Origin: an uncultured Lachnospiraceae bacterium
Lineage (GTDB): Bacteria; Bacillota; Clostridia; Lachnospirales; Lachnospiraceae
DNA: 64,000 nt
Reading direction: 5' to 3'
Assembly: GCA_902781655.1 (NCBI GenBank)
Contig: CACZJZ010000007.1
Location: 45,131 to 109,130 of the forward strand
The translations under genes were made by a program, and so were the position numbers. Shown piece after piece: positions 1 to 64,000 of this stretch (positions within the stretch are counted from its first letter, which is position 1; every line of letters starts with the position of its first letter). A model generated the notes under the pieces. The model was not told the origin of the DNA, did not search any database, and saw only the letters and a list, made by a program, of their open reading frames with translations.

Positions 1-266
1 GCATAATCCAGATCAGAATCAGACACCGACATGCCCGCCTGGGAGAAATTTGTCCTCGTTGACAGCACCGCGGTTCCATTGTCCGCCTGCAGGTCTGTCA
101 CCGCCTCGCGCGGCGCGTTCAGGTTGGAATTCACCAGCTCCTGGAAGCCGGCCTGCTTCGGCTTAAATCCGCCGTTGTTGATATTGGCAAGATTGTTGGC
201 CACCAAATCCAGTTTATTCTGAGATGCCCTTGCGCCAAGCGCTCCTGTATAAAATGACATATCCAT
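1..266 (-). CDS. flgG: Flagellar basal-body rod protein FlgG-like (partial)
   Basis: N-terminal 88 residues only; the rest lies left of the window. The protein starts MDMSFYTGALGARASQNKLD and has the flagellar rod/hook N-terminal motif (LVANNLANINNGGFK) that forms the D0 coiled coil of the rod. It starts 5 nt after the stop of another rod protein, as in the flgF-flgG (flhO-flhP) pairs of Firmicutes. The start is the ATG at 266; a second in-frame ATG lies two codons later. Calling this copy FlgG and the upstream one FlgF rests on order, since the two families are hard to separate by their N-termini. Confidence 0.85.
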   Translation of the reverse strand, partial: MDMSFYTGALGARASQNKLDLVANNLANINNGGFKPKQAGFQELVNSNLNAPREAVTDLQADNGTAVLSTRTNFSQAGMSVSDSDLDY

Positions 267-271
267 GGCAA

Positions 272-1030
272 TCACAGCCTCCCGACATCGTTGCAGGCAT
301 GACTCAGCACGCCGTCGTACATCTTCAGCATCTGCGCTGCGCTCTGCAGTGCTCTCTGCGCCGTCATCATCGAGGTCATCTCGGCGGTCATGTCGACGTT
401 GGCCTGCTCCACCTGTTTCTGGAGAATCTTCGTGTCCGCCGGAACCGCGATTCTCTCGTTGTCTGTGGAGTACAGTCCGTTATCCTCGCGGTGAAGCGCA
501 CTGTAGTCTTCAAAATCAGCCAGCCCGAGCTTCGCGATTTTCCTTTCCCCGCTGTCCGTGATCGTTCCATCTTCCGAGATTGTAAAATTCTCGTCCGCGA
601 GATGAATCGGATTTCCGTTCTCATCCAGAACATTTCCAAGGTCTGAGAGAACCAGTGTGCCATCGTCCGTGAGCGAGAACTGTCCGTTGCGCGTATACTG
701 CTCCGTTCCGTCAGGTCTCCCGATCCGGAAGAAGCCCTTTCCGCTGATGGCCGCATCCAGCACGTTTCCCGTTTCCTTCAGCGTCCCCTGGCTGTAATTT
801 GTGGTGGTCTCGTCAGCCATGACGATCGGCGTTGTCACCGCCAGATTCTTCCGGGCGCTCTTATCCGTGCGTCCGGTCCGGATCAGCATCTGCTCCTGAA
901 AGGTGCTGTCCGACTGCGTATCGCTTTTATACCCCGGCGTCTCGATATTGGCCATATTTGCCGCAATGACATTCAGATTTCTCCGCTGTGTCAGAAGTCC
1001 GGACGTCAGTTCATAAAATCCCTGATACAT
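272..1030 (-). CDS. flgF: Flagellar basal-body rod protein FlgF-like (FlhO type)
   Basis: A 252-aa rod protein of the FlgE/F/G family. The N-terminal D0 motif (residues 5-40, with NVIAANMANIETPGYK) and the C-terminal partner helix (VDMTAEMTSMMTAQRALQSA, around 215-235) are both present, as needed for packing in the axial rod. The middle has the usual GKGFFRI and YTRNGQFSL blocks of the family. A GAGGAAAG ribosome site precedes the ATG. It follows fliA by 10 nt and precedes the second rod gene by 5 nt, so the three are surely one transcript. The protein is exported by the flagellar type III apparatus encoded upstream. Confidence 0.88.
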   Translation of the reverse strand: MYQGFYELTSGLLTQRRNLNVIAANMANIETPGYKSDTQSDSTFQEQMLIRTGRTDKSARKNLAVTTPIVMADETTTNYSQGTLKETGNVLDAAISGKGFFRIGRPDGTEQYTRNGQFSLTDDGTLVLSDLGNVLDENGNPIHLADENFTISEDGTITDSGERKIAKLGLADFEDYSALHREDNGLYSTDNERIAVPADTKILQKQVEQANVDMTAEMTSMMTAQRALQSAAQMLKMYDGVLSHACNDVGRL

Positions 1031-1040
1031 TTGTCTTTCC

Positions 1041-1808
1041 TCACATCTTCATGTATTTTTTCAACTTGCGGATCGCCTGCGCATGCAGCTGGCTGACCCG
1101 CGGCTGTGATATCTCCATGACATCCGCTATCTGGCTCATGTTAAGATTATCGACATAATACAGCGAAATTATCATCTTTTCTTTATCCTGCAGTCTGTCG
1201 ATGCCCTCTGCCAGCATCCGCGCCGTCTCTCCCTGAAGGAACTGCTTCTCCGGCTGCACCGAGACATCCTCCGTCGGGACCTGGAGCATGAAATCATCTG
1301 TATCTTCATAGGCCATGTCCAGTGACATCACATTGATCATTGTCGTCATGCTCTGGATTTTCTGATATCGCCTCAAATCCATGCCCAGGCTGTCCGCCAC
1401 CTCCTGATTGGTCGGCGTCCGACCGAGGCTATCCGTCATCCGGGCGATCGCATCCTCGATATTTTTCCTGTCACGGTGATAATTGCGCGGCATCCAGTCA
1501 TTCTTCCGCATCATGTCGATGACCATGCCGCGGATGCGCCTCGATATGAAGGTATCGAACTTATTATCCTTGTCGGGATCATACCGGTCAATGCCCTTCA
1601 TGATCTCAATCACGCCCTCGTTGATGATATCCTCCGTCTGTGCGAATCCGAGGTAAAGGTCCCGCATCTGCCAGGCAATGGATTTGACGATATAGAGATA
1701 GCGGAGCGTCAGCTCCTGTCTGACCTCCGGCTCCTTTTTCTCCCGATAGCGCCGGAACAATTCTTCATTGGTCTGTTCTCCGATTGATACGTCAGCGATC
1801 CCCATCAT
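1041..1808 (-). CDS. fliA: RNA polymerase sigma-28 factor FliA (SigD)
   Basis: A 255-aa sigma-70-family factor of the FliA/WhiG class. Region 2 lies at about residues 30-105 (FAQTEDIINEGVIEIMKGID, then FDTFISRRIRGMVIDMMRKNDW), region 3 at about 110-180, and region 4 at about 195-250, with the helix-turn-helix MSQIADVMEISQPRVSQLHA. It directs transcription of late flagellar genes. A fitting promoter exists in this window at 23553-23580. It starts 15 nt after flhA, so early-operon transcription makes its own late sigma factor. Two adjacent ATGs (1808 and 1805) follow GGAGATAGGAG, so the true start may be one codon later. No flgM anti-sigma gene is in the window. Confidence 0.94.
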   Translation of the reverse strand: MMGIADVSIGEQTNEELFRRYREKKEPEVRQELTLRYLYIVKSIAWQMRDLYLGFAQTEDIINEGVIEIMKGIDRYDPDKDNKFDTFISRRIRGMVIDMMRKNDWMPRNYHRDRKNIEDAIARMTDSLGRTPTNQEVADSLGMDLRRYQKIQSMTTMINVMSLDMAYEDTDDFMLQVPTEDVSVQPEKQFLQGETARMLAEGIDRLQDKEKMIISLYYVDNLNMSQIADVMEISQPRVSQLHAQAIRKLKKYMKM

Positions 1809-1823
1809 GACTCCTATCTCCCG

Positions 1824-3992
1824 TCAGGACTTCTCCTCATCATGCTCCAGTCTCAAACTTCCCAGGGACTGGATCTGAACATTGTTCGCGATCTCATTAA
1901 ACGACAGCACTCTCACATTCGGATAAAACTGTCCGATCAGATGATAAAAATGCACCCGCATCACCTGGGATGTCAGAATAACAGGCGTCTGCGACAGCGA
2001 GCGGAATTTCTGAACTGCCTCCGCCACCTGTTTTACAATACTTTGAAGCACGTCAGCCGACAGGGCAAGATAGCTGCCTCCCTCCCCCCGGGTCAGGGAA
2101 GCTGCCATGGCGCGCTCCAGATCGGCATCCAGCGTATAAACCCGGAGGCTTCCGTCCTCCGCGTACATCCTTGTGATGGTGCGTTTCAGGGCAATGCGGA
2201 CATTCCCGACGAGAGTGTCGAGATCCTTCGCCGGCGTGGCGGTGTCGGACAAGCCGGATGCCACGTTTTCGACAATCGTCTCAAGATCCCGGATAGCCAC
2301 CCCCTCCTCGAGAAGCTGCGTCAGTATCTTCTGCAGCAGATTGTAGGAAACAACGTTCGGAAACACCTCAGTCACCAGCTCCGGCGCTGTCTTCTTCAGG
2401 TTATCCACAAGGCGGACCACTTCCTGCCGTGTGATGAGCTCGAATGCATGCTGCCGGATCACCTCCGAGAGGTGGTTGACCATCACCGACAGAGGATCGA
2501 TCACCGTGTAGCCATACAGCTCCGCCTTCTCCCGGTTTTCCGGTCTGATCCACCTGCTGGGGATCCCATACGCGGGTTCAATGGTCTCAATGCCATCGAT
2601 CTCCCGCTCCGCGTGTTCCGGCTCGAGCGCCAGAAAATAATCTGTCAGGATCTCTCCTCTCGCGACCTCTTCTCCCCGGATCCGGATAACATATTCATTG
2701 GTGCCGAGCGCGGAGCTGTCCCGCAACCGGATGGAAGGAACGACGAAACCCATGTCCTGAGCATACTGTCTCCGGAAGATAACAATGCGGCTGATCAGTC
2801 TGCCGCCGACCGACTCATCCGCGAGGGGAATCAGACTGTAGCCGAAGTCAAGCTCAACCGGCTCGATCGTCAGGAGCTGATATACATTGTTGACATCCTT
2901 AAAGTAATCCTCCTCCCGCGCAGGAGTTTCCTCACTCTGGGCCGGAGCGGATTTTGTCTCCTCCGGCTGTGCTTCCTGCTGGGCTTTCTGTATGTTCTTC
3001 AGCGTCCCGGTCTGATATGAGTTCATGTCCCGGCCGATTCTGGGCTGCGAATCCATCTGTCTGTTCAGATAGTATCCGCCCCCGATCAGACCGGCGCTGA
3101 CAATCAGGATCTGCGGAATCGGCATGCCCGGGATCACAGCGAGTACCGCGACGATGATGCCGGAGATGATGAAGGCCCTCGGCTGAGCCTTGAATTCGCC
3201 GGCGATGTCCTCATTCAGAGACCCTCGCGCGGTTGCGCGGGTGACGATCATACCGGTCGCGGTGGAAATCAACAGGGAGGGAATCTGTCCGACCAGACCG
3301 TCGCCGACCGTCGCGATGGAATAGGTCTGTGCGACCGTCGCGAGGTCTCCTCCTCCCTGCACCATACCGATGAGGATACCACCGATCAGATTGATCGCCG
3401 TGGTGATCAGCGACATCGTCGAGTTGCCCTTGACGATCTTGGTTGCGCCGTCCATGGAACCGTAAAAATCCGATTCCCGCTGTACCTTGCTTCTGCGCCG
3501 CGCGGCCTCCTGGTCGTCGATCATGCCGGAATTCAAATCCGCGTCGATAGCCATCTGCTTGCCGGGCATGGCATCCAGACTGAACCGGGCCGCCACCTCC
3601 GCAACTCGCTCCGCGCCGCGGTTGATGACGAGGAAATTCATCAGGACGATGATCAGATAGATGACCAGTCCTACCACGATGTTGCCGCGCAAAATGAAAT
3701 CGCCGAACGCCGCGACAATTCTTCCGGCGCTTCCGCCCTGCGACAGGATATTTCTTGTCGTTGAAACATTGATGCCGAGGCTGAACAACGTGGTCAGCAG
3801 CAGCATGGACGGAAAGATGGAGAACTCCAGCGGATCATGGATCGTCATCGTGATCACGAGGATCATCATGGACAGCGACATGTTGATCAGAATCGCCACG
3901 TCAATCAGAGCGGGCGGCAGCGGTATGATCAGCAGCAGCACGATGACCAGCGCCATGAATACGACTGAATTTTGTAATAGCTTCTTGACCAT
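1824..3992 (-). CDS. flhA: Flagellar export apparatus protein FlhA
   Basis: A 722-aa membrane protein forming the nonameric export gate ring of the flagellar type III secretion system. The N-terminal half (about residues 1-330) has several hydrophobic segments and the conserved cytoplasmic loop with RFSLDAMPGKQMAIDADLNSG (about 145-165). A charged, Q/E-rich linker (about 335-370) leads to the cytoplasmic substrate/chaperone-docking domain (about 375-715). Length is normal for the family. It lies 33 nt after flhB and 15 nt before fliA. In most Firmicutes flhF and flhG come between flhA and fliA; here there is no room for them. The ribosome site is weak, so the exact start is less certain. Confidence 0.95.
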   Translation of the reverse strand: MVKKLLQNSVVFMALVIVLLLIIPLPPALIDVAILINMSLSMMILVITMTIHDPLEFSIFPSMLLLTTLFSLGINVSTTRNILSQGGSAGRIVAAFGDFILRGNIVVGLVIYLIIVLMNFLVINRGAERVAEVAARFSLDAMPGKQMAIDADLNSGMIDDQEAARRRSKVQRESDFYGSMDGATKIVKGNSTMSLITTAINLIGGILIGMVQGGGDLATVAQTYSIATVGDGLVGQIPSLLISTATGMIVTRATARGSLNEDIAGEFKAQPRAFIISGIIVAVLAVIPGMPIPQILIVSAGLIGGGYYLNRQMDSQPRIGRDMNSYQTGTLKNIQKAQQEAQPEETKSAPAQSEETPAREEDYFKDVNNVYQLLTIEPVELDFGYSLIPLADESVGGRLISRIVIFRRQYAQDMGFVVPSIRLRDSSALGTNEYVIRIRGEEVARGEILTDYFLALEPEHAEREIDGIETIEPAYGIPSRWIRPENREKAELYGYTVIDPLSVMVNHLSEVIRQHAFELITRQEVVRLVDNLKKTAPELVTEVFPNVVSYNLLQKILTQLLEEGVAIRDLETIVENVASGLSDTATPAKDLDTLVGNVRIALKRTITRMYAEDGSLRVYTLDADLERAMAASLTRGEGGSYLALSADVLQSIVKQVAEAVQKFRSLSQTPVILTSQVMRVHFYHLIGQFYPNVRVLSFNEIANNVQIQSLGSLRLEHDEEKS

Positions 3993-4025
3993 GGAGAGCG
4001 GTTACTCTTTCTGAATCCGTGTGAT

Positions 4026-5111
4026 CTATTGTGTCTCTCCGGAGCGGAAGATATCCTCACGGCCTTCCTGCCGGTAAATCATAACCAGTATCTCGGCGAC
4101 TGCTCCGAAATATTCCTGAGAAATCGGCTGTCCGATTTCCACGTCCCGGTACAGACCGCGGGCGAGCGGTTTGTTCTCAATCCAGGGGACATTGTTCTGC
4201 TCCGCGGTCTCCGCGATCTTCAGGGCGATATGGTCGAGTCCCTTGGCCACGACATAGGGCGCGGAGGCGTATTTGGTGTCATATTTCAGCGCGACGGCGA
4301 CATGGGTAGGATTGCGGATCACAACATCCGCCTTCGGGACCTCCTGCATCATTCTGCGCTGCGACATCTCACGCTGGATTCTGCGAATCCGTCCCTTGAT
4401 CTCCGGGTTGCCTTCCAGCATCTTGAACTCTTCCTTGACCTCCTGCTTTGTCATCATCATGTCCTTGCGGTACTGATACCGCTGATACATGTAGTCGACT
4501 GCCGCAATCGCCGCGAAGGCCAGGCAGATGCGAGCCACCAGTCCGCAGATCATAGACCAGAGCGCCTCGGCCGCGGCCGCCGGGGCCATGTCAGGCATTC
4601 TCGCGATGTCGGACAGACTATCGCGGATCACGCTGTAACCCATTGCGAACAGAATCACAACCTTCAGGATGTTCTTGAGTGTTTCCATCAGATTCCGGAG
4701 CGAGAACAGTCTCCGGATTCCCTGCAGCGGATTCAGCCGACTAAACTTGGGCCGCACCAGCTTCATGGCAAAGAGAAATCTGGTCTGTGCCCCATGGGCA
4801 ATGATCCCCAGCCCTAATGCCGTGAGCAGGATGGGAAGCGTACAAATTGCCCCGGTCAGGAGAAACTGCTGCACCACAATCCGGTTCAGCGGACTTGTGC
4901 CTGTCTCTCCGACAGACGATAGGATCCAGATAAGAAAGGTGCCAAGACGCTGTCCGATGGTTCGGATCATCCGGTTCAGAACAAAAAAAGTGCCTCCCAC
5001 GACGGCCAGCGTCACAATGTCGCGGCTCTGAAAGACATTGCCTTCCTTTCTCGCCTCACTTAGCTTGTGGGCTGTAGGCTGTTCTGTTTTTTCCTGTCCT
5101 CCCTCTGCCAT
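4026..5111 (-). CDS. flhB: Flagellar export switch protein FlhB
   Basis: A 361-aa export-gate protein that changes substrate specificity from rod/hook to filament proteins. It begins with the family signature EKTEQPTAHKLSEARKEG (residues 7-24), has four hydrophobic segments between about 30 and 205, and keeps the autocleavage tetrapeptide NPTH at residues 267-270. After it comes the cytoplasmic FlhB-CC domain (HVAVALKYD, then LARGLYRDVEIGQPI). It lies 42 nt after fliR. Together with FliK, encoded upstream, it forms the hook-length switch. All key residues are present. Confidence 0.95.
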   Translation of the reverse strand: MAEGGQEKTEQPTAHKLSEARKEGNVFQSRDIVTLAVVGGTFFVLNRMIRTIGQRLGTFLIWILSSVGETGTSPLNRIVVQQFLLTGAICTLPILLTALGLGIIAHGAQTRFLFAMKLVRPKFSRLNPLQGIRRLFSLRNLMETLKNILKVVILFAMGYSVIRDSLSDIARMPDMAPAAAAEALWSMICGLVARICLAFAAIAAVDYMYQRYQYRKDMMMTKQEVKEEFKMLEGNPEIKGRIRRIQREMSQRRMMQEVPKADVVIRNPTHVAVALKYDTKYASAPYVVAKGLDHIALKIAETAEQNNVPWIENKPLARGLYRDVEIGQPISQEYFGAVAEILVMIYRQEGREDIFRSGETQ

Positions 5112-5153
5112 TTGTCCGCTTATTTCTCCCGCGCCTGCACGTCAGTTTTCCGT

Positions 5154-5918
5154 TCAGTGCAGAAAACCGATCATTTGATAGAGCATATCAAACATTCCCT
5201 CATATATTTCCCGCCCCTTGTCCGCCATCGGCGCAAAAAGTAGCAGAATCATCGCAAGTCCGATGATCAGTTTGATCTGAAAGCTGACTACGAAGATGTT
5301 GATCTGCGGAACAACCCTCATCAGAAAGCCGATGGCGATTTCCGACATCAGTTCAATACCCACAATCGGAATGGCAAGCTGCAGTCCCATCACAATGCAG
5401 GTTACAAAATATCTCAGCGTAAAGAGCGGCAGCCCCTCCGCGATCACCACACCGCCGGCTGGGATATCGGCATAAGTCTGAAAGACCAGCTGCAGGAACC
5501 GCACATGCCCGTTTTCCGCGAAAAACAGCAGGACATACATGGCATAATACACATATGTCGAAACCGTCATCTGCGTACCGGTCTGCGGATCATACATCTG
5601 CGCCATGGACAGTCCCATGGAGAAGTCAATGACTGTCCCCGCGAACTGAATGACCATGAATGCCAGCTCGACGCCAAATCCGAGACAGAAACCGACGAAC
5701 AGCTCCTTCACGGCCATCACGGCAAAATCCAGTATTCCAACCGGCGCATGATCCAGTCTTCCCTGATTCCAGACGAATACGGCAAGCGACATCACAAACA
5801 CAAATGCCGCCCTGACCGACGCCGGGATATTGCTGCGTCCCAGCAGCGGATGAAACAGCACCGCACCTGTCATGCGCAGCAGGATCAGCCCGAAAAGGAA
5901 AACCGCCGTATTCAGCAC
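5154..5918 (-). CDS. fliR: Flagellar export apparatus protein FliR
   Basis: A 254-aa integral membrane protein with about six hydrophobic segments, part of the FliPQR core of the export gate. The family block GFCLGFGVELAFMVIQFAGT lies near residue 75-95. I chose the GTG at 5918, because a perfect AGGAGG lies 8 nt before it, inside the end of fliQ. A longer frame from a TTG at 5939 would place that ribosome site inside the coding sequence. It follows fliQ by 4 nt, so the two genes are probably translated together. Confidence 0.92.
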   Translation of the reverse strand: MLNTAVFLFGLILLRMTGAVLFHPLLGRSNIPASVRAAFVFVMSLAVFVWNQGRLDHAPVGILDFAVMAVKELFVGFCLGFGVELAFMVIQFAGTVIDFSMGLSMAQMYDPQTGTQMTVSTYVYYAMYVLLFFAENGHVRFLQLVFQTYADIPAGGVVIAEGLPLFTLRYFVTCIVMGLQLAIPIVGIELMSEIAIGFLMRVVPQINIFVVSFQIKLIIGLAMILLLFAPMADKGREIYEGMFDMLYQMIGFLH

Positions 5919-5922
5919 TGTC

Positions 5923-6189
5923 TCATCCTCCTGACGCAATCAGACCGCAGATTTCGGTGAAGAAATCCTGCAGAGATGTGAGCATGGTTCCGCCGAGTAC
6001 AGCCAGCATCAGGACAATCACCAGCAGCTTCGGCACAAAGGTCATGGTTTGCTCATTAATCTGGGTCGCGGCTTGAAAGATCGCGATGATGATGCCGACA
6101 ATCATGCTGGCCAGGAGCATGGGAAGCGCGAGCTTCATTGCCAGCCGAAAGGTTTGATTAAGCAGATCGAGAATTTCCGTACTGTCCAT
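5923..6189 (-). CDS. fliQ: Flagellar export apparatus protein FliQ
   Basis: An 88-aa protein with two transmembrane segments (about residues 17-40 and 50-72) and the family sequence LASMIVGIIIAIFQAATQINEQ. FliQ assembles with FliP and FliR into the helical core through which flagellar proteins leave the cell. Length is normal (about 89 aa). It lies 43 nt after fliP, and its last codons contain the ribosome binding site of fliR. Confidence 0.95.
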   Translation of the reverse strand: MDSTEILDLLNQTFRLAMKLALPMLLASMIVGIIIAIFQAATQINEQTMTFVPKLLVIVLMLAVLGGTMLTSLQDFFTEICGLIASGG

Positions 6190-6232
6190 CGGTATCCTTC
6201 CTATTGCGCCGCCTCATTTCTCCAAAGTCCCG

Positions 6233-6889
6233 CTATCGGAAGCTGTGAACCAGAGAAGAGAACAGCAGGTCCCACCCGTCGACGGTGATGAACAGCAGCA
6301 GCTTGAACGGCATGGAGACCATTGTCGGCGGCATCATTGCCATGCCCATGCTCATCAGCGTCGTCGCGACGACAATATCGATAAGCAGAAACGGCAGGTA
6401 GAGAAGAAATCCCGCCATAAACGCCCGCTTCAGTTCGCTCGTCATGAATGCCGGCGTCACCACGGTGATGGGATACTTCACAGGGTCGCTCTCTTTCTCA
6501 AGATCCGCCATATCCACAAACTTGTTCAGAGTCGCCGTCTCGGTGTTCCGGAGCATAAATTTCTTCATCGGCGTTTCCGCCCGCTTCATCGCCTGCTCCT
6601 GCGTGATCTCGCCGTCCCGATAAGGGCGGTAAGCCTCCGTATTCACCTCGTTGATCGTGGGTCGCATGATGAACAGAGTCAGAAACAGGGCGCAGCCGAC
6701 GAGAACCATGTTCGGAGGGGTCTGTTGCACTCCCATCGCGGTTCTGGTGAAGGACAGCACGATAATGATCCTCATAAAAGAGGTCATCATGATGACAATC
6801 GACGGCAGCAGTGCTACAAGTGTCACGCTGAGAAGCATGTCCAGTGCCGGAACACTGCCGCCGTTCAGCCCGCTGAGAAGATCACTCAT
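6233..6889 (-). CDS. fliP: Flagellar export apparatus protein FliP
   Basis: A 218-aa polytopic membrane protein, the main subunit of the FliPQR export pore. Family blocks are MTSFMRIIIVLSFTRTAMG (around residues 36-54), QQTPPNMVLVGCALFLT, and near the C-terminus ATTLMSMGMAMMPPTMVSMP. I prefer the ATG at 6889, since an AGGAG lies 10 nt upstream; the ATG at 6898 is too close to it. The gene overlaps the end of fliO by 8 nt. Like the B. subtilis protein (about 221 aa), it lacks the long cleavable signal peptide of enteric FliP. Confidence 0.94.
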   Translation of the reverse strand: MSDLLSGLNGGSVPALDMLLSVTLVALLPSIVIMMTSFMRIIIVLSFTRTAMGVQQTPPNMVLVGCALFLTLFIMRPTINEVNTEAYRPYRDGEITQEQAMKRAETPMKKFMLRNTETATLNKFVDMADLEKESDPVKYPITVVTPAFMTSELKRAFMAGFLLYLPFLLIDIVVATTLMSMGMAMMPPTMVSMPFKLLLFITVDGWDLLFSSLVHSFR

Positions 6890-7247
6890 CTTTCGCATGC
6901 TCCTTCCTGTTCTTCATCTGCTTAAGCACCTGCTGCAGCGCATCCGAAAAGGGCATGCCGGCTGTTCTGCTGCCGGCATCCGGCACAATGTCCGGGAACT
7001 CTCCATCCACCCGGGCCATAAAGCTGACCTCCTGGGCAGACACACCGACGAGGAAGGTTTCCTCCCTCACCTTCACCAGCAGCAGCTGCTTATCCCGTCC
7101 GATCACGATGCTGTCGATCACCTTCATGTAGCGGCCGCCCGCTACTCCCGACATCCTTCGGCCAAGGAATCTGGTCCACCACCAGGCAAGCAGCAGAATC
7201 AGAATTACCGCGACAGTCGCGATCACTGCCTCGACCAGTTTCATCAT
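6882..7247 (-). CDS. fliO: Flagellar biosynthesis protein FliO
   Basis: A 121-aa single-pass membrane protein. One transmembrane helix (residues 6-26, AVIATVAVILILLLAWWWT) is followed by a cytoplasmic domain with the FliO pattern GGRYMKVIDSIVIGRDKQLLLVKV. FliO helps assemble the FliP ring. Its start overlaps the fliY stop by 4 nt (ATGA), and its end overlaps fliP, so fliY-fliO-fliP are translationally coupled. The weak conservation of the family makes position between fliY and fliP a large part of the assignment. Confidence 0.87.
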   Translation of the reverse strand: MMKLVEAVIATVAVILILLLAWWWTRFLGRRMSGVAGGRYMKVIDSIVIGRDKQLLLVKVREETFLVGVSAQEVSFMARVDGEFPDIVPDAGSRTAGMPFSDALQQVLKQMKNRKEHAKDE

Positions 7248-8893
7248 GATGAAAGCTTCTCCTGGTAGATATCCTTGTTGATGATTTCGGTGATGCGGAT
7301 CCCGAAATTATCTTCCACGACAACAATATCTCCCTTCGCGATGCACTCGCCATTGACATACAGGTCCGCCTGCTCGCCGGCCATCTTGTCGAGAACCACC
7401 AGAGAACCCTGCGTCAGCTCTAGAATTTCCCTCACCGGCTTCATGGTTCTCCCGATTTCCACGGACAGCTCCAGCGGCACCTTCATCAGCATCTCGCGGT
7501 TCTCCGGAACCTCTGCCGCGTTCTTCTCATCCTCGGGAAAGGTCTGGGAATTGGCTGAGCGGATGACCGTGTTCTCCCGTTTTCCGGTTCCGGGCGCAGG
7601 CTGCGGCGATTCTGACCGCTTTTCCTCCCCCGCTCTCATATCCCGGATCAGCTCCAGCATCTGCGCCTGGGACTGCTGCATGGAATTGAGCAGCTGCATC
7701 ATCATCGGCTCCATGGCAGAGGCGCCTGCGGCGGCTCCGAATGCAGTTCCCTGCGGCATCTGCGCCGACTGGCTCTGCGCATCGGCGGACGCCGGAGGGC
7801 CCCCGGCAGACGCTGTCCCGGCAGACGCCGCAGAAACTCCGGCAGACGCTGTTCCGGCAGATGCCGCAGAAATTTCGGCGGACGCCGGCTGAGCCGGTGT
7901 CTTCTCCTCCGCGGCGGGAGCAGCTGCGGTTCCAGACCCAGTGGATGCCGGCTGCTCGTCTGCCGCGCTCAGCTGCGCATCGGCCATCTCCGCCCTTGTC
8001 TTCGCAAGAATCGCATCCATCTCTTCCTGCGTCATCGGACGGTTGCCCGCGGACATGCCCTTTGCCTTGGCGATCAGCGCGTCTGTCTCGGCCTGGTTCA
8101 GGACTCCGCCCGCCGGAGGCATCTGCGGAATCGGATCCTCCACGGCAACACTCTCCTGCGGCTGGGCTTCCGGCGCAGCGCTCTCCTGCGGCTGGACTTC
8201 CGGCGCAGTGCTCTCCTGCGGCTGGGCTTCCGGCGCGCTGCTCTCTTCCCCGGCATCCGTTTTCTGCTCTGTGCTTTCCGCGTTTCCATCCGGAATGCCC
8301 ATGCTGTCGCGGAACGGTTCGATCATCTTCTTCGCGAGATCGACCGTCATGATATTCATGAATTCCGACGAGATTTTGTCTCCAACCTCCAGGGTAAAAC
8401 GCACTACGACATATTGCTCGTTACCCGGAAAGTACTCGTCCTTGAAATCCTTCTCGTTGCCGATCTCGAAGCTCTGCGGCGTGGAAATATTTACCGTGTA
8501 GCCGAGGAATTCGGACAGTGCTGTCGCTGCTGAACCCATCATCTGATTCATCACTTCGCAGATGGCGCTCTTGTTCATTTCGTCCATCTCGAACTGATCT
8601 TCCGGTATTTCCATCTGCATCATCATGCCGACGATGATACGCACATCGCGTCTGCTGAACAGCATGATGTTGCGGCCCGACAGTCCTTCCGTATAGGAAA
8701 TCGCCACACCGATGGCCGGCTCAAGGTCCTTGAACTGGAAGCTCTTCTTCGTCTGCACCTTGACGACCGGAGTGGTGATGTTTGTCTGTGCGCCAAGAAG
8801 ATTGGATACCGCTGTCGCGGACGCTCCCAGCGAGATATTCATAATCTCGCCGATCGCGTCAATCTCCATGTCGCTGAATTTCGTTGAGGCCAT
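7244..8893 (-). CDS. fliY: Flagellar motor switch phosphatase FliY (CheC domain + FliN/SpoA domain)
   Basis: A 549-aa switch-complex protein. Residues 1-195 are a CheC-like CheY-P phosphatase domain with two complete active-site patterns [D/S]x3Ex2Nx22P: D12-E16-N19-P42 and S109-E113-N116-P139. Residues 465-545 are the FliN/SpoA domain (LELSVEIGRTMKPVREILEL, then DIVVVEDNFGIRITEI). The 270-residue linker holds a triple PEAQPQES repeat, two motifs like the CheY-binding peptide of FliM (LNQAETDALI at 265-274 and MTQEEMDAIL at 287-296), and an Ala/Ser-rich repeat. It is much longer than B. subtilis FliY (about 380 aa). A GGAGGAG site precedes the ATG. Confidence 0.93.
   Translation of the reverse strand: MASTKFSDMEIDAIGEIMNISLGASATAVSNLLGAQTNITTPVVKVQTKKSFQFKDLEPAIGVAISYTEGLSGRNIMLFSRRDVRIIVGMMMQMEIPEDQFEMDEMNKSAICEVMNQMMGSAATALSEFLGYTVNISTPQSFEIGNEKDFKDEYFPGNEQYVVVRFTLEVGDKISSEFMNIMTVDLAKKMIEPFRDSMGIPDGNAESTEQKTDAGEESSAPEAQPQESTAPEVQPQESAAPEAQPQESVAVEDPIPQMPPAGGVLNQAETDALIAKAKGMSAGNRPMTQEEMDAILAKTRAEMADAQLSAADEQPASTGSGTAAAPAAEEKTPAQPASAEISAASAGTASAGVSAASAGTASAGGPPASADAQSQSAQMPQGTAFGAAAGASAMEPMMMQLLNSMQQSQAQMLELIRDMRAGEEKRSESPQPAPGTGKRENTVIRSANSQTFPEDEKNAAEVPENREMLMKVPLELSVEIGRTMKPVREILELTQGSLVVLDKMAGEQADLYVNGECIAKGDIVVVEDNFGIRITEIINKDIYQEKLSS
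7803..7874 (-). repeat. 36-nt tandem repeat inside fliY (two copies)
   Basis: Two near-identical 36-nt copies (7803-7838 and 7839-7874, three differences) in the linker-coding part of fliY. They encode alternating SAASAGTASAG-type sequence. They are in frame, so copy-number change would lengthen or shorten the linker without disrupting the domains. Confidence 0.85.
8151..8240 (-). repeat. 30-nt tandem repeat inside fliY (three copies)
   Basis: Three 30-nt copies (8151-8180, 8181-8210, 8211-8240) with only a few substitutions, encoding the decapeptide repeat of PEAQPQES type in the FliY linker. The near-identity at DNA level points to recent expansion by slippage or recombination. Confidence 0.9.
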
Positions 8894-8941
8894 TTGTTAC
8901 TCCTCCCTGCGCCGTCATGATGCCGGCTGTCTCCCCCGCGG

Positions 8942-9394
8942 TCACGTTCCTATTTCCAGAGCCTTCTGCATCATCGTCTTGATGGCATTCAGAGCGGTGA
9001 CGTTGGCTTCATAGGAACGGGTGGCCGACATTCCGTCCACTGTTTCCTTGACGGTATCCACGTTCGGCATTTCCACATACCCGTCCTCGCCCGCATCCGG
9101 GTGATCCGGATTATAGACCCGCTTTGTCTCGCGTTTGTCCGTAACAATCGCGGCGACACGGACCCCTGCTTTTCCAGATTCCCCTTTCATCTTCCCCGCG
9201 GCAGTCTTCCTCAGCACGCTGCTGAAGGAGCTGTCCCCGTAGCTCTCGAGGGCCACCTCCTTCCGGCGGTACGGTCCGCCGGAAGCAGTTCTTGTGGTAT
9301 TGACATTTGCAATATTCTCCGCCGCGACATCCAGACGGATGCGCTCCGCGCTCATCCCGGATGCGCTGATATCCATTGCGTCCAGAAATCCCAT
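8942..9394 (-). CDS. flgC: Flagellar basal-body rod protein FlgC
   Basis: A 150-aa proximal rod protein. The N-terminus (FLDAMDISASGMSAERIRLDVAAENIANVNTT), the PYRRKEV block near residue 43, and the C-terminal PNVDTVKETVDGMSATRSYEANVTALNAIK are all typical FlgC. Its place is odd: flgC normally stands in flgB-flgC-fliE at the head of the operon, but here it lies between cheY (76 nt upstream) and fliY (48 nt downstream), and flgB is absent from the window. The gene looks intact. The gaps on both sides are larger than elsewhere in the operon, which fits insertion of a moved gene. Confidence 0.92.
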   Translation of the reverse strand: MGFLDAMDISASGMSAERIRLDVAAENIANVNTTRTASGGPYRRKEVALESYGDSSFSSVLRKTAAGKMKGESGKAGVRVAAIVTDKRETKRVYNPDHPDAGEDGYVEMPNVDTVKETVDGMSATRSYEANVTALNAIKTMMQKALEIGT

Positions 9395-9470
9395 GATTCT
9401 GTCCCCTTCTCCAGTAAATCAGTCTGTGTACGCCAACGGCCCGGCCAGCCCTGATGTCTCAGTCCGGGAC

Positions 9471-9836
9471 TCAGCCCAGAATGCTCTTCACCGTCGAGCA
9501 GATACGCTCCTCATTGAAGGGCTTGACGACAAAATCCTTGGCTCCGGACTTGATTGCTTCCACGACCATGCTTTCCTGCCCCATGGCGGTGCACATGATA
9601 ACCTTCGCATTCGGATCGCTCTCTCTGATTTTCTTGAGCGCCTGCAGTCCGTCCATATTCGGCATGGTGATATCCATGATCACCAGATCCGGCTTCTCCG
9701 CCTCGTACTTGTTGCAGGCGTCGAGACCGTCCTGCGCCTCCACGAAGGTCGCGTCATCAAAGCCACCCGCCTTCAGGGACTTCTTCACCATCATTCTCAT
9801 GAACGCTGCGTCATCTACCAACAAAATCTTTGCCAT
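9471..9836 (-). CDS. cheY: Chemotaxis response regulator CheY
   Basis: A 121-aa single-domain receiver. Acidic pocket D8/D9, phosphorylation site D55 (in MDITMPNMDG), switch residue T83 and K105 (in KPFN) are all present. CheY-P binds the motor switch; the partners FliM and FliY are encoded on either side (fliM 5 nt upstream). It is the only chemotaxis gene in the window: cheA, cheW, cheB, cheR and cheD must be elsewhere. The embedding of cheY between fliM and fliY is common in clostridial flagellar operons. Confidence 0.95.
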   Translation of the reverse strand: MAKILLVDDAAFMRMMVKKSLKAGGFDDATFVEAQDGLDACNKYEAEKPDLVIMDITMPNMDGLQALKKIRESDPNAKVIMCTAMGQESMVVEAIKSGAKDFVVKPFNEERICSTVKSILG

Positions 9837-9841
9837 AACTG

Positions 9842-10951
9842 TTACTCTCCTGTCCTTGTGACATCTGCCGCGGTGCCATCGCTTTGCTCCGCGGAATCAT
9901 ACTCATTGCTTCTGTCCGGCTTAAAACCGCTTTCCAGACCCTTTTCGTTCTCCGGAATGATTCGTTCCTCAATCCGGACCGCGATATTCTTTTTATGGAT
10001 TCCCATCCGTCCCTTGAACCACGGTTTTTCGCCGACGAAGACGGTTGCCATACTGTTTCTTGACTGGTTCATGTCGATCACATCGCCGACCTGAAGATTC
10101 ATGAGATCATTCATGTCCAGCTTAATTGTCCCCAGCTGTGCTGTCATTCGGAAATTCGTAACACGCAGGTGGTTCATGATCAAATCGGAATTATTTTCAT
10201 AGGAGAACCCTCTCGCAATATGTTTTCGGTTATCAATAATCCGGAATATCTGCTCCAGCAGTGTGCCCGGTATGCAGATTCGGATTCGCTCCGAGGAAAG
10301 TCCCGAGACATCGACGTTAAGCGTGATCAGCACGACCGTCTCATCCAGGCCCACCTCCTGTACCATGGATGGATTCTCCTCCACCCGCTGCGCCCTGAAC
10401 TGCAGATTGATATAGTTGGAGAAACCGTCTCCCATGGTATTGATGATGTACTCGATCACGCGCTTGTAGAGCGCCATTTCCACATCCGAATACCGGTAAT
10501 TCTCCTCTGTCTGAATGACCTGATCTCCGCCTCCCAGCATATGATTGGCCAGCGTGATGGTGAGGCCTGGCGTGACATACAGCATCATCGGCACGTTGTG
10601 CTTGCCCTTCTCCGGCAGAATGGTATCGATGATCGTCATGCAGTCATTCTCATGAAACGAATTCTCATATTCGTAATACCGGCTCTCACGGAGCTCCAGA
10701 AGCGTGACATCCACCATTGTGCGGAAAATACCGTTGATCTGGGAGGTAAGAATGCGCGCATAGTTCTCATAGATGCTCCGCAGAAGCTTGATTTTCTCCT
10801 TCGTGAACTTGCGTGGGCTGTAAAAATCGTATTTATTATATTTTTCCTTCTTGACTTCCTTCTGCTGCACAGGTGCGGCGGAATCCTTCTGCTCCGCCTT
10901 CATCGATTTCAGAAGTTCATCAATCTGGCTTTGTGAGAGAACATCAGGCAT
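9842..10951 (-). CDS. fliM: Flagellar motor switch protein FliM
   Basis: A 369-aa C-ring protein. The N-terminal CheY-P-binding peptide LSQSQIDELL (residues 5-14) is followed by a linker, the CheC-like middle domain (about 45-230, with NHMLGGG) and the C-terminal SpoA domain (about 255-335, DMNDLMNLQVGDVIDMNQ). The tail after residue 335 is long and acidic. A GGAGACAA site lies 9 nt before the ATG. It starts 12 nt after motB; in most Firmicutes fliL lies between them, but there is no room here. Confidence 0.95.
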   Translation of the reverse strand: MPDVLSQSQIDELLKSMKAEQKDSAAPVQQKEVKKEKYNKYDFYSPRKFTKEKIKLLRSIYENYARILTSQINGIFRTMVDVTLLELRESRYYEYENSFHENDCMTIIDTILPEKGKHNVPMMLYVTPGLTITLANHMLGGGDQVIQTEENYRYSDVEMALYKRVIEYIINTMGDGFSNYINLQFRAQRVEENPSMVQEVGLDETVVLITLNVDVSGLSSERIRICIPGTLLEQIFRIIDNRKHIARGFSYENNSDLIMNHLRVTNFRMTAQLGTIKLDMNDLMNLQVGDVIDMNQSRNSMATVFVGEKPWFKGRMGIHKKNIAVRIEERIIPENEKGLESGFKPDRSNEYDSAEQSDGTAADVTRTGE

Positions 10952-10963
10952 GATGCTTGTCTC

Positions 10964-11953
10964 CTACTGCTGCTCATTCGCTCCCGCTGAGCCGGCATTC
11001 TCTGTTCCCGCATTCCCGCCGATCAGCGTGGACACGGCTTCCTCGTCTTTTTCCGGCGCAGCGTTCTGACCCTTTGCCGACCCGGATGATGCAGGCGCGG
11101 CGTCCTGACTGTCGTCCGTTCCCGGCTTGCCGTTCGTCACAACAGTCGTTGCAGCATTGCCCCCGGACGTAATCTCCTCGTAATACTCGTCCAGATTGCG
11201 AACCTGCGCGTCACGGTCAATCATCAGGATTTCCACTCTGCGGTTTGCGGCTCTGCCATCAAAGGTGTCGTTGCTCTCCAACGGCCTCCACTGTCCGTAT
11301 CCGATGCTGATGAGTTTTGCCGGATCGACAATATTCTTGTTCTGGATATAAATGCACACCTCAGCTGCCCGGTTCACGGACAGCATCCGGTCGGTCCGGA
11401 CCGTGTTCAAATGGTCAGGATTTCCCTGCGCGGTATGCCCCATGATATTGATCTGGGAGAGCTGATCCGTATACGGTGCGATCGTATTGCAGAAGACGTC
11501 CAGTGTATCCTTTCCTGTCTGAGTGAGCACACTGCTGTCTCCCTCGAAGAACATTTTGTCCTTGAAGATGACAAAGGTATAACCATCTCCGGATCCTGTC
11601 GTGACTCCGGAGACGCCGGCTTCGTCCAGCTTGCTCGCAATTTTCAGATACAACTGGCTCGTATCCTCCCCGGTCACATCGTTGGGCGGCACCGTCTCTC
11701 CGATGACCGCGCCAGACTCATTCTCAGCCGAAAGCTCGCTCGGATCGACCTGATTGATGGTCACCTTGTCCGACTCCACTGTCGCAGCGCCCGGATAGAT
11801 GGACTGCACGAAAATACGCCATTTATTCTGATCAAGACTGGACATGGAATACAGCAGAACGAAAAAAGTCAGCAGCAGCGTGACCAGATCCCCGTAGGTA
11901 TCCATCCAGTTGCCGCCCTCGTCTCCGCCGCCTCCTCCGCGTCTGCGTGCCAT
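10964..11953 (-). CDS. motB: Flagellar motor stator protein MotB
   Basis: A 329-aa stator subunit. A short Arg/Gly-rich cytoplasmic N-terminus is followed by the single transmembrane helix with the ion-binding aspartate (D22 in TYGDLVTLLLTFFVLL), a periplasmic-type plug/linker, and an OmpA-like peptidoglycan-binding domain (about 140-260, with NIMGHTAQG and GYGQWRPLESNDTFDGRAANRRVEI). The last 60 residues are Ala/Gly/Glu-rich and of low complexity. The start overlaps the motA stop (TAATG), as usual for motAB. No residue clearly decides between proton and sodium coupling. Confidence 0.95.
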   Translation of the reverse strand: MARRRGGGGGDEGGNWMDTYGDLVTLLLTFFVLLYSMSSLDQNKWRIFVQSIYPGAATVESDKVTINQVDPSELSAENESGAVIGETVPPNDVTGEDTSQLYLKIASKLDEAGVSGVTTGSGDGYTFVIFKDKMFFEGDSSVLTQTGKDTLDVFCNTIAPYTDQLSQINIMGHTAQGNPDHLNTVRTDRMLSVNRAAEVCIYIQNKNIVDPAKLISIGYGQWRPLESNDTFDGRAANRRVEILMIDRDAQVRNLDEYYEEITSGGNAATTVVTNGKPGTDDSQDAAPASSGSAKGQNAAPEKDEEAVSTLIGGNAGTENAGSAGANEQQ

Positions 11954-12783
11954 TACTGCTCGCCTCCCTTGCTATCCCCCGCCGTCGCCGCGGAAGAAGA
12001 GCCCTCCGACGCCAGAAGCTTCTTCTGTTCCTTCTCAGACAGGGCTGAGACCAGATGCTCCCGGATATACTTCGGATTTTCACCCGCCTGAATAGCCAGA
12101 ACGCCCTCGATGATCACGGTGTCGTAAAGTTCCTCCTCCGCCTCCCGGACCCCCAGCTTCTGGGCAATCGGGTGAAACAGAACATTGGAAAGAACGCTTC
12201 CGTAAAAGGTGGTAATCAACGCGACGGACATATCCTGTCCCAGCGTGCTGGCTCCTCCTGAGCCGGACAGATCCATTCCCTTCAGCATGTTGATCAGACC
12301 GACCAGTGTGCCGATCATGCCGAAGGCGGGAGCCAGCGCCGACCCCTTCAGGTACATTCCCCGGTTGGCTTCATGCCGTTCTGCCATCTCATCGACCTGT
12401 TTCTCAAGAAGATACCGAACCTTGTCAGGATCATTGGCGTCGACGATCATCAGCACTGCCTGCTTGAAAAACGGTTCCTTGATCTCATCCGCCTTTTCCT
12501 CCAGCGCGAGCAGACCGGACTGCCTTGCGATCATGGCCAAATCGACAATCTGATCAATCACCTTCGGTGTATTGAATCGGTTTCCCTTCATCAGAACGCC
12601 GATATGCTTGGGAATATTTTTCAGCATGTTAAGAGGATAGCAGGCGACCAGCGCCGCAATGGTGCCGCCGACGACAATCTCAATGCTGGGTACATCGTAG
12701 AAATTTCCCAGCTTGTTGAAGCCGATGCTGCTGACAATCAGCACGACCGCAACCACCCATCCTATAGGGGTTGTAATATCCAT
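11953..12783 (-). CDS. motA: Flagellar motor stator protein MotA
   Basis: A 276-aa membrane protein with two N-terminal transmembrane helices, a cytoplasmic loop, and two C-terminal ones (GSALAPAFGMIGTLVGLINML, then SVALITTFYGSVLSNVLFHPIA). The cytoplasmic loop touches FliG to turn the rotor. A Ser/Ala/Gly tail follows. It is joined to motB by a one-base overlap. Upstream, a 120-nt gap separates it from flbD and contains a small hairpin. Confidence 0.95.
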   Translation of the reverse strand: MDITTPIGWVVAVVLIVSSIGFNKLGNFYDVPSIEIVVGGTIAALVACYPLNMLKNIPKHIGVLMKGNRFNTPKVIDQIVDLAMIARQSGLLALEEKADEIKEPFFKQAVLMIVDANDPDKVRYLLEKQVDEMAERHEANRGMYLKGSALAPAFGMIGTLVGLINMLKGMDLSGSGGASTLGQDMSVALITTFYGSVLSNVLFHPIAQKLGVREAEEELYDTVIIEGVLAIQAGENPKYIREHLVSALSEKEQKKLLASEGSSSAATAGDSKGGEQ

Positions 12784-12834
12784 AAAAACTGCCTCTTTCG
12801 CTCAGAGCATCCTGATTCATGTCAAATGATACCG

Positions 12835-12855
12835 ACAGGGAAACGGATTCCCTGT
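12835..12855 (-). other. Hairpin in the flbD-motA gap
   Basis: A perfect 8-bp inverted repeat (ACAGGGAA / TTCCCTGT, 5-nt loop) in the 120-nt gap between flbD and motA. No T-run follows, so it is more likely an RNA-processing or stability element than a terminator. Confidence 0.4.
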
Positions 12856-12903
12856 GTGTCTCTGCTGCCGCAGAACGCCCGTGCTGCGTCCGCCCTGCTG
12901 CCG

Positions 12904-13110
12904 TCATTCGGAATCCTGTGACTTGTCCGCTGACAGGCATGCGTGGAAAAATTGCTGAATCTGTCTGTTGATCGAATCTATGCTGTCCTTCACGAGGTAG
13001 AAATCCCCGTTCGCCAGCTTCACCTTCGTCTCCGGAATACTCTCCAGAAACAAAATCTGAAATACATTGAGATAAAGGACCTCGCCGTTCAGGCGTTCCA
13101 GTCTGATCAT
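12904..13110 (-). CDS. flbD: Flagellar protein FlbD family (SwrD)
   Basis: A 68-aa protein starting MIRLERLNGEVLYLN, the typical FlbD beginning, with the ESIPETKVKLANGDFYLVKDS core. In B. subtilis the homologue SwrD raises motor power by an unknown route. The position between flgE and motA is the conserved one. A GGGAGAAA site precedes the ATG. The C-terminal 15 residues are variable and polar. Confidence 0.9.
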   Translation of the reverse strand: MIRLERLNGEVLYLNVFQILFLESIPETKVKLANGDFYLVKDSIDSINRQIQQFFHACLSADKSQDSE

Positions 13111-13206
13111 GCGCTTTCTCCCTTCCGTGGGCGGATCATGCCCGATTTATCCGCCGGCTCTCAGGTTTATACAGCCGACCGATTTGCAAAACCGTCCTGC
13201 TGCAAA

Positions 13207-14031
13207 TCAGCGCTTCATGTTGACAAGCTCCTGCAGGACCTCGTCGCTGACGGTAATGATCTTCGCATTTGCCTGGAATCCTCTTTCTGTCGTGATCATG
13301 TCTGAGAATTCCTTGGCAAGATCAACGTTGGAAGCCTCGAGATAACCGCTCATGAGGGAGGCTGCGTTTCCACCCGGTGCCGTGTAGGTGACCTCGCCGG
13401 CGTCGTCGTTGGCGGAGTGAGTGTAGGTGTTGTTTCCGGACTTGGTCAGACCCTGCGGGTTCTTGAAGTTTGCAAGCGCGAGCGTTCCTGCCGTCTGCTC
13501 TTCGGTTCCGTTTACCGGAACGTAGGTGATGACGCCGTTGTTGTCGACTGAAACACTCTCTACCGCTTCGTTGATCTGAATTGATTTACCCGGATTTGCT
13601 TTATCTGCATACGAGCGGAGATAATTGCCGTTGGCATCCACGACATAGCCCTGAGAATCGAGATGAAGCTGACCGACTCTCGTATAGGAATAGTCCTTTC
13701 CATCCACGGTAGATGTGGTGACAAAGAATCCCGAACCGTTGATCGCCGCGTTGAAGCCTCCCACATAGGATGGCGTTCCCGCCGTCATATCCGTCGTAAT
13801 CGCGCCGGTGACAGAACCGTAACCGTACTGAGAGGCATTGACACCGCCCGCACTGCCGTCGGGCTTACCCGCGGTGGATTTGGTCTCCGTCTGGTACATG
13901 GCATCCTTGAACGTATAGTTCTGGCTCTTGAAGCCCTGTGTGTTGACATTCGCGATATTATTGCCGATGACATCCAGTTTGTTCTGATGCGCCCTGAGTC
14001 CCGCCACCGCTGAATCCATTGCTCGTAACAT
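13207..14031 (-). CDS. flgE: Flagellar hook protein FlgE (short form)
   Basis: A 274-aa hook protein. The N-terminal D0 segment (LRAMDSAVAGLRAHQNKLDVIGNNIANVNTQGFK), the GSGFFVTT and YTRVGQLHLD blocks, and the C-terminal D0 helix (EASNVDLAKEFSDMITTERGFQANAKIITVSDEVLQELVN) are present. It is as short as B. subtilis FlgE (about 264 aa), lacking the variable outer domains of enteric FlgE. It follows flgD, its assembly cap, by 12 nt with an AAGGAGG site, and precedes flbD by 96 nt. A rod-protein identity is less likely given this order. Confidence 0.9.
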   Translation of the reverse strand: MLRAMDSAVAGLRAHQNKLDVIGNNIANVNTQGFKSQNYTFKDAMYQTETKSTAGKPDGSAGGVNASQYGYGSVTGAITTDMTAGTPSYVGGFNAAINGSGFFVTTSTVDGKDYSYTRVGQLHLDSQGYVVDANGNYLRSYADKANPGKSIQINEAVESVSVDNNGVITYVPVNGTEEQTAGTLALANFKNPQGLTKSGNNTYTHSANDDAGEVTYTAPGGNAASLMSGYLEASNVDLAKEFSDMITTERGFQANAKIITVSDEVLQELVNMKR

Positions 14032-14043
14032 GTAAAACCCTCC

Positions 14044-14943
14044 TTAATCCTGTGTCGTTTCTGCTGTCTGCGCATCCGTTCCTGTCTGCGCTTCTGTTTC
14101 AGTCTGCGCTTCTGTTTCAGTCTGTGCGTCCGTCAGTGCCGCGGTTCCGGCGACGGTATCGCCGGACGCGTTTGTATCTGCGTCTTCCGCAGCATCCGCC
14201 GCATCTGTCCGATTTTCGCTGCCGGATGCCGCAGTCACCATCTCCTGCCCTGCGTCCCCGCTTTCGGAAGCGAAACCGGTCTGTGCCGTTTCTGAATCCC
14301 CGGCGTTCTCCGATACCTTTGTGTCCGCCGTCTGGCCAGCGTCGATCCCGGGGAGTTCTTTCTCCGCCGCGGAATCGGCGCTGTTCCCCGTTCCTGCCGT
14401 TCTGGCCGCTTCCGCTTCCTTCGCCTTTTCCAGTGCCAGAAGCAGATCTGCGGCTGTATCTCCCCGCAGAACATCCGTGAGCGGATCCGCACTTGTTTCC
14501 GTCGCGCCGCCCACAGAGACGATGCTGTCCAGTCCGTATTCCGTCTGATCGCCGGCAATCCGAATGGAAGGAACGCCGCCGGACAGGCTGACAGTTTCCA
14601 CCGTCCCCTCTTTCTGTACCGTCGCGCCGGTCTTCTCATCCACGGCGCTCAGCATCACCTTTCTTCCGATCAGACTCGCCGCATAGCTCTGCTGACTGAG
14701 TGCCGTCGAGTTTTTGACAGAAGTGGTCATCGCGGTGAGGGACTGAATCATTGCCATCTGTGACATCTGATTCATCAGATCACTGCTGTCCATCGGATTC
14801 GTCATGTCCTGATTGGCCATCTGCGCCGCCAGCAGCTTGAAATAGCTGGTGATTGAGAGCGTATTCTTGTCCGTCGCTTCCGGAGAGTAAGTGGCAGTGC
14901 TGTACGGGTCTGACGTGGTGCTCACAGCATTGATATTCGCCAT
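14044..14943 (-). CDS. flgD: Flagellar hook cap protein FlgD
   Basis: A 299-aa hook assembly scaffold. Residues 30-75 (YFKLLAAQMANQDMTNPMD, then NQMSQMAMIQSLTAM) are the conserved FlgD N-terminal region. Residues 85-150 form a small beta domain (LIGRKVMLSAVDEKTG). The last 130 residues are acidic, Ala/Thr/Glu-rich and end in a TETEAQ repeat; the DNA there has two identical 18-nt copies (14085-14102, 14103-14120). It is preceded by AGGAGG and lies 14 nt after fliK. Confidence 0.92.
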   Translation of the reverse strand: MANINAVSTTSDPYSTATYSPEATDKNTLSITSYFKLLAAQMANQDMTNPMDSSDLMNQMSQMAMIQSLTAMTTSVKNSTALSQQSYAASLIGRKVMLSAVDEKTGATVQKEGTVETVSLSGGVPSIRIAGDQTEYGLDSIVSVGGATETSADPLTDVLRGDTAADLLLALEKAKEAEAARTAGTGNSADSAAEKELPGIDAGQTADTKVSENAGDSETAQTGFASESGDAGQEMVTAASGSENRTDAADAAEDADTNASGDTVAGTAALTDAQTETEAQTETEAQTGTDAQTAETTQD

Positions 14944-14957
14944 GGTCTTTTCCTCCT

Positions 14958-16373
14958 CTATGCCAGTCCGAGCCGCATTCTGTGCAGGAATGAGTCCGAC
15001 TCCTCTGCCTTTCTACGCGCCGTCTGCGCTGCGCGTTCCTGTTGTTCCTCGGTCGTCTGCCTGTTTGAACTCTCGGAATCCGCCGTCTGTGCCTGCTGGT
15101 GCTCCTGCGCCTGCGGCGCAAGGATGATTTCTGTCTGCTGCCCTGTATGCTTCTGCAAAATGCGTGCGATCTCATCCGCGTTCTGCGTCAGCATCTGAAG
15201 CGTGGATGGATTGGAGGCTGCGATCGCCACGGCAGCCTTTCCTCCGTTCACGGTGACCTCTATGGCAATCCTGCCCAGCGAGCGCGGCTCAAAAATCAAA
15301 CTGAGCCTGCCGCTCTGCGTGAACGGCGATCTGGAAGCAAGATATTTTGCGAGATCCTCCGCCGCGGTATCCGGCGTCGTCGAGAGGACCTCCTCTGCTG
15401 CGGCTCCCGCCTCTCCGGCGGTTCCCGCCGGATGTGCAGCTTGCAGAGACTGCAGACCGGCTCCGGATGCATTCCCTGTTTTTTCCGCTCCAGTTGTCTG
15501 TTTTCCCGCACTCTTCCGTGCGATCCGGGAAGTCTGCGCCTGTGTTACGCTCTCCCGTGCCGACTCGTCCGTACCCAGCGGAGACGTTCCGGCGGAATCA
15601 GGTTGTGCCTTTGCCGCTGCCCGGTCGGCGTCTGAATCCGGCTGCACGATGAGATCGTCGGATACGGCGTCAGTCCGGGCAGAGGAATCCGGCAGGGTCT
15701 GTCTGGAAACGGTCCGGGAATCCTGCGGCATGCCCGCAGCATCTGTCTGCGATGCGGCTCCGTAGGCCGCATGCCCTGTGTCCTCCTGCAAAGTCGCGGC
15801 TGCCGCCCGTCCCTGCTCTTCCGCGGATATCGCTGTACTGATCTGCCGCGCCGCTGACTCCGTTTCGCTTCCGGCTGTAACTCCGGCTGCATTTGCCGGT
15901 GTATTTCGCGCCCCGGAAAGCGCCTGAACCACATTTTCTGTCTCCGCAGCGGTCCCGTCCGTGGCGCACGCCGCGTGCAGTGTCTCTCCGGTATCCGTTG
16001 CCGGGCTGCCGATCATGGAAGCCAGCAGGCTCAGCTCCGAGTCAACCTCCGTGCTCAGCAGCTGATCGCTCTCCTCCGCCGTGTCTGTCTTGTCCTTGTC
16101 TCTGTCCGCCTGGACTGCGGCCCCGCACTTCGTCCCCTGCTTCTCCGTCCGTCCACTCCCGGAATGCGTCTTTTCCGTCCCGGTGCCGGATGTCCGCGAT
16201 GCACTGCCCCAGCCGGCTGAGCCAGCGGTTTCAGTCGTTCCGGCTGATTCCGCTCCGTCTCTGAGCAGTACCGCAAAGGCGTCATTGGCATCCCGCGTTC
16301 GCGGCTGCCCCGTCTCCAAGCCGCTTCCCTGCAGCTCGGGCGATACTGCTTTCGCCATGGAAATCCCATCCAT
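14958..16373 (-). CDS. fliK: Flagellar hook-length control protein FliK
   Basis: A 471-aa protein, largely Ala/Ser/Thr/Gln-rich and of low complexity up to about residue 350, then a folded Flg_hook domain with the pattern FEPRSLGRIAIEVTVNGGKAAVAI and LTQNADEIARILQKHTG. FliK acts as the ruler that tells FlhB to stop hook export. The start is the ATG at 16373 with an AGAGGGAT site; a longer frame reaching into fliJ lacks support. It lies between fliJ (46 nt) and flgD (14 nt), the canonical place. Confidence 0.9.
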   Translation of the reverse strand: MDGISMAKAVSPELQGSGLETGQPRTRDANDAFAVLLRDGAESAGTTETAGSAGWGSASRTSGTGTEKTHSGSGRTEKQGTKCGAAVQADRDKDKTDTAEESDQLLSTEVDSELSLLASMIGSPATDTGETLHAACATDGTAAETENVVQALSGARNTPANAAGVTAGSETESAARQISTAISAEEQGRAAAATLQEDTGHAAYGAASQTDAAGMPQDSRTVSRQTLPDSSARTDAVSDDLIVQPDSDADRAAAKAQPDSAGTSPLGTDESARESVTQAQTSRIARKSAGKQTTGAEKTGNASGAGLQSLQAAHPAGTAGEAGAAAEEVLSTTPDTAAEDLAKYLASRSPFTQSGRLSLIFEPRSLGRIAIEVTVNGGKAAVAIAASNPSTLQMLTQNADEIARILQKHTGQQTEIILAPQAQEHQQAQTADSESSNRQTTEEQQERAAQTARRKAEESDSFLHRMRLGLA

Positions 16374-16419
16374 ACTCTTATCCCTCTCCTGTCCGATGCT
16401 GTCCTGCGTTCCTGATTGA

Positions 16420-16875
16420 TTATACCCTCTGCATGTTGTCCACAGCAGCCTCATGCATGACGAACTCCTCTATGAAAGTCTCGTCGCTCTTCCGCACTTC
16501 CTTCTGATAGTCCTGCAGTTTTCTGTCCTTCAGTTTCTCAAACTTTTTGACATCCACATTGGCAGCAATCATCTTCCCCTTCTGTTTTTCAGCAAGCTCT
16601 TCGAGATTATGAAGCTTATTCTGCTCTATCTCAATCTGTCTGCCGATTCTGTCGGTCAGATCGGCGAAAAGCCGCAGGTCTGTGATGGAAGATCCGCTGT
16701 GCTTCGCGCTGTCGAATTTCTCCGCCAGTTCCTCCTGCTCCCTGTTCAGCGCGTCGATCCTCTGTTTCTGCTGGTTCACATCACGCATTCTGGAAGCGTA
16801 TTCTTCCTTTTGGCTGTCCAGCACCTGGTCCTTGTACTGCAGCACCTTTTCCAGAGAATATCTGAATTTTTTCAC
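16420..16875 (-). CDS. fliJ: Flagellar export chaperone FliJ
   Basis: A 151-aa, highly charged, predicted all-helical coiled-coil protein beginning with the FliJ pattern KKFRYSLEKVLQYKD. FliJ sits in the FliI hexamer like the stalk of an F-type ATPase and links it to FlhA. The start codon is GTG, with AGGAGG 7 nt upstream. It is 17 nt after fliI. Length is normal for the family. Confidence 0.92.
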   Translation of the reverse strand: MKKFRYSLEKVLQYKDQVLDSQKEEYASRMRDVNQQKQRIDALNREQEELAEKFDSAKHSGSSITDLRLFADLTDRIGRQIEIEQNKLHNLEELAEKQKGKMIAANVDVKKFEKLKDRKLQDYQKEVRKSDETFIEEFVMHEAAVDNMQRV

Positions 16876-16892
16876 ACCGCAGCCTCCTCAGC

Positions 16893-18194
16893 TTACGCAA
16901 GCGCCTCTTCCATCAACTTCAGCGTCTGTTCATAGGTAAAGGATTCATCCACGCCCTGCATCAGGAACCGGTTTATCGCCGGGTAGTGATCGACAGCCTC
17001 GTCAATAGCGGCGTTGGCTCCCTTCTTATAGGCGCCGATGGAAATCAGATCGGCGTTTTTCTGATACACGCCGAGGATGTTCCGCATCTTCGCTGCGCAC
17101 TCCCGATGTCGGTCGTCCACCAGTTCTGTCATCAGACGCGAAATGCTGTCTCCGATGGAGATGGCCGGATAGTGGTTCGCCGCCGCCAGCGCCCGGGACA
17201 AAACAATGTGGCCGTCAAGGATGCCCCGCACCGTATCCGCGATCGGCTCATTCGTGTCGTCGCCTTCCACCAGAACCGTATACACCCCGGTGATGGAACC
17301 CTTCTGAAAGTTTCCGCTTCGTTCCAGCAGCCGCGGAAATTCCGCATAAATGGATGGAGTATATCCCCTGGCGATCGGTGGCTCTCCGATTGCCAGCCCG
17401 ATCTCCCGCTGCGCCATAGCAAACCGGGTCAGAGAATCCATCATCAGCAGGACATCCAGTCCCTGGTCCCGGAAATACTCCGCAATGGTCGTCGCGACCA
17501 GAGGGCATTTCTGGCGGAGCATGGCCGGTTGGTCAGACGTTGCCACCACAAGGACCGAGCGCGCCATACCCTCTTTGCCGAGATCCTTCTCCACAAATTC
17601 GAGCACTTCACGTCCACGCTCTCCGACGAGCGCGATCACGCTGATATCGGTCTTGACGTTCTTAGCGATCATCCCCATCAGCGTGCTCTTGCCCACGCCG
17701 GAACCGGCAAAGATCCCGATACGCTGTCCCTTGCCGATCGTATTAAGTCCGTCGATCGCCTTGATGCCGAATTCCAGCCTCTCACGGATGGGCGGTCTTG
17801 TGAGAGGATTGCTGTATCCGCTCGATACGGTGTAGGTCCGATCCTCCGGGAAAGGATCTCCTCCATCGATCGGACGTCCCATAGCATCGATGATGCGCCC
17901 CTTCAGGAAATCGCCCACCGGAATCTGAAGCCGGTGCCCTGTATTCCGAACGAAGCTCCCGGAGGCGATGCCGTTCGTGGCCTCATAGGTCATCAGCTGG
18001 ATGCGTCCGCCGCGGAATCCGACGACCTCAGCCGGGACCTGCCGGTTCAGTTCCTCGTTGTAGATCATCACGATGTCGCCGATGCTGCAGCGGCTGCCGG
18101 AGGCCTCGATCGCCATCCCCACAATATCTTCAATTTTGCCGATATGTCCGACCGTCTCCGAGCTTCGGATCAGGTCAAGTGCCCTCTCATACAT
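16893..18194 (-). CDS. fliI: Flagellum-specific ATPase FliI
   Basis: A 433-aa type III export ATPase related to F1-beta. Walker A GSGVGKST at residues 164-171, Walker B LLMMD at about 249-253, and the family block REIGLAIGEPPIARGYTPSI. The N-terminal region 20-90 is the beta-barrel. It energises unfolding and export of flagellar subunits with FliH and FliJ. The start is the ATG at 18194, which overlaps the last codons of fliH by 8 nt; upstream in-frame sequence is Arg-rich and belongs to the fliH frame. Confidence 0.95.
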   Translation of the reverse strand: MYERALDLIRSSETVGHIGKIEDIVGMAIEASGSRCSIGDIVMIYNEELNRQVPAEVVGFRGGRIQLMTYEATNGIASGSFVRNTGHRLQIPVGDFLKGRIIDAMGRPIDGGDPFPEDRTYTVSSGYSNPLTRPPIRERLEFGIKAIDGLNTIGKGQRIGIFAGSGVGKSTLMGMIAKNVKTDISVIALVGERGREVLEFVEKDLGKEGMARSVLVVATSDQPAMLRQKCPLVATTIAEYFRDQGLDVLLMMDSLTRFAMAQREIGLAIGEPPIARGYTPSIYAEFPRLLERSGNFQKGSITGVYTVLVEGDDTNEPIADTVRGILDGHIVLSRALAAANHYPAISIGDSISRLMTELVDDRHRECAAKMRNILGVYQKNADLISIGAYKKGANAAIDEAVDHYPAINRFLMQGVDESFTYEQTLKLMEEALA

Positions 18195-18963
18195 TGGTGT
18201 CCTCGAACGTGACCGTATCCAGACTATTCCGCAGATTGTCCATCTGCGAATCGACGCTGATGTCGGTGATCTCCTCCGGCGTCTCGATGATGCAGTACCC
18301 CTGTTGCTCGCTGTCCATGACAACAAATTTTATATTTTCAGAGACGTGCCCAAGCTCCTGCGCTATGTCGGCGTCCGCCTTCACCATCATGTCGTAATCC
18401 TGTTTATCGATATATATCTTCATCCACGCCGTCTTCTGACGTTTTTCCACCTCCGCGCCGATCATCCGTGCGATGACCTCGCCGCTGGTGGAGAGGCTGA
18501 CATGAATGACTTTCTCCGCGACCGCGACGGAGACATTCATCAGCTCACGCAGGTAACGCGACAGCACCCTCTGCTTGGCCTCCTGAATCCCGCTGAGCGC
18601 CGTTTCCGCCTCTGTCTCAAAATGCCGGATCTTTTCCTGCCAGGCGGCCGCTGCCTCTTCCTCCGCCTTTTTCCGGGCCTTCTCAATGCCCTGCCGGAAT
18701 CCGTCTTCTGCTGACTCCCGACGAATCTCCTCCGCTTCCTTCCTTGCATCGGCGAGGATTTGCTCCGCCTGTTTCTTCGCCTTCCCAAGGAGCTCATCCG
18801 CCTCAGCGGAATCCGCCTGCTCCGGCTGCTCCTCATCTGATCCGCGGCTGAACGTCAGAAGCTGAAAATCTCCGTTCTGCACCTTTTCCGCGGAGCTGCC
18901 GTCAATCGGTCCCAGCGTAACCGCCCTGAAATTCTGCTGCTCTTTGAATATACGATTAGACAA
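18187..18963 (-). CDS. fliH: Flagellar assembly protein FliH
   Basis: A 258-aa stator-like regulator of FliI. The first 50 residues are variable. Residues 60-130 are a long Glu/Ala/Arg helix (ADELLGKAKKQAEQILADAR), and the C-terminal part (about 140-245) has the FliH/V-ATPase E-subunit type fold with LMNVSVAVAEKVIHVSL. The start codon is TTG, overlapping the fliG stop by 8 nt, with GAGAGG about 9 nt upstream. Position between fliG and fliI supports the call. Confidence 0.9.
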   Translation of the reverse strand: MSNRIFKEQQNFRAVTLGPIDGSSAEKVQNGDFQLLTFSRGSDEEQPEQADSAEADELLGKAKKQAEQILADARKEAEEIRRESAEDGFRQGIEKARKKAEEEAAAAWQEKIRHFETEAETALSGIQEAKQRVLSRYLRELMNVSVAVAEKVIHVSLSTSGEVIARMIGAEVEKRQKTAWMKIYIDKQDYDMMVKADADIAQELGHVSENIKFVVMDSEQQGYCIIETPEEITDISVDSQMDNLRNSLDTVTFEDTNV

Positions 18964-20041
18964 TGATCTGATCCTCTCCGCCGCCCTTGTTGATGACCAG
19001 TTCTCCCTGATCCTCCAGCTTTCGGATCAGGTTGACAATCTTCTGCTGCGCTTCCTCGACATCCCGCAATCTGACATGCGTTGTCGTCTCCATATCTGCC
19101 TTGACCGTCTCGGCCATACGCTTCGACATATTGTTGAAGAAGGTTTCCTTCATATCGTCCGTCGCCGTCTTCAGCGCAAACACAATATCCTTTGTATCGC
19201 AGTCGCGGATGAACCGCTGCACAGACCTGTCGTCCATCGTGAGAATATCCTCGAAGACGAACATTCTGTCCCGGATATCCTTGGACAGATCCGGATCGGC
19301 CACATCCAGCTCGTCGAAAATCTTTTTCTCCGTGCTTCTGTCGATATGGTTCATGACGTCCGCGGCAAAATCAATGCCGCCGAGGCTCGTATTCTCCTCG
19401 CTCGTGACAAAGGTCGAGAATTTCCTCCGCATCTCGTTCTCCACGATGGTGATGGCCTCCGGCGATACCCGGTCCATTCTGGCCATTGCCGCGACCGTCG
19501 GTATTTTCTTGTCGTCCGGAAGCCCTTCCATGACTCTGGCCGCCAGCTCGGAATCCAGATAACTCAGCACCAGTGCAATCACCTGCGGTCGCTCCGGCTG
19601 AAGCAGCGACAGCACCGCTTTGGGATCTCCCTTGGCAAAGAAATTGAACGGCCTTGACTGCAGCGTCTTGTTGACCTTTTCGAGCAGATTTCTGGCCGTT
19701 GATTCCCCGAAGGCCTTTTCGAGGACATTTCTCGCGTATTCAATGCCGCCGTCTGTCAGCATTTTATGCGTCAGGCACAGCTTGTAAAAATCGTCCAGCG
19801 TGCCCTCCACCTGCGAGTTTGTGGACTGTCCGATCCGGGCGACCTCGTAGGTGAGATCTTCAATTTCCTGCTCACTGAGATACTTATAGATCTGGGATGC
19901 CCGTTCCGCGCCCACAGATACAATGACAAGCGCGGCCTTCTGCCGGTTCGTCAGGTTCCGTGTGGCAGACGGATCGACAGGTGGAATCTCTGCCGCAGCC
20001 TGCGCAATATTCTGTTGTGTTTCTCCCTGCGTCACCGCCAT
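18956..20041 (-). CDS. fliG: Flagellar motor switch protein FliG
   Basis: A 361-aa rotor protein. N-domain (about 25-110, LTNRQKAALVIVSVGAERASQIYKYL), middle domain with the ARM repeat, and C-terminal domain with the charged torque helix (about 290-330, IRDRMFVFEDILTMDDRSVQRFI). It links the MS ring (FliF) to FliM/FliY and meets MotA. It is about 20 residues longer than usual at the N-terminus, where the sequence is Gln/Ala-rich. A GTG two codons after the annotated ATG has better spacing to GAGG, so the start could shift slightly. Confidence 0.95.
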   Translation of the reverse strand: MAVTQGETQQNIAQAAAEIPPVDPSATRNLTNRQKAALVIVSVGAERASQIYKYLSEQEIEDLTYEVARIGQSTNSQVEGTLDDFYKLCLTHKMLTDGGIEYARNVLEKAFGESTARNLLEKVNKTLQSRPFNFFAKGDPKAVLSLLQPERPQVIALVLSYLDSELAARVMEGLPDDKKIPTVAAMARMDRVSPEAITIVENEMRRKFSTFVTSEENTSLGGIDFAADVMNHIDRSTEKKIFDELDVADPDLSKDIRDRMFVFEDILTMDDRSVQRFIRDCDTKDIVFALKTATDDMKETFFNNMSKRMAETVKADMETTTHVRLRDVEEAQQKIVNLIRKLEDQGELVINKGGGEDQIIV

Positions 20042-20100
20042 CCTCAGTCCAATCTCCGTTTACACTGCAAATGTGCTTCAGCCTCTGTTTTTCGGTCAGG

Positions 20101-21753
20101 TCAACGGAACTGCTTTTTCTCGTTCGGATCGTCCTCGTTCAGCCACGTTTCCACGAGTTTTGCCGCCACCTGCGGATTCTCATCTATGAAATCACCAATA
20201 TCATTCTTCAGCTTCATCCCGCGCTGCATATGGGCGTTGCCGAGTTTCTCTTCTTCCGAGCTCTCTCTCCTCTTTTTCTGCTGCGCCGCGGCGGCCTTGC
20301 GACGCTCTGCCTCCGCCTCCGCCGCGGCGGCGGCATCCTCCTGCTGCTGTCTCATATTTTTCTTCTTCTTTCGCCCCGTGATGATAAAGAGCAGAATTGT
20401 CAGGACGAGAACTGCCGCTGCTCCTGCCGCAATCAGGATCAGCAGGGACGGCATCTGTGCTTCTCCTGCCTCATCCGTCCTGTTGTCGGCGGCAGCTTCT
20501 TCTTTCGGCGGTGCGCTTCGGATGATTGTGATCTTGTCCGTTGCGTCGTCCCTCGAAATGCCGGCCGCGTCCGCAACCAGATTGATGAGATCTGTGTTCC
20601 GGACCGTCTCGGTATCATCCGTATTGATCACGACAGCCACCGTGACGTCGGTCAGGGAACCCGGCGATGTTTCCGTCTGCTTTGTGGTTTCATTGTAGAG
20701 CCATTCCCTGCTCGTAGTGTCGCTGCTGTAGCTGTTGGAGGCGCTGTCGCCGCTATCCGTGGTATAGTCCGGCGTGTCCGCGTTGGCATCCGTCCCGGCC
20801 ACATCGCCTCCCGAACCGGAGGAAGAGCCGGATTTCTCCGTGGTTTTCTCCTCCTTCTTCAGGAGTCCTTCCTTGTCGTCATCGTCGGCCTTCTCCGGGA
20901 CATTGTAGGTGGTGGCTTCCTGCACGCTGTGCGTCGGATCAAGGATGCCGCGCACCGAGACCGCTATGTTGTCCGCGCCATAAATCTGTGCCAGGACCTT
21001 GCGGACCTTCCCCTCGATATTCGAGGCAATCTCCGCTTCCATGCTGTTGACCGCCGTGCTGCCAGAGCCTCCCGCCGCATTCGCTTCCTCCGTCCCACTG
21101 ACCTCTGTCATAGTCGATGCGTCGAAGACAGAGACGTTGGTGAAATTCATTCCTTCCACAGATCTGGCGATCAAATTGCGGATGGCGTCTGCATTCGTTT
21201 TCGACAGAGTCTTACCCGGCTGCATCGTGACTACGGCGGAAGCGGTCGCATCCACCTCCGGGGAGTCATCCAGCGCATACCCGGAGTCCTTTCCCTCCGC
21301 GATAGTGACCTTGGCATCCTGCACGCCGTCGAACAGACGAATGGTCGCCCCCAGCCTGTCCTGCAGATCATACAGCGTGTACTGTTTCTTATCGGACTCG
21401 GTCGACATCATCTTGGAATTGCTGATGTACATGTCATAGGAGAAGCCGCTTTTCGGATACCCCTTTGCCAGGAGACTGACCCGGAGCTGCTCCGCCTGGT
21501 CATCCGGAACCCGTATCGTTCCATCGCTGGCGGAATATCGGTAATCCACGCTCTGATCCTGAAGGAGTTCCCCGACCTTCTGCGCTTCCTCGCTGGAAAG
21601 ACCGGTGAACAGGGCTGTATATTCAGTTTTGTTGGTCAGATGCAGAACGGCAATGCCGGTCATGATCAGAGCCACTGTCACTCCGAAAATGACCGCAAGT
21701 CGTCTTTTTGTTCTGACCGGCACATTTTTCCAGATTTCCCCAAACTTTTCCAC
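20101..21753 (-). CDS. fliF: Flagellar MS-ring protein FliF
   Basis: A 550-aa MS-ring protein. A transmembrane helix near residues 18-38, the ring-building domains at about 45-220 (TEYTALFTGLSSEEAQKVGELL), a Ser/Gly/Thr-rich middle (about 305-350), a second transmembrane helix near 425-445, and a cytoplasmic C-terminal FliG-binding tail (VAAKLVETWLNEDDPNEK). The start codon is GTG. The ribosome site is poor, so expression may depend on coupling with fliE, 72 nt upstream. Length is normal. Confidence 0.94.
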   Translation of the reverse strand: MEKFGEIWKNVPVRTKRRLAVIFGVTVALIMTGIAVLHLTNKTEYTALFTGLSSEEAQKVGELLQDQSVDYRYSASDGTIRVPDDQAEQLRVSLLAKGYPKSGFSYDMYISNSKMMSTESDKKQYTLYDLQDRLGATIRLFDGVQDAKVTIAEGKDSGYALDDSPEVDATASAVVTMQPGKTLSKTNADAIRNLIARSVEGMNFTNVSVFDASTMTEVSGTEEANAAGGSGSTAVNSMEAEIASNIEGKVRKVLAQIYGADNIAVSVRGILDPTHSVQEATTYNVPEKADDDDKEGLLKKEEKTTEKSGSSSGSGGDVAGTDANADTPDYTTDSGDSASNSYSSDTTSREWLYNETTKQTETSPGSLTDVTVAVVINTDDTETVRNTDLINLVADAAGISRDDATDKITIIRSAPPKEEAAADNRTDEAGEAQMPSLLILIAAGAAAVLVLTILLFIITGRKKKKNMRQQQEDAAAAAEAEAERRKAAAAQQKKRRESSEEEKLGNAHMQRGMKLKNDIGDFIDENPQVAAKLVETWLNEDDPNEKKQFR

Positions 21754-21825
21754 AATCCAGAAGCCTACACACTGTCAATAATGAAATCTATACTCTGATG
21801 TCTGAAATGCAATGAATAGAACGGA

Positions 21826-22164
21826 CTAAATATTCATTCTCATGAGGTCGTTGTACGACTCCATCGCCTTGTTGCGAAGCGCAACGAGCAGATCGAGGCT
21901 GACCGCAGCCTTCGCTTCCGCGATTGGCAGAGAATGCGCATCCTCCAGCTGCCCTGTGGCTAGCAGATACTGCTTATTTTCCACATCCTGCTGGGTAGAT
22001 TTGACTTGATCGACCGTACTCTCCAGTACGTCTTTGAAGATGGATGATCCTTCATCCTGAGAAACCGTGTCGTCCCTGACAGCCTTCAGATGCTTCATGT
22101 CCTGCATCGCAATCGTAGTAAAATCAGATCCCTGCAGTGACATGAATGAAGCTGCTGTACTCAT
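21826..22164 (-). CDS. fliE: Flagellar hook-basal body protein FliE
   Basis: A 112-aa protein that joins the MS ring to the rod. The C-terminal half has the FliE pattern (FKDVLESTVDQVKSTQQDVENKQYLLATGQ, then LPIAEAKAAVSLDLLVALRNKAMESYNDLMRMNI). I chose the ATG at 22164 because GGAGAGAGG lies just upstream and the further N-terminal sequence is not FliE-like. It is the first recognisable gene of the operon, whereas flgB and flgC usually precede it. Its ATG overlaps the stop of a 24-codon upstream frame. Confidence 0.92.
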   Translation of the reverse strand: MSTAASFMSLQGSDFTTIAMQDMKHLKAVRDDTVSQDEGSSIFKDVLESTVDQVKSTQQDVENKQYLLATGQLEDAHSLPIAEAKAAVSLDLLVALRNKAMESYNDLMRMNI

Positions 22165-22235
22165 AGTTGTTTTATCCTCTCTCCTGTTGTATCGCGCCGC
22201 AGCACAGAATTTTCTGCGATGTGGCACTGGCTCAT
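22161..22235 (-). CDS. Possible 24-codon leader peptide upstream of fliE
   Basis: A short frame (MSQCHIAENSVLRRDTTGERIKQL would be 24 residues, MSQCH...IKQL) starts at an ATG 2 nt after GGAGG and 11 nt after an earlier AGGAG. Its TGA overlaps the fliE ATG (ATGA), the arrangement of translationally coupled genes in this operon. I recognise no homologue. It may be a leader peptide that sets fliE translation, or the remains of an upstream gene. Evidence is the overlap and the ribosome site only. Confidence 0.35.
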   Translation of the reverse strand: MSQCHIAENSVLRRDTTGERIKQL

Positions 22236-22662
22236 TTCCTCCGATACTCCTTACGATATGCTTCGCTATAGCAGATAAATAATTTCCCACCATAGAATAG
22301 GTTTACAGTATGTAAAATTTACTACTTATAGCCGCTTCAATGTCAATGTATTTTGGGAATTTTCGCGGTTTTTCGCATAAATTCAATTATTTTGTATTCG
22401 TTTGTGAACCGTTTCGTGCATTTATCACATTTATTAACCTTATTTTTGGTTTAACACCCGCGTTTTTTTGTTGGATTTTTTTAATTGTGAAATTCCAGCA
22501 TGTCAAGTTGACAGCGCACGGCAGTGCCTCCGCCATTCGTGATTCATTGCAATACCCGGAGACCGTGTTACTATATCTATAGCAGCTGTAGGGTTTTATG
22601 CCTGACGAAGATATTGAAACTGAGAAAACAGCAGTCCGAAAAAACAGGAGCGTGCGGATATC
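22236..22662. promoter_or_regulatory. Divergent intergenic control region, fla operon / merR-type gene
   Basis: With the fliE leader this is the only gap over 300 nt in the window. It is strongly AT-rich between 22330 and 22500, with several A/T runs (for example 22461-22468). On the minus strand a perfect -35 TTGACA (plus coordinates 22341-22346) is followed by weak -10 candidates (AGTAAA at 17 nt, TAAATT at 19 nt). A perfect inverted repeat TTTACA-GTA-TGTAAA lies at 22302-22316, where a repressor would block transcription into fliE. On the plus strand TTGCAA (22547-22552) with TACTAT/TATATC 16-19 nt further could drive the MerR-type gene. I saw no c-di-GMP riboswitch here. Confidence 0.5.
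22302..22316. promoter_or_regulatory. Palindromic operator candidate upstream of the fla operon
   Basis: TTTACA-GTA-TGTAAA, a perfect 6-bp inverted repeat with 3-nt spacer, 66 nt upstream of the fliE leader frame and just downstream of the TTGACA box. The bound factor is unknown. Confidence 0.35.
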
Positions 22663-23529
22663 ATGCGTATCGGTGAAGTATCGAAATATCTGGGGCTTTC
22701 CCCTGAAACCATCCGGTATTACGAAATGGAGGGCCTGATCCGTCCGGTTCGGAATCCGGGCAGCAGCTACCGGGACTACAGGATGCCCGATGTTCTGCGT
22801 CTTATGGCTGTGCAGCGATACCGCAGCATGGGATTCAGCCTGAAAGAAGTAGAGACAATCATCAATAACAGCGATATTGAGGAACAGTATCGCTATGTGA
22901 ACACGCAGTATCACATCCTGCGCGGTGAAATGGATCATCGCCGACACCTTCTCGATTATCTGCGCATGCACCAGTCCGAGCTTGCCTCAGCCGTCTATAA
23001 TGTCGGCAATTTCTGGGTTTATCCGGAGGAAGCCTCCTGCCTTCTCCCCATTGCGGTATGGAGTAAAATGGGAATACGCATGCTTCCTATCCGCGATGAA
23101 GATGAACTCTCCGCCTGGCTTTCAACATACCCCTATTGCAGCATTAGTCTAAAAAATGTCCCACCCGGAATTAATAGTCAGATAATTTCAAAAAAGAGTG
23201 CTCGTTCCGCGCCGCTCCCGTCTGAGCATCTCGTCTGCCTCCGCCTGAGCGAAAGCGATTTCAAAATGTATTCCCTTGAGAATACCAGACAGCTGATCCG
23301 TCTTCCCGCAGGCACGTATCTGCGCACCATTCGCACTTTTGACCTGGTGAATAACGACATTTCCTCCTGCTTCCCGGATTCTCAGGACCTCCCGGATCTC
23401 CACGGACTGACTGTCTCCGGAGATGCCTACGGCAAAATACTGATTGCCAGTCATGACCACGAGAGGACCTCTGCATATCTCGAGGTGCAGATCCCGCTCA
23501 CGGGGCGACGGGATCCCGTCTCAAATTAA
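22663..23529 (+). CDS. MerR-family transcriptional regulator
   Basis: A 288-aa regulator with the MerR winged helix at residues 1-70 (MRIGEVSKYLGLSPETIRYYEMEGLI, then RDYRMPDVLRLMAVQRYRSMGFSLKEVE). A coiled coil follows (to about 115). The C-terminal 165 residues look like an effector-binding domain of the size of GyrI/BmrR-type modules, but I see no decisive motif. No metal-binding cysteine cluster is visible. It is divergent from the fla operon, so it could act on that promoter or on its own; the sequence does not tell which. Start: ATG preceded by CAGGAGCG. Confidence 0.82.
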   Translation: MRIGEVSKYLGLSPETIRYYEMEGLIRPVRNPGSSYRDYRMPDVLRLMAVQRYRSMGFSLKEVETIINNSDIEEQYRYVNTQYHILRGEMDHRRHLLDYLRMHQSELASAVYNVGNFWVYPEEASCLLPIAVWSKMGIRMLPIRDEDELSAWLSTYPYCSISLKNVPPGINSQIISKKSARSAPLPSEHLVCLRLSESDFKMYSLENTRQLIRLPAGTYLRTIRTFDLVNNDISSCFPDSQDLPDLHGLTVSGDAYGKILIASHDHERTSAYLEVQIPLTGRRDPVSN

Positions 23530-23552
23530 ACGCTGCTGCTTTCAAACTTTTC

Positions 23553-23580
23553 TAATAATTATCTGTAAGCGCGCCGATAA
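23553..23580 (+). promoter_or_regulatory. Sigma-28 (FliA) promoter
   Basis: TAAT-N16-GCCGATAA (23553-23556 and 23573-23580) closely matches the sigma-28 consensus TAAA-N15/16-GCCGATAA. It lies 59 nt before the ATG at 23639. FliA is encoded in the same window, so this gene is probably a late (class III) flagellar-regulon gene. Confidence 0.75.
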
Positions 23581-23638
23581 TCTTCTATAGATGGGTCGAA
23601 GACCGCGTGTATAGCCGATCAGGAATGGGGGAAAAGAT

Positions 23639-24688
23639 ATGTCTTTCGAAATCAGCAGTATTGCCGGCTCTGTTTATCAGAGCGATGTCGCGGCCGCCAG
23701 GGCGCGCGCCGCGCAGTATTCTGTTCAAATTCCGGAAGACCGGACTAATCAGGAGGCTGCTGACACGAAGCTGCCTGTGATCAACGGTCTGACCGGAGAT
23801 ACGTATATCCGTTCCTACGTAGATAATACCGGGCGCGAGGACACCGCCTCGCGGTTTCCAGGTTCTTCACAGGATTCTCAGGAGCAGACGGGCAATAACC
23901 GGCTTTCAGACTCCGAAGACCAGTCCGCACACAGACGGTTTCATTTGCCCGGCGCATCGGACCCTGGCCGGTCCGATTCCGTCACCGACGCGTTCCACAC
24001 CCGCGGCGCAGATAAAGCATCTGATGCAAGGCACAGTACCGGCTCAGCGGCGGAAACGGATCAGGTTCGTTCCGCTTCCGGAAGAACGCAGCAGAGCAGC
24101 AGACGCGAAAAGGATCCGGCACTTTCCGATAGGAGTGATACAAAGGCCTCCGATGTCACAAAGATGAGTGCATCGGAACGGGCAGCCTTAATTCGTACTC
24201 TCAGGCTGGAGCAGCAGGAACAGCACAGACAGTTTATCCGGATGATCCGCAACACATTTGGTATGCAGGCAGCCGTCTCATCCGCCTCCGACAGAGAAGT
24301 CGGCAGCTTGGACCCGGATATTCTTGCACTGCTGTCTCAGAACGGCAACGTCTCCGCGGCAGAGGCGCAGGCTGCCGCAAGGCAGGCGCTCGGTGAAGAT
24401 GGCTTCTATGGCGTCACGCAGACATCCAACCGTCTCTTCCAGATGGCAATCACCATGTCCGGCGGGGACGCTGACGTGATGCGCTCTCTGCAGAATGCCA
24501 TTCTTGCCGGTTACAGCCAGGCAGCCTCTGCGTGGGGCACTGATCTGCCCGGCATCTGTGCTGATACCTTGAAAGTCACCAACAGGCTTTTTGATAATTT
24601 CTATTCCTCTCCCACCGGCAGTGCCGCAAACGTATCCGGCTCGTCCGAAAGTGATCAATCCAAAGCATCCGGGTCGGCTTCGATCTGA
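23639..24688 (+). CDS. Uncharacterised protein behind a sigma-28 promoter
   Basis: A 349-aa hydrophilic protein with no signal peptide or transmembrane segment. Residues 1-180 are Ser/Asp/Arg/Gln-rich and probably disordered. Residues 185-225 are a charged helix (ERAALIRTLRLEQQEQHRQFIRMI). Residues 240-330 appear folded and include GYSQAASAWGTDLPGICADT and KVTNRLFDNF, a pattern I associate with conserved hypothetical proteins of flagellated Clostridia, without known function. A GGGGGAAAAG ribosome site precedes the ATG. The promoter ties it to motility. The layout resembles a secreted or scaffold protein, but no function can be assigned. Confidence 0.75.
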   Translation: MSFEISSIAGSVYQSDVAAARARAAQYSVQIPEDRTNQEAADTKLPVINGLTGDTYIRSYVDNTGREDTASRFPGSSQDSQEQTGNNRLSDSEDQSAHRRFHLPGASDPGRSDSVTDAFHTRGADKASDARHSTGSAAETDQVRSASGRTQQSSRREKDPALSDRSDTKASDVTKMSASERAALIRTLRLEQQEQHRQFIRMIRNTFGMQAAVSSASDREVGSLDPDILALLSQNGNVSAAEAQAAARQALGEDGFYGVTQTSNRLFQMAITMSGGDADVMRSLQNAILAGYSQAASAWGTDLPGICADTLKVTNRLFDNFYSSPTGSAANVSGSSESDQSKASGSASI

Positions 24689-24717
24689 CCCGACGGGCAG
24701 CCTCTTTCCGGTCAGAT
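24683..24717. terminator. Bidirectional terminator candidate between convergent genes
   Basis: ATCTGACC/GGTCAGAT inverted repeat (24683-24690 and 24710-24717) with a 19-nt loop, spanning the stop of the plus-strand gene and 5 nt beyond the end of the minus-strand gene. There is no clear T-run. Confidence 0.4.
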
Positions 24718-24722
24718 GAGGT

Positions 24723-25259
24723 TCACTGCGTCTGGACGGCGGCGGAAGGATTTACATCCGTCCCGTCCTTTTCTGTCTTCTCCGGTGAATGGTAATACAC
24801 AATTACCTGTGCCGTCGAATTGAATCTGGTCTTTGTCGAAAACTTTCTGTTTCCTCCCACCGAGACATCGCAGACCATGCCGCTCTGCGCATCCCCCTTA
24901 TCCTTCAGATCATTCAGCGCTCCCTCCGCGAGATTAGTGAATCCTGCGTTTGCAAACAGGCGCAGAACATCTCTGTAGTTTCTGGTCCCGTCGACGGCGT
25001 CCTCGTAGGAAATCGGTGCGGTAGCATAGACAATGGAGCGATCCCGCCCCCACCTTGTAATGAGAGTGATCGCAACAATCGCTGCCGCCATCAGAATCAG
25101 CGCCTTGTTGTTCCGCTGATACCTCTTTTCCTCCTGCGCGTTTCGCGCCTCCGCCGCTCTTCTCTTCCGTCGGGCATAGTTACTTCGCGTCATGCTGCCG
25201 GCCTTCTGTTCTTCGCCAACATCATGTTGCTTTTCTTCCTCTCTCCCTCTCATACTCAT
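24723..25259 (-). CDS. Small membrane-anchored protein of unknown function
   Basis: A 178-aa protein. The N-terminus is Arg/Glu/Gln-rich, followed by one transmembrane helix (about residues 52-68, ALILMAAAIVAITLI) and an extracytoplasmic domain. The domain has a PASTA-like or YARHG-like repeat feel: YRDVLRLFANAGFTNLAEGALNDL, then a glycine turn (VGGNRKFSTKTRF) and a final beta strand AQVIVYYHS. I recall this domain from many clostridial hypothetical proteins but know no function. The start may be the ATG at 25193 (MTRSNYARRK) rather than 25259. It follows the GH13 gene by 37 nt and may be co-transcribed with it. Confidence 0.7.
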   Translation of the reverse strand: MSMRGREEEKQHDVGEEQKAGSMTRSNYARRKRRAAEARNAQEEKRYQRNNKALILMAAAIVAITLITRWGRDRSIVYATAPISYEDAVDGTRNYRDVLRLFANAGFTNLAEGALNDLKDKGDAQSGMVCDVSVGGNRKFSTKTRFNSTAQVIVYYHSPEKTEKDGTDVNPSAAVQTQ

Positions 25260-25296
25260 ATCGATACCTTTGTCACCTCTTGTGGCATTTCTCCAC

Positions 25297-27345
25297 TCAC
25301 GCTCTCCACCGCAGAATAACTGCGCTGGTTTTGCCGAGGGTCAGCGTGAGGCTGCCGTCTGTCACGGCAAAATCTGCCGGTTCCGTGGTGAATCCGTCTT
25401 CCCCGCTCAGGCAGATTCGTTCCATCACCGCGTTTTTCGGAACGCCGCAGTACCACACCGGAAGGGTCTTCGTGACCTCCCCGCCGCCGTTGTTGACCGC
25501 TACGACGATGGTGCCGCGGTGATCGAAACGTCCGTATGCCATGTACTGGTAATCCAGCGCCAGCGGGCGCAGCGCGCCCATGGTAAGGCAGCTGTTCTCC
25601 TTATGAATGCGGATCAGTTCCCTGTGATAACGAATCAGGTCCTGATCCTCGTGCCCCCAGGGATAGGTCCGCCGGTCGTCCGGGTCTGTAAATCCGCAAA
25701 GTCCGGCCTCGTCGCCGTAATAAATCGTCGGCGCGCCGGGCCAGGTGAACTGGACCGCTGCCGCCTCCCGCATCACCGCCTTGTTCACGCCCTCCTCCGC
25801 TGCCGCGGAGCCGAGCGTGTTCACACGCCCGACCTTGTGATTGGTCCGGGTGAGGAAACGCGAATGATCGTGGTTTGACAGCTCATTCATGGAGATAAAC
25901 ATGGGCTGCGGCGGCATATTCTCGTTCCAGTACCAGTTCATCTGCTTCCACGCATTGTCCGCATTCCCGAACAGATCCTGTCGGAAATCGTCGCTGTGCT
26001 TTTCCATGCCGGTGAGAAACCAGGTGAGCGGCTCCATGAACGCGTCGTAATTCATCACCGTGTCCCATTGATCTCCCTGCAGCCAGGAGGACGAATCCCC
26101 ATAATTCTCCGCGAGCACCACCGCATCCGGATTGGCCTGTTTCACCACCTTCCGGAACTCACGCCAGAACCAGTGGTTGAATTCCGCCGAGTGCCCGAGG
26201 TCCGCCGCCACATCGAGCCGCCATCCGTCCGCGTGATACGGCGCGGAAACCCATTTCCGCCCGACATCCAGAATCGCCTGTGTCAGCGAGCGGGACGCCT
26301 CATAGTTTAGTTTTGGCAGAGTGTCGTGTCCCCACCAGCCGTCATAATTGCCGTTGTACGGCCAGCTGTCCGCGTTGAACTTGAAATAGTTCCGGTACGG
26401 CGAATTCCGGTCAATATAGGCGCCCTTTTCGCAGCCGGGTATATCCTCATAAATCCGCTCCCGGTCCAGCCACCGGTTGAAGGACCCGCAGTGATTGAAC
26501 ACGCCGTCCATGATCACGCGGATGCCGCGCCGGTGCGCCTCCGCAATAAAATCCGCAAACATCTGATCGCTCGCCCGCAGATTTTCCGGATTCGTTGTGC
26601 GGTCGATATACCGCGTGGCATTCCGGTTCCCGTGCCCGTCCGGCGGGAGCAGCGCTCCCTCGTCGTGCACGATTTTGCCGACATGCGGGTCGATGTGCCC
26701 GTAATCCTGCGCGTCATACTTGTGGTTCGAAGGAGACACAAAGAGCGGGTTGAAATAGATCACATTGACTCCGAGTTCTTCGAGATAGTCCAGCTTGTCC
26801 AGCACGCCCTTCAGATCTCCGCCGTAGAAGCGGTGCACATCCATATTCTGTGGCAGGCTGTTCCAGTCCTCCACTCTCTGCGCATGCAGCCCGAGGTACT
26901 CATACTCATCCGTAAGCACGTCATTGGATTTATCCCCGTTGCAGAACCGGTCGACATAGATCTGATAGATGACCGCGCCGCGCATCCAGTCCGGCACACG
27001 GTACCCCGGAATCAGATTCCAGTAGCACGCCTGATCCACATAATCCACCGCGCCGTGGCGCGTATACAGAATATGCCTGCCGTCCGTCGTATAAATATTA
27101 AAATAATAAGACAGTCTGCGGTCGTCCAGCGCGATGACGGCGGAATACCAGCAAAATTCTTCATTCTCGCGCGTCTTGACCATCTCGTAATCCCGGTCTG
27201 ACTCCACCGTCAGCGTGCACCGGTCCACGCCCTCCTTCCCGGTCCGGACACGGAGCATCGCAATCGAATAAGGAGCCGGCTCCCACGGCTCCACGTACTG
27301 TGGCGAATAATCGGAAAACAACGCATTGATGTCAAAATCTGCCAT
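25297..27345 (-). CDS. GH13 family alpha-glucan hydrolase (neopullulanase/amylase type)
   Basis: A 682-aa enzyme without signal peptide, so probably cytoplasmic. Residues 20-105 form an N-terminal beta domain like that of maltodextrin-acting enzymes. The TIM barrel follows (about 120-590) with the four conserved GH13 regions: DGVFNHCG (280-287), GWRLDVAAD with nucleophile D378, acid/base E413 in LAENYGD, and NHD with D493. A C-terminal beta domain ends the protein. It probably cleaves maltodextrins or cyclodextrins taken up by ABC systems such as the one at 50753-54156. The ATG at 27345 has an AAGGGG site. Exact specificity cannot be read from sequence. Confidence 0.9.
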   Translation of the reverse strand: MADFDINALFSDYSPQYVEPWEPAPYSIAMLRVRTGKEGVDRCTLTVESDRDYEMVKTRENEEFCWYSAVIALDDRRLSYYFNIYTTDGRHILYTRHGAVDYVDQACYWNLIPGYRVPDWMRGAVIYQIYVDRFCNGDKSNDVLTDEYEYLGLHAQRVEDWNSLPQNMDVHRFYGGDLKGVLDKLDYLEELGVNVIYFNPLFVSPSNHKYDAQDYGHIDPHVGKIVHDEGALLPPDGHGNRNATRYIDRTTNPENLRASDQMFADFIAEAHRRGIRVIMDGVFNHCGSFNRWLDRERIYEDIPGCEKGAYIDRNSPYRNYFKFNADSWPYNGNYDGWWGHDTLPKLNYEASRSLTQAILDVGRKWVSAPYHADGWRLDVAADLGHSAEFNHWFWREFRKVVKQANPDAVVLAENYGDSSSWLQGDQWDTVMNYDAFMEPLTWFLTGMEKHSDDFRQDLFGNADNAWKQMNWYWNENMPPQPMFISMNELSNHDHSRFLTRTNHKVGRVNTLGSAAAEEGVNKAVMREAAAVQFTWPGAPTIYYGDEAGLCGFTDPDDRRTYPWGHEDQDLIRYHRELIRIHKENSCLTMGALRPLALDYQYMAYGRFDHRGTIVVAVNNGGGEVTKTLPVWYCGVPKNAVMERICLSGEDGFTTEPADFAVTDGSLTLTLGKTSAVILRWRA

Positions 27346-27375
27346 GAGTGCCCCTTTTCAAAAACAATTACTTTC

Positions 27376-27381
27376 AGTATA
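27376..27381 (-). promoter_or_regulatory. Possible -10 element for the GH13 gene
   Basis: TATACT on the minus strand, 31 nt before the ATG of the GH13 gene. No good -35 lies 17 nt upstream, so the promoter is weak or needs an activator. Confidence 0.3.
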
Positions 27382-27414
27382 CCGCACCGTATGCGGATTT
27401 GGGAATTTCGCGCA

Positions 27415-27450
27415 CGAAAAAACGCGGCACTTGGGGGGAGCCGCGTCTTT
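27415..27450. terminator. Bidirectional intrinsic terminator downstream of ftsH
   Basis: CGCGGC (27423-27428) pairs with GCCGCG (27440-27445). Read on the minus strand the stem is followed by TTTTTT (27415-27422), which suits the end of the ftsH transcript 150 nt downstream of its stop. The plus strand has a short T-run too. Confidence 0.75.
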
Positions 27451-27596
27451 TCTGAGAAGGTATTCTTCTTATGGGGTATAGCAAAAACTTAAATGTATTG
27501 GGGGGTTACGACTAGTATACTAACATTCCCCTCCATCGCGGTAAATATGGGACATTCACAAAGTTTACAAAAACTGCCCCGTGTTTTTGTGCAAAA

Positions 27597-29426
27597 TTAC
27601 GCGTTCTCGAATAGTGCGTTGAACTCGTCGCCCGTGATCTTCTCCTTCTCGATCAGCAATGCCGCCGCCCGGTCCAAAACATCCCTGCGGCTCTCAATAA
27701 TCTTCTTTGCCTTCGCGTAGCAGTCGGTCACGATCGCCTTTACTTCCTTGTCGATCTCTCCGCTCATGAACTCCGAATGCTTGCTCGTATGGCCCAGGTC
27801 ATAGCCGAGGAAGACGTCCTCTTCCTCCTGGTCATAGTTGATCGTCCCGATCGACTCCGAGAAGCCATACCGTGTCACCATCGCCCTGGCTTCCTGCGTC
27901 GCCTTCTTGATGTCGGAGGACGCGCCGGTCGTGATGTCGTCGAGCACCAGCTGCTCCGCGATGCGTCCGCCGAGAGAAACCATAATGTCCTGCAGCATCT
28001 GCCCCCGCGTGACAAACATCTCATCCTTTTCCGGAAGCGGCATCGTGTACCCGGCAGCGCCCATACCGGTCGGAATGATGGAAACCGTATAGACCGGTCC
28101 CACATCCGGCAGATCATGGAACAGAATCGCATGTCCCGCCTCGTGGTAGGCCGTGATCCGCTTCTCTTTCTCCGAAATCACGCGGCTGTGCTTCTCCGCA
28201 CCGATCCCCACCTTGACAAACGCCTGGCGAATGTCGGCCTGCGTGATAAAGTTCTCATTCCGCGAGGCCGCGCCGATGGCCGCCTCATTCAGCAGATTTT
28301 CCAGGTCTGCGCCGGAGAAGCCCGCCGTGGTCTGCGCAATTGTCCTCAGATCGACATCGTCCGCCAGCTTTTTGTTCCGGGCGTGAACCTTCAGAATTTC
28401 CTCCCGTCCCCGGATATCCGGCAGCGAGACCGTGATCTTCCGGTCAAACCGTCCCGGCCGCAGAATGGCCGGATCCAGAATATCAGCGCGGTTCGTCGCC
28501 GCCATCACGATGATGCCCTCGTTCTCGCCAAAGCCGTCCATCTCGACCAGCAGCTGATTCAGCGTCTGTTCCCGTTCGTCATGACCGCCGCCAAGTCCGG
28601 TTCCTCTGCGCCTTGCCACGGCGTCGATCTCATCAATGAAGACGATGCAGGGGGCATTCTTCTTGGCCTCCTCAAACAGATCGCGGACACGCGAGGCGCC
28701 GACACCAACGAACATCTCGACAAAATCCGACCCGGAGATGGAGAAGAACGGCACGCCGGCCTCCCCCGCCACCGCCTTGGCCAGCAGCGTCTTGCCGGTG
28801 CCCGGCTGTCCCTCGAGCAGAACGCCCTTCGGAATTCTCGCGCCGATCGCCGTGTACTTCCCCGGGTTCTTGAGGAAATCCACGATTTCCTCGAGCTGCT
28901 CCTTCTCCTCCTCGAGTCCGGCCACATCCGCAAACGTGTGCTTACTCTTCAGATCATCCCGCTTCGCATTGCTCTTGCCAAAATTCATCATTCTGGCATT
29001 GGTGCTGTTCGCGCCGTTCTGCCCCGACATCAGGAAAAAGAAGAAAAAGCAGATCACCGTGACCAGCAGGATCGGCAGGACGTCCGACAGGAACCAGTTC
29101 TCCTGCGGCACATCCCGCACAGCCGGGTCAAGGCCGGCCTTTCTGGCCTCGTCCTCCAGCTCGTTCACATCCGTCGCATAAAAGGTCTCAACGCTGCCGT
29201 CACTCAACGTGACGCGCACCGAACCCGTGGGCGTCTCCCGGTTTGGAATGACCACGACATTCTTCACCGTTCCCTTGTCCAGTGCCTGCTCGTATTGTCC
29301 CCGTGTATAGGCCTGGGCATTGGATGCCATTGTCCCCCTGACATACTGCATGAGCATCAGAAACGCCAGAAGAACAATCAGCCCCACCCAGAAATAACTG
29401 TTGCTGTTTCTTTGATTTTTGTCCAT
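27597..29426 (-). CDS. ftsH: ATP-dependent zinc metalloprotease FtsH
   Basis: A 609-aa membrane-bound AAA protease. Two transmembrane helices (residues 11-28 and 113-133) flank a small extracytoplasmic domain. The AAA module has Walker A GQPGTGKT (206-213), Walker B IVFIDEID (261-268) and the SRH region near 318-330. The protease domain has the zinc motif HEAGH at 428-432. It degrades misfolded membrane proteins and short-lived regulators. It ends the tilS-hpt-ftsH series, the normal Firmicutes order, with 125 nt to hpt. AAAGGA precedes the ATG. Confidence 0.97.
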
Positions 29427-29551
29427 ATAGTTCCTTTATGTGCCCTCATTTCCAGCTTTCCTGTTCCACGCACCTGCTGCGCACGCGGCTCTGGCAGTTC
29501 CTGTTTTGCTGAGCGAGGGCAGTTTCCGTTCTTCGCCCGCGCCGCTTCGGC

Positions 29552-30085
29552 TCACTCCGTTTCCACCACGCCGATGAACGGCAGGTTGCGGTACTTCTGA
29601 TCATAATCCATGCCGTATCCGACGACAAACTCATCCGGAATTTCAAAGCCGCGGTAATCCGGGATCATTTCCACCACTCGTCTTGCCGGCTTGTCGAGCA
29701 GCGTCGCCACGCGCAGCGATTTTGCCCCGCGATTGTTGAGAAATTTTGTCAGATAGGAAAGCGTCCGCCCGGAATCGACGATATCCTCCACAATGATAAC
29801 GTCCAGTCCCTCGACCGGACGGTCCAGATCCTTGTTGATCTTCACCACGCCGCTGGATTCCGTCCCGCTTCCGTAACTCGACACAGACATGAAATCAATA
29901 TACACCGGCACCGTGATGCGCTTCGCCAGCTCGCACATGAAGAAGCTCGCGCCCTTCAGAATGCCGATCAGATTGACGCTCTTTCCTGCATAGTCCCGCG
30001 AAATCTGTGCTCCCAGCTCACGGATTCTCCGGTCTACCTCCTCTTCGCTGTACAGTACCCGGATGTTGTCCTCGTATTCAGCCAT
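29552..30085 (-). CDS. hpt: Hypoxanthine phosphoribosyltransferase
   Basis: A 177-aa purine salvage enzyme making IMP (and GMP) from hypoxanthine (guanine) and PRPP. The PRPP-binding loop EDIVDSGRT is at residues 100-108, the active-site loop MSVSSYGSGTESSG at 66-79, and the C-terminal purine-contact region (FVVGYGMDY) near 150. Length is normal. It lies 68 nt after tilS with AAAGGA before the ATG. In B. subtilis HprT and TilS also influence ftsH expression from this locus. Confidence 0.96.
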   Translation of the reverse strand: MAEYEDNIRVLYSEEEVDRRIRELGAQISRDYAGKSVNLIGILKGASFFMCELAKRITVPVYIDFMSVSSYGSGTESSGVVKINKDLDRPVEGLDVIIVEDIVDSGRTLSYLTKFLNNRGAKSLRVATLLDKPARRVVEMIPDYRGFEIPDEFVVGYGMDYDQKYRNLPFIGVVETE

Positions 30086-30153
30086 AGTATCCTTTCCGCC
30101 GCGCCCTGAAGCGACTTTCTTTAAAACTTTTCTGCCTCCATGCAGGCATACTT

Positions 30154-31722
30154 CTATTCCATATCCAGCCGGATCTCCAGAATCCTCCGGGTATTCTCAG
30201 ACACCAGAAACGCCGCGCTGACCCGATATCCCGGGATCCACAGCACCTCCTGTCCGCACATCGGCAGAACAACCCTGTCCCGCAGACCAGCCGGCATCTT
30301 GCCGTCAATGAAGCAGCGCCCAAGTGTCTTGCTGCTGCCCTCCTCTGACAGCGTCAGCCGGTCTCCCGGCCGCCGCGTGCGGAAATCGACAGTTGAAGTG
30401 ATTTTATCATAATCGAACCATTTCGTACACAGACCGGACGGGATGACAGCGCCGTCCGGACGGTCAAACACCCGCGTCTCGTAAGCGTCAGCCGCGGTCG
30501 GAACCGCCACGCCATTCCAGCGCCAGCGCTCCCCGGAGCGACCGGGTTCTGGCAGTTCCCGCTGCTCCGTCATCCGTCTCTCAAACCAGAGGTCGTCATA
30601 CTGCTTTCGCGCAAGGATGCCGCAGGGCAGTGTAAGTTCCGCATTGCCGCCGGTCTGAAGCAGTCTATCCAGCGCTGCCACATGCTCCGCAGAAATGTCT
30701 TTCTTTCTCCCAGCCGCCCGGACCAGCGCCGCATACAGCACCCGCCGCCGCATAAACGGGGCGAGTGCCTGGAGCCGGGAAACTGCATAGACTTCTCCTC
30801 CTGTTGCGCCCGCGTAGTCCATATGCACGTCTGTTTTCGAACGTGTTATCTCCCCGCCCTGATGCCTGATTATCCCCGTTTTGCTGCCCGCCTCTGGTCG
30901 TGCGGCTTCTCCATTCTTCTGCCCTCCAGCCTCAGCATTTCCGTCTCCCTCAATGCTTTCCATGATAAGGCACCGTCTCCGTGCCTTCTCCGTCTCCGTC
31001 TCCAGAAAAGCCTCTGCCTCCGCTGCCTCCAGAGCTGCCGCGGCCAGATGCCGGTCCGCCTCGGCATTGACGCCGCTTCGAAGCAGCGGCATCACCTGAT
31101 GCCGGATTCGGTTTCGCGTGTAATCGTTGCAGTCATTTGTCTCGTCCGTGCACCATGGAATCCGCCTCTCCCGCAGAAATGCCTCGATTTCCTCTCTGCT
31201 GCAGGTCAGCAGCGGATGAATGACATTGCCGGAAACAGGCCGGATTCCGGCAAATCCGGCTATTCTCCCTCCCCGGCACAGATGAAAGAGCAGCGTCTCC
31301 GCGGAGTCCTCCAGATGATGAGCAAGCGCGATCCGCACCGGACACGCCGAATCCGCCCACCGCGCAGCCGCCTCCGCGAACGCCTGCTGCCGCAGGATTC
31401 TGCCGGCCTCCTCCGTGGACAGCCCCTGCTCCGCCGCGTAATCCGCCGCCCGGACGTGCACCACCCGCAGCGGGATATCCCGCTTCTCCGTGAACGCACG
31501 GACATACGCCTCATCCCGGTCCGCCGTCGCCCGCAGTCCGTGATGCACATGCACCGCCTCCAGCGTCCCGGAGAGCCTTCCATTTTTCATTCGCTCATAC
31601 AGGGCTTCCATCAGGCAGACAGAATCCGCCCCGCCGGACAGCCCCACAATCACGTGAGCTCCCGGCGGAATCATGTCAAACCGCCGGATGACCTGATCCA
31701 TTTTTGTTGTAAGATTTCCCAT
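30154..31722 (-). CDS. tilS: tRNA(Ile)-lysidine synthase TilS
   Basis: A 522-aa enzyme that converts C34 of the AUA-reading tRNA-Ile to lysidine. The PP-loop SGGADS is at residues 29-34, followed by the VHVHHGLR block (near 62-69) and a C-terminal substrate-recognition domain (about 390-520, with FRTRRPGDRLTLSEEGSSKTLGRCFID). A stretch near 245-305 is low-complexity and looks like a lineage-specific insert. The start is uncertain: the ATG at 31722 is chosen, but an in-frame TTG at 31755 and an ATG at 31701 are possible; none has a strong ribosome site. Confidence 0.93.
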   Translation of the reverse strand: MGNLTTKMDQVIRRFDMIPPGAHVIVGLSGGADSVCLMEALYERMKNGRLSGTLEAVHVHHGLRATADRDEAYVRAFTEKRDIPLRVVHVRAADYAAEQGLSTEEAGRILRQQAFAEAAARWADSACPVRIALAHHLEDSAETLLFHLCRGGRIAGFAGIRPVSGNVIHPLLTCSREEIEAFLRERRIPWCTDETNDCNDYTRNRIRHQVMPLLRSGVNAEADRHLAAAALEAAEAEAFLETETEKARRRCLIMESIEGDGNAEAGGQKNGEAARPEAGSKTGIIRHQGGEITRSKTDVHMDYAGATGGEVYAVSRLQALAPFMRRRVLYAALVRAAGRKKDISAEHVAALDRLLQTGGNAELTLPCGILARKQYDDLWFERRMTEQRELPEPGRSGERWRWNGVAVPTAADAYETRVFDRPDGAVIPSGLCTKWFDYDKITSTVDFRTRRPGDRLTLSEEGSSKTLGRCFIDGKMPAGLRDRVVLPMCGQEVLWIPGYRVSAAFLVSENTRRILEIRLDME

Positions 31723-31899
31723 GGTCCATACCGTGAAATAATACTGATGCCCCAAAGCCGAATGTTGGATGTTTGTCTTCTCTATGATGATAGTACAGCC
31801 TCTGACTCATGCAAAGAAACGCAGACACTTTTTCCTGCATATTATGCTTTGCAAACCCTGCCCTTCCGATTTATTATGATTCCCCGGAGGACTCAAATC

Positions 31900-32544
31900 A
31901 TGCAGCTTCGTCTGGACGGGCGCGCGGCGCGCAGCCATTTTGCCATTATGATGGCCGGGATCTTTCTTATGGGATTCACGGTCTCCCTGCTCATCAATGT
32001 CGATCTGGGAATGGACTCTTTCACATTCTTCAATGTGCAGCTGTCCCGCATCCTCGGCATCTCCTACGGCACCTGTACGCTGATGGTGCATGCGGTGTTC
32101 CTGCTCTTTGTCCTCTGGAAAGGGCGCGATCTCATCGGTCTCGGGACGCTGGCCAACATGTTTCTCATCGGATACCTCTCCGATTTCTTCCGCTGGGTGT
32201 GGCGTAAAACGCTTCCTGCTGATGTTTTCACCCGGATGCCTTCCCGCGCGGTCATTTTTGCCCTCGCGCTTGCTGTCTTCCTGTTCGGCTGCGGTCTCTA
32301 TATGAATGGGCGCATGGGCGTCGCTCCCTTCGACGCCATTCCGATCATGCTCTGCCGCGGCAGGCACCATCTTCCGTTCGCCGCCGTCCGCATGATCTAC
32401 GATTTTCTCGCGATCTTCCTCGGCTGCCTGCTCGGCGGTCGTCCAACCATCGGCAATGTTCTGATGGTGATCTTCCTCGGCCCGGTCACGAGCGCCATCG
32501 GGCGATCTCTGTCAAAACTGGAGCTTCGCCGCAGGCTTGCCTGA
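31900..32544 (+). CDS. YczE/YitT-like integral membrane protein
   Basis: A 214-aa protein with about five hydrophobic segments. The pattern GFTVSLLINVDLGMDSFTFFNVQLS, then GVAPFDAIPIMLC, resembles the YczE/YyaS family (DUF161-related). The function is unknown. It is the only plus-strand gene between 25 kb and 46 kb and is inserted between the tilS and divIC genes, where sporulating relatives carry spoIIE. The ATG at 31900 has CCGGAGG 9 nt upstream; a slightly earlier ATG at 31878 lacks this. Confidence 0.8.
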   Translation: MQLRLDGRAARSHFAIMMAGIFLMGFTVSLLINVDLGMDSFTFFNVQLSRILGISYGTCTLMVHAVFLLFVLWKGRDLIGLGTLANMFLIGYLSDFFRWVWRKTLPADVFTRMPSRAVIFALALAVFLFGCGLYMNGRMGVAPFDAIPIMLCRGRHHLPFAAVRMIYDFLAIFLGCLLGGRPTIGNVLMVIFLGPVTSAIGRSLSKLELRRRLA

Positions 32545-32573
32545 TGTGGCGCAACCGTCATCTGGTGCTACGC

Positions 32574-32622
32574 AAAAGGGCAATGACCGGATTATTTCTT
32601 CCGCCACTGCCCTTTTCAAATC
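32574..32622. terminator. Bidirectional terminator between the YczE-like gene and divIC
   Basis: AAAAGGGCA (32574-32582) pairs with TGCCCTTTT (32608-32616); an inner CGGA/TCCG stem extends it. T-runs lie at both sides, so it can end the plus-strand transcript and the minus-strand divIC transcript. Confidence 0.65.
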
Positions 32623-32748
32623 TTTTTCAGAATCGTTCTGCGCGCCAGATGTCCCGTGGGATATCCAGTACGCGCCCTGTCCATCTTTGTCCTGTGCAGA
32701 TTTTTCCGCATCCATTTCGGCAGCATGCTGCCGCCGCAGTCCGACTGC

Positions 32749-33066
32749 TCACTTGTCGCTGCTTTCATTCTTGTAGACCGTCTCTCCATCGTGGACAAGG
32801 CCCAGCTTTTCCTTGGCAATCTCCTCGACATACTTCCGCGTCTTCGTATATTTTGCGTACTCCTCGATATCCTCTGCGCGTTTGTTCTCGTCGTTGAGCT
32901 GCTGCTGCAGTTCCGCTTCCTTCTGGCTGTTTGCGTCCAGTGTTTCCTTCAGTCCCATGGCCTTATACCCGATCACGATCACCATCAGAAGCACCACCAG
33001 CGCAATCAGAATCAAACTGCCGGAGCGTCCTCTATTCCGTTTTCGCTTTCCCGCTGCTCTCTGCAC
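32749..33066 (-). CDS. divIC: Septum formation initiator DivIC/FtsB family protein
   Basis: A 105-aa bitopic division protein. A basic N-terminus (residues 1-16) is followed by one transmembrane helix (18-38), a coiled coil (about 45-75, TLDANSQKEAELQQQLNDEN) and the family end motif (YVEEIAKEKLGLVHDGETVY). It works with FtsL/DivIB at the septum. It starts 12 nt after rqcP. In spore-forming relatives yabP and yabQ lie between these two genes; here they are missing. Confidence 0.9.
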   Translation of the reverse strand: MQRAAGKRKRNRGRSGSLILIALVVLLMVIVIGYKAMGLKETLDANSQKEAELQQQLNDENKRAEDIEEYAKYTKTRKYVEEIAKEKLGLVHDGETVYKNESSDK

Positions 33067-33078
33067 AATCTGCCTTCC

Positions 33079-33318
33079 TCAGAGATACCGGAACATTTCT
33101 CCGGCGTCTTCCTTGTGAATGGTCTCCTGAACGCGCAGCACCTCTGCCTTCGTGCTGCGGTTTCCGAACGATATTTCAATGACATCGCCCGGCTTCACCT
33201 CTGCGGAGGCCCGGGCTGTTTTCCCGTTCAGGAGGACTCTTCCATTGTCACAGGCCTCATTGGCCACAGTTCTCCGCTTGATCAGGCGGGAAACCTTCAG
33301 ATATTTATCCAGTCTCAT
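33079..33318 (-). CDS. rqcP: S4-domain RNA-binding protein RqcP (YabO/Hsp15 type)
   Basis: A 79-aa single S4 domain protein (MRLDKYLKVSRLIKRRTVANEACDNG...), a close fit to RqcP, which works with RqcH to add C-terminal alanine tails to stalled nascent chains on 50S subunits. Length is normal (about 80-90 aa). It stands between HU and divIC, the conserved order. No rqcH is in the window. Confidence 0.9.
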   Translation of the reverse strand: MRLDKYLKVSRLIKRRTVANEACDNGRVLLNGKTARASAEVKPGDVIEISFGNRSTKAEVLRVQETIHKEDAGEMFRYL

Positions 33319-33368
33319 AATTCATTCCGGTCAGGCACGGCATCCGCCGCCCGCTGTCTGCTGTCGGT

Positions 33369-33385
33369 GATATCCTTAGGATATC
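33369..33385. repeat. Short palindrome between HU and rqcP
   Basis: GATATCC-TTA-GGATATC, a perfect 7-bp inverted repeat with 3-nt loop, between the HU terminator and the rqcP start. Its role is unknown. Confidence 0.3.
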
Positions 33386-33395
33386 CTCTATCGCA

Positions 33396-33424
33396 AACAG
33401 CCCGGGATTGCTTCCCGGGCTGTT
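33396..33424. terminator. Hairpin after the HU gene (probable terminator)
   Basis: A perfect 11-bp inverted repeat AACAGCCCGGG / CCCGGGCTGTT with 7-nt loop, 53 nt downstream of the HU stop. Only three Ts follow on the minus strand, so read-through into rqcP is possible. Confidence 0.65.
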
Positions 33425-33476
33425 CGTCAGTGGTATCCATGCGGCTGTGTGCAGCACAGCCGACAGAACGCATCCA

Positions 33477-33749
33477 TTAGTTGATAGCATCCTTCAGAGC
33501 CTTGCCGGCCTTGAACTTCGGAGCCTTGGAAGCCTTGATCTTCATAACCTTGCCGGTCTGCGGGTTGCGGCCCTCACGAGCAGCTCTCTCGGAAACCTCA
33601 AACGTGCCGAAGCCAACCAGCTGAACCTTCTCGCCCTTCTTCAGTTCCTCAGTCACTGTCTCGACCAGTGCCTTTACTGCTGCCTCAGAATCCTTCTTTG
33701 AAAGGTCTGCCTTCTCCGCAACAGCAGAAATCAGTTCTGTCTTATTCAT
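33477..33749 (-). CDS. hup: DNA-binding protein HU
   Basis: A 90-aa histone-like protein. The pattern [28 protein letters not shown] and GRNPQTGK is that of bacterial HU. It forms homodimers that bend and compact DNA. The ATG at 33749 has AGGAGG 8 nt upstream. A strong promoter (33812-33840) precedes it and a hairpin follows, fitting a highly expressed monocistronic unit. Confidence 0.97.
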
Positions 33750-33811
33750 GGTATTTCCTCCTGAAATTTCGTTGTTCTTCCGCCCGGCATGTCCGCCAGA
33801 CATCTATTCTA

Positions 33812-33840
33812 TTTATAGCCGCTGGCCCCCGTTTTGTCAA
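33812..33840 (-). promoter_or_regulatory. Promoter of the HU gene
   Basis: Minus-strand TTGACA (33835-33840), 17-nt spacer, TATAAA (33812-33817), near-consensus for the housekeeping sigma factor, about 60 nt before the HU ATG. The -35 abuts the T-run of the preceding terminator. Confidence 0.75.
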
Positions 33841-33841
33841 T

Positions 33842-33863
33842 AAAAAGCGGCGCGTTTGCGCCG
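33842..33863 (-). terminator. Intrinsic terminator of the rubredoxin gene
   Basis: On the minus strand CGGCGC-AAAC-GCGCCG followed by CTTTTT, 60 nt downstream of the rubredoxin stop. It directly precedes the -35 box of the HU promoter. Confidence 0.8.
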
Positions 33864-33925
33864 TTTTCCGCCATTTTGGGAGGCCCCTGCGGATGCCTGA
33901 TCTTCACTCCGGAAAGCGCAGCCGG

Positions 33926-34084
33926 TCAGTCAGCCGGGCTGAACTGATCCTTGCCGACGCCGCAGACCGGGCAGACAAAATCCGCCGGAAGGTCCTCAAA
34001 TTTGGTTCCTGCGGCAATTCCGCTGTCCGGAAGTCCCTCGGCCTCATCATAGGTCCATCCGCAAATATCGCATACGTACTTCAT
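33926..34084 (-). CDS. Rubredoxin
   Basis: A 52-aa iron protein with the two CxxC iron-binding knuckles (CDICG at residues 5-9 and CPVCG at 38-42) and the usual [12 protein letters not shown] and [11 protein letters not shown] blocks. It is an electron carrier, for instance to rubrerythrin-type peroxidases (one is at 60689-61231). The start is the ATG at 34084 after AAGGAGGAG. It is a single-gene unit between its own promoter and terminator. Confidence 0.96.
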
Positions 34085-34162
34085 AAGAATTCTCCTCCTT
34101 TTTCCAGGCATACCGCCTGTTTTGCACACGATGCTCAACTTTCAAGTGATACTCTCAGCTCA

Positions 34163-34191
34163 TTTAGACACATCCGACGTGTTCGTGTCAA
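34163..34191 (-). promoter_or_regulatory. Promoter of the rubredoxin gene
   Basis: Minus-strand TTGACA (34186-34191), 17-nt spacer, TCTAAA (34163-34168), about 80 nt before the rubredoxin ATG. Confidence 0.5.
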
Positions 34192-34217
34192 GCAGAACAT
34201 AAATGCCGCGTAAGAGA

Positions 34218-35576
34218 TTACCCGGTCTCTTTTCCGGCGCCACTGTCCGGGCCGTACTGCCGCATCAGGTATTCCTTCTGATTGTGCGACGGCTCGTCCA
34301 GTACATCCTCCAGCATCCGATGGAGCACGGTTCCCATCTCCGGTCCAGGCTTCATACCGGCCGCGATCAGGTCACCGCCTCTGACCGCCAGCTCACGCAG
34401 ACTGATGCAGCTCCGGTCCCGCAGGATCTGCTCATAAATCGCGCGCCAGGCTTCCACCTTCCGGCGCTTTTCCACCCTGCGGTACTCGCTCTGCGCCGCT
34501 CCATCGGCCATCTTCACCTCAAGCAGCAGCGGGAACAGGTCCTCCCCTACTTTTGCAATGCCGTGCCGCACGGAACGGGACGTCTCTTCCATCGCGAGGT
34601 CATGATAGCGTACCAGCGTCTCCACCTGCTTCAACGTCTCATTGTCAAATTTCAGACGCTTCATGATCGCATGCGCCATGTCCGCGCTGACTGCCGCATG
34701 CCCCTTAAAATGATCAATTCCTTCCTCGTCACGGGTGTGACAGGCCGGCTTTCCGAGATCATGAAACAGCATCGTATATCGCAGGACCTTATCCGCCCGG
34801 ACCGCCGCCACAGCATGGATGATGTGCTCACCGACCGAATAGCAGTGGTGCGGATTGTGCTGCGGCGTCGCCATACAGATGTCAAACTCCGGCAAAATCA
34901 CTGCGGTGATCCCTGTCTCCGCCATCGTCCGGAGTTCCTCCGGATGCGGCGAGACAAGCAGTCTGGTCAGCTCCGACGCGATCCGCTCCGCGCTGATTTT
35001 GGAGAGATTCGGCGCCATATCCCGCACCGCCCGCCTCGTATTCTCCTCGATATGATAGCCGAGCTGCGCCGAGAAGCGCACCGCCCGCATGATGCGCAGC
35101 GCGTCCTCCCGGAAGCGCTCCTCCGGATCTCCGACCGCGCGGATCACGCCCCGCCGCAGATCCGTGAGCCCATCAAAATAATCGATCAGTCCGTTCTGCG
35201 GGCTGTAGGCCATGGCATTGATCGTGAAATCTCTCCGCCTGAGATCCTCCCGGAGACTCGATGTGAATGTGACTTCCTTCGGATGTCTTGCATCCTCATA
35301 CTCCCCGTCGATCCGATAGGTGGTGATCTCAAACCCTTCGCTGCCCAGCATCACCGTGACGGTTCCGTGCTGAATCCCCGTGTCCACCGTCCGGCGGAAC
35401 AGGCGTTTGACATCCTCCGGGTGCGCTGAGGTCGTGATATCCCAGTCATTCGGCACCTTTCCCAGCATGGAATCCCGGACACAGCCGCCGACCGCAAAGG
35501 CCTCGAAGCCGGCGTCGTGCAGAGCCGTCAGAATTTTGTTTACTTTTTCAGGCAGACTGATGTGATAATTCTGCAA
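34218..35576 (-). CDS. cca: CCA tRNA nucleotidyltransferase with HD domain
   Basis: About 452 aa. The nucleotidyltransferase head has AVGGCVRDSMLG and the metal-binding DWDITTSA pattern (first 70 residues), then the neck/body (RRDFTINAMAY, RFREDALRIMRAVRFSAQLGY) and a C-terminal HD phosphohydrolase domain (LFHDLGKP, VSADMAHAIM). It adds or repairs the 3' CCA of tRNAs. All six tRNA genes in this window lack an encoded CCA, so the enzyme should be essential. I prefer the TTG at 35576 (GGGAG 6 nt upstream, matching family N-termini); an ATG at 35621 would add 15 non-conserved residues. Confidence 0.92.
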   Translation of the reverse strand: MQNYHISLPEKVNKILTALHDAGFEAFAVGGCVRDSMLGKVPNDWDITTSAHPEDVKRLFRRTVDTGIQHGTVTVMLGSEGFEITTYRIDGEYEDARHPKEVTFTSSLREDLRRRDFTINAMAYSPQNGLIDYFDGLTDLRRGVIRAVGDPEERFREDALRIMRAVRFSAQLGYHIEENTRRAVRDMAPNLSKISAERIASELTRLLVSPHPEELRTMAETGITAVILPEFDICMATPQHNPHHCYSVGEHIIHAVAAVRADKVLRYTMLFHDLGKPACHTRDEEGIDHFKGHAAVSADMAHAIMKRLKFDNETLKQVETLVRYHDLAMEETSRSVRHGIAKVGEDLFPLLLEVKMADGAAQSEYRRVEKRRKVEAWRAIYEQILRDRSCISLRELAVRGGDLIAAGMKPGPEMGTVLHRMLEDVLDEPSHNQKEYLMRQYGPDSGAGKETG

Positions 35577-35642
35577 ACAGATACTCCCAAATACCCCGGA
35601 CCATGCACAATTCCTCCGCATCTGCGGGCATCCTGTGGTCCG

Positions 35643-36860
35643 TCAGATCTTCTTTCTGTCCTCTTCCTCGACGATCGCAAGCGTCTGTCGTGCGATGGCA
35701 AGCTCCTCGTTGGTCGGGACAACCATGGTGACGACCTTGTCCGTGGGCTTGCTGAGGATGACCTCCTCGCCGCGGATTTTGTTCTTCTCCTCGTCAATCG
35801 ATGTGCCGAGGAATTCCGTGTAATTGGAGATCCGCTTGCGCATCGGTCCGTCGTTCTCGCCGACGCCTGCGGTAAAGACGATGACATCCACGCCATCCAT
35901 CTCCGCCGTGTAAGCACCGATGTACTTGCCGACACGGATCGCATAGGCCTCGAGCGCCGTCTCGGCGTTCTTGTTTCCCCCGGCTGCCGCCTTCGTCAGG
36001 TCGCGGAAATCGTTGGAGATGCCGCCGGACAGGCCGAGCATACCGGACTTCTTATTGAGGATATCCAAAATCTCCTGTGCGGAGCAGTGGAGCTTGTCCA
36101 TCAGGAAGGTGATGATCGCGGGGTCGATGTCGCCGCAGCGGGTACCCATGATGAGGCCCTCCAGCGGCGTCAGGCCCATCGTGGTATCAATCGACTTGCC
36201 GTACTTCACCGCCGTGACGGAGGCGCCGTTGCCGAGATGGCAGACGATGATCCTCAGGTCCTCCCGCTTCTTGCCGAGAATCTCCGCCGCGCGCTGGCTG
36301 ACGTAATCATGACTGGTGCCGTGGAAGCCGTAGCGGCGGACCTTGTAGTCCTTGTAGTATTCCAGCGGAATCGCGTACAGATATGCTTCCGGCGGCATCG
36401 TCTGATGGAACGCGGTATCAAACACCGCAACCATCGGCACACCGGGCATGAGCTTTTCGCAGGCATGGATGCCGGTCAGGTTCGCCGGATTGTGCAGCGG
36501 CGCAAGATCCGAGACATCGCCGATGGCGCGGACCACGTCGTCGTTGATGAGAACAGCCTTGTTAAACCGCTCTCCTCCGTGGACGATACGGTGTCCGACA
36601 GCACCGATCTGGGAGAGTGAGGTGACCACCCCCACCTCCGGATCCAGCAGATGATCGATGACCGCCTTGATCGCAGCGCTGTGATCCGGCATCGGGATCT
36701 CCTCGGTCCGCTTTGCCCCGCCCGTCGGCGTGTGTGTGATGCAGGAGCCCTCTGAGCCAATGCGTTCGCACAGACCCTTGGCCAGCACCTTCTCCGTGAT
36801 GCTGTCAATCAGCTGATACTTCAACGATGAACTGCCGCAGTTAATGACCAGAATATTCAT
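35643..36860 (-). CDS. ackA: Acetate kinase
   Basis: A 405-aa enzyme converting acetyl phosphate and ADP to acetate and ATP. Family motifs: MNILVINCGSSSLKYQL at the N-terminus, the VGHRIVHGGE block near residue 85, FDTAFHQTMP, HLGNGASVTA near 205, and TAGVGEND near 325. The ATG at 36860 follows AGGGGGGAG. It is 18 nt after proS, so they are probably co-transcribed; the usual partner pta is not next to it. Confidence 0.97.
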   Translation of the reverse strand: MNILVINCGSSSLKYQLIDSITEKVLAKGLCERIGSEGSCITHTPTGGAKRTEEIPMPDHSAAIKAVIDHLLDPEVGVVTSLSQIGAVGHRIVHGGERFNKAVLINDDVVRAIGDVSDLAPLHNPANLTGIHACEKLMPGVPMVAVFDTAFHQTMPPEAYLYAIPLEYYKDYKVRRYGFHGTSHDYVSQRAAEILGKKREDLRIIVCHLGNGASVTAVKYGKSIDTTMGLTPLEGLIMGTRCGDIDPAIITFLMDKLHCSAQEILDILNKKSGMLGLSGGISNDFRDLTKAAAGGNKNAETALEAYAIRVGKYIGAYTAEMDGVDVIVFTAGVGENDGPMRKRISNYTEFLGTSIDEEKNKIRGEEVILSKPTDKVVTMVVPTNEELAIARQTLAIVEEEDRKKI

Positions 36861-36878
36861 AGTCTCCCCCCTTATCAT

Positions 36879-38312
36879 TCAATACGCTCTGCCCCAGTAG
36901 ACCATCTTTTTCGCCGGTTTGCCGCAGCAGACACAGGTTCCGGAAAGATTTTCCTGCTCAAACGGGATGCAGCGGCTGGTGACGCCGTACTTCTCCTTGA
37001 TCTTGTCCTCGCAGGCGCGGTCTCCGCACCACATTGCCTTGACGAAACCCTTCGTCTCCCTGAAGTCCTCCTCGAACTCCTCCGCATTATGCGCCGCGAA
37101 GGTATGTTTTGCGAGATGCGCCGTGGCGCGCTCCAGCATCTCCCGCTGCATGCGCTCCAGTTCCTCGCCGACTCTGACCGGAAGATCCCCGATGGCACAC
37201 TCGATCTTCTCGCGCGTGTCGCGGCGCACAATCACCGCCTTCCCTGCCGCGATGTCCTTCGGCCCGATCTCGATGCGGAGCGGAATGCCGGACACCTCCT
37301 GCGCGGCAAATTTGAATCCCGGGCTGCGCTCGGAATCGTCGACCTTGACGCGGTATGCAGAAAGCGAGGCGGCAATTTTGGCGGCCGTCTCCAGCACACC
37401 TTCCTTCTTCTGCTGAATCGGGATGATGCAGACCTGCGTCGGCGCGATATGCGGCGGCAGGACGATACCGGAGTCGTCGCCATGTACCATGATCAGCGCG
37501 CCGATGACGCGGGTGGTCATGCCCCACGAGGTCTGGTAGACATAGTTCAGCTTGTTGTCGCGTCCCGTGACCTGGATGCCATAGGCTTCTGCAAATTTAC
37601 TGCCAAAATAATGGCTGGTGCCGGACTGCAGGGCGCGTCCGTCGTGCATCAGCGCCTCGATCGTATAGGTCGCCTCAGCGCCCGCGAACTTCTCCTTGTC
37701 CGTCTTCTGTCCCTTGATGGTCGGAATCGCGAGCTCCTCCGCGAGAAAATCGGCGTAGACGTTCAGCATCTGCTGCGTCCTCGCCTCAGCCTCCTCTGCC
37801 GTCTCGTGAATGGTGTGGCCCTCCTGCCACAGGAATTCGCGGGAGCGCAGGAACGGTCTGGTCTCCTTCTCCCAGCGGACCACAGAGCACCACTGGTTAT
37901 AGAGTCTCGGGAGATCGCGGTAGGAATGAACATCCTGCGCAAAGAAATCGCTGAACAGGGTTTCTGAGGTCGGGCGCACACATAGGCGCTCCGTCAGCGG
38001 CTCCGTGCCGCCCGCTGTGACCCAGGCCACCTCGGGAGCGAAGCCGTTCACCAGCTCTCCTTCCTTCTTCATCAGATTCTCCGGGATCAGCAGCGGCATA
38101 TAGACATTTGTCACCCCAGTCGCCTTGAACCGCGCGTCCAGATTCTTCTGAATGTTCTCCCAGATCGCGTATCCGGCGGGCTTGATGACCATGAATCCCT
38201 TCAGATTGCTGTATGCCAGCAGATCCGCCTGCATACAGACATCCGTGTACCACTGGGTGAAGTCCTCATCCCTGGGCGTGATCGATTCGACAAATTTCTT
38301 CTGCTCTGCCAT
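36879..38312 (-). CDS. proS: Prolyl-tRNA synthetase, archaeal/eukaryal type (ProS3)
   Basis: A 477-aa class II synthetase. It is of the short type found in archaea and some Clostridia, without the editing insertion of the typical bacterial enzyme (about 570 aa), and ends with the conserved tyrosine (VYWGRAY). Visible motifs: [46 protein letters not shown] (motif 2) and the anticodon-binding domain (about 285-400). The C-terminal domain has [10 protein letters not shown]. The ATG at 38312 follows GAGG. It heads a proS-ackA unit with a strong promoter about 145 nt upstream. Confidence 0.95.
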
Positions 38313-38464
38313 ATATAACCTCGATTTCTGACTGTAATAGATTTCTATGATGCCCGGGCTGAAGGAACCCCTTTCGCGCGCCCTCCGTGTAAACTTTCCC
38401 TGCGGCAGTGCCGATGCATCCCGGAGGTGCGGAAACGCCCGAAACGCGGGCAAAAAGCTATTTC

Positions 38465-38493
38465 ATTGTAGGTTTCAGGCCGCTGATTGTCAA
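38465..38493 (-). promoter_or_regulatory. Promoter of proS-ackA
   Basis: Minus-strand TTGACA (38488-38493), 17-nt spacer, TACAAT (38465-38470). The predicted leader of about 145 nt has no T-box sequence (no GGTGGNACCGCG), but it can form small GC hairpins. Confidence 0.65.
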
Positions 38494-38547
38494 TGAAGCC
38501 CGGCAGTCACCGGCTTTCTCACCGTACAGCCGAAAGCCTTTCGCACC

Positions 38548-38829
38548 TCACTCCTCCCCGTCCGCATCCATCAGCAGCTTCATCGCCCGGTACTGATCCG
38601 CTTCCGCCACCTCCAGATGCCACGTAATCCGCTGATCATCCTTGTTGCGGTCGCCGCGCCCCTGCCAGTCCGCTGTTTTCATATGCGCGCCGCCCAGCAC
38701 CGGCGGCTCCTCCGTGGACCAGCAGTTCGTCCGGATGCCCGCATCCCGGAGCAGCTTCTCCCTTGCGGCGAGAAGTGCCTTGTCTTTTGTGTCAAACAGC
38801 TTCACCTTCTTCGTAAAAATCCAGAGCAT
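38548..38829 (-). CDS. Small hypothetical protein
   Basis: A 93-aa soluble protein, not recognised. The N-terminal part (MLWIFTKKVKLFDTKDKALLAAREKLL) looks like a beta-alpha unit; the middle has CWSTEEPPVLGGAH and the end a helical stretch (EADQYRAMKLLMDADGEE). No transmembrane helix. It lies 103 nt downstream of the VWA gene and may be read from the same transcript. A weak hairpin (38512-38538) follows. Confidence 0.6.
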   Translation of the reverse strand: MLWIFTKKVKLFDTKDKALLAAREKLLRDAGIRTNCWSTEEPPVLGGAHMKTADWQGRGDRNKDDQRITWHLEVAEADQYRAMKLLMDADGEE

Positions 38830-38932
38830 AGGACTCTCCCTTCGAATTCACTTTCCGTCCGGATCCGGTCGTTCCTGCTATCTGCTCCCATACCGAACCA
38901 GGCGCTACCCCTCATCAACCTGCGTTCGGCCA

Positions 38933-40684
38933 TCACAGCAGCCGGATACGGTTCTGCAGCATGCCGCCGACCGTATCGGCAAACTCATCCATATGGCGGA
39001 TGCGGGCAAAATCGCTGCCGTAGATGCGGTGCACATTCGGCAGGGCGTCGTCCTCTCCCGTGAAGACGCACATCACCGTGATCCCCTGCATCCTCGCCTG
39101 ATGCACCTCGGCCGCGGTGTCCTCCACGCCGAGCCCCGCCGCATAGTCGCGGTATGTGCCGTTTTCCGTCCGCACCTTGATCACGTCGTTCGGCTTGCAG
39201 TCTGACAACACGATGAGCATCCTGTGCTCCGCGTGATTCTCCTTCATCATACCGGCCGCCAGCCGGATTGCAAGGCCGTCCCGGTTCGCGCCCGCGGCAA
39301 AATACCGGAAGACACCCCGGTTTTCCCTGACCTCGTCATAATCCCGATAGATCGTCAGAATGGTATATCCGTTCAGCGAGCAGAAGGAGTACAGTCGCAC
39401 CGGAATCCCGCAGTTTGTCAGCGCCTGCGCCGTCATATATCCCTGCGCCGCCACCGCCTCCTGCCTGTGCAGCTGCGAGGTCGAGGCATCCAGCAGAATA
39501 TCCACCGTCAGATTTCCGCTGTCTCCCGGGATCGTCCGGTCGAAGATTTTGTCCTCTCCCAGGTACAGCGCCCTCCAGACACGGGCTGCGCTGATCCTGC
39601 CCGTCACAGATTTTACCGTCTGCTCGTCCAGATGCGTCAGGAGAGAATTCCGGATCCGTCCTGTCAGCTTCTCGATCTGAACCCGGTAGATACCGCTGTT
39701 CGCCGCGTAGGCCTTCTCGTTGGATTTTGCCTGCTCCAGCGCCGCCCGGCGCATCTTCGCGGCATAGGAGTGATCCGCCGTGTTCCTCTCCTCCGAATAT
39801 CCGCGCGTGATATGCAGCTTCACATCTGTGTGATTGCCGCAGCAGTAGTCCCGCTGCAGCCTGCGGAGCGTCTTTTCGTCGTGCATCGGCCGTCCGAAAT
39901 AATCGGTGATGTACTGCTTCATGCCCTCGTCACTCTGGGCCGTGTACGCCGCAAAAGCCACACTGAGATGGCTCTGGTCCAGCACCTCGCTGCCGTACTC
40001 CGACACATGCTCCCCGTAGCCGAAGGACATCCGCCGCACCGGAGACGTCTGACCCTCCGGCCGCTTTCTCCGCACCCGCAGCGACAGCAGCGCGAGCGGA
40101 TTGCGGATGCCCTTCCCCTCGCGGCCATCATCCGGTCTCCCCGGGCGATAGGGAAAATATTTTGACAGCGTCCGGGTCAGGTGCGCAATCACCTCCTCGG
40201 TCGTGAGATCCGGACCAAGCTCAATCTCATCGAGCAGATGAACGTCCACCAGATCCGGAAGCCCGGCGTCCTCGCCGAGTGCCCGCCGGAAATGCCCGAG
40301 CGTCACCGCAAGAAGCCGCTGCCCGCTGTGGTCCTCGGAGATCTGCCCGCGGGCCTCCTGCACCTTCTTCTGCGCATAGCGCCGCCTCAGGTATGGGAAA
40401 ACCGGTCGCAGATCCTTCTCCTTCTCATACACCGCATTTTCCAGCGCCAGCCAGAACAGACTCTCATACGTTCCCTGATCCACCCGCTCATGAAACGTCT
40501 GATAGAACAGCATCAACTTCTTCCAGTCATAATGCAGATGGATTGCGCCGATGACACTGTTCCAGTATACATCCGCCCGCCCGTCCGAATCGTAGACCCG
40601 GAAGCCGGTCTCAATGGTATAATCATGCGCGCTGTTCCAGATCAGGTTGGCCGCCCGTTTTTTCTCAAAATCCGAAATTTCCAA
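38933..40684 (-). CDS. VWA-domain protein, NorD/CobT-like
   Basis: A 583-aa protein with a C-terminal von Willebrand factor A domain (about residues 385-575). The MIDAS motif DASTS (DILLDASTSQ) and the LSDCKPND strand are present, as is NRDGLAIRLAAG. The N-terminal 380 residues are helical and charged, with a TSPVRRMSFGYGEHVSEYGSE stretch I cannot assign. Such proteins work with a MoxR-type ATPase as a chaperone pair; the ATPase gene stands directly upstream (108 nt). The client is unknown: no nitric-oxide reductase, cobaltochelatase or methanol dehydrogenase gene is nearby. Confidence 0.82.
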   Translation of the reverse strand: MEISDFEKKRAANLIWNSAHDYTIETGFRVYDSDGRADVYWNSVIGAIHLHYDWKKLMLFYQTFHERVDQGTYESLFWLALENAVYEKEKDLRPVFPYLRRRYAQKKVQEARGQISEDHSGQRLLAVTLGHFRRALGEDAGLPDLVDVHLLDEIELGPDLTTEEVIAHLTRTLSKYFPYRPGRPDDGREGKGIRNPLALLSLRVRRKRPEGQTSPVRRMSFGYGEHVSEYGSEVLDQSHLSVAFAAYTAQSDEGMKQYITDYFGRPMHDEKTLRRLQRDYCCGNHTDVKLHITRGYSEERNTADHSYAAKMRRAALEQAKSNEKAYAANSGIYRVQIEKLTGRIRNSLLTHLDEQTVKSVTGRISAARVWRALYLGEDKIFDRTIPGDSGNLTVDILLDASTSQLHRQEAVAAQGYMTAQALTNCGIPVRLYSFCSLNGYTILTIYRDYDEVRENRGVFRYFAAGANRDGLAIRLAAGMMKENHAEHRMLIVLSDCKPNDVIKVRTENGTYRDYAAGLGVEDTAAEVHQARMQGITVMCVFTGEDDALPNVHRIYGSDFARIRHMDEFADTVGGMLQNRIRLL

Positions 40685-40792
40685 ATTGATCCCCGCACCG
40701 CATCCTCTGCGGCATCCACAGGAAAATTGCCCGGATGGACATTTTCCCGGCTCATGACTGTGGCACGCGTGTCACGTCCGGTTGTCCTGCAC

Positions 40793-41716
40793 TCACTCCG
40801 CAAACATCTGATCGTGTCCCAGATCTCCCGGGAAACGCACCGCAATCATATCCTGCACCAGCTGACGCTCATACTCGTCAAAGCATTTATTGACAATGCC
40901 CAGCTGCAGCGCCTGCACCGCGGGCAGCCCGCGGCTCATCATCCGGATCGCGGCAAGCAGGCCGCGCAGATCCAGCGCCTTCGTCGAAATTTCCCCGCCC
41001 TCGCACTTGCGCCGGACATCGCTGAACAGCTGCGCAAACTGACTGAGATACTCCTCCCGGAGCTCGGGATACTTATCCCGAATCAGCTTCTTCAGATTTT
41101 GCTCCGTGATGACCGGCATCTGAATAATCATAAACCGGGAAGCCAGCGCCTCATTGATCTCCCGGGTCCCGGCATATCCGTAATTCATTGTTCCGATAAA
41201 CCGCGTCGCATCCGACAGCGCAATCCTGTTATAGCCCGGCACATCGATGATCCGGCGGAAATCCAGCGCCGCATGCAATACCGCCAGCGACTCATTCTTC
41301 GCCATATTGATTTCATCCAGAACGCCGAAGCCGCCCTCCTCCGCACACTGCAGAATCGGCCCTTTCCGAAGCGTCACCCGCCCATTCTCGAACGTATCCT
41401 GCCCGATCAGAGACCCGGCGTCCGTGTTGATATAAAACGAAACATCCCACTCCGGCCGCCGGAACGCCGCGGACAACCCCATCGCCAGCACATTCTTGCC
41501 CGTCGCCTTCGGCCCCACCAGCAGCAGATTCTCCCCCGCGAGAATCGTCGACAGCGCCTCCTCCCAGATCTCCTTCCCGTAATAATGATACTGCGGAACC
41601 GGAATCCGACTCAGACACCCATCCTTCAGCCGATAAAACTGCCGGAAATCCTCCACATCCTTCAGAATCCGCTCCGAAACCCCTTCCGACCTCAGAAACT
41701 CCAGAATATCGCTCAT
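40793..41716 (-). CDS. MoxR-family AAA+ ATPase
   Basis: A 307-aa ATPase. The Walker A region reads GPKATGKN, with Asn in place of the usual Ser/Thr after the lysine; Walker B is GVLDEINMAK; a sensor-1 type NYGYAG follows. The pairing with the downstream VWA protein is the MoxR/NorQ-NorD arrangement, used for maturation or metal insertion of partner complexes. The start is the ATG at 41716 with GGAAGG upstream; an in-frame extension would run into the palindromic repeat at 41736-41806 and is not coding. The start is 20 nt from that repeat. Confidence 0.85.
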   Translation of the reverse strand: MSDILEFLRSEGVSERILKDVEDFRQFYRLKDGCLSRIPVPQYHYYGKEIWEEALSTILAGENLLLVGPKATGKNVLAMGLSAAFRRPEWDVSFYINTDAGSLIGQDTFENGRVTLRKGPILQCAEEGGFGVLDEINMAKNESLAVLHAALDFRRIIDVPGYNRIALSDATRFIGTMNYGYAGTREINEALASRFMIIQMPVITEQNLKKLIRDKYPELREEYLSQFAQLFSDVRRKCEGGEISTKALDLRGLLAAIRMMSRGLPAVQALQLGIVNKCFDEYERQLVQDMIAVRFPGDLGHDQMFAE

Positions 41717-41735
41717 AGACTCCCCTTCCATAGAA

Positions 41736-41806
41736 ATTGTCCCTAACGAGTTTAGCTTGTTCGGGACAATTTTTGTCCCAAACAAGCTAAACTCGTTAGG
41801 GACAAT
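41736..41806. repeat. Palindromic repeat cluster A (two 35-nt units, 36-nt period)
   Basis: A 71-nt near-perfect palindrome: 26 bp, one C/A mismatch, 7 bp, and a 3-nt loop. It consists of two 35-nt units (41736-41770 and 41772-41806), each itself palindromic (ATTGTCCC...GGGACAAT around a 5-nt loop TTTAG or CTAAA), in opposite loop orientation. It lies in the gap between cstA and the MoxR gene, so a transcript into MoxR would carry a 34-bp hairpin right before its ribosome site. The same unit occurs at 47803-47898. Confidence 0.95.
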
Positions 41807-41809
41807 CAG

Positions 41810-41839
41810 AATCGCCCGGTGCGCAGGCACCGGGCGATT
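41810..41839. terminator. Hairpin after cstA (probable terminator)
   Basis: Perfect 13-bp inverted repeat AATCGCCCGGTGC / GCACCGGGCGATT with a 4-nt loop, 44 nt downstream of the cstA stop. No T-run follows, but the stem is very GC-rich. Confidence 0.65.
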
Positions 41840-41882
41840 CCCGTCAGCCGGACGTTTCATCCGGAAAATCTTCACTTGCTTC

Positions 41883-43529
41883 TCAGGCCTTTGCCTGCGC
41901 CGCTTTCTTCTTTCCATTTACCACGCAGAGGGCCAGGTAGCAGATGGTGAACACTGCCGCCACAATATAAGCTGCTGTCCAGCTCATTGCCGAGGAGCCG
42001 GCGGTCTGCGCCGGGTTGTGCACGATGAACGAGCAGGTCGCAAAGGCATAGAACGCAGCCGGGATAAGCGGCACCCAGACGAATTTGCCCTTGCCGTTCT
42101 TGAACATCCAGGCGGCGATGCAGGCCAGCGCGAACAGGGAGATCATCTGGTTGGACCATGCGAAGTATCTCCAGAGAATGTTAAAGCCATTCGCATTGAA
42201 TTTTGCCCAGAGCAGAATCACGAAGACCAGAGCGAACACCGGTGCAGCCAGCGCGATACGCTGTCTGTTGTTCTCCTGGCGGATGTGCAGGGAATCAGCC
42301 AGCGTCAGGCGCAGTGCGCGGAGCGCGGTATCGCCGGAGGTGATCGGAAGAACCACAACGCCGATGAGGGCGATGGTGCCGCCGATGCTGCCGAGCGCGT
42401 CACGGCAGACGACGCCGGTGACTGCAGCCGCGCCAATCTGATGGAAGAACTGATCCCCGGCCTGAATGTAGGAAGCATTCAGCGCACCGTTCGTGAGTGC
42501 CTTCTCCGCGGTTGTGAGCTGAAGATAGCTGTTGCCCATCATGGAGAGGCCGCCGTTCGCCGCGCCGAGATTGATCATCGCCATCGTCCCGGCTGCCCAG
42601 CACATCGCAATGAAGCCTTCCACGATCATCATGTTGTAGAAGCACATCCGGCCGTTCTTCTCCGACTCAATGGTTCTGGACACCAGTGCGGTCTGCGTGC
42701 TGTGGAATCCGGAGAGGATGCCGCAGGCAACCGTCAGGAAGAACACCGGAATGAAGTGGCTGGCATTGAAGTACGTGCCGTAGTCAAAACCCGACGCGTT
42801 GATGGTGACGGCGGCGCCGGTCGAGTCAACGCCCTGGATCGTGCTGGATACCGTGTTCCAACTGTCCCAGATATTCGTCAGCGGATACTGATGCGCGAAG
42901 ATCGCGACAAAAATGCCCAGCGCCGAGAACACCAGAATGATGCCGAAGATCGGATAAACACGGCCGATCAGTTTGTCGATCGGCAGGCAGGTCGCCAGGA
43001 AATAGTATGCGAAGATGATAACATACACGATCCACGTCGTCGGATCGGTCGCCGCGCCGGACCACTTGAAGATCTGCGTCGTCGCGATATCGCCGGGGGT
43101 GTAGATGAACACCGCGCCGACAAGCAGCAGAAGCAGGCAGATGAATACATCATACAAAATATATACGGTCCGGTTTGTGTAATCCTTCACAAAATCCGGC
43201 ATCTGTGTGCCGCCATCCCGCGTGCAGATCATGCCCGAGAAATAATCGTGCATCGACCCGCCGATCACGTTGCCGATCGGAATCGCCAGAAACGCCGCCG
43301 GCCCGAACAGAATACCCTGAATCGGTCCCATGATCGGACCCGTTCCGGCGATGTTCAGCAGATTGATCAGACTGTTCCGCCATGTCTTCATGGGGACATA
43401 GTCCACGCCGTCCTGCCTTGAGTAGGCCGGTGTCTCGCGGTCGTCCGGTCCGAAAATGTTCTCGCAGAACTTACCGTACAGCGCGCCGCCGCAGATAAGA
43501 ATCACGAGACCGATAAGAAATGTTGCCAT
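41883..43529 (-). CDS. cstA: CstA-family carbon starvation protein (pyruvate/peptide transporter)
   Basis: A 548-aa polytopic membrane protein with well over ten hydrophobic segments. Family blocks: PAYSRQDGVDYVPMKTWRNS, NIAGTGPIMGPIQGILFGPAAFLAIPIGNVIGG and HDYFSGM. In enteric bacteria CstA-type proteins take up pyruvate (and were linked to peptides) on starvation. It is shorter than E. coli CstA (about 700 aa). The ATG at 43529 follows AGGAGGG. It is a single-gene unit with its own promoter and a hairpin after it. Confidence 0.9.
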   Translation of the reverse strand: MATFLIGLVILICGGALYGKFCENIFGPDDRETPAYSRQDGVDYVPMKTWRNSLINLLNIAGTGPIMGPIQGILFGPAAFLAIPIGNVIGGSMHDYFSGMICTRDGGTQMPDFVKDYTNRTVYILYDVFICLLLLLVGAVFIYTPGDIATTQIFKWSGAATDPTTWIVYVIIFAYYFLATCLPIDKLIGRVYPIFGIILVFSALGIFVAIFAHQYPLTNIWDSWNTVSSTIQGVDSTGAAVTINASGFDYGTYFNASHFIPVFFLTVACGILSGFHSTQTALVSRTIESEKNGRMCFYNMMIVEGFIAMCWAAGTMAMINLGAANGGLSMMGNSYLQLTTAEKALTNGALNASYIQAGDQFFHQIGAAAVTGVVCRDALGSIGGTIALIGVVVLPITSGDTALRALRLTLADSLHIRQENNRQRIALAAPVFALVFVILLWAKFNANGFNILWRYFAWSNQMISLFALACIAAWMFKNGKGKFVWVPLIPAAFYAFATCSFIVHNPAQTAGSSAMSWTAAYIVAAVFTICYLALCVVNGKKKAAQAKA

Positions 43530-43642
43530 GTTACCCTCCTCCTGGCCGCCGCCCACTGACGCGAAGGGCATCCCATTCCGGGCATCGATCTCTCCCCGCT
43601 CCAGTCATATCTGAAAGCTATGGCCATTGATATTTATTGAGA

Positions 43643-43671
43643 ATGATACTGCGATTCCTTATCGATTTCAA
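43643..43671 (-). promoter_or_regulatory. Promoter of cstA
   Basis: Minus-strand TTGAAA (43666-43671), 17-nt spacer, TATCAT (43643-43648), in an AT-rich stretch, about 115 nt before the cstA ATG. Confidence 0.5.
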
Positions 43672-43712
43672 TGAATATTTTATAGTTATTTCATAATTTG
43701 ATTATTTTTTGA

Positions 43713-44714
43713 TCACCGATACTCTCTCACCGCAAAAAGCGGCTTGATCTTCACAACCTCCTCGTAGTCCTCCTTCGATAGGACCGTCGTGCTATCCATC
43801 GCGCGAAGATCTTCCTTGAGTACGGCAAGTGCCTCATCTACCGTCTCAGCCCGCATTTCCTGCAAGATGCGGATGAGGCGGTCAAAGACAACGGGATGGG
43901 CGTACCAGACGGGAATCGGAAAATCCCTGCATCCTCTGAGTGCTCTCTCCATCGTCTCCACGGCCTCCTGGTACTCCCGGTCGCGCCGCTTCCGGTTTGT
44001 CAGCTTGCTCGGGAGCGCCCGGCTGCTCACCATCGTGAACATCATCATGATGCCGAAAAGGAGCATCAGGAGTCCGGCAACGCGGCCTCCTCTCCGGATG
44101 AATACCGCGCCGGCAGCGGTGATCACGCCTCCTGCTGCCAGAACAGCGACTGCCACCGCTCCCACCCACGGCCGGAATAGATCTGCATGGCGCTTGAGTT
44201 TTGCCATAGCGGCCATCTTATCGCTCATTGCCTGATGCTTGTGGACCTCCCAGCGGGCTTCCTCCAGCTGCCTCTTTGCTACGCGGGCCGTCTCCGACAG
44301 CTCATTGCGGGCCATCCGCGCCTCGATTTCCTCCCGCTCCCGTTTCTTCTCCTCGCCCTTCGGTGAGAGCTGGCTGATCTCGGGATGCGTCCGTTCCAGC
44401 TCGTTCTGCATGGCGTCGCAGTCCTGCAGATAGCGGAACGAACACTGCCGCTCCTTCCCATCCCCGTACTCCACAACCAGATACAGAATCGGCGCGAGAA
44501 ACCCCTTCCCCGCGAGATCGCTCCCCGATACCCGTTTGTAAACCCGCTTCACTTCCCCGTAAGGGATATAGTAATGACGCGGGTGCATCGTACTCCCGAA
44601 ATAAAGGAATTCCTCCCCCAGCCCGCACTGGTCATACTTCCGACACTTCTTCCGATCCGCGAGCACTCTCTTCGTGTCAAAATCCGTGCCCAGCGCTTCC
44701 ACCTTTTTACTCAT
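43713..44714 (-). CDS. Uncharacterised two-TM membrane protein
   Basis: A 333-aa protein, not recognised. Residues 1-110 are beta-rich (YFGSTMHPRHYYIPYGEVKRVY), possibly a PH-like fold. Residues 115-180 are a long charged helix (KGEEKKREREEIEARMARNEL). Two transmembrane helices follow (about 188-208 and 213-231), then a helical cytoplasmic tail. The start overlaps the stop of the RsuA-type gene (ATGA), so the two are translated together, but I see no functional link. Confidence 0.65.
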   Translation of the reverse strand: MSKKVEALGTDFDTKRVLADRKKCRKYDQCGLGEEFLYFGSTMHPRHYYIPYGEVKRVYKRVSGSDLAGKGFLAPILYLVVEYGDGKERQCSFRYLQDCDAMQNELERTHPEISQLSPKGEEKKREREEIEARMARNELSETARVAKRQLEEARWEVHKHQAMSDKMAAMAKLKRHADLFRPWVGAVAVAVLAAGGVITAAGAVFIRRGGRVAGLLMLLFGIMMMFTMVSSRALPSKLTNRKRRDREYQEAVETMERALRGCRDFPIPVWYAHPVVFDRLIRILQEMRAETVDEALAVLKEDLRAMDSTTVLSKEDYEEVVKIKPLFAVREYR

Positions 44715-45484
44715 TCCGTTTCTGCCCTCCCCCGTCCCGCACTGTCCCGCAGCTCACGCAGTTCCTCTCCGGTCAGAGGCCGAACCTCGCCCGGCGCCAG
44801 CGCCGGGTCCAGCACCAGCGTGCCCATCGACAGCCGTTTCAAAGACAAAACCTGTTTCCCTACGGCGGCAAACATGCGCTTCACCTGATGATAGCGGCCC
44901 TCCGCGATCTCCACCATCGCCAGTGGAGCACCGTTTTCGTCTTCGTCCTGCGCCGCCCACAGTCTGGCCGGAGCCGCCCGGAATGCCGCACGGCCTCTGG
45001 CGGTCCCTGCCGTCTCGTCCTCCGGTACCGGAAGTCCCTCTGCGAACCGTCTGACGTCCTCGTCAGAAAACGGGCGGTCCAATTTTGCCAGATACTGCTT
45101 AGGCACATGCCTCCCCGGCGCGAGCAGGCTGTGCGCCAGCTGCCCGTCGTTCGTCAGAAGCAGCAGTCCCTCCGTGTCCTTGTCAAGACGCCCGACCGGC
45201 GCGAGATCCCGCCGTGTTGCCGCAGGAAGAAGATCCAGTACCGTCCTCTGCCGCGGATCCTCCGTCGCGCTGATCACGCCGGCCGGCTTATTCATCATGT
45301 AATATTCCACGGCATGCCAGACGACTGGTTCCCCCTCATATTCCACGCGATCCTCCGGTCCGACCGCGGCGTCGGCCTTTTTCACAGGAACGCCATTCAC
45401 AAAAACGGCACCGGCCCGAATCGCCTTCTTCAGGCCGCTCCGCGTTCCGATGCCCATATCCGCAAGATACTTGTCCAGCCTCAT
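44711..45484 (-). CDS. Pseudouridine synthase, RsuA family
   Basis: A 257-aa enzyme with an N-terminal S4 domain (MRLDKYLADMGIGTRSGLKKAI) and an RsuA/RluB-type catalytic domain with the active-site aspartate in GRLDKDTEGLLLLTNDG. It probably modifies 16S rRNA (RsuA, position 516 in E. coli), though RluB/RluE specificity cannot be excluded by sequence alone. The ATG at 45484 is chosen because the S4 domain starts there. It overlaps the next gene by 4 nt. Confidence 0.9.
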   Translation of the reverse strand: MRLDKYLADMGIGTRSGLKKAIRAGAVFVNGVPVKKADAAVGPEDRVEYEGEPVVWHAVEYYMMNKPAGVISATEDPRQRTVLDLLPAATRRDLAPVGRLDKDTEGLLLLTNDGQLAHSLLAPGRHVPKQYLAKLDRPFSDEDVRRFAEGLPVPEDETAGTARGRAAFRAAPARLWAAQDEDENGAPLAMVEIAEGRYHQVKRMFAAVGKQVLSLKRLSMGTLVLDPALAPGEVRPLTGEELRELRDSAGRGRAETE

Positions 45485-45609
45485 ATTGATACCCGTGCCG
45501 CATTTCCGGCGGCATCCGCAGCAGATAAATCCGCATGAATCCGCCCATCTTTCAGGAGCAGCAACAGGATATTGCCTCCCGCCGCAGCGCAACGTGTCAT
45601 GACACTCCC

Positions 45610-46632
45610 TCAGCCCTTATAATGCCGCCGATACGGTGCCCATGTCCGCTCACTGATGATATAGCGCGGCCGCCGCTTTGTCTCCAGATAAATTTTCCCG
45701 ATATATGTTCCGATCACGCCCAGCGAAAGCAGCTGAATACCGCCGAGAAAACAGATGATGCAGACCGTCGACGCCCAGCCCGCAACCGTGTGCCCGACCG
45801 CAGCCATCACGATAGCCCACACAATTCCGATAAATCCCACCAGACTCACGATACCGCCGAATCCGGTGATGATCGAAATCGGCTTGACCGACAGGCTCGT
45901 GATTCCGTCAAAGGCAAGCGCCAGCATTTTGCTCAGCGGATAGTGGCTGCTCCCAGCCATGCGCTCATGCCGCTCGTAGTAGACCTTTGCGCACGGATAT
46001 CCGACGAGCGGCACCAGCCCGCGCAGAAAGATATTGACCTCTTCAAAATCCGCGAAAGACTGCAGAACTCTCGCGCTGATGAGTCGGTAATCCGCGTGAT
46101 TATAGACCACCTCCGCGCCCATGCGGTTCAGCAGCCGATAGAAACTCTCCGCCGTGGTCCGTTTGAACCAGGTGTCCGTCGCCCGGGAAGAACGGACGCC
46201 ATAGACCACCTCCGCGCCCTTCAGATACTCGTCCACCATCTGATCCATCGCGTCAATATCGTCCTGCCCGTCACAGTCGATTGAAATGGTGATATCGCAG
46301 ACATCCTTCGCCTCCATCAGTCCGGCCAGCACCGCGTTCTGATGTCCGCGGTTCCGGCTCTGGCTGATCCCGATGTAATGGACATCCTGCGCGGCAAAAT
46401 CCGTGATCAGCTGCCACGTTTTGTCCTTTGACCCGTCGTTGACGAACAGCACCCGGCTCCTGTCGCTGATTTTGCCCGCTGCCGCAAGGCTCTGAATCTT
46501 CCCGAGGAAAAGCGGCGCAGTGATCGGAAGCACTGCCTCCTCATTGTAGCAGGGCACTACGATCCACAGAATCGGCTTTCCCTCCGGCGCGGCAACAGCT
46601 GTCCTCCGCATATCTTCCATATTCTCCTGCAT
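45610..46632 (-). CDS. GT2 glycosyltransferase, GtrB/polyprenyl-phosphate type
   Basis: A 340-aa enzyme. The GT-A domain (about 20-230) has VVPCYNEE, VNDGSKD, and the metal motif DCDGQDD. Two C-terminal transmembrane helices follow (about 265-290 and 300-322), with GTYIGKIYLETKRRPRY at the end. This layout is that of enzymes that load a sugar on a polyprenyl phosphate (GtrB, DPM1), supplying cell-envelope glycosylation. No GtrA flippase gene is adjacent. It is preceded by an AGGAGG about 12 nt before the ATG. Confidence 0.88.
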   Translation of the reverse strand: MQENMEDMRRTAVAAPEGKPILWIVVPCYNEEAVLPITAPLFLGKIQSLAAAGKISDRSRVLFVNDGSKDKTWQLITDFAAQDVHYIGISQSRNRGHQNAVLAGLMEAKDVCDITISIDCDGQDDIDAMDQMVDEYLKGAEVVYGVRSSRATDTWFKRTTAESFYRLLNRMGAEVVYNHADYRLISARVLQSFADFEEVNIFLRGLVPLVGYPCAKVYYERHERMAGSSHYPLSKMLALAFDGITSLSVKPISIITGFGGIVSLVGFIGIVWAIVMAAVGHTVAGWASTVCIICFLGGIQLLSLGVIGTYIGKIYLETKRRPRYIISERTWAPYRRHYKG

Positions 46633-46735
46633 GACGGTCTCTGCCTCCTATGACTCCAGCTCATTGTATCATAGCGCTTCCGGCCATTCACAGATTCTTC
46701 ATGTTTCTTTCATTCTTTTCCACGCCATGACATTC

Positions 46736-46741
46736 TATAAT
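46736..46741 (+). promoter_or_regulatory. -10 element for the DJ-1/PfpI gene
   Basis: A perfect TATAAT 42 nt before the ATG at 46783. The -35 region is poor. Confidence 0.4.
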
Positions 46742-46782
46742 GGAATTGACAATTGAATGATCAGTCCAGGAGGACCTTACTT

Positions 46783-47352
46783 ATGAATACAACAAAAAAT
46801 CCCCCCCGCCTCGCCCTTTTTCTCGCGGACGGATTTGAGGAAGTGGAAGCGCTCACCGTCGTCGATCTGCTTCGCCGTGCGGACATTTCCGTGACTACCG
46901 TCTCCATCACAGACCGCCGCGAGGTTACTTCCTCCCATCGGGTTACTGTGCTTGCGGACACCATCCTTGACGAGCTGAATTTTGACGCATTGAACGGCCT
47001 GGTACTGCCGGGCGGTATGCCGGGTACGACAAATCTCGCCGCCTGCGCTCCTCTGACCGCGCAGATTCGAAACTTCGCCGCGGACGGCCGGGAAGTCTGC
47101 GCCATCTGTGCCGCTCCTACCATTCTCGCCTCGCTCGGACTCCTCGAGGGAAAACCAGCCACCTGCTTCCCTGCGCGCGAACCCGATATGCGCGGCGCCG
47201 TCCTGACCCATGCACCCCAGACCGTGACCGGCAATATCATCACAGGGCGCAGCATGGGCTGCGCCATCGATTTTGCCCTCGCCATCGTGGAGCACTACCA
47301 GGGCAGAGACGCCGCAGACCAGCTGAAACAGGCTATCGCGTTTCCATACTGA
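46783..47352 (+). CDS. DJ-1/PfpI family protein
   Basis: A 189-aa protein of the DJ-1/YajL group: FLADGFEEVEALTVVDLLRRA at the start, LVLPGGMPGTTNL near residue 75, and the nucleophile cysteine in VCAICAAPTILA (about 106-117), plus NIITGRSMG near 157. The family includes protein chaperones and enzymes acting on glyoxal-type adducts; exact activity cannot be deduced. CAGGAGGACC precedes the ATG. It is followed after 33 nt by the CBS gene. Confidence 0.92.
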   Translation: MNTTKNPPRLALFLADGFEEVEALTVVDLLRRADISVTTVSITDRREVTSSHRVTVLADTILDELNFDALNGLVLPGGMPGTTNLAACAPLTAQIRNFAADGREVCAICAAPTILASLGLLEGKPATCFPAREPDMRGAVLTHAPQTVTGNIITGRSMGCAIDFALAIVEHYQGRDAADQLKQAIAFPY

Positions 47353-47385
47353 CCGCAGGAACAGCATTGGGGGTTACAATTTCTC

Positions 47386-47811
47386 ATGAACATCTTATTC
47401 TTCCTCACGCCCAAGGCGCAGGTCCGTTATGTGGGAGCGGACGACACTTTGCGCCAGGCGCTTGAAAAAATGGACCATTACCAGTATGCATCCGTCCCGA
47501 TTGTCGACGAGAAAACCGGCCATTACATCGGCACCCTGACCGAAGGCGACCTGCTGCGCACCATAAAGGAACAGTATGACCTCTCCCTCCGAAAGGCCGA
47601 GGATATCCCGCTCCGCCACGTACCCCGGAAACGCGACTACCTCCCCATTACCGCGTCCGCCAACATTGAAGACATCGTCCAGGCAGCCATCTCACAGAAC
47701 TTCATTCCCGTCGTGGACGACCTCGGCTGCTTCATCGGCATCATCACCCGCCGGGAAGTCATCCGCTTCCTCCAGAACTGCATCCAGCGCGGAAAACCCG
47801 AGCAAGTTTAG
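47386..47811 (+). CDS. CBS-domain protein
   Basis: A 141-aa protein with two CBS domains (about residues 8-62 and 75-135), the usual adenosine-nucleotide-sensing pair, and no other domain. TLRQALEKMDHYQYASVPIVDEKTGHYIGTLTEGDLLR is the first unit; FIPVVDDLGCFIGIITRREVIRFL belongs to the second. Its target is unknown. Its last codons (CAAGTTTAG) lie inside palindromic repeat cluster B, which supplies the stop codon. Probably co-transcribed with the DJ-1 gene. Confidence 0.85.
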   Translation: MNILFFLTPKAQVRYVGADDTLRQALEKMDHYQYASVPIVDEKTGHYIGTLTEGDLLRTIKEQYDLSLRKAEDIPLRHVPRKRDYLPITASANIEDIVQAAISQNFIPVVDDLGCFIGIITRREVIRFLQNCIQRGKPEQV

Positions 47812-47898
47812 CCTGTTTGGTACAAAAATTGTCCCTAACAAGTTTAGCTTGTTAGGGACAATTTTTGTACCAAACAGGCTAAACTTGTTAGGGACAAT
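47803..47898. repeat. Palindromic repeat cluster B (36-nt period, about 2.7 units)
   Basis: A perfect 40-bp stem with a 5-nt loop (47803-47887), plus 11 nt more. Units: a truncated one (47803-47826), 47828-47862 (ATTGTCCCTAACAAG-TTTAG-CTTGTTAGGGACAAT, perfect 15-bp stem) and 47864-47898. The period of 36 nt is the same as in cluster A. It fills the gap between the convergent CBS and lacI-type genes and overlaps the CBS stop codon, so it can work as a bidirectional terminator. Confidence 0.95.
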
Positions 47899-47903
47899 CG
47901 CAT

Positions 47904-48935
47904 TCATTTCCTGCATCCGCTTGACTCCCGAATCACCAGCTCCGCCGGCATGAGGATAGTCTGTGGCTGTCGTTTCTTGCTGATCATGTCGAAAAGCAGC
48001 GTGATGGTTGCCTCCGCCATTTGTTCCACAGGCTGGCGGACCGTGGTGAGGCGGGGAATATAAAAGTCCCCGGTACTGATTCCATCATATCCCACGATCG
48101 AAATATCCTTCGGAATGGCCAGTCCTGCGTCCGCCGCTGCGCGGCAGGCGCCGATGGCAAAAACATCTGCGGTGCAGAAGATCGCTGTCATCTCCGCCCC
48201 GGAATGGATCAGTTTCCATGCCATGCGGTAGCCGTTCTCAATAGTATAGCGCTCCGATTCACCCTGCGGCGCCTCTTCGATGAGATCGGGATTCAGCTTC
48301 AGTCCATGTGCGGCGATCGCCCTGCGGTATCCCTCGAAGCGGAGCTGTCCCACCGATTTTGTCAGCAGATTATCCCCAATGATAGCGATGCTGCGGTGTC
48401 CCTGCTCAATCAGATAGTCAACCATTTTCTCCGATTCGGCCACGTCATCCACCGCAACATTGGCGTACCAGGAAGGTTCGCCCTGCAGCGCCCCGATCGT
48501 GGAGAAAACGAAGGGCACCTTCAGCTGCCGCAGCATCGCGTCGTCATGGACAAAATTTCCGCCGAGGAAGACAATTCCCCTCAGTCTGCGCTCCTTGACC
48601 AGTTCCAGCGCGACCTGCACTTCCTCCTCGTCGGCCTCCACATGGCGCAGAATCGTGGAATAATGGTTCTCCTCAATCCGGTGTTCCATGATTTTGATCA
48701 TGGTATTGAAAAACGGGTTGGTGATTCCCTTCACAAGAAGTGCGACGGCCTTCGAATCCGTTTTCTTCAAATTGATCGCACTGTTGTTCGGAACAAATCC
48801 CGTTTCCCGGATCACCTGCATGATCTTCTGGCGCGTCTCCGGGTTGATATCCGGATGGTTATTCAGTGCCCGCGACACGGTGCTGACACTGCATCCGCAC
48901 AGCCGTGCAATATCCTTGATTGTTGTCTCAGCCAT
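47904..48935 (-). CDS. LacI-family transcriptional regulator
   Basis: A 343-aa regulator. The N-terminal helix-turn-helix and hinge (TTIKDIARLCGCSVSTVSRALNNHPDI, residues 3-30) are followed by a periplasmic-binding-like sensor domain (about 62-335). The ATG at 48935 is chosen from the family start. It is the last gene of the malQ-transporter cluster, 175 nt after malQ, and probably controls it through the CCGGTA-N4-TACCGG operator at 54215-54230. The inducer is likely a malto-oligosaccharide, from context only. Confidence 0.92.
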   Translation of the reverse strand: MAETTIKDIARLCGCSVSTVSRALNNHPDINPETRQKIMQVIRETGFVPNNSAINLKKTDSKAVALLVKGITNPFFNTMIKIMEHRIEENHYSTILRHVEADEEEVQVALELVKERRLRGIVFLGGNFVHDDAMLRQLKVPFVFSTIGALQGEPSWYANVAVDDVAESEKMVDYLIEQGHRSIAIIGDNLLTKSVGQLRFEGYRRAIAAHGLKLNPDLIEEAPQGESERYTIENGYRMAWKLIHSGAEMTAIFCTADVFAIGACRAAADAGLAIPKDISIVGYDGISTGDFYIPRLTTVRQPVEQMAEATITLLFDMISKKRQPQTILMPAELVIRESSGCRK

Positions 48936-49110
48936 AGTTTTCTTCCCCGCTCGGATATTTCCCCTCTGAAAACGCCCTGCTTTCATAAAAGAACTCAGGG
49001 TCCGATGCCGCGCAGCATCAGACCCCGTTTTGACAATGCATGCCGCCAAAAATACGGCCTGGGTATCAATTCACTCCATTGCTCCAAAATCCGCCGCAGC
49101 ACTCGTCATC

Positions 49111-50634
49111 TTACAATCTTCCATACGTCGCTGTAAAGAGATGGATTTCCTCCGCCAGTTCGTCCGTGAGCTGTCCCGGAAGCAGCCGCCATCTCCAGTT
49201 GATACCGCCGAGCGTCGACGGGTGGTTGATGCGCGCGTCATTGCCGAGATCCAGCCAGTCCTGCGCCGGAATGATCGCCGTATCCGCAACGCTCATGAAA
49301 GCGCAGCGGATAAAATCCCTCGTCGCCCGCTTCGTGCTCACAATGCCGACGTACCGCTTCGCGAACGCCCGGTCGTGCGGATTCACATCGCCAAACCAGC
49401 CCCGCATCGTCTCGTTGTCGTGCGTCCCGGTGTATACAACACAGTTATGGCTGTAATTGTGCGGCAGATAATCGCTCTCCTCGCGGGAATCGAAGGCAAA
49501 CTGCAGCACCTTCATGCCCGGATACCCGGTCTTCTTCACAAGCCGGATCACCGACGGCGTCAGATATCCGAGGTCCTCGGCGATGATCGGACGATTTCCC
49601 AGCGTTTTCTTCAGCGTGTCGAACAGGGCATACCCGGGTCCTGCCGCCCATTTTCCATTGACCGCGGTCTTCTCCCCGTACGGGATCTCGTAATACTCGT
49701 CAAAACCGCGGAAGTGATCGATCCGTACGATGTCATAGCGCCGGAAGCAGTTGGCAAGCCGCTCCATCCACCAGGCAAAATCCGTGCTCCTGTGATACTC
49801 CCAGTTGTAAATCGGATTTCCCCACAATTGTCCCGTCGCGGAGAACCCATCCGGCGGGCACCCGGCCACCACCGTCGGATACCCATTTTCGTCCAGCTTG
49901 AACAGCTCCGGATGACTCCATGTATCCGCGCTGTCAAAGGCGACGTAAATCGGAATATCCCCGATAATCTGGATGCCGCTCCTGTTTGCATAAGCCTTGA
50001 GTGCTTCCCACTGCCGACTGAAATAATACTGCTGAAACCTGTAAAATTGCATCTCGTCTGAGAGTTTTTCCCGGCAAGCCTTCAATGCTTCCGGTTTTCT
50101 CAAGCGGATATCGTCGTCCCACTCAATGAAGCATTTTCCGCCCTGTTCCGCCTTCACGGCGCTGTACAGCGCGTAATCCTCCAGCCAGGACGCCTCCCTC
50201 TCACAAAATGCGTCAAAATCCTTCCTTGCCGCATCATACGCCGTACCGGCGAAGACACCCTTCGGCTGCTCCGCGTAGGGACTGTTCTCATACGCCTTTT
50301 TCAGCAGAGCAAACCGCACCGCATAGATCTGCCCATAATCGACGTACTTTGGATCGCTGCCAAAATCCACAGCGTCCAGTTCCTCCTTCGTGAGAAAACC
50401 CTCCTCCACAAAGGCGTCCAGATCAATAAAATAGGGATTTCCCGCATAGGTAGAAAAAGACTGATACGGAGAATCGCCGTACCCGGTCGGTCCCAGTGGC
50501 AGGATCTGCCAATAGGCCTGCCCTGCCTTTTTCAGAAAATCAACAAACTCATAAGCTTCCTGCGAGAAGCAGCCTATGCCGTACTTAGACGGCAGACTTG
50601 CCACCGGAAGCAGAATCCCGCTTTTACGTTTCAT
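49111..50634 (-). CDS. malQ: 4-alpha-glucanotransferase (GH77)
   Basis: A 507-aa disproportionating enzyme that moves glucan chains between maltodextrins. Family blocks: SGILLPVASLPSKYGIG at the start, YWQILPLGPTGYGDSPYQSFST, GDIPIYVAFDSADTW near residue 220, VRIDHFRGFDEYYEIP with nucleophile Asp (about 298), IIAEDLGYLTP with acid/base Glu (about 345), and YTGTHDNET. The ATG at 50634 is set by the family start. Downstream of the permease genes by 118 nt; with the GH13 enzyme it would break down the imported maltodextrins. Confidence 0.95.
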   Translation of the reverse strand: MKRKSGILLPVASLPSKYGIGCFSQEAYEFVDFLKKAGQAYWQILPLGPTGYGDSPYQSFSTYAGNPYFIDLDAFVEEGFLTKEELDAVDFGSDPKYVDYGQIYAVRFALLKKAYENSPYAEQPKGVFAGTAYDAARKDFDAFCEREASWLEDYALYSAVKAEQGGKCFIEWDDDIRLRKPEALKACREKLSDEMQFYRFQQYYFSRQWEALKAYANRSGIQIIGDIPIYVAFDSADTWSHPELFKLDENGYPTVVAGCPPDGFSATGQLWGNPIYNWEYHRSTDFAWWMERLANCFRRYDIVRIDHFRGFDEYYEIPYGEKTAVNGKWAAGPGYALFDTLKKTLGNRPIIAEDLGYLTPSVIRLVKKTGYPGMKVLQFAFDSREESDYLPHNYSHNCVVYTGTHDNETMRGWFGDVNPHDRAFAKRYVGIVSTKRATRDFIRCAFMSVADTAIIPAQDWLDLGNDARINHPSTLGGINWRWRLLPGQLTDELAEEIHLFTATYGRL

Positions 50635-50752
50635 GGAAACTCCTGCTGCTGTTACTCCCGAACCCTCTGCACTCTGGCACGCGGCGCACACAGAACTGCC
50701 GCGCCGCACATTCCACCGGGCCGGAAGAACTCATGTGATGATAGTTTTCAGA

Positions 50753-51685
50753 TCAGCCCTTGACAGCGCCGGCCATGACGCCTTCAATAATATACTTCTG
50801 CGCCGCCAGATAAAAGATGATGATCGGAACAATGGCGAGCACCAGGACCGCCATCATCGCGCCCCAGTCGATCTGTCCGTGGGACTGTTTCAGATACTGC
50901 ACGGCGATCGGAATGGTTTTGTACTTGTTGACATCCAGCACCAGGCTCGGCAGAAGGTAGTCGTTCCACACCCACATGGACTGCAGGATAGCGACCGTGA
51001 TGATCGTCGGCTTCATGATCGGAATATCCACACCGAAGAAAATCTGCGGCGGATTGCAGCCGTCAATCATGGCCGCCTCCTCGATCTCCAGAGGAATGCT
51101 CTTGACGAATCCTGTGAACATGAAGATCGACAGCCCTGCGCCAAACCCCAGATAGATGATGGTGATGCCCCACGGGGTGGAGAGATGCAGGATATTTGCG
51201 AATTTTGACAGTGTGAACATGACCATCTGGAACGGCACGATCATGGAAAACAGGCAGAGCACATAGATGGTCTTCGTCGCGGCATTCTTCACCCGCGTGA
51301 TGTACCAGGCCGTCATGGAGCAGCACAGCACAATCAGCGCGACGGAGACGACGGTAATAAACAGAGAATACCCGAAGCAGGAGAAGAAATTCGTCTTCCT
51401 GATGGCATTGCCGTAATTCAGCCCTCCCACGAAGGTCTTCGAAAGGCCGGCGGACCACTTGTCAAAGCCCTGCGAGATCGGCACGCTGCTCAGTCCGAAG
51501 GGATTCTTGAAAATATAAGCCTTCCTCTTGAAGGAATTCAGCAGAACAATGATGATCGGCAGAATCCAGAAGATGGAAAGGACAGTGAAAAAGACCGTCA
51601 GCAGGCCGCTGTGTCTGGACTGGCGTGCCGCGGAGACCGCCAGATCGGCTTTTTTCTGATTTTCCACAGATTTTGTCTTAGCCAT
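50753..51685 (-). CDS. Carbohydrate ABC transporter permease (MalG type)
   Basis: A 310-aa permease with about six transmembrane helices and the EAA loop (IEEAAMIDGCNPPQIFFGVDIPIMKP, about residues 205-230) that docks to the ATPase. It starts at the last base of the upstream permease stop, so the pair is tightly coupled. No ATP-binding gene is in the cluster; a shared MsmX-type ATPase encoded elsewhere would be needed, as in many Firmicutes. Confidence 0.93.
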   Translation of the reverse strand: MAKTKSVENQKKADLAVSAARQSRHSGLLTVFFTVLSIFWILPIIIVLLNSFKRKAYIFKNPFGLSSVPISQGFDKWSAGLSKTFVGGLNYGNAIRKTNFFSCFGYSLFITVVSVALIVLCCSMTAWYITRVKNAATKTIYVLCLFSMIVPFQMVMFTLSKFANILHLSTPWGITIIYLGFGAGLSIFMFTGFVKSIPLEIEEAAMIDGCNPPQIFFGVDIPIMKPTIITVAILQSMWVWNDYLLPSLVLDVNKYKTIPIAVQYLKQSHGQIDWGAMMAVLVLAIVPIIIFYLAAQKYIIEGVMAGAVKG

Positions 51686-52542
51686 TACTGCTGAACCTCC
51701 TTTCTGGTGGTCAGCTTATTCTGGATGAGCGAAATAACCGCAACCAGAATGAAGAAGATGACAGCCTTGGCCTGTCCGACTCCCTGCCAGCCCGTCGTGC
51801 CATACATCGTGTCATAGATATTCAGGGCAAGAAGTTCCGACTGTTTGGCCGGGTTTCCTCCGGTCAGCGCGAGGTTCTGATCGAACAGTTTGAAGCCATT
51901 GGTCAGCGTCAGGAATGTGCAGACCGTGATGGTCGGCATCAGCATCGGAATAATGACGAATCGCAGCAGCTGATGGGAATTGGCGCCGTCAATTTTGGCC
52001 GCCTCGATCAGCTCTCCCGGAATGTTCTGAATCCCGGCGATATAAATAATCATCATATATCCGATCTGCTGCCAGCTGACGACAATGACGAGTCCCCAGA
52101 AGGCGAACCACTGTGTGGAGACGATCGTCTTGGAATACCGCGCCAGAAAGCTGTTGAAAATCATCAGCCAGATGTACGAAAGCACGATACCGCCGATCAG
52201 ATTCGGAAGGAAGAACGCCGTGCGGAACAGGTTCGTCCCTTTGATTCCTTTGGTGAGTGCCAGCGCGATGGCAAACGCAACGATATTGATGATCAGCATC
52301 GTCACAATGGTGAACAATGAGGTGTACCAGAGAGAATGAAGAAAGGTCGTATCGACTTTTCCGTTCACCACAAAGATTTTCGTATAATTCTTGAACCCGA
52401 CCCATTTCCAGTCTGCCACGGTAGTGAACTTGCAGAAGGAGAGAAACAGGCCGTAAACGAACGGCACGATGAAGCCGATCACGAATGCCGCCATCGTCGG
52501 AAGCACAAACAGCGGCCAGTATTTCTTCACGGTCTTATCCAT
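51685..52542 (-). CDS. Carbohydrate ABC transporter permease (MalF type)
   Basis: A 285-aa permease with six transmembrane helices and the EAA loop (IEAAKIDGANSHQLLRFVIIPMLMPT, about 185-210). It partners with the MalG-type permease, which starts on its stop codon. The ATG at 52542 is the family start; the ribosome site is moderate. A 120-nt gap with a hairpin separates it from the binding-protein gene upstream. Confidence 0.93.
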   Translation of the reverse strand: MDKTVKKYWPLFVLPTMAAFVIGFIVPFVYGLFLSFCKFTTVADWKWVGFKNYTKIFVVNGKVDTTFLHSLWYTSLFTIVTMLIINIVAFAIALALTKGIKGTNLFRTAFFLPNLIGGIVLSYIWLMIFNSFLARYSKTIVSTQWFAFWGLVIVVSWQQIGYMMIIYIAGIQNIPGELIEAAKIDGANSHQLLRFVIIPMLMPTITVCTFLTLTNGFKLFDQNLALTGGNPAKQSELLALNIYDTMYGTTGWQGVGQAKAVIFFILVAVISLIQNKLTTRKEVQQ

Positions 52543-52581
52543 AACATCAACCTCGTTTCCCCGGATAACACGCCTAGAAAA

Positions 52582-52610
52582 GCGGATGGGTGACTGTCTC
52601 ACCCACCCGC
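52582..52610 (-). terminator. Intercistronic hairpin between binding-protein and permease genes
   Basis: GCGGaTGGGTGA / TCACCCAcCCGC with one mismatch and a 5-nt loop, followed on the minus strand by TTTTC. It probably works as a partial terminator or 3' stabiliser, giving more binding protein than permease, as described for malE-malF type operons. Confidence 0.65.
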
Positions 52611-52662
52611 CCTGTTTCCTGATGCAATATGTCTATCTGGGTGTCAAAACCAGTATTGTATA

Positions 52663-54156
52663 TCAGTTGCTCTCGTGAGCAAGCTTCCACTGATCATTCC
52701 AGCCATCCACGAATGCGGTCTTGACTGCATCCCAGTCGCCGGAGCCATCGGTGTATGCCGTCAGAGCAGAGACAACACCCTTGCGCCAGTCATCCACGTT
52801 CGGGGTTGCGTTGAACGCCCATGCGACAGAAGTCTTTCCTGCGGATGCAAGCTCGCTTGCCTTTGCGGAGAAAGGATTGGTCGGCGCGTAGTCTCCGGTG
52901 AAGGTATCGAACGGAGCGGAAAGGCCCATCGTGTTGTCGATGGCATCGCGGCCCTCATCCGAGGTGATGACCCAGTTGAGGAATGCAAGGGAAGCATCGA
53001 TCTCATCCTGGCTGCACTTTGCGTTGATGGACCAGTGGTTCTCTGTGCCGACGCACAGGCCCTCGTTTGCGTCATCCACACCGAAGTAAATCGGCATCAT
53101 GTCCAGATCATCTGCGGTAACAAGATAACCGTTATCCGCATTGGTCAGAGCGGAATACTCCCAGTCGCCGTTCTGATAGAAGACAGCCTCACCCATGCCA
53201 AGCTCTTCCTCTGCATTGTAGGAGCCGGATGCAAGCGTCGCCTTGTCTGCTGCGGAATCGCTCACGTACATATCCCAGACATTCTTGAAGTTGTCAAGAT
53301 ACGTTCCCTTGATGGTCGCCTCGCCCTGCGTGGGATCCTCGACGCCGTCGTCCTTGAACTCATAGTACAGCGGCATGTTGGCAAGATGTCCGGAGAATCT
53401 CCAGGAAGAGCCATCATCCAGACCTGCGGAAGCAAATGCCTCTGTGACCGTTCCGTCGAATGCGGTTCCGGCAAGTGCTGCATTCAGATCATCCACACGG
53501 CTGTTGATATCATCCGCAACAGCCTTCAGGGTGTCAAAATCCTTGATGTCGTCGATGGAAGTGACCTTCGCGCCGTCCATCTTGCAGTAGGCATCCAGAA
53601 TTGTCTTGTTGTAGATGATGCCGTAGCACTCATAGCAGTTTGCAATGCCGGCGACCTTCCCGTTGTAAACCACATCCAGGGAATGGTCACTCACATGATT
53701 GTAAAGATCCGTGTCCTTGAGATCGTAGGTGTAATCATCCCAGGTCTGTGCATCGGTGCTGCTGCCGATATTGAAGATTGTCGGCGCCGCGCTCTTGGCC
53801 ATCTCAGACTGCAGTGTGGTTGCGTACTGCCCGTCAGCTGCCGTCAGAACAGTGACATTGCCGCCCAGATCATTGTACTTCTGTGCCAGATCCTGCCAGG
53901 CCTCGTCGGTCTCCGGCTTGAAGTTCAGAAGATACACTCTTCCGCTTGGAATTTCCTCACTTGATTCCGCTTCGGCCGCTGTCGTATCCGCTGCCTCTGC
54001 CGTCGTGCTGGCTACTGCCGGCGCCTCAGTTGATGCGGTGGAAGCTTCCGTGCCTGCGGTGCTGGAAGCAGTGCCCGAAGACGAACTGCCACAGCCAGCC
54101 AGAAGGGCTGCTGCCATGGCTGTTGTCAGGAACAAACTCACGGTTCTCTTTTTCAT
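52663..54156 (-). CDS. ABC transporter substrate-binding lipoprotein (carbohydrate)
   Basis: A 497-aa solute-binding protein of the MalE type. A lipoprotein signal ends in LLAGC with C22 as lipid anchor, then a Ser/Thr/Ala linker (to about 75) and the binding domain (to the end), with GRVYLLNFKPETDEAWQDLAQ and AFLNWVITSDEGRDAI. The sugar is unknown; linkage to malQ and a LacI gene suggests malto-oligosaccharides. GGAGAGG precedes the ATG. It is the first gene of the operon. Confidence 0.92.
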   Translation of the reverse strand: MKKRTVSLFLTTAMAAALLAGCGSSSSGTASSTAGTEASTASTEAPAVASTTAEAADTTAAEAESSEEIPSGRVYLLNFKPETDEAWQDLAQKYNDLGGNVTVLTAADGQYATTLQSEMAKSAAPTIFNIGSSTDAQTWDDYTYDLKDTDLYNHVSDHSLDVVYNGKVAGIANCYECYGIIYNKTILDAYCKMDGAKVTSIDDIKDFDTLKAVADDINSRVDDLNAALAGTAFDGTVTEAFASAGLDDGSSWRFSGHLANMPLYYEFKDDGVEDPTQGEATIKGTYLDNFKNVWDMYVSDSAADKATLASGSYNAEEELGMGEAVFYQNGDWEYSALTNADNGYLVTADDLDMMPIYFGVDDANEGLCVGTENHWSINAKCSQDEIDASLAFLNWVITSDEGRDAIDNTMGLSAPFDTFTGDYAPTNPFSAKASELASAGKTSVAWAFNATPNVDDWRKGVVSALTAYTDGSGDWDAVKTAFVDGWNDQWKLAHESN

Positions 54157-54214
54157 AATGCTACCTCTCCTTTGAATGCAGAACCCCTGCAATCTTCTTT
54201 GTTGGAAGCGATTC

Positions 54215-54230
54215 CGGTACTGATACCGGT
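54215..54230. promoter_or_regulatory. Operator candidate CCGGTA-N4-TACCGG
   Basis: Perfect 6-bp inverted repeat with a 4-nt spacer, centred about 28 nt downstream of the -10 box, so a bound LacI-type repressor would block the promoter. Size and symmetry fit LacI-family sites. No second exact copy of the full 16-nt site was seen in the window. Confidence 0.6.
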
Positions 54231-54250
54231 AACGTTCCCGCCACTGTCTG

Positions 54251-54279
54251 GAATATAGCATTGCTCCCTGCATTATGCA
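54251..54279 (-). promoter_or_regulatory. Promoter of the sugar transporter operon
   Basis: Minus-strand TTGCAT (54274-54279), 17-nt spacer, TATATT (54251-54256). The start of transcription should fall near 54244, about 90 nt before the binding-protein ATG. Confidence 0.7.
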
Positions 54280-54392
54280 AGAGGAATTCTTCAAAACCGG
54301 CGTTATTGCCAAATTCCATCTTGTGAATTTGTGCAGTATTAATCCATCCTCTGCCAGCAAGCTTGTCACATGACTTTTGGCTCGTTGCCTAC

Positions 54393-54427
54393 AAAAAACG
54401 CTCCGGATTTTGCAATCCGAAGCGTTT
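54393..54427 (-). terminator. Intrinsic terminator downstream of the CAP-domain gene
   Basis: On the minus strand AAACGCTtCGGATT / AATCCGgAGCGTTT with one internal mismatch and a TTTTTT run (54393-54398). It lies 133 nt after the CAP gene stop. Confidence 0.8.
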
Positions 54428-54559
54428 GATCCGGAGGACAGCAGCAAATCTCTGCCATTTCCTCTGCTTTATTTCATCTGTCATCAGCCTTGACCAGTCA
54501 GCCGTCAGAATTTCTCTGCCAACAGTCCGGGGCGGCCACACCTGCTGCCGCTCTCTTCA

Positions 54560-55132
54560 TCACAGACCGAATTCCTCCGCCCAGTACCAGACTCCATTGG
54601 CATCCTGGTATACGGCGACACCGATCGTATGATAGTCTGCGCTCAGGATATTGGCCTTATGCGACGGAGAATTCATCCACGCGGCGACTACCTCCTTCGC
54701 AGAGCTGTAATTCTGTGCCAGATTCTCCCCATACATCAGATCGCTGTTGACTGTCCACCAGTCCGAGCCGTTCGGCCTTGTATGAGAAAAGCTCGTGGCA
54801 CACTCACTGGCGCGGACCTGTGCTGCCTGCGCAAGACCATTATTCCAGGTCAGATCGGAAAGCCCTGCTGCTTCCCGTTGCTGATTCACCAGATCCAGCG
54901 ATGCTTTCGCCTGTTTGGCTGCATCAGTCGTCTGATCCGCCTGCCCGGCCAGCGCCACTGCCTCATCGTCGATGATTGTGGTCTGCGTCTGCTGCGTCTT
55001 GTCACGCCTTGCCGCCGTCGTATCCAGCGTCCCTGCCGCCGCGGCGCTGCCGCATGCGGTGCCCGCGAACAAAACAGCGGACAGCAGCAATGCCGTCATA
55101 CCCTTTGCCAACTTTCCTGTTATCCTTCTCAT
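54560..55132 (-). CDS. Secreted CAP/SCP-domain protein
   Basis: A 190-aa exported protein. The N-terminus has a signal peptide (hydrophobic 11-26, ending GTACGSAAAA; a lipoprotein cysteine at position 27 is possible, though the -3 residue is atypical). The CAP domain spans about residues 75-190: LDLVNQQREAAGLSDLTWN, FSHTRPNG, YGENLAQN, WMNSPSHKANIL and GVAVYQDANGVWYWAEEFG. Such proteins are cell-wall or secreted and of varied, mostly unknown function. It forms its own unit with a terminator. Confidence 0.88.
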   Translation of the reverse strand: MRRITGKLAKGMTALLLSAVLFAGTACGSAAAAGTLDTTAARRDKTQQTQTTIIDDEAVALAGQADQTTDAAKQAKASLDLVNQQREAAGLSDLTWNNGLAQAAQVRASECATSFSHTRPNGSDWWTVNSDLMYGENLAQNYSSAKEVVAAWMNSPSHKANILSADYHTIGVAVYQDANGVWYWAEEFGL

Positions 55133-55399
55133 GGTTCATCCCCCAAAAGGCAGAACATCCCCGGAATCACGCGCCGCGCGTTCCCGGTCTCCGCGCTTTC
55201 CCATTTCGATACCAGGCACCGTGTTCAGAACTCTGTCCCGTTGTTTGCTGTACCTGTGTCACATAAAAATACTCTCATCTATATTATCGACATCAACGGC
55301 CAACATATAAGTTACGCAATCCTCAGCCTTTGATTCATCTGTGAATTCGCTTCAAAGAACACTTATATTCTAACATTTATTCAATCTAAATGCTATTTT

Positions 55400-58156
55400 T
55401 TAAGGCGTCTGCTTTCCCCGGTGTTCCACCACAATCCGGTGAATCGTCATGCCGCTCTGCGCAAAATAAAAGTTGATGTACGGATACATCATGCCATAGC
55501 CATCAAAGCGGAGCATCCTTGTGACATGCTCTCCGTTCCCTCCGATCAGCGTCATGCTGCCCTTGACCGTCCCGCTGTCATACATCGTCATGGTCGTCTG
55601 CGACACATCTCCGGTCTCCGTGCTGGCCTCCACCGTCACCATATATTCTCCGTATCCATGAATATGCAGCGGATAAACATTGGCGCTCCCTGCCTCTGTG
55701 TGCAGGCCCGACACATCCAGCTCCACAGGCTCCTCTCCGATATCCGCACCCGGCTGGTCAAACATCGTCACACCTTTCATCGACGGGCGATCCTGTTCCG
55801 TGATGTGGTCCTCTCCGCCGAGGAAGAACTCCATCGCTGGCAGCTCCATCACAACACGGCAGATATTGGCGGCATTCCGCGTCAGATCTCCCCGGGTGAT
55901 CCTGCCGTCCGCCAGTCCTTCCTCCGCGTTGTCCCCGCGCGAATTGGACGCAGCGTCCTCATTAACCATATAGATATCATTCTGCGCCCGGATCATGGCC
56001 GCCGTGTTCTCCCGGGTCGCCGGACCGCCCTCGTCATTGATCTTCGGAAGCCAGTCCGTCATAACCAGACCGCGGAAGTGCCACTGATTCCGCAGGATCG
56101 TGGTCACCAGATCATAATTGCCCGCCGTCCAGACCCCGTTGACCGGTCCGTATGTCGTCATGATGCAGCTTGCGCCGCCCTTCTTCACCGCGATCTCGAA
56201 ACCTCTCAGGTAGATTTCCCGGAGCGCCCGCTCGGAGACCACCGCATCGGCGCCACTCCGACTCTTCTCCTGATTGTTGCATGCAAAATGCTTGATCACA
56301 CCGGTGACACCGCTCCGGTGCATCGCTGTCAGCTCCGCCGCCGCCATCGTTCCGGTGAGGTACGGATCCTCACTGAAATACTCAAAATTTCGCCCGTTCA
56401 GCGGGTTGCGGTGAATATTCATGCCCGGTCCCAGCAGCGCGTCAATTTTGTTCAGGCGAAGCTCCCGCCCCTGGCATTCGTAGAGCTGGGCGACCGCAAA
56501 CGGATTGAACGTGCAGGCCACCGCCGTGCCGCTCGGATTGCTGAACGCCATTGTGCCGCAGTCCATGCGAATCCCGGAGGGGCCGTCAGAGCAGCCCGCC
56601 ACAGGAATGCCAAAATGCCGGAGCGAATCTGTCACACCGCCGAAGGCGCCTGCTATCCCGGGCGTCACCTTTGGAGAACACATGCCCTCGCCGCGGGAAA
56701 GACATATGAGATCCTCATCGGACAGCTGAGACAGGAAGCGCTCCATCGATGCTCTGCCGTCCTTTACATCCTTCAGACGGATGCCCTGATCTCCGCGGCA
56801 TGGCTCAGCCGCCGGTCTGTCCGCTGCGATCCGCTCAGCCGGATTGGTCGTTCTCAGTGGAGCAGCCTCCCAGGTCACCCTGTTCCCGGCCGCTTTCATC
56901 CGCTGAAACGGCGTGACCGGTGCCAGCGCCTCCGCGAGCTGTTCTGTCACCATATCTTCAGGCTGCACATAACGTCCGGCATACACCGCAAGGCGCACGT
57001 CTGTCCCGACATAGATACCGTACTCTCCGGCTTCCAGAACCCACGCGGACCGGTGGCCCGTCACGCCGCTGTCATCATAGGATGCCATCTCCTCGACAGA
57101 AAACAGCAGCGAGAGCGTCTGGGATTCTCCCGGCGCAAGCACTCTGGTTTTGCCGAACGTCACCAGGTTCCGCGCCGCGCCGGACAGCTTCCCCGCAGGA
57201 GGACAATAATACACCTGTACTACCTCCTTGCCGCTCCGATCTCCGGTGTTCGTCACTCTTGCCTCCACGCGGATCTGCCGGTCCGCCGCCACAAAACGCG
57301 TCACCGCCACATCAAAATCCGTGTAGGAGAGGCCGAAGCCAAACGGATACATCACCCGGTCCGGCGCAAAGGTTTCAAAATACCGGTAGCCGACATAAAT
57401 GTCCTCCGCGTAGATATTCTGCCGCGCGTCTCCGAAGTTCCGGGTGGAAGGATAATCCTCGATGCGCAGGGCTACCGTATCGGCCAGCTTTCCGCAGGGA
57501 TTTACCCTTCCGGTGAGGACATCCGCCGCGGCATTGCCGCCCTCACAGCCTCCCTGCCAAAGCATCATCACTGCCTGTGGATGAAGCTCCCCGATCCACG
57601 ACATATCCATAATCGCACCGACATTCAGGAGCACCGCAGTCCTTCTGAACGCGCCGCACACAAGCCGGAGCATGTTTTTCTCATCCTGGCTGAGATACCA
57701 GCTTCCCTCCTGCAGCGCCACATCCCGGTCCTCGCCGGAGGACCGGCCAATCATCACGAGCGCCAGATCCGACGATGCGGCCGCTTCCCGCACGGTTTCT
57801 TCGTCTAAAGGCATCTCCTGCTGGCTGAATGGCTCCTGTGCCCATCCCGGCCCCTTGTCAAATGGGTGAGCCTCCTCAAATGCCCGATACTTTTCATACA
57901 GCGCCTCGTTGATCCGCACGCCCGCGCCCCGGAGTCCCTCCGGCACGCTGACAGCGTAGGGCGCATTGACCAGCCCACCTGAGCCGGTTCCGCTCTTATA
58001 CCACTGGTAGTCAAGCTGGATCCGTCCAAAAATTGAGACAGTCTCGCCCTCCCGGACCGGGAGCGCCTGCTCCTCATTGCGCAGAAGCACACAGCCCTCC
58101 GCGGCCACGGCCCGGGAACGGGCTGCATATTCCTTCCAGTTCAACGTAAAATCCAT
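55400..58156 (-). CDS. GH3 glycoside hydrolase with swapped domain order (beta-glucosidase type)
   Basis: A 918-aa enzyme. Residues 15-270 are the usual second GH3 domain (AAEGCVLLRNEEQALPV; acid/base candidate E142 in GRSSGEDRD). A fibronectin-III-like domain follows (about 285-395), and only then the catalytic barrel (about 470-800) with nucleophile D701 in LVMTDW. The tail (800-918) is an extra beta domain. In most GH3 enzymes the barrel comes first; the reversed order is known from some rumen/gut beta-glucosidases. No signal peptide, so cytoplasmic. It is the third gene of a kinase-regulator-GH3 operon, 46 nt after the regulator. Confidence 0.93.
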   Translation of the reverse strand: MDFTLNWKEYAARSRAVAAEGCVLLRNEEQALPVREGETVSIFGRIQLDYQWYKSGTGSGGLVNAPYAVSVPEGLRGAGVRINEALYEKYRAFEEAHPFDKGPGWAQEPFSQQEMPLDEETVREAAASSDLALVMIGRSSGEDRDVALQEGSWYLSQDEKNMLRLVCGAFRRTAVLLNVGAIMDMSWIGELHPQAVMMLWQGGCEGGNAAADVLTGRVNPCGKLADTVALRIEDYPSTRNFGDARQNIYAEDIYVGYRYFETFAPDRVMYPFGFGLSYTDFDVAVTRFVAADRQIRVEARVTNTGDRSGKEVVQVYYCPPAGKLSGAARNLVTFGKTRVLAPGESQTLSLLFSVEEMASYDDSGVTGHRSAWVLEAGEYGIYVGTDVRLAVYAGRYVQPEDMVTEQLAEALAPVTPFQRMKAAGNRVTWEAAPLRTTNPAERIAADRPAAEPCRGDQGIRLKDVKDGRASMERFLSQLSDEDLICLSRGEGMCSPKVTPGIAGAFGGVTDSLRHFGIPVAGCSDGPSGIRMDCGTMAFSNPSGTAVACTFNPFAVAQLYECQGRELRLNKIDALLGPGMNIHRNPLNGRNFEYFSEDPYLTGTMAAAELTAMHRSGVTGVIKHFACNNQEKSRSGADAVVSERALREIYLRGFEIAVKKGGASCIMTTYGPVNGVWTAGNYDLVTTILRNQWHFRGLVMTDWLPKINDEGGPATRENTAAMIRAQNDIYMVNEDAASNSRGDNAEEGLADGRITRGDLTRNAANICRVVMELPAMEFFLGGEDHITEQDRPSMKGVTMFDQPGADIGEEPVELDVSGLHTEAGSANVYPLHIHGYGEYMVTVEASTETGDVSQTTMTMYDSGTVKGSMTLIGGNGEHVTRMLRFDGYGMMYPYINFYFAQSGMTIHRIVVEHRGKQTP

Positions 58157-58202
58157 ATCCTTCCTTCCTCTTCCTGTCTCTCTGCCCCATGCCGCGCTTT
58201 CT

Positions 58203-58901
58203 TCAGACCTTAAAGCGATATCCAACACCCCAGATCGTCTCGATGTACTGCGGGTGGGAAGTATCATACTCTATTTTTTCCCGAATTTTCTTGATGTGAA
58301 CCGTCACTGTCGCAATGTCTCCGATGGAATCCATATTCCAGATCTGACGGAACAACTCATCCTTGGAAAAAACCCTGTTCGGATGCTCCGCGAGAAAGGT
58401 AAGCAGATCAAATTCCTTCGTGGTGAACGGCTTTTCCACCCCATCCACAAAGACCCGGCGGGCTGTCTTATCAATCTTCAGCCCGCGGATCTCAATGACA
58501 TCATTCTCCGGCTGGCCCGCCCCCACCAGGCGCTCATAGCGGGACAGATGTGCCTTTACTCTCGCCACCAGCTCATTCGGGCTGAACGGCTTTGTGATGT
58601 AATCGTCCGCGCCGAGACCAAGGCCGCGGATTTTGTCAATATCATCCTTTCGCGCGGAAACCATCAGAATCGGAATGTTTTTCTTCTCCCGGATCTGCCG
58701 GCACACCTCATAGCCGTCCATCCCGGGCAGCATCAGATCCAGCAGCACAAGGTCATAGCTCCCGTCCAGCGCCTCCTGCAATCCTGTTTTCCCATCCTCC
58801 GCGATCTGTGCCTCAAAGTCTCCGAACTCCAGATAATCCTTCTCCAGACCGGCGATTTCCTTGTCGTCTTCAATGATCAGAATCTTTTTCTTCCCTGACA
58901 T
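58203..58901 (-). CDS. OmpR-family response regulator
   Basis: A 232-aa regulator. Receiver domain with D12/D13, phosphorylation site D55 (LLDLMLPG) and the KPF motif near 105; DNA-binding winged helix at about 130-230 (TKEFDLLTFLAEHPNRVFSKDELF, YIETIWGVGYRF). The ATG overlaps the end of the histidine kinase gene by 32 nt, with AGGAGG inside the kinase gene. The next gene is a GH3 enzyme, so a carbohydrate or envelope signal is possible. Confidence 0.95.
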   Translation of the reverse strand: MSGKKKILIIEDDKEIAGLEKDYLEFGDFEAQIAEDGKTGLQEALDGSYDLVLLDLMLPGMDGYEVCRQIREKKNIPILMVSARKDDIDKIRGLGLGADDYITKPFSPNELVARVKAHLSRYERLVGAGQPENDVIEIRGLKIDKTARRVFVDGVEKPFTTKEFDLLTFLAEHPNRVFSKDELFRQIWNMDSIGDIATVTVHIKKIREKIEYDTSHPQYIETIWGVGYRFKV

Positions 58902-60432
58902 CCTGCATTTCCTCCTGCTTCACCTGCCGGGCGCTGCCTTCTACACTGGCATCCATCCGCTCCTTATACTTGCGCAGCACAATATGCATACAGGTTCCCG
59001 CTCCCTCTGTGCTTGTCGCCCAAATATATCCGCCGTGATCCTCGACGATTTTTTTCACAATAGACAGGCCGATCCCGCTCCCTCCTGTCGCGGAATTCCG
59101 TGATGAATCCGCCCGGTAAAAGCGGTCAAATATATGCGACAGATCCCGTGCCGCAATCCCTTTGCCGTTATCCTCGATTTCAATCCGGATCGAATCCTCC
59201 TGCTCATCCCGGATCCGAATTGCGATTTTCTGGTGGTTCTTGTCCATATATTTTACACTGTTGCTGATAATATTGTTGATAACCCGCCTCAGCTGCTCCG
59301 GATCCGCGATGACCTGTGTCTTCGGATCGACCAGATTGGAATAATCCAGCTCAATTCCACGCGCCTCCATGTCCATCCCGATCTCATCCACACAGTCTGC
59401 AAAATAATCAGTGACATTGATGCGATGGAAGTTATATGGGATCCTGTCGTTGTCGATCCTTGCATACAAAGTCAGCTCATTGATCAGGCGGTCCATGTCG
59501 GATGCTTTATTATAGATGGTCTGCAAATATTTCTTCTGCTTTTCCGGCGTATTGGCCACACCATCCATCAGTCCCTCTACATATCCCTTCACCGATGTGA
59601 TCGGCGTCTTCAAATCATGAGAAATATTGCGTATCAGCTCACTATTGGCTTTTTCCTGGTTCAGCTTTTCCTCTGCGCTCTCCTTGAGCCTTAGTCTCAT
59701 GTCCTCGTAGCTGCGGTACAGATCTCCGATCTCTCCCTTTTCATCCGTCGGAAGCATGTAGTCCAGATTGCCGTCACGGATTTTGTCCATCGCCACGTCA
59801 AGCTGATTGATCGGCTTCAGCACCCCATTGTTGAACCATCGCAGGATGAGCAGTGCTGTCGCCGCCAGAATCACCGTGATTGCCAGAGACATGCGGACAA
59901 GAAAGGTCCGAGGCACAATGGAGGTGACCCTGGTCAGAATAAAAATACTGTACTCCGTCTCTGACGCATCGGCAAAATCCAGCTGTTTCACCAGATACTG
60001 GGTATTGTCCACGGAGTAACTGTACTGCGCCGTCTCCTGATTGATTTCCTCCCCCTGCCACGCGGGCAGATTGCGAAAGAGTCCCTGTGCCTTTGCCTTG
60101 TCGTCCGTGTAATAGAGGGCATCCCCGCTGCGGACAATCAGAAACGAGTTCAACTCCTCCAGCTTCCCTGCCACATGTTCCAGGTATTCGCGATCTCTGA
60201 GCTTTCCCGGGTCAGAGCTTATTTCATGCTTCAGCATGTTATAACAGGAATCTGTCATCCTGCTGCTCGTCTCCAGGTCTTCCGTGAGCGTCTGATAATC
60301 ACGCAGGCGGATAGCTCCCCCTTCCGGGTGAACAGTATAATTGCCGATGACCAGAAAACTGACCGCCGTCAGGAGCAGCGGCAGAAAAAGCATCGTTGTA
60401 AAGGCAATTGCCATCTTCTGTCTGAAATTCAT
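58870..60432 (-). CDS. Sensor histidine kinase
   Basis: A 520-aa membrane kinase. First transmembrane helix at residues 9-30, an extracellular sensor domain of about 130 residues, a second helix (about 178-200), HAMP (about 200-252), phosphorylation site H272 in NISHDLKTP, and the ATPase domain with N-box (RVINNIISNSVKY), DNGKG and GGSGIGLSI. The start is the ATG at 60432. The kinase gene precedes its regulator, the reverse of the commonest order. Confidence 0.95.
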   Translation of the reverse strand: MNFRQKMAIAFTTMLFLPLLLTAVSFLVIGNYTVHPEGGAIRLRDYQTLTEDLETSSRMTDSCYNMLKHEISSDPGKLRDREYLEHVAGKLEELNSFLIVRSGDALYYTDDKAKAQGLFRNLPAWQGEEINQETAQYSYSVDNTQYLVKQLDFADASETEYSIFILTRVTSIVPRTFLVRMSLAITVILAATALLILRWFNNGVLKPINQLDVAMDKIRDGNLDYMLPTDEKGEIGDLYRSYEDMRLRLKESAEEKLNQEKANSELIRNISHDLKTPITSVKGYVEGLMDGVANTPEKQKKYLQTIYNKASDMDRLINELTLYARIDNDRIPYNFHRINVTDYFADCVDEIGMDMEARGIELDYSNLVDPKTQVIADPEQLRRVINNIISNSVKYMDKNHQKIAIRIRDEQEDSIRIEIEDNGKGIAARDLSHIFDRFYRADSSRNSATGGSGIGLSIVKKIVEDHGGYIWATSTEGAGTCMHIVLRKYKERMDASVEGSARQVKQEEMQDVREEKDSDH

Positions 60433-60617
60433 GAGCCATCTCCGGGCAAAAGCCCTCAATTCTGATGCATCTCGGGTTACCTTGCCCCGGCAAAGCGCAG
60501 TCCGGCATGCTGCCCGTCCCCCTGCCTGCCGTCTCACGCGCATGCATCGGCAATTCGTAGTTCCACTTTCGTTTCAGTATACCATTTCTTCGAAGCAGCA
60601 GCGCTTTCCTGCCACGG

Positions 60618-60648
60618 AAAAGGGAGAACAGCTTTCGCTGTTCTCCCC
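60618..60648 (-). terminator. Intrinsic terminator of the rubrerythrin gene
   Basis: GGGAGAACAGC / GCTGTTCTCCC (60622-60632 and 60637-60647), a perfect 11-bp stem with a TTTC/GAAA loop, followed on the minus strand by TTTT. It lies about 42 nt after the rubrerythrin stop. Confidence 0.85.
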
Positions 60649-60688
60649 ATTCTGTCAGACCGTGCTCAGTCGGCTCTGCCAGAGCTGA

Positions 60689-61231
60689 TCAGTTCTTGAA
60701 ATATCTGTTGTACAGACCCTGGAACGCTCTGCCGTGACGTGCCTCGTCGCGCGCCATCTCATGAACGGTATCGTGAATCGCATCCAGATTGGCAGCCTTT
60801 GCTCTCTTCGCAAGATCTGTCTTTCCAGCCGTCGCGCCATTCTCCGCTTCGATTCTCATCTCCAGGTTCTTCTTGGTAGAGTCAGTAACCACCTCGCCGA
60901 GAAGCTCTGCGAACTTTGCCGCATGCTCTGCTTCCTCATGCGCAGCCTTCTCATAGTAAAGGCCGACTTCCGGATAGCCCTCGCGGAATGCCACTCTGGA
61001 CATCGCAAGATACATGCCGACCTCGGAGCACTCTCCGGAGAAATTGGCACGAAGGTCATTCAGAATGTCCTCGCTGACACCCTTTGCAACGCCAACTACA
61101 TGCTCCGCTGCCCATGTCATCTCACCGTCCTGCTTTGTGAACTTGGAAGCAGGAGCTCCGCATACCGGGCACTTCTCCGGTGCCTGATCGCCTTCATAAA
61201 CATATCCACATACCTGGCAAACCCATTTCAT
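60689..61231 (-). CDS. Rubrerythrin, reverse type (N-terminal rubredoxin domain)
   Basis: A 180-aa peroxidase of anaerobes that reduces hydrogen peroxide. The rubredoxin-like iron site is at the N-terminus (C5, C8, C21, C24), the reverse of classical rubrerythrin, followed by a four-helix diiron domain (about 45-180; [40 protein letters not shown]). Rubredoxin at 33926-34084 could be an electron donor. GGAGAAT precedes the ATG. It lies 108 nt after perR; an inverted repeat GATATA-N7-TATATC (61266-61284) lies in that gap. Confidence 0.95.
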
Positions 61232-61265
61232 AGTCTCATTCTCCTTTGTCGTTGTTGGTTTGGTT

Positions 61266-61284
61266 GATATAACGTTTCTATATC
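61266..61284. promoter_or_regulatory. Inverted repeat upstream of the rubrerythrin gene
   Basis: GATATA-ACGTTTC-TATATC, 6-bp perfect arms, about 35 nt before the rubrerythrin ATG. It could overlap a -10 region and may be bound by the neighbouring PerR-type regulator, but it does not match the B. subtilis PerR box well. Confidence 0.3.
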
Positions 61285-61339
61285 TGCTCAGTACACTTTG
61301 TCCTTCGGCAAAATGCCTGCTGCATGCTTTCTGACTGCA

Positions 61340-61768
61340 TTATCCTGTCGTCTGTTCCCGGTTCAGCCTGTCTGTCTCCTCCTTCTGTTCCGTGAGACAA
61401 CTTTCACAGATTCCATAGAAATATGCGCTGTATCCGGTTATCTTTCCCGCAAAATTTGTGGCTGCGATCTCCTTCACCCTGTCTATGCTCTCCATCTCGA
61501 GGTCTTCCACTCTGCCACAGCGCGTGCAGATAAAGTGGTTGTGCTCAGAGGTATCAGCATCGAAATGAATAACGCCGTCGCCGACATCCACGGTGCGTAT
61601 TTTGCCGGTATCCCTCAAGACCATCAGATTTCTGTATACCGTTCCGAGACTGATATTTGGGTATTCATCCCGTACACCTGCATAAATTGTGTCTGCTGTC
61701 GGATGGTCCTTCCGATCCTTCAGAAAATTGTAGACAGCATCTCTCTGTCTGCTGTGCTTCAGGGCCAT
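61340..61768 (-). CDS. perR: Fur-family peroxide regulator (PerR-like)
   Basis: A 142-aa Fur-superfamily repressor. Winged helix at about residues 1-80 (HSRQRDAVYNFLKDRKDHPTADTIY, LGTVYRNLMVL), with the regulatory-metal segment (HFDADTSEHNHFICTRCG) and a structural zinc site of two CxxC pairs (CTRC, CESC). The rubrerythrin gene directly downstream points to peroxide sensing (PerR) rather than iron (Fur). A promoter with both boxes at consensus precedes it. Confidence 0.9.
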   Translation of the reverse strand: MALKHSRQRDAVYNFLKDRKDHPTADTIYAGVRDEYPNISLGTVYRNLMVLRDTGKIRTVDVGDGVIHFDADTSEHNHFICTRCGRVEDLEMESIDRVKEIAATNFAGKITGYSAYFYGICESCLTEQKEETDRLNREQTTG

Positions 61769-61804
61769 TGCTGCACCTCTTTAATATCGATAACCGTTAC
61801 TGTT

Positions 61805-61832
61805 ATTATATTCTTTTCAAGTTCTGTGTCAA
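61805..61832 (-). promoter_or_regulatory. Promoter of perR-rubrerythrin
   Basis: Minus-strand TTGACA (61827-61832), 16-nt spacer, TATAAT (61805-61810): both boxes perfect. A TATCGATA palindrome and inverted TTA/TAA sequences lie just downstream (61780-61800) and could be an autoregulatory site. Confidence 0.8.
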
Positions 61833-61874
61833 CACTTTTTGCGATAATTTTCAATATTCTTTCATGCATTCGCC

Positions 61875-61903
61875 TTGCATATTGTTCTGCGATAGACGAT
61901 ACT
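61875..61903 (+). promoter_or_regulatory. Promoter candidate of luxS-mtnN
   Basis: TTGCAT (61875-61880), 17-nt spacer, GATACT (61898-61903), about 60 nt before the luxS ATG. An alternative TTGACT at 61918-61923 has a poor -10. Confidence 0.4.
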
Positions 61904-61961
61904 GGATTTGTTTCGTATTGACTTATTTAGCCAATTATTCTAACGAGGTTAAAGAAATTCA

Positions 61962-62441
61962 ATGGAAAAAATAGCCAGTTTTACTGTCAATCATCTTCTT
62001 CTGGAACCTGGCATATATGTATCGCGCCAGGATCACATTGGAAATGAAGTGATCACCACTTTTGATCTGCGCATGACCGCTCCGAACCGGGAGCCTGTCA
62101 TGAATACCGCCGAGGTACACACCATCGAGCACCTTGGTGCGACCTTCCTGCGAAATGACCCTGAATGGAAGGACCGCGACATCTATTTTGGCCCGATGGG
62201 CTGTCGTACCGGTTTCTATCTCGTTCTGGCAGGTGATCTGAAGTCCCGGGATGTGATAGATGTCGTCACCCGGATGTTTGAGTTTATTCGTGACTACCGT
62301 GGCGAAATTCCCGGTGCGGCACCCAGGGACTGCGGCAATTACCTGGACCAAAATCTCGGTATGGCGAACTGGCTTGCTGACCGGTATCTCCGCAATACGC
62401 TCTATCATATCGATGAGGCGCATTTAAATTATCCCCAGTAA
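61962..62441 (+). CDS. luxS: S-ribosylhomocysteine lyase LuxS
   Basis: A 159-aa metalloenzyme that splits S-ribosylhomocysteine into homocysteine and DPD, the precursor of autoinducer-2. The metal ligands H53 and H57 (HTIEH) and C124 (PRDCGNYLDQNLGM), and the catalytic C81 (GPMGCRTGF), are all present. It lies 35 nt before mtnN, so the two steps of S-adenosylhomocysteine recycling are in one operon. Confidence 0.97.
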   Translation: MEKIASFTVNHLLLEPGIYVSRQDHIGNEVITTFDLRMTAPNREPVMNTAEVHTIEHLGATFLRNDPEWKDRDIYFGPMGCRTGFYLVLAGDLKSRDVIDVVTRMFEFIRDYRGEIPGAAPRDCGNYLDQNLGMANWLADRYLRNTLYHIDEAHLNYPQ

Positions 62442-62476
62442 CGTATTCTTTCAGTCATGAAATGACAGGAGCTGCA

Positions 62477-63190
62477 ATGGAAAAAGAAATCAAAATTGGA
62501 ATCATCGGCGCGATGGAGGTCGAAGTCGCCTCTCTCAAGGAAAAGATGAAGATCGAGCGTGTTTATACAGCTGCGAGGATGGAATTTTGCGAAGGAAAAA
62601 TCGCTGATACAGAGGTTATTGTAGTCCGCAGTGGAGTCGGAAAAGTCAACGCGGGACTGTGCGTACAGATCCTTGCGGATCAGTTTCATGTCACGCATAT
62701 CATCAATACCGGCGTCGCCGGATCCCTGAATAACGCGCTCAATATTGGCGATCTGGTCGTATCCCGTGACGCAATGTATCACGATGTCGATGCCACTGTA
62801 TTTGGTTATCATCACGGAGAGGTTCCGCAGATGGGTATCGTCGCCTTCCCGGCAGATGACTCCTTGCGGAGCAGGGCCCTCCGTGCCGTTGCTGCTGCAG
62901 CGCCAGAAATAAAAGCCATGGAGGGAAGGGTTGCAAGCGGAGATCAGTTTGTCTGCGATCCGAATGTAAAAGAAGAAATCAAGAAAAATACCAGCGCCGA
63001 CTGCTGTGAGATGGAAGGCTGCGCCATCGCCCAGGCTGCCTGGCTCAATCAGATCCCCTTCGTTATCCTGCGTGCGATCTCCGACAAAGCAGATGGCAGT
63101 CAGATTGAGGACTACAACGCATTCGAGGCAAAAGCTGCCAGACATTGCGCTGCAATCACTGGCTATATGCTGGAGCATTTTCAGAATTAA
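62477..63190 (+). CDS. mtnN: 5'-methylthioadenosine/S-adenosylhomocysteine nucleosidase
   Basis: A 237-aa nucleosidase that removes adenine from S-adenosylhomocysteine (and MTA), making the LuxS substrate. Family blocks: IGIIGAMEVEVASLKEKM with the catalytic Glu near 12, GVGKVNAGLC near 60, NTGVAGSLN near 78, and near the C-terminus CCEMEGCAIAQAAW and ISDKADG with the catalytic Asp. The ATG at 62477 follows AGGAG. Confidence 0.96.
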   Translation: MEKEIKIGIIGAMEVEVASLKEKMKIERVYTAARMEFCEGKIADTEVIVVRSGVGKVNAGLCVQILADQFHVTHIINTGVAGSLNNALNIGDLVVSRDAMYHDVDATVFGYHHGEVPQMGIVAFPADDSLRSRALRAVAAAAPEIKAMEGRVASGDQFVCDPNVKEEIKKNTSADCCEMEGCAIAQAAWLNQIPFVILRAISDKADGSQIEDYNAFEAKAARHCAAITGYMLEHFQN

Positions 63191-63213
63191 CGTCACGATT
63201 CATTTCTTCTGAC

Positions 63214-63293
63214 ATGCCCAAGATTCGGGCATAATTAAAACGCCTTATTTCAAACAGCTGCTTTAAAAAGCTGCTATTTGAAATAAGGCGCTT
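63214..63293. terminator. Terminator zone between mtnN and the rRNA-tRNA operon
   Basis: Two hairpins. ATGCCC-N7-GGGCAT at 63214-63232, and a long one at 63241-63290 with a 14-bp outer stem CGCCTTATTTCAAA / TTTGAAATAAGGCG and an imperfect inner stem. Read on the minus strand the long stem is followed by TTTTAATT, so it should end the rRNA-tRNA transcript. Confidence 0.75.
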
Positions 63294-63308
63294 TCTGCAA
63301 AAAAAATA

Positions 63309-63381
63309 TGCCCAAAGCAGGAATCGAACCGGCGACATAAGGATTTTCAGTCCTCCGCTCTACCAACTGAGCTATTTGGGC
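63309..63381 (-). tRNA. tRNA-Phe (GAA)
   Basis: Cloverleaf with acceptor GCCCAAA/TTTGGGC, D-arm GCTC...GAGC, anticodon GAA in CTGAAAA, T-arm GGTTCGATTCC. Discriminator A. No CCA is encoded. Last gene of the operon. Confidence 0.95.
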
Positions 63382-63387
63382 ATTTCG

Positions 63388-63461
63388 TAGCGGGGACAGG
63401 ATTTGAACCTGCGACCTCCGGGTTATGAGCCCGACGAGCTTCCAGACTGCTCTACCCCGCG
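63388..63461 (-). tRNA. Initiator tRNA-fMet (CAT)
   Basis: Anticodon CAT with three G-C pairs in the anticodon stem (GGG/CCC) and no Watson-Crick pair at position 1-72 (C1 opposite T72), both marks of bacterial initiator tRNA. No CCA is encoded. Confidence 0.93.
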
Positions 63462-63477
63462 ATATTAAAATGAAAAG

Positions 63478-63559
63478 TGGGTGGAGATGGATTCGAACCA
63501 TCGAAGTCATTGACAGCAGATTTACAGTCTGTCCCCTTTGGCCACTCGGGAATCCACCC
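63478..63559 (-). tRNA. tRNA-Tyr (GTA)
   Basis: Class II tRNA of 82 nt with a long variable arm. Acceptor GGGTGGA/TCCACCC, anticodon GTA in CTGTAAA. No CCA is encoded. Confidence 0.95.
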
Positions 63560-63576
63560 ATATATTGATGGTACAA

Positions 63577-63649
63577 AGCCGATGATCGGACTCGAACCGA
63601 TAACCTGCTGATTACAAATCAGCTGCTCTGCCAATTGAGCCACATCGGC
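63577..63649 (-). tRNA. tRNA-Thr (TGT)
   Basis: Acceptor GCCGATG/CATCGGC, anticodon TGT in TTTGTAA, T-arm GGTTCGAGTCC. Discriminator T. No CCA is encoded. Confidence 0.94.
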
Positions 63650-63685
63650 AAGTCTATCTTCACCGGGATCTGACAGGTATGAACA

Positions 63686-63758
63686 TGGGGCCTACAGGGC
63701 TCGAACCTGTGACCCCCTGCTTGTAAGGCAGATGCTCTCCCAGCTGAGCTAAGACCCC
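63686..63758 (-). tRNA. tRNA-Val (TAC)
   Basis: Acceptor GGGGTCT/AGGCCCC with one G-T pair, anticodon TAC in CTTACAA, T-arm GGTTCGAGCCC. No CCA is encoded. Confidence 0.95.
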
Positions 63759-63764
63759 AAATAA

Positions 63765-63838
63765 CGACCCGGGAGGGACTCGAACCCTCGACCTCCGCCG
63801 TGACAGGGCGGCGTTCTAACCAGCTGAACCACCGGGCC
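63765..63838 (-). tRNA. tRNA-Asp (GTC)
   Basis: Acceptor GGCCCGG/CCGGGTC with one G-T pair, anticodon GTC in CTGTCAC, discriminator G as expected for Asp. No CCA is encoded. First tRNA after the 23S gene. Confidence 0.95.
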
Positions 63839-63900
63839 ATTCATGATGAAGTCATTGTACCTTCAAAACCGAATCAGAACAAGCGCCTTTAAGACTTTTT

Positions 63901-64000
63901 AAGGATAAGCTTCCGACCGATTAGTACGTGTCAGCTGAACGGATTGCTCCGCTTACACCTCACGCCTATCTACCTCATACTCTCTGAGGGGTCTTGTGAT
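63901..64000 (-). rRNA. rrl: 23S ribosomal RNA, 3' end (partial)
   Basis: The minus strand reads GGCGTGAGGTGTAAGCGGAG, then CAATCCGTTCAGCTGACACG and TACTAATCGGTCGGAAGCTT, the conserved 3' end of 23S rRNA. The 5' part lies right of the window. The 3' boundary is estimated from the ATCCTT end. tRNA-Asp follows 62 nt downstream, with no 5S gene in between. Confidence 0.93.

Follow-up and report, generated by a model that had tools for sequence, protein, structure and literature searches.

How does a repeat come to supply the stop codon of a bacterial gene, and what keeps the halves of such a repeat complementary? These questions are raised by a 64,000-nucleotide stretch of DNA from an uncultured Lachnospiraceae bacterium (hereafter the window), in which a palindromic array lies at the end of a gene for a CBS-domain protein (table 1). 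The protein scores 68.8 bits against the NCBIfam model for CbpB, that is, below the cut-off of 125 bits. The next gene, which we take to be a LacI-type regulator from the look of its N-terminus, is encoded on the minus strand, so that the two genes converge upon the array.

A first, sequence-only reading of this locus had described three units at a 36-nt period between convergent genes, with a perfect 40-bp stem and a repeat that begins at 47803 and includes the stop codon. All of this is recovered by the arm scan and by direct inspection: three arms of 33 nt, spaced by 36 nt, span 47793–47897, and the outer ten positions of the first (47793–47802) are gene sequence, the repeat proper starting at 47803. 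The same reading held all frames through the units to be open, but this does not stand, as on each strand one frame is open and the other two contain stops. The region folds very stably, both as RNA (−82.9 kcal/mol, z = −15.0) and as DNA (−50.1, z = −16.7), none of 200 shuffles being equally stable in either case. A simple promoter and terminator scan called no promoter near the array and no terminator-like site at it, and no Rfam family matched window positions 40000–50000 at its gathering score; the seven matches obtained were all below threshold and were mostly hairpin look-alikes.

Table 1. Features of the array and its surroundings, in window coordinates.
Feature	Position	Strand	Basis or remark
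CBS-domain protein, 141 aa	47386..47811	+	best NCBIfam model is the c-di-AMP-binding protein CbpB
TAG stop of CBS-domain gene	47809..47811	+	within arm 1
Arm 1	47793..47825	+	arm scan and sequence
Arm 2 (middle)	47829..47861	+	14-bp palindrome in itself, loop TTTAG at 47843–47847
Arm 3	47865..47897	-	inverted relative to arm 1; arm scan and sequence
Perfect 40-bp stem	47803..47887	.	47803–47842 exactly complementary to 47848–47887, 5-nt loop TTTAG
Neighbouring gene, next called, convergent to CBS gene	47904..48935	-	gene calls
Second copy in window	41737..41805	+	usual two-arm doublet, loop TTT, adjoins an intrinsic-terminator-like hairpin

The array is one member of a large dispersed family, as had been suggested by analogy with REP/BIME elements. 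Indeed, the genome to which the window belongs (G000; 2.76 Mb in 53 contigs) contains about 110 arms: blastn gave at least 80 matches, 40 of the 70 candidates having been scored, and the arm pattern, with up to three mismatches, gave 110 against a single match for the reversed control, which excludes chance. In a sister genome (G006), the corresponding values were 109 and 0. The unit is a 33-nt imperfect palindrome of the form TTGTCCC...GGGACAA, and copies usually consist of two such arms in inverted orientation, approximately 69 nt in total with a spacer of approximately 3 nt; a doublet of this kind can form a single long hairpin. The stretches fetched from G000 represent 50 distinct sites (37 doublets, 11 singles and 2 triplets), and those from G006 represent 58 (34 doublets and 24 singles). 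In each genome set, all 38 two-arm clusters scanned are inverted with TTGTCCC outward, a few loci being counted twice. A perfect 33-bp stem is found in 36 of 67 doublets (18/37 in G000 and 18/30 in G006); for these stem and arm counts, a second fetch of the copy at window position 41737 (L025) was excluded, and G006 is represented by L057–L084. Across 29 doublets, the mean distance between copies is 8.4% in G000 and 7.2% in G006.

Within the genus, the pattern with up to two mismatches was detected in 4 of 62 genomes (G000, G006, G004 and G059; the control in one genome) and, within the order, the pattern with up to one mismatch was detected in 2 of 392 (G000 and G434). In G059 and G434, the pattern matches isolated 20-mers and the remainder of the arm is absent; we took these matches as chance and did not count them as family. 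By pattern, the family is thus present in 2 of the 62 genomes of the genus, the window's own included, and on one contig of a third bin, all four matches in G004 being located on contig C14. Two stretches from this contig (L144 and L145) are 91–93% identical to the window, and the other CBS homologue of G004, on a different contig, is only 52% identical; C14 was therefore probably binned wrongly and would belong to a third close species. A collection of 84,980 species, each represented by a single genome, was searched with an exact doublet-core pattern, and 28 stretches were retrieved, all titled uncultured Lachnospiraceae RUG554; the window's own genome may be missing from this collection. 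Viral contigs gave no match to the repeat. Our literature search found nothing on REPINs together with RAYTs in Firmicutes or on RUG554; works on REP in Lachnospiraceae were unrelated by title, and no title on palindromes or MITEs in Clostridia was on point.

Copies of the family are predominantly intergenic. Among 43 rows for G000, in which one site is counted twice, 40 lie outside the ORFs called by a home-made gene caller, and the remaining three (two of which are one site) look like start-codon artefacts. Copies are often located a few bases past a stop codon, and in 8 of the 43 rows a called gene ends 10–19 nt inside the repeat. A stop codon supplied by the repeat is described as a habit of GTAG REPs (PMC3733652). 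At the edges, the preceding base is A or T at 97 of 97 sites and the following base at 95 of 97, with no sign of mutual dependence between the two. Flank counts yield these A/T edges and no tetranucleotide, a head of the GTAG or GGAG type being absent. For target-site duplication, 100 sites with long enough flanks were kept and the 97 with intact ends tested, and no enrichment was observed at 4–9 nt over 64 end offsets; at 2–3 nt, 4 of 128 offset tests exceeded the threshold, most likely by chance.

A search for a RAYT-like transposase, proposed in the sequence-only reading, led to a mixed outcome: with both the Pfam Y1_Tnp model and a RAYT-like profile, no intact REP-type transposase was found in G000 or G006, but both genomes retain, at one shared locus, a RAYT stump next to a family copy. 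The profile, made from 11 congeneric RAYT-like proteins (of three checked against the NCBIfam RAYT cut-off, one passes and two are below), matched an N-terminal stump at G006:C188:5263-5400 (E = 1.7e-9) and a shorter one at G000:C24:21375-21443 (E = 0.015, weak alone). These stumps occupy orthologous places, the one in G000 being 161 nt from the doublet L035:2046-2114 and the one in G006 near a remnant of that doublet. When both were compared with 16 proteins, RAYT-like ones were best (E = 9e-5 and 2e-4), and IS200 TnpA reached only E = 0.3–0.4. Both stumps continue into one and the same downstream gene, and the main truncation is therefore likely to be older than the split. We roughly estimate at 1% the chance that stump and doublet lie so close by accident; the stump is short, and the flanking copy is seen on one side only.

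Two other candidates were rejected. The Y1_Tnp model gave nothing in G006 and, in G000, a sole match to an IS200/IS605-like TnpA fragment at a contig end (G000:C31:36330-36452, the end of L056), which is unrelated to the repeat and hence no support for an IS200 mobiliser. This fragment matches IS200-labelled proteins (best E = 1.8e-13) and not RAYT-like ones, the labels resting on Y1_Tnp scores, with L105 the one checked. Kinship with the palindromes around congeneric RAYT-like genes was also discarded, as the best arm match over 15 loci has 14 mismatches out of 33. RAYT-like genes are present in congeners without this repeat. Among the 11 such genes of the genus, GGGGAC[AG]G palindromes bracket four, lie near one side of two and do not occur in the fetched stretch of five; the six loci with palindromes (L146, L147, L150, L153, L154 and L155) are possibly living REPIN/TIR systems.

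Comparison of the sister genomes, whose matching stretches are 85–100% identical, gives a picture of what the copies have undergone. For 29 of the 50 sites in G000, an occupied counterpart was present among the fetched G006 loci, and at nine of these 29 one genome displays two arms and the other one, mostly with a difference of approximately 36 nt. Extra flank changes accompany two of these nine differences; at L120/L079, the arm number differs despite flanks that are 99–100% identical. The four absent or shortened copies that were examined, a set outside which most unmatched sites lie, all keep remnants of 5–14 nt: two missing doublets leave TTGTCCC or GACAA, in G000 a single arm has shrunk to 13 nt, and in G006 approximately the first 14 nt of a doublet are left. 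These look like deletions, the shortest footprints (5–7 nt, at two sites) being weak signs of it. No virgin empty site was seen among the absences examined, and one G000 locus (L053) has no orthologous locus in G006. Two G000 sites (L035:9335 and L045) have two G006 counterparts each; two metagenomic populations are therefore probably mixed in this bin, and the number of arms found in it may be too high. The G006 pairs L064/L071 and L134/L142 are each a locus in two versions, with flanks 97–99% versus 75–90% identical to G000.

At the CBS-gene site, contig C14 of G004 carries the same three arms; owing to the poor score of the third, the arm scan reports them as two arms pointing the same way. 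The CBS protein found no match in G006. A repeat at one site with one unit number in all relatives had been named in the sequence-only reading as the mark of a fixed terminator. This is indeed what the CBS-gene site displays, as far as one relative shows, but the family itself is genome-wide. The suggestion that the family is mobile or amplifying now is not supported: the site is shared with a relative, and the clean empty site that was sought between relatives was not seen.

In 15 pairs of orthologous doublets (14 between G000 and G006, one between G000 and G004:C14; pairs with copies outside 67–71 nt excluded), 472 of 495 stem columns are unchanged. Of the 23 others, 11 acquired a new match through change on both sides and 12 changed on one side, against approximately 0.2 two-sided changes expected, by our own arithmetic, from independent change. 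Between spacers of equal length (L027 and L050, with unequal spacers, were excluded), a flip from TTT to AAA or the reverse is seen in three of the five pairs with a two-sided change and in none of the eight without. The CBS-gene site also displays this behaviour, with a middle loop TTTAG in the window versus CTAAA in G004:C14 and 40 versus 37 of 40 stem positions paired. Both the homogenisation of arms and the inversion of spacers have been published as marks of template switching (PMC8604942, PMC8794818), and matched arm changes are already known for REPINs (PMC3116915); the less usual feature here is their persistence, together with spacer flips, where no new insertion was found.

In our view, with a probability of about 0.6, the array is a copy of a REPIN-like, miniature non-autonomous family that was spread by a RAYT and then frozen, its stems being matched by template switching. 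A RAYT-type (single-tyrosine HUH) transposase would have carried doublets to intergenic positions flanked by A or T, leaving the target unduplicated, presumably by movement through single strands, and the RAYT of the stump is the probable agent. Its gene would have been truncated before the two sister lineages separated, and copies may since have undergone arm loss, deletion or reworking in place. Template switching during replication, by which one arm is copied from the other and the spacer can be flipped, would keep the stems complementary, and this process rather than selection presumably accounts for their matching. As the cognate RAYT is present only as a stump and the classical head motifs fail, REPIN membership is probable and not proven. 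More tentatively, and at somewhat less than even odds, we propose that the family outlived its transposase and that arm complementarity has since been maintained by template switching alone, without transposition or hairpin selection.

The joint changes could instead reflect compensatory evolution, if the hairpins were selected as RNA elements such as 3′ mRNA stabilisers, processing sites or bidirectional terminators. The intergenic location of the copies, often just past stop codons, fits this idea, and so does the excess of G.U over A.C mismatches on the sense strand at co-directional sites (16 versus 8, with 17 of other kinds), a weak hint of selection at the RNA level. However, no terminator was called at the window copy, a terminator-like hairpin lies directly beside 10 of 97 copies, where a second terminator would be redundant, copies are lost or halved between the sister genomes, and flipped spacers are left unexplained; we thus regard this explanation as unlikely. 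We give a similarly low weight to gene conversion between copies, which would replace only the last step of the template-switching scenario. Either process is expected to give matched changes, and the low distances among the 29 doublets would favour an exchange between copies. Nevertheless, copies under approximately 70 nt are short for recombination, and one matched variant is private to a single copy: each arm of L041:5742-5810 has C at position 12, a base found there in 2 of 134 arms.

Long inverted repeats that begin with TTGTCCC and occur in dispersed copies would also be expected of a MITE derived from a DDE insertion sequence, the arms being its terminal repeats. This origin appears very improbable, as the 97 sites tested lack a target duplication of 4 nt or more, no gene-enclosing arm pair was noticed by eye in the arm lists, and the sequence flanking single arms varies on both sides. 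As for a fixed terminator special to the CBS gene, the shared three-arm array of G004:C14 is what this idea predicts, but some 110 arms genome-wide refute it as a full account. Moreover, the C-termini differ in seven more distant CBS homologues, none of which has an arm within the 60 nt displayed past the stop, and we consider this explanation hardly tenable.

Among the closest systems described, the REPIN/REP-BIME families mobilised by RAYTs (PMC3116915) share several traits with ours: inverted hairpin doublets, an extragenic location, singlets beside doublets, matched arm changes, no gene of their own and a RAYT near a copy, here reduced to a stump. In contrast to the elements of that account, our family has no GTAG or GGAG head, its spacer is only approximately 3 nt and each arm is itself palindromic; no intact RAYT was found, and no current movement was seen. 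TIRYTs, RAYT-like transposases flanked by inverted repeats with the motif GGGGWSAS (PMC3733652, PMC6006769), offer another comparison, since their terminal repeats are described as lacking GTAG, as self-complementary in some cases and as occurring in dimers or clusters. In this genus, GGGGAC[AG]G palindromes stand on both sides of 4 of the 11 RAYT-like genes, which adds to this likeness. However, the arm ends WGGGACAA fit the TIRYT motif (PMC3733652) at six of eight positions and fail at two, so that they do not match it, and the gene is here a stump with one flanking copy.

With the inverted repeats attributed to template switching (PMC8604942, PMC8794818), our family shares arm homogenisation and the inversion of the spacer or loop. 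Those reports deal with yeast genes and RNA genes, whereas we compare a dispersed family between close genomes. Flips are mostly described there without arm changes (9 of 10 spacer flips in yeast, PMC8604942; for rRNA, compensatory change plus loop inversion was not significant, PMC8794818), whereas here they occur in pairs with arm changes. If arm complementarity is indeed maintained by template switching alone, a compensatory change in a REP element would not by itself show that the hairpin is in use. The REPIN literature cited here deals mainly with RAYT-holding genomes, and the present family seems to have been caught after the loss of its transposase. Arm number, spacer direction and stem pairing can thus be traced without new insertions, and the family allows one to ask directly whether matched arm changes need selection or movement.

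Apart from this family, the window contains further tandem repeats with a period of 18–36 nt, at 7803–7885, 8151–8245, 14066–14133 and 33492–33556.
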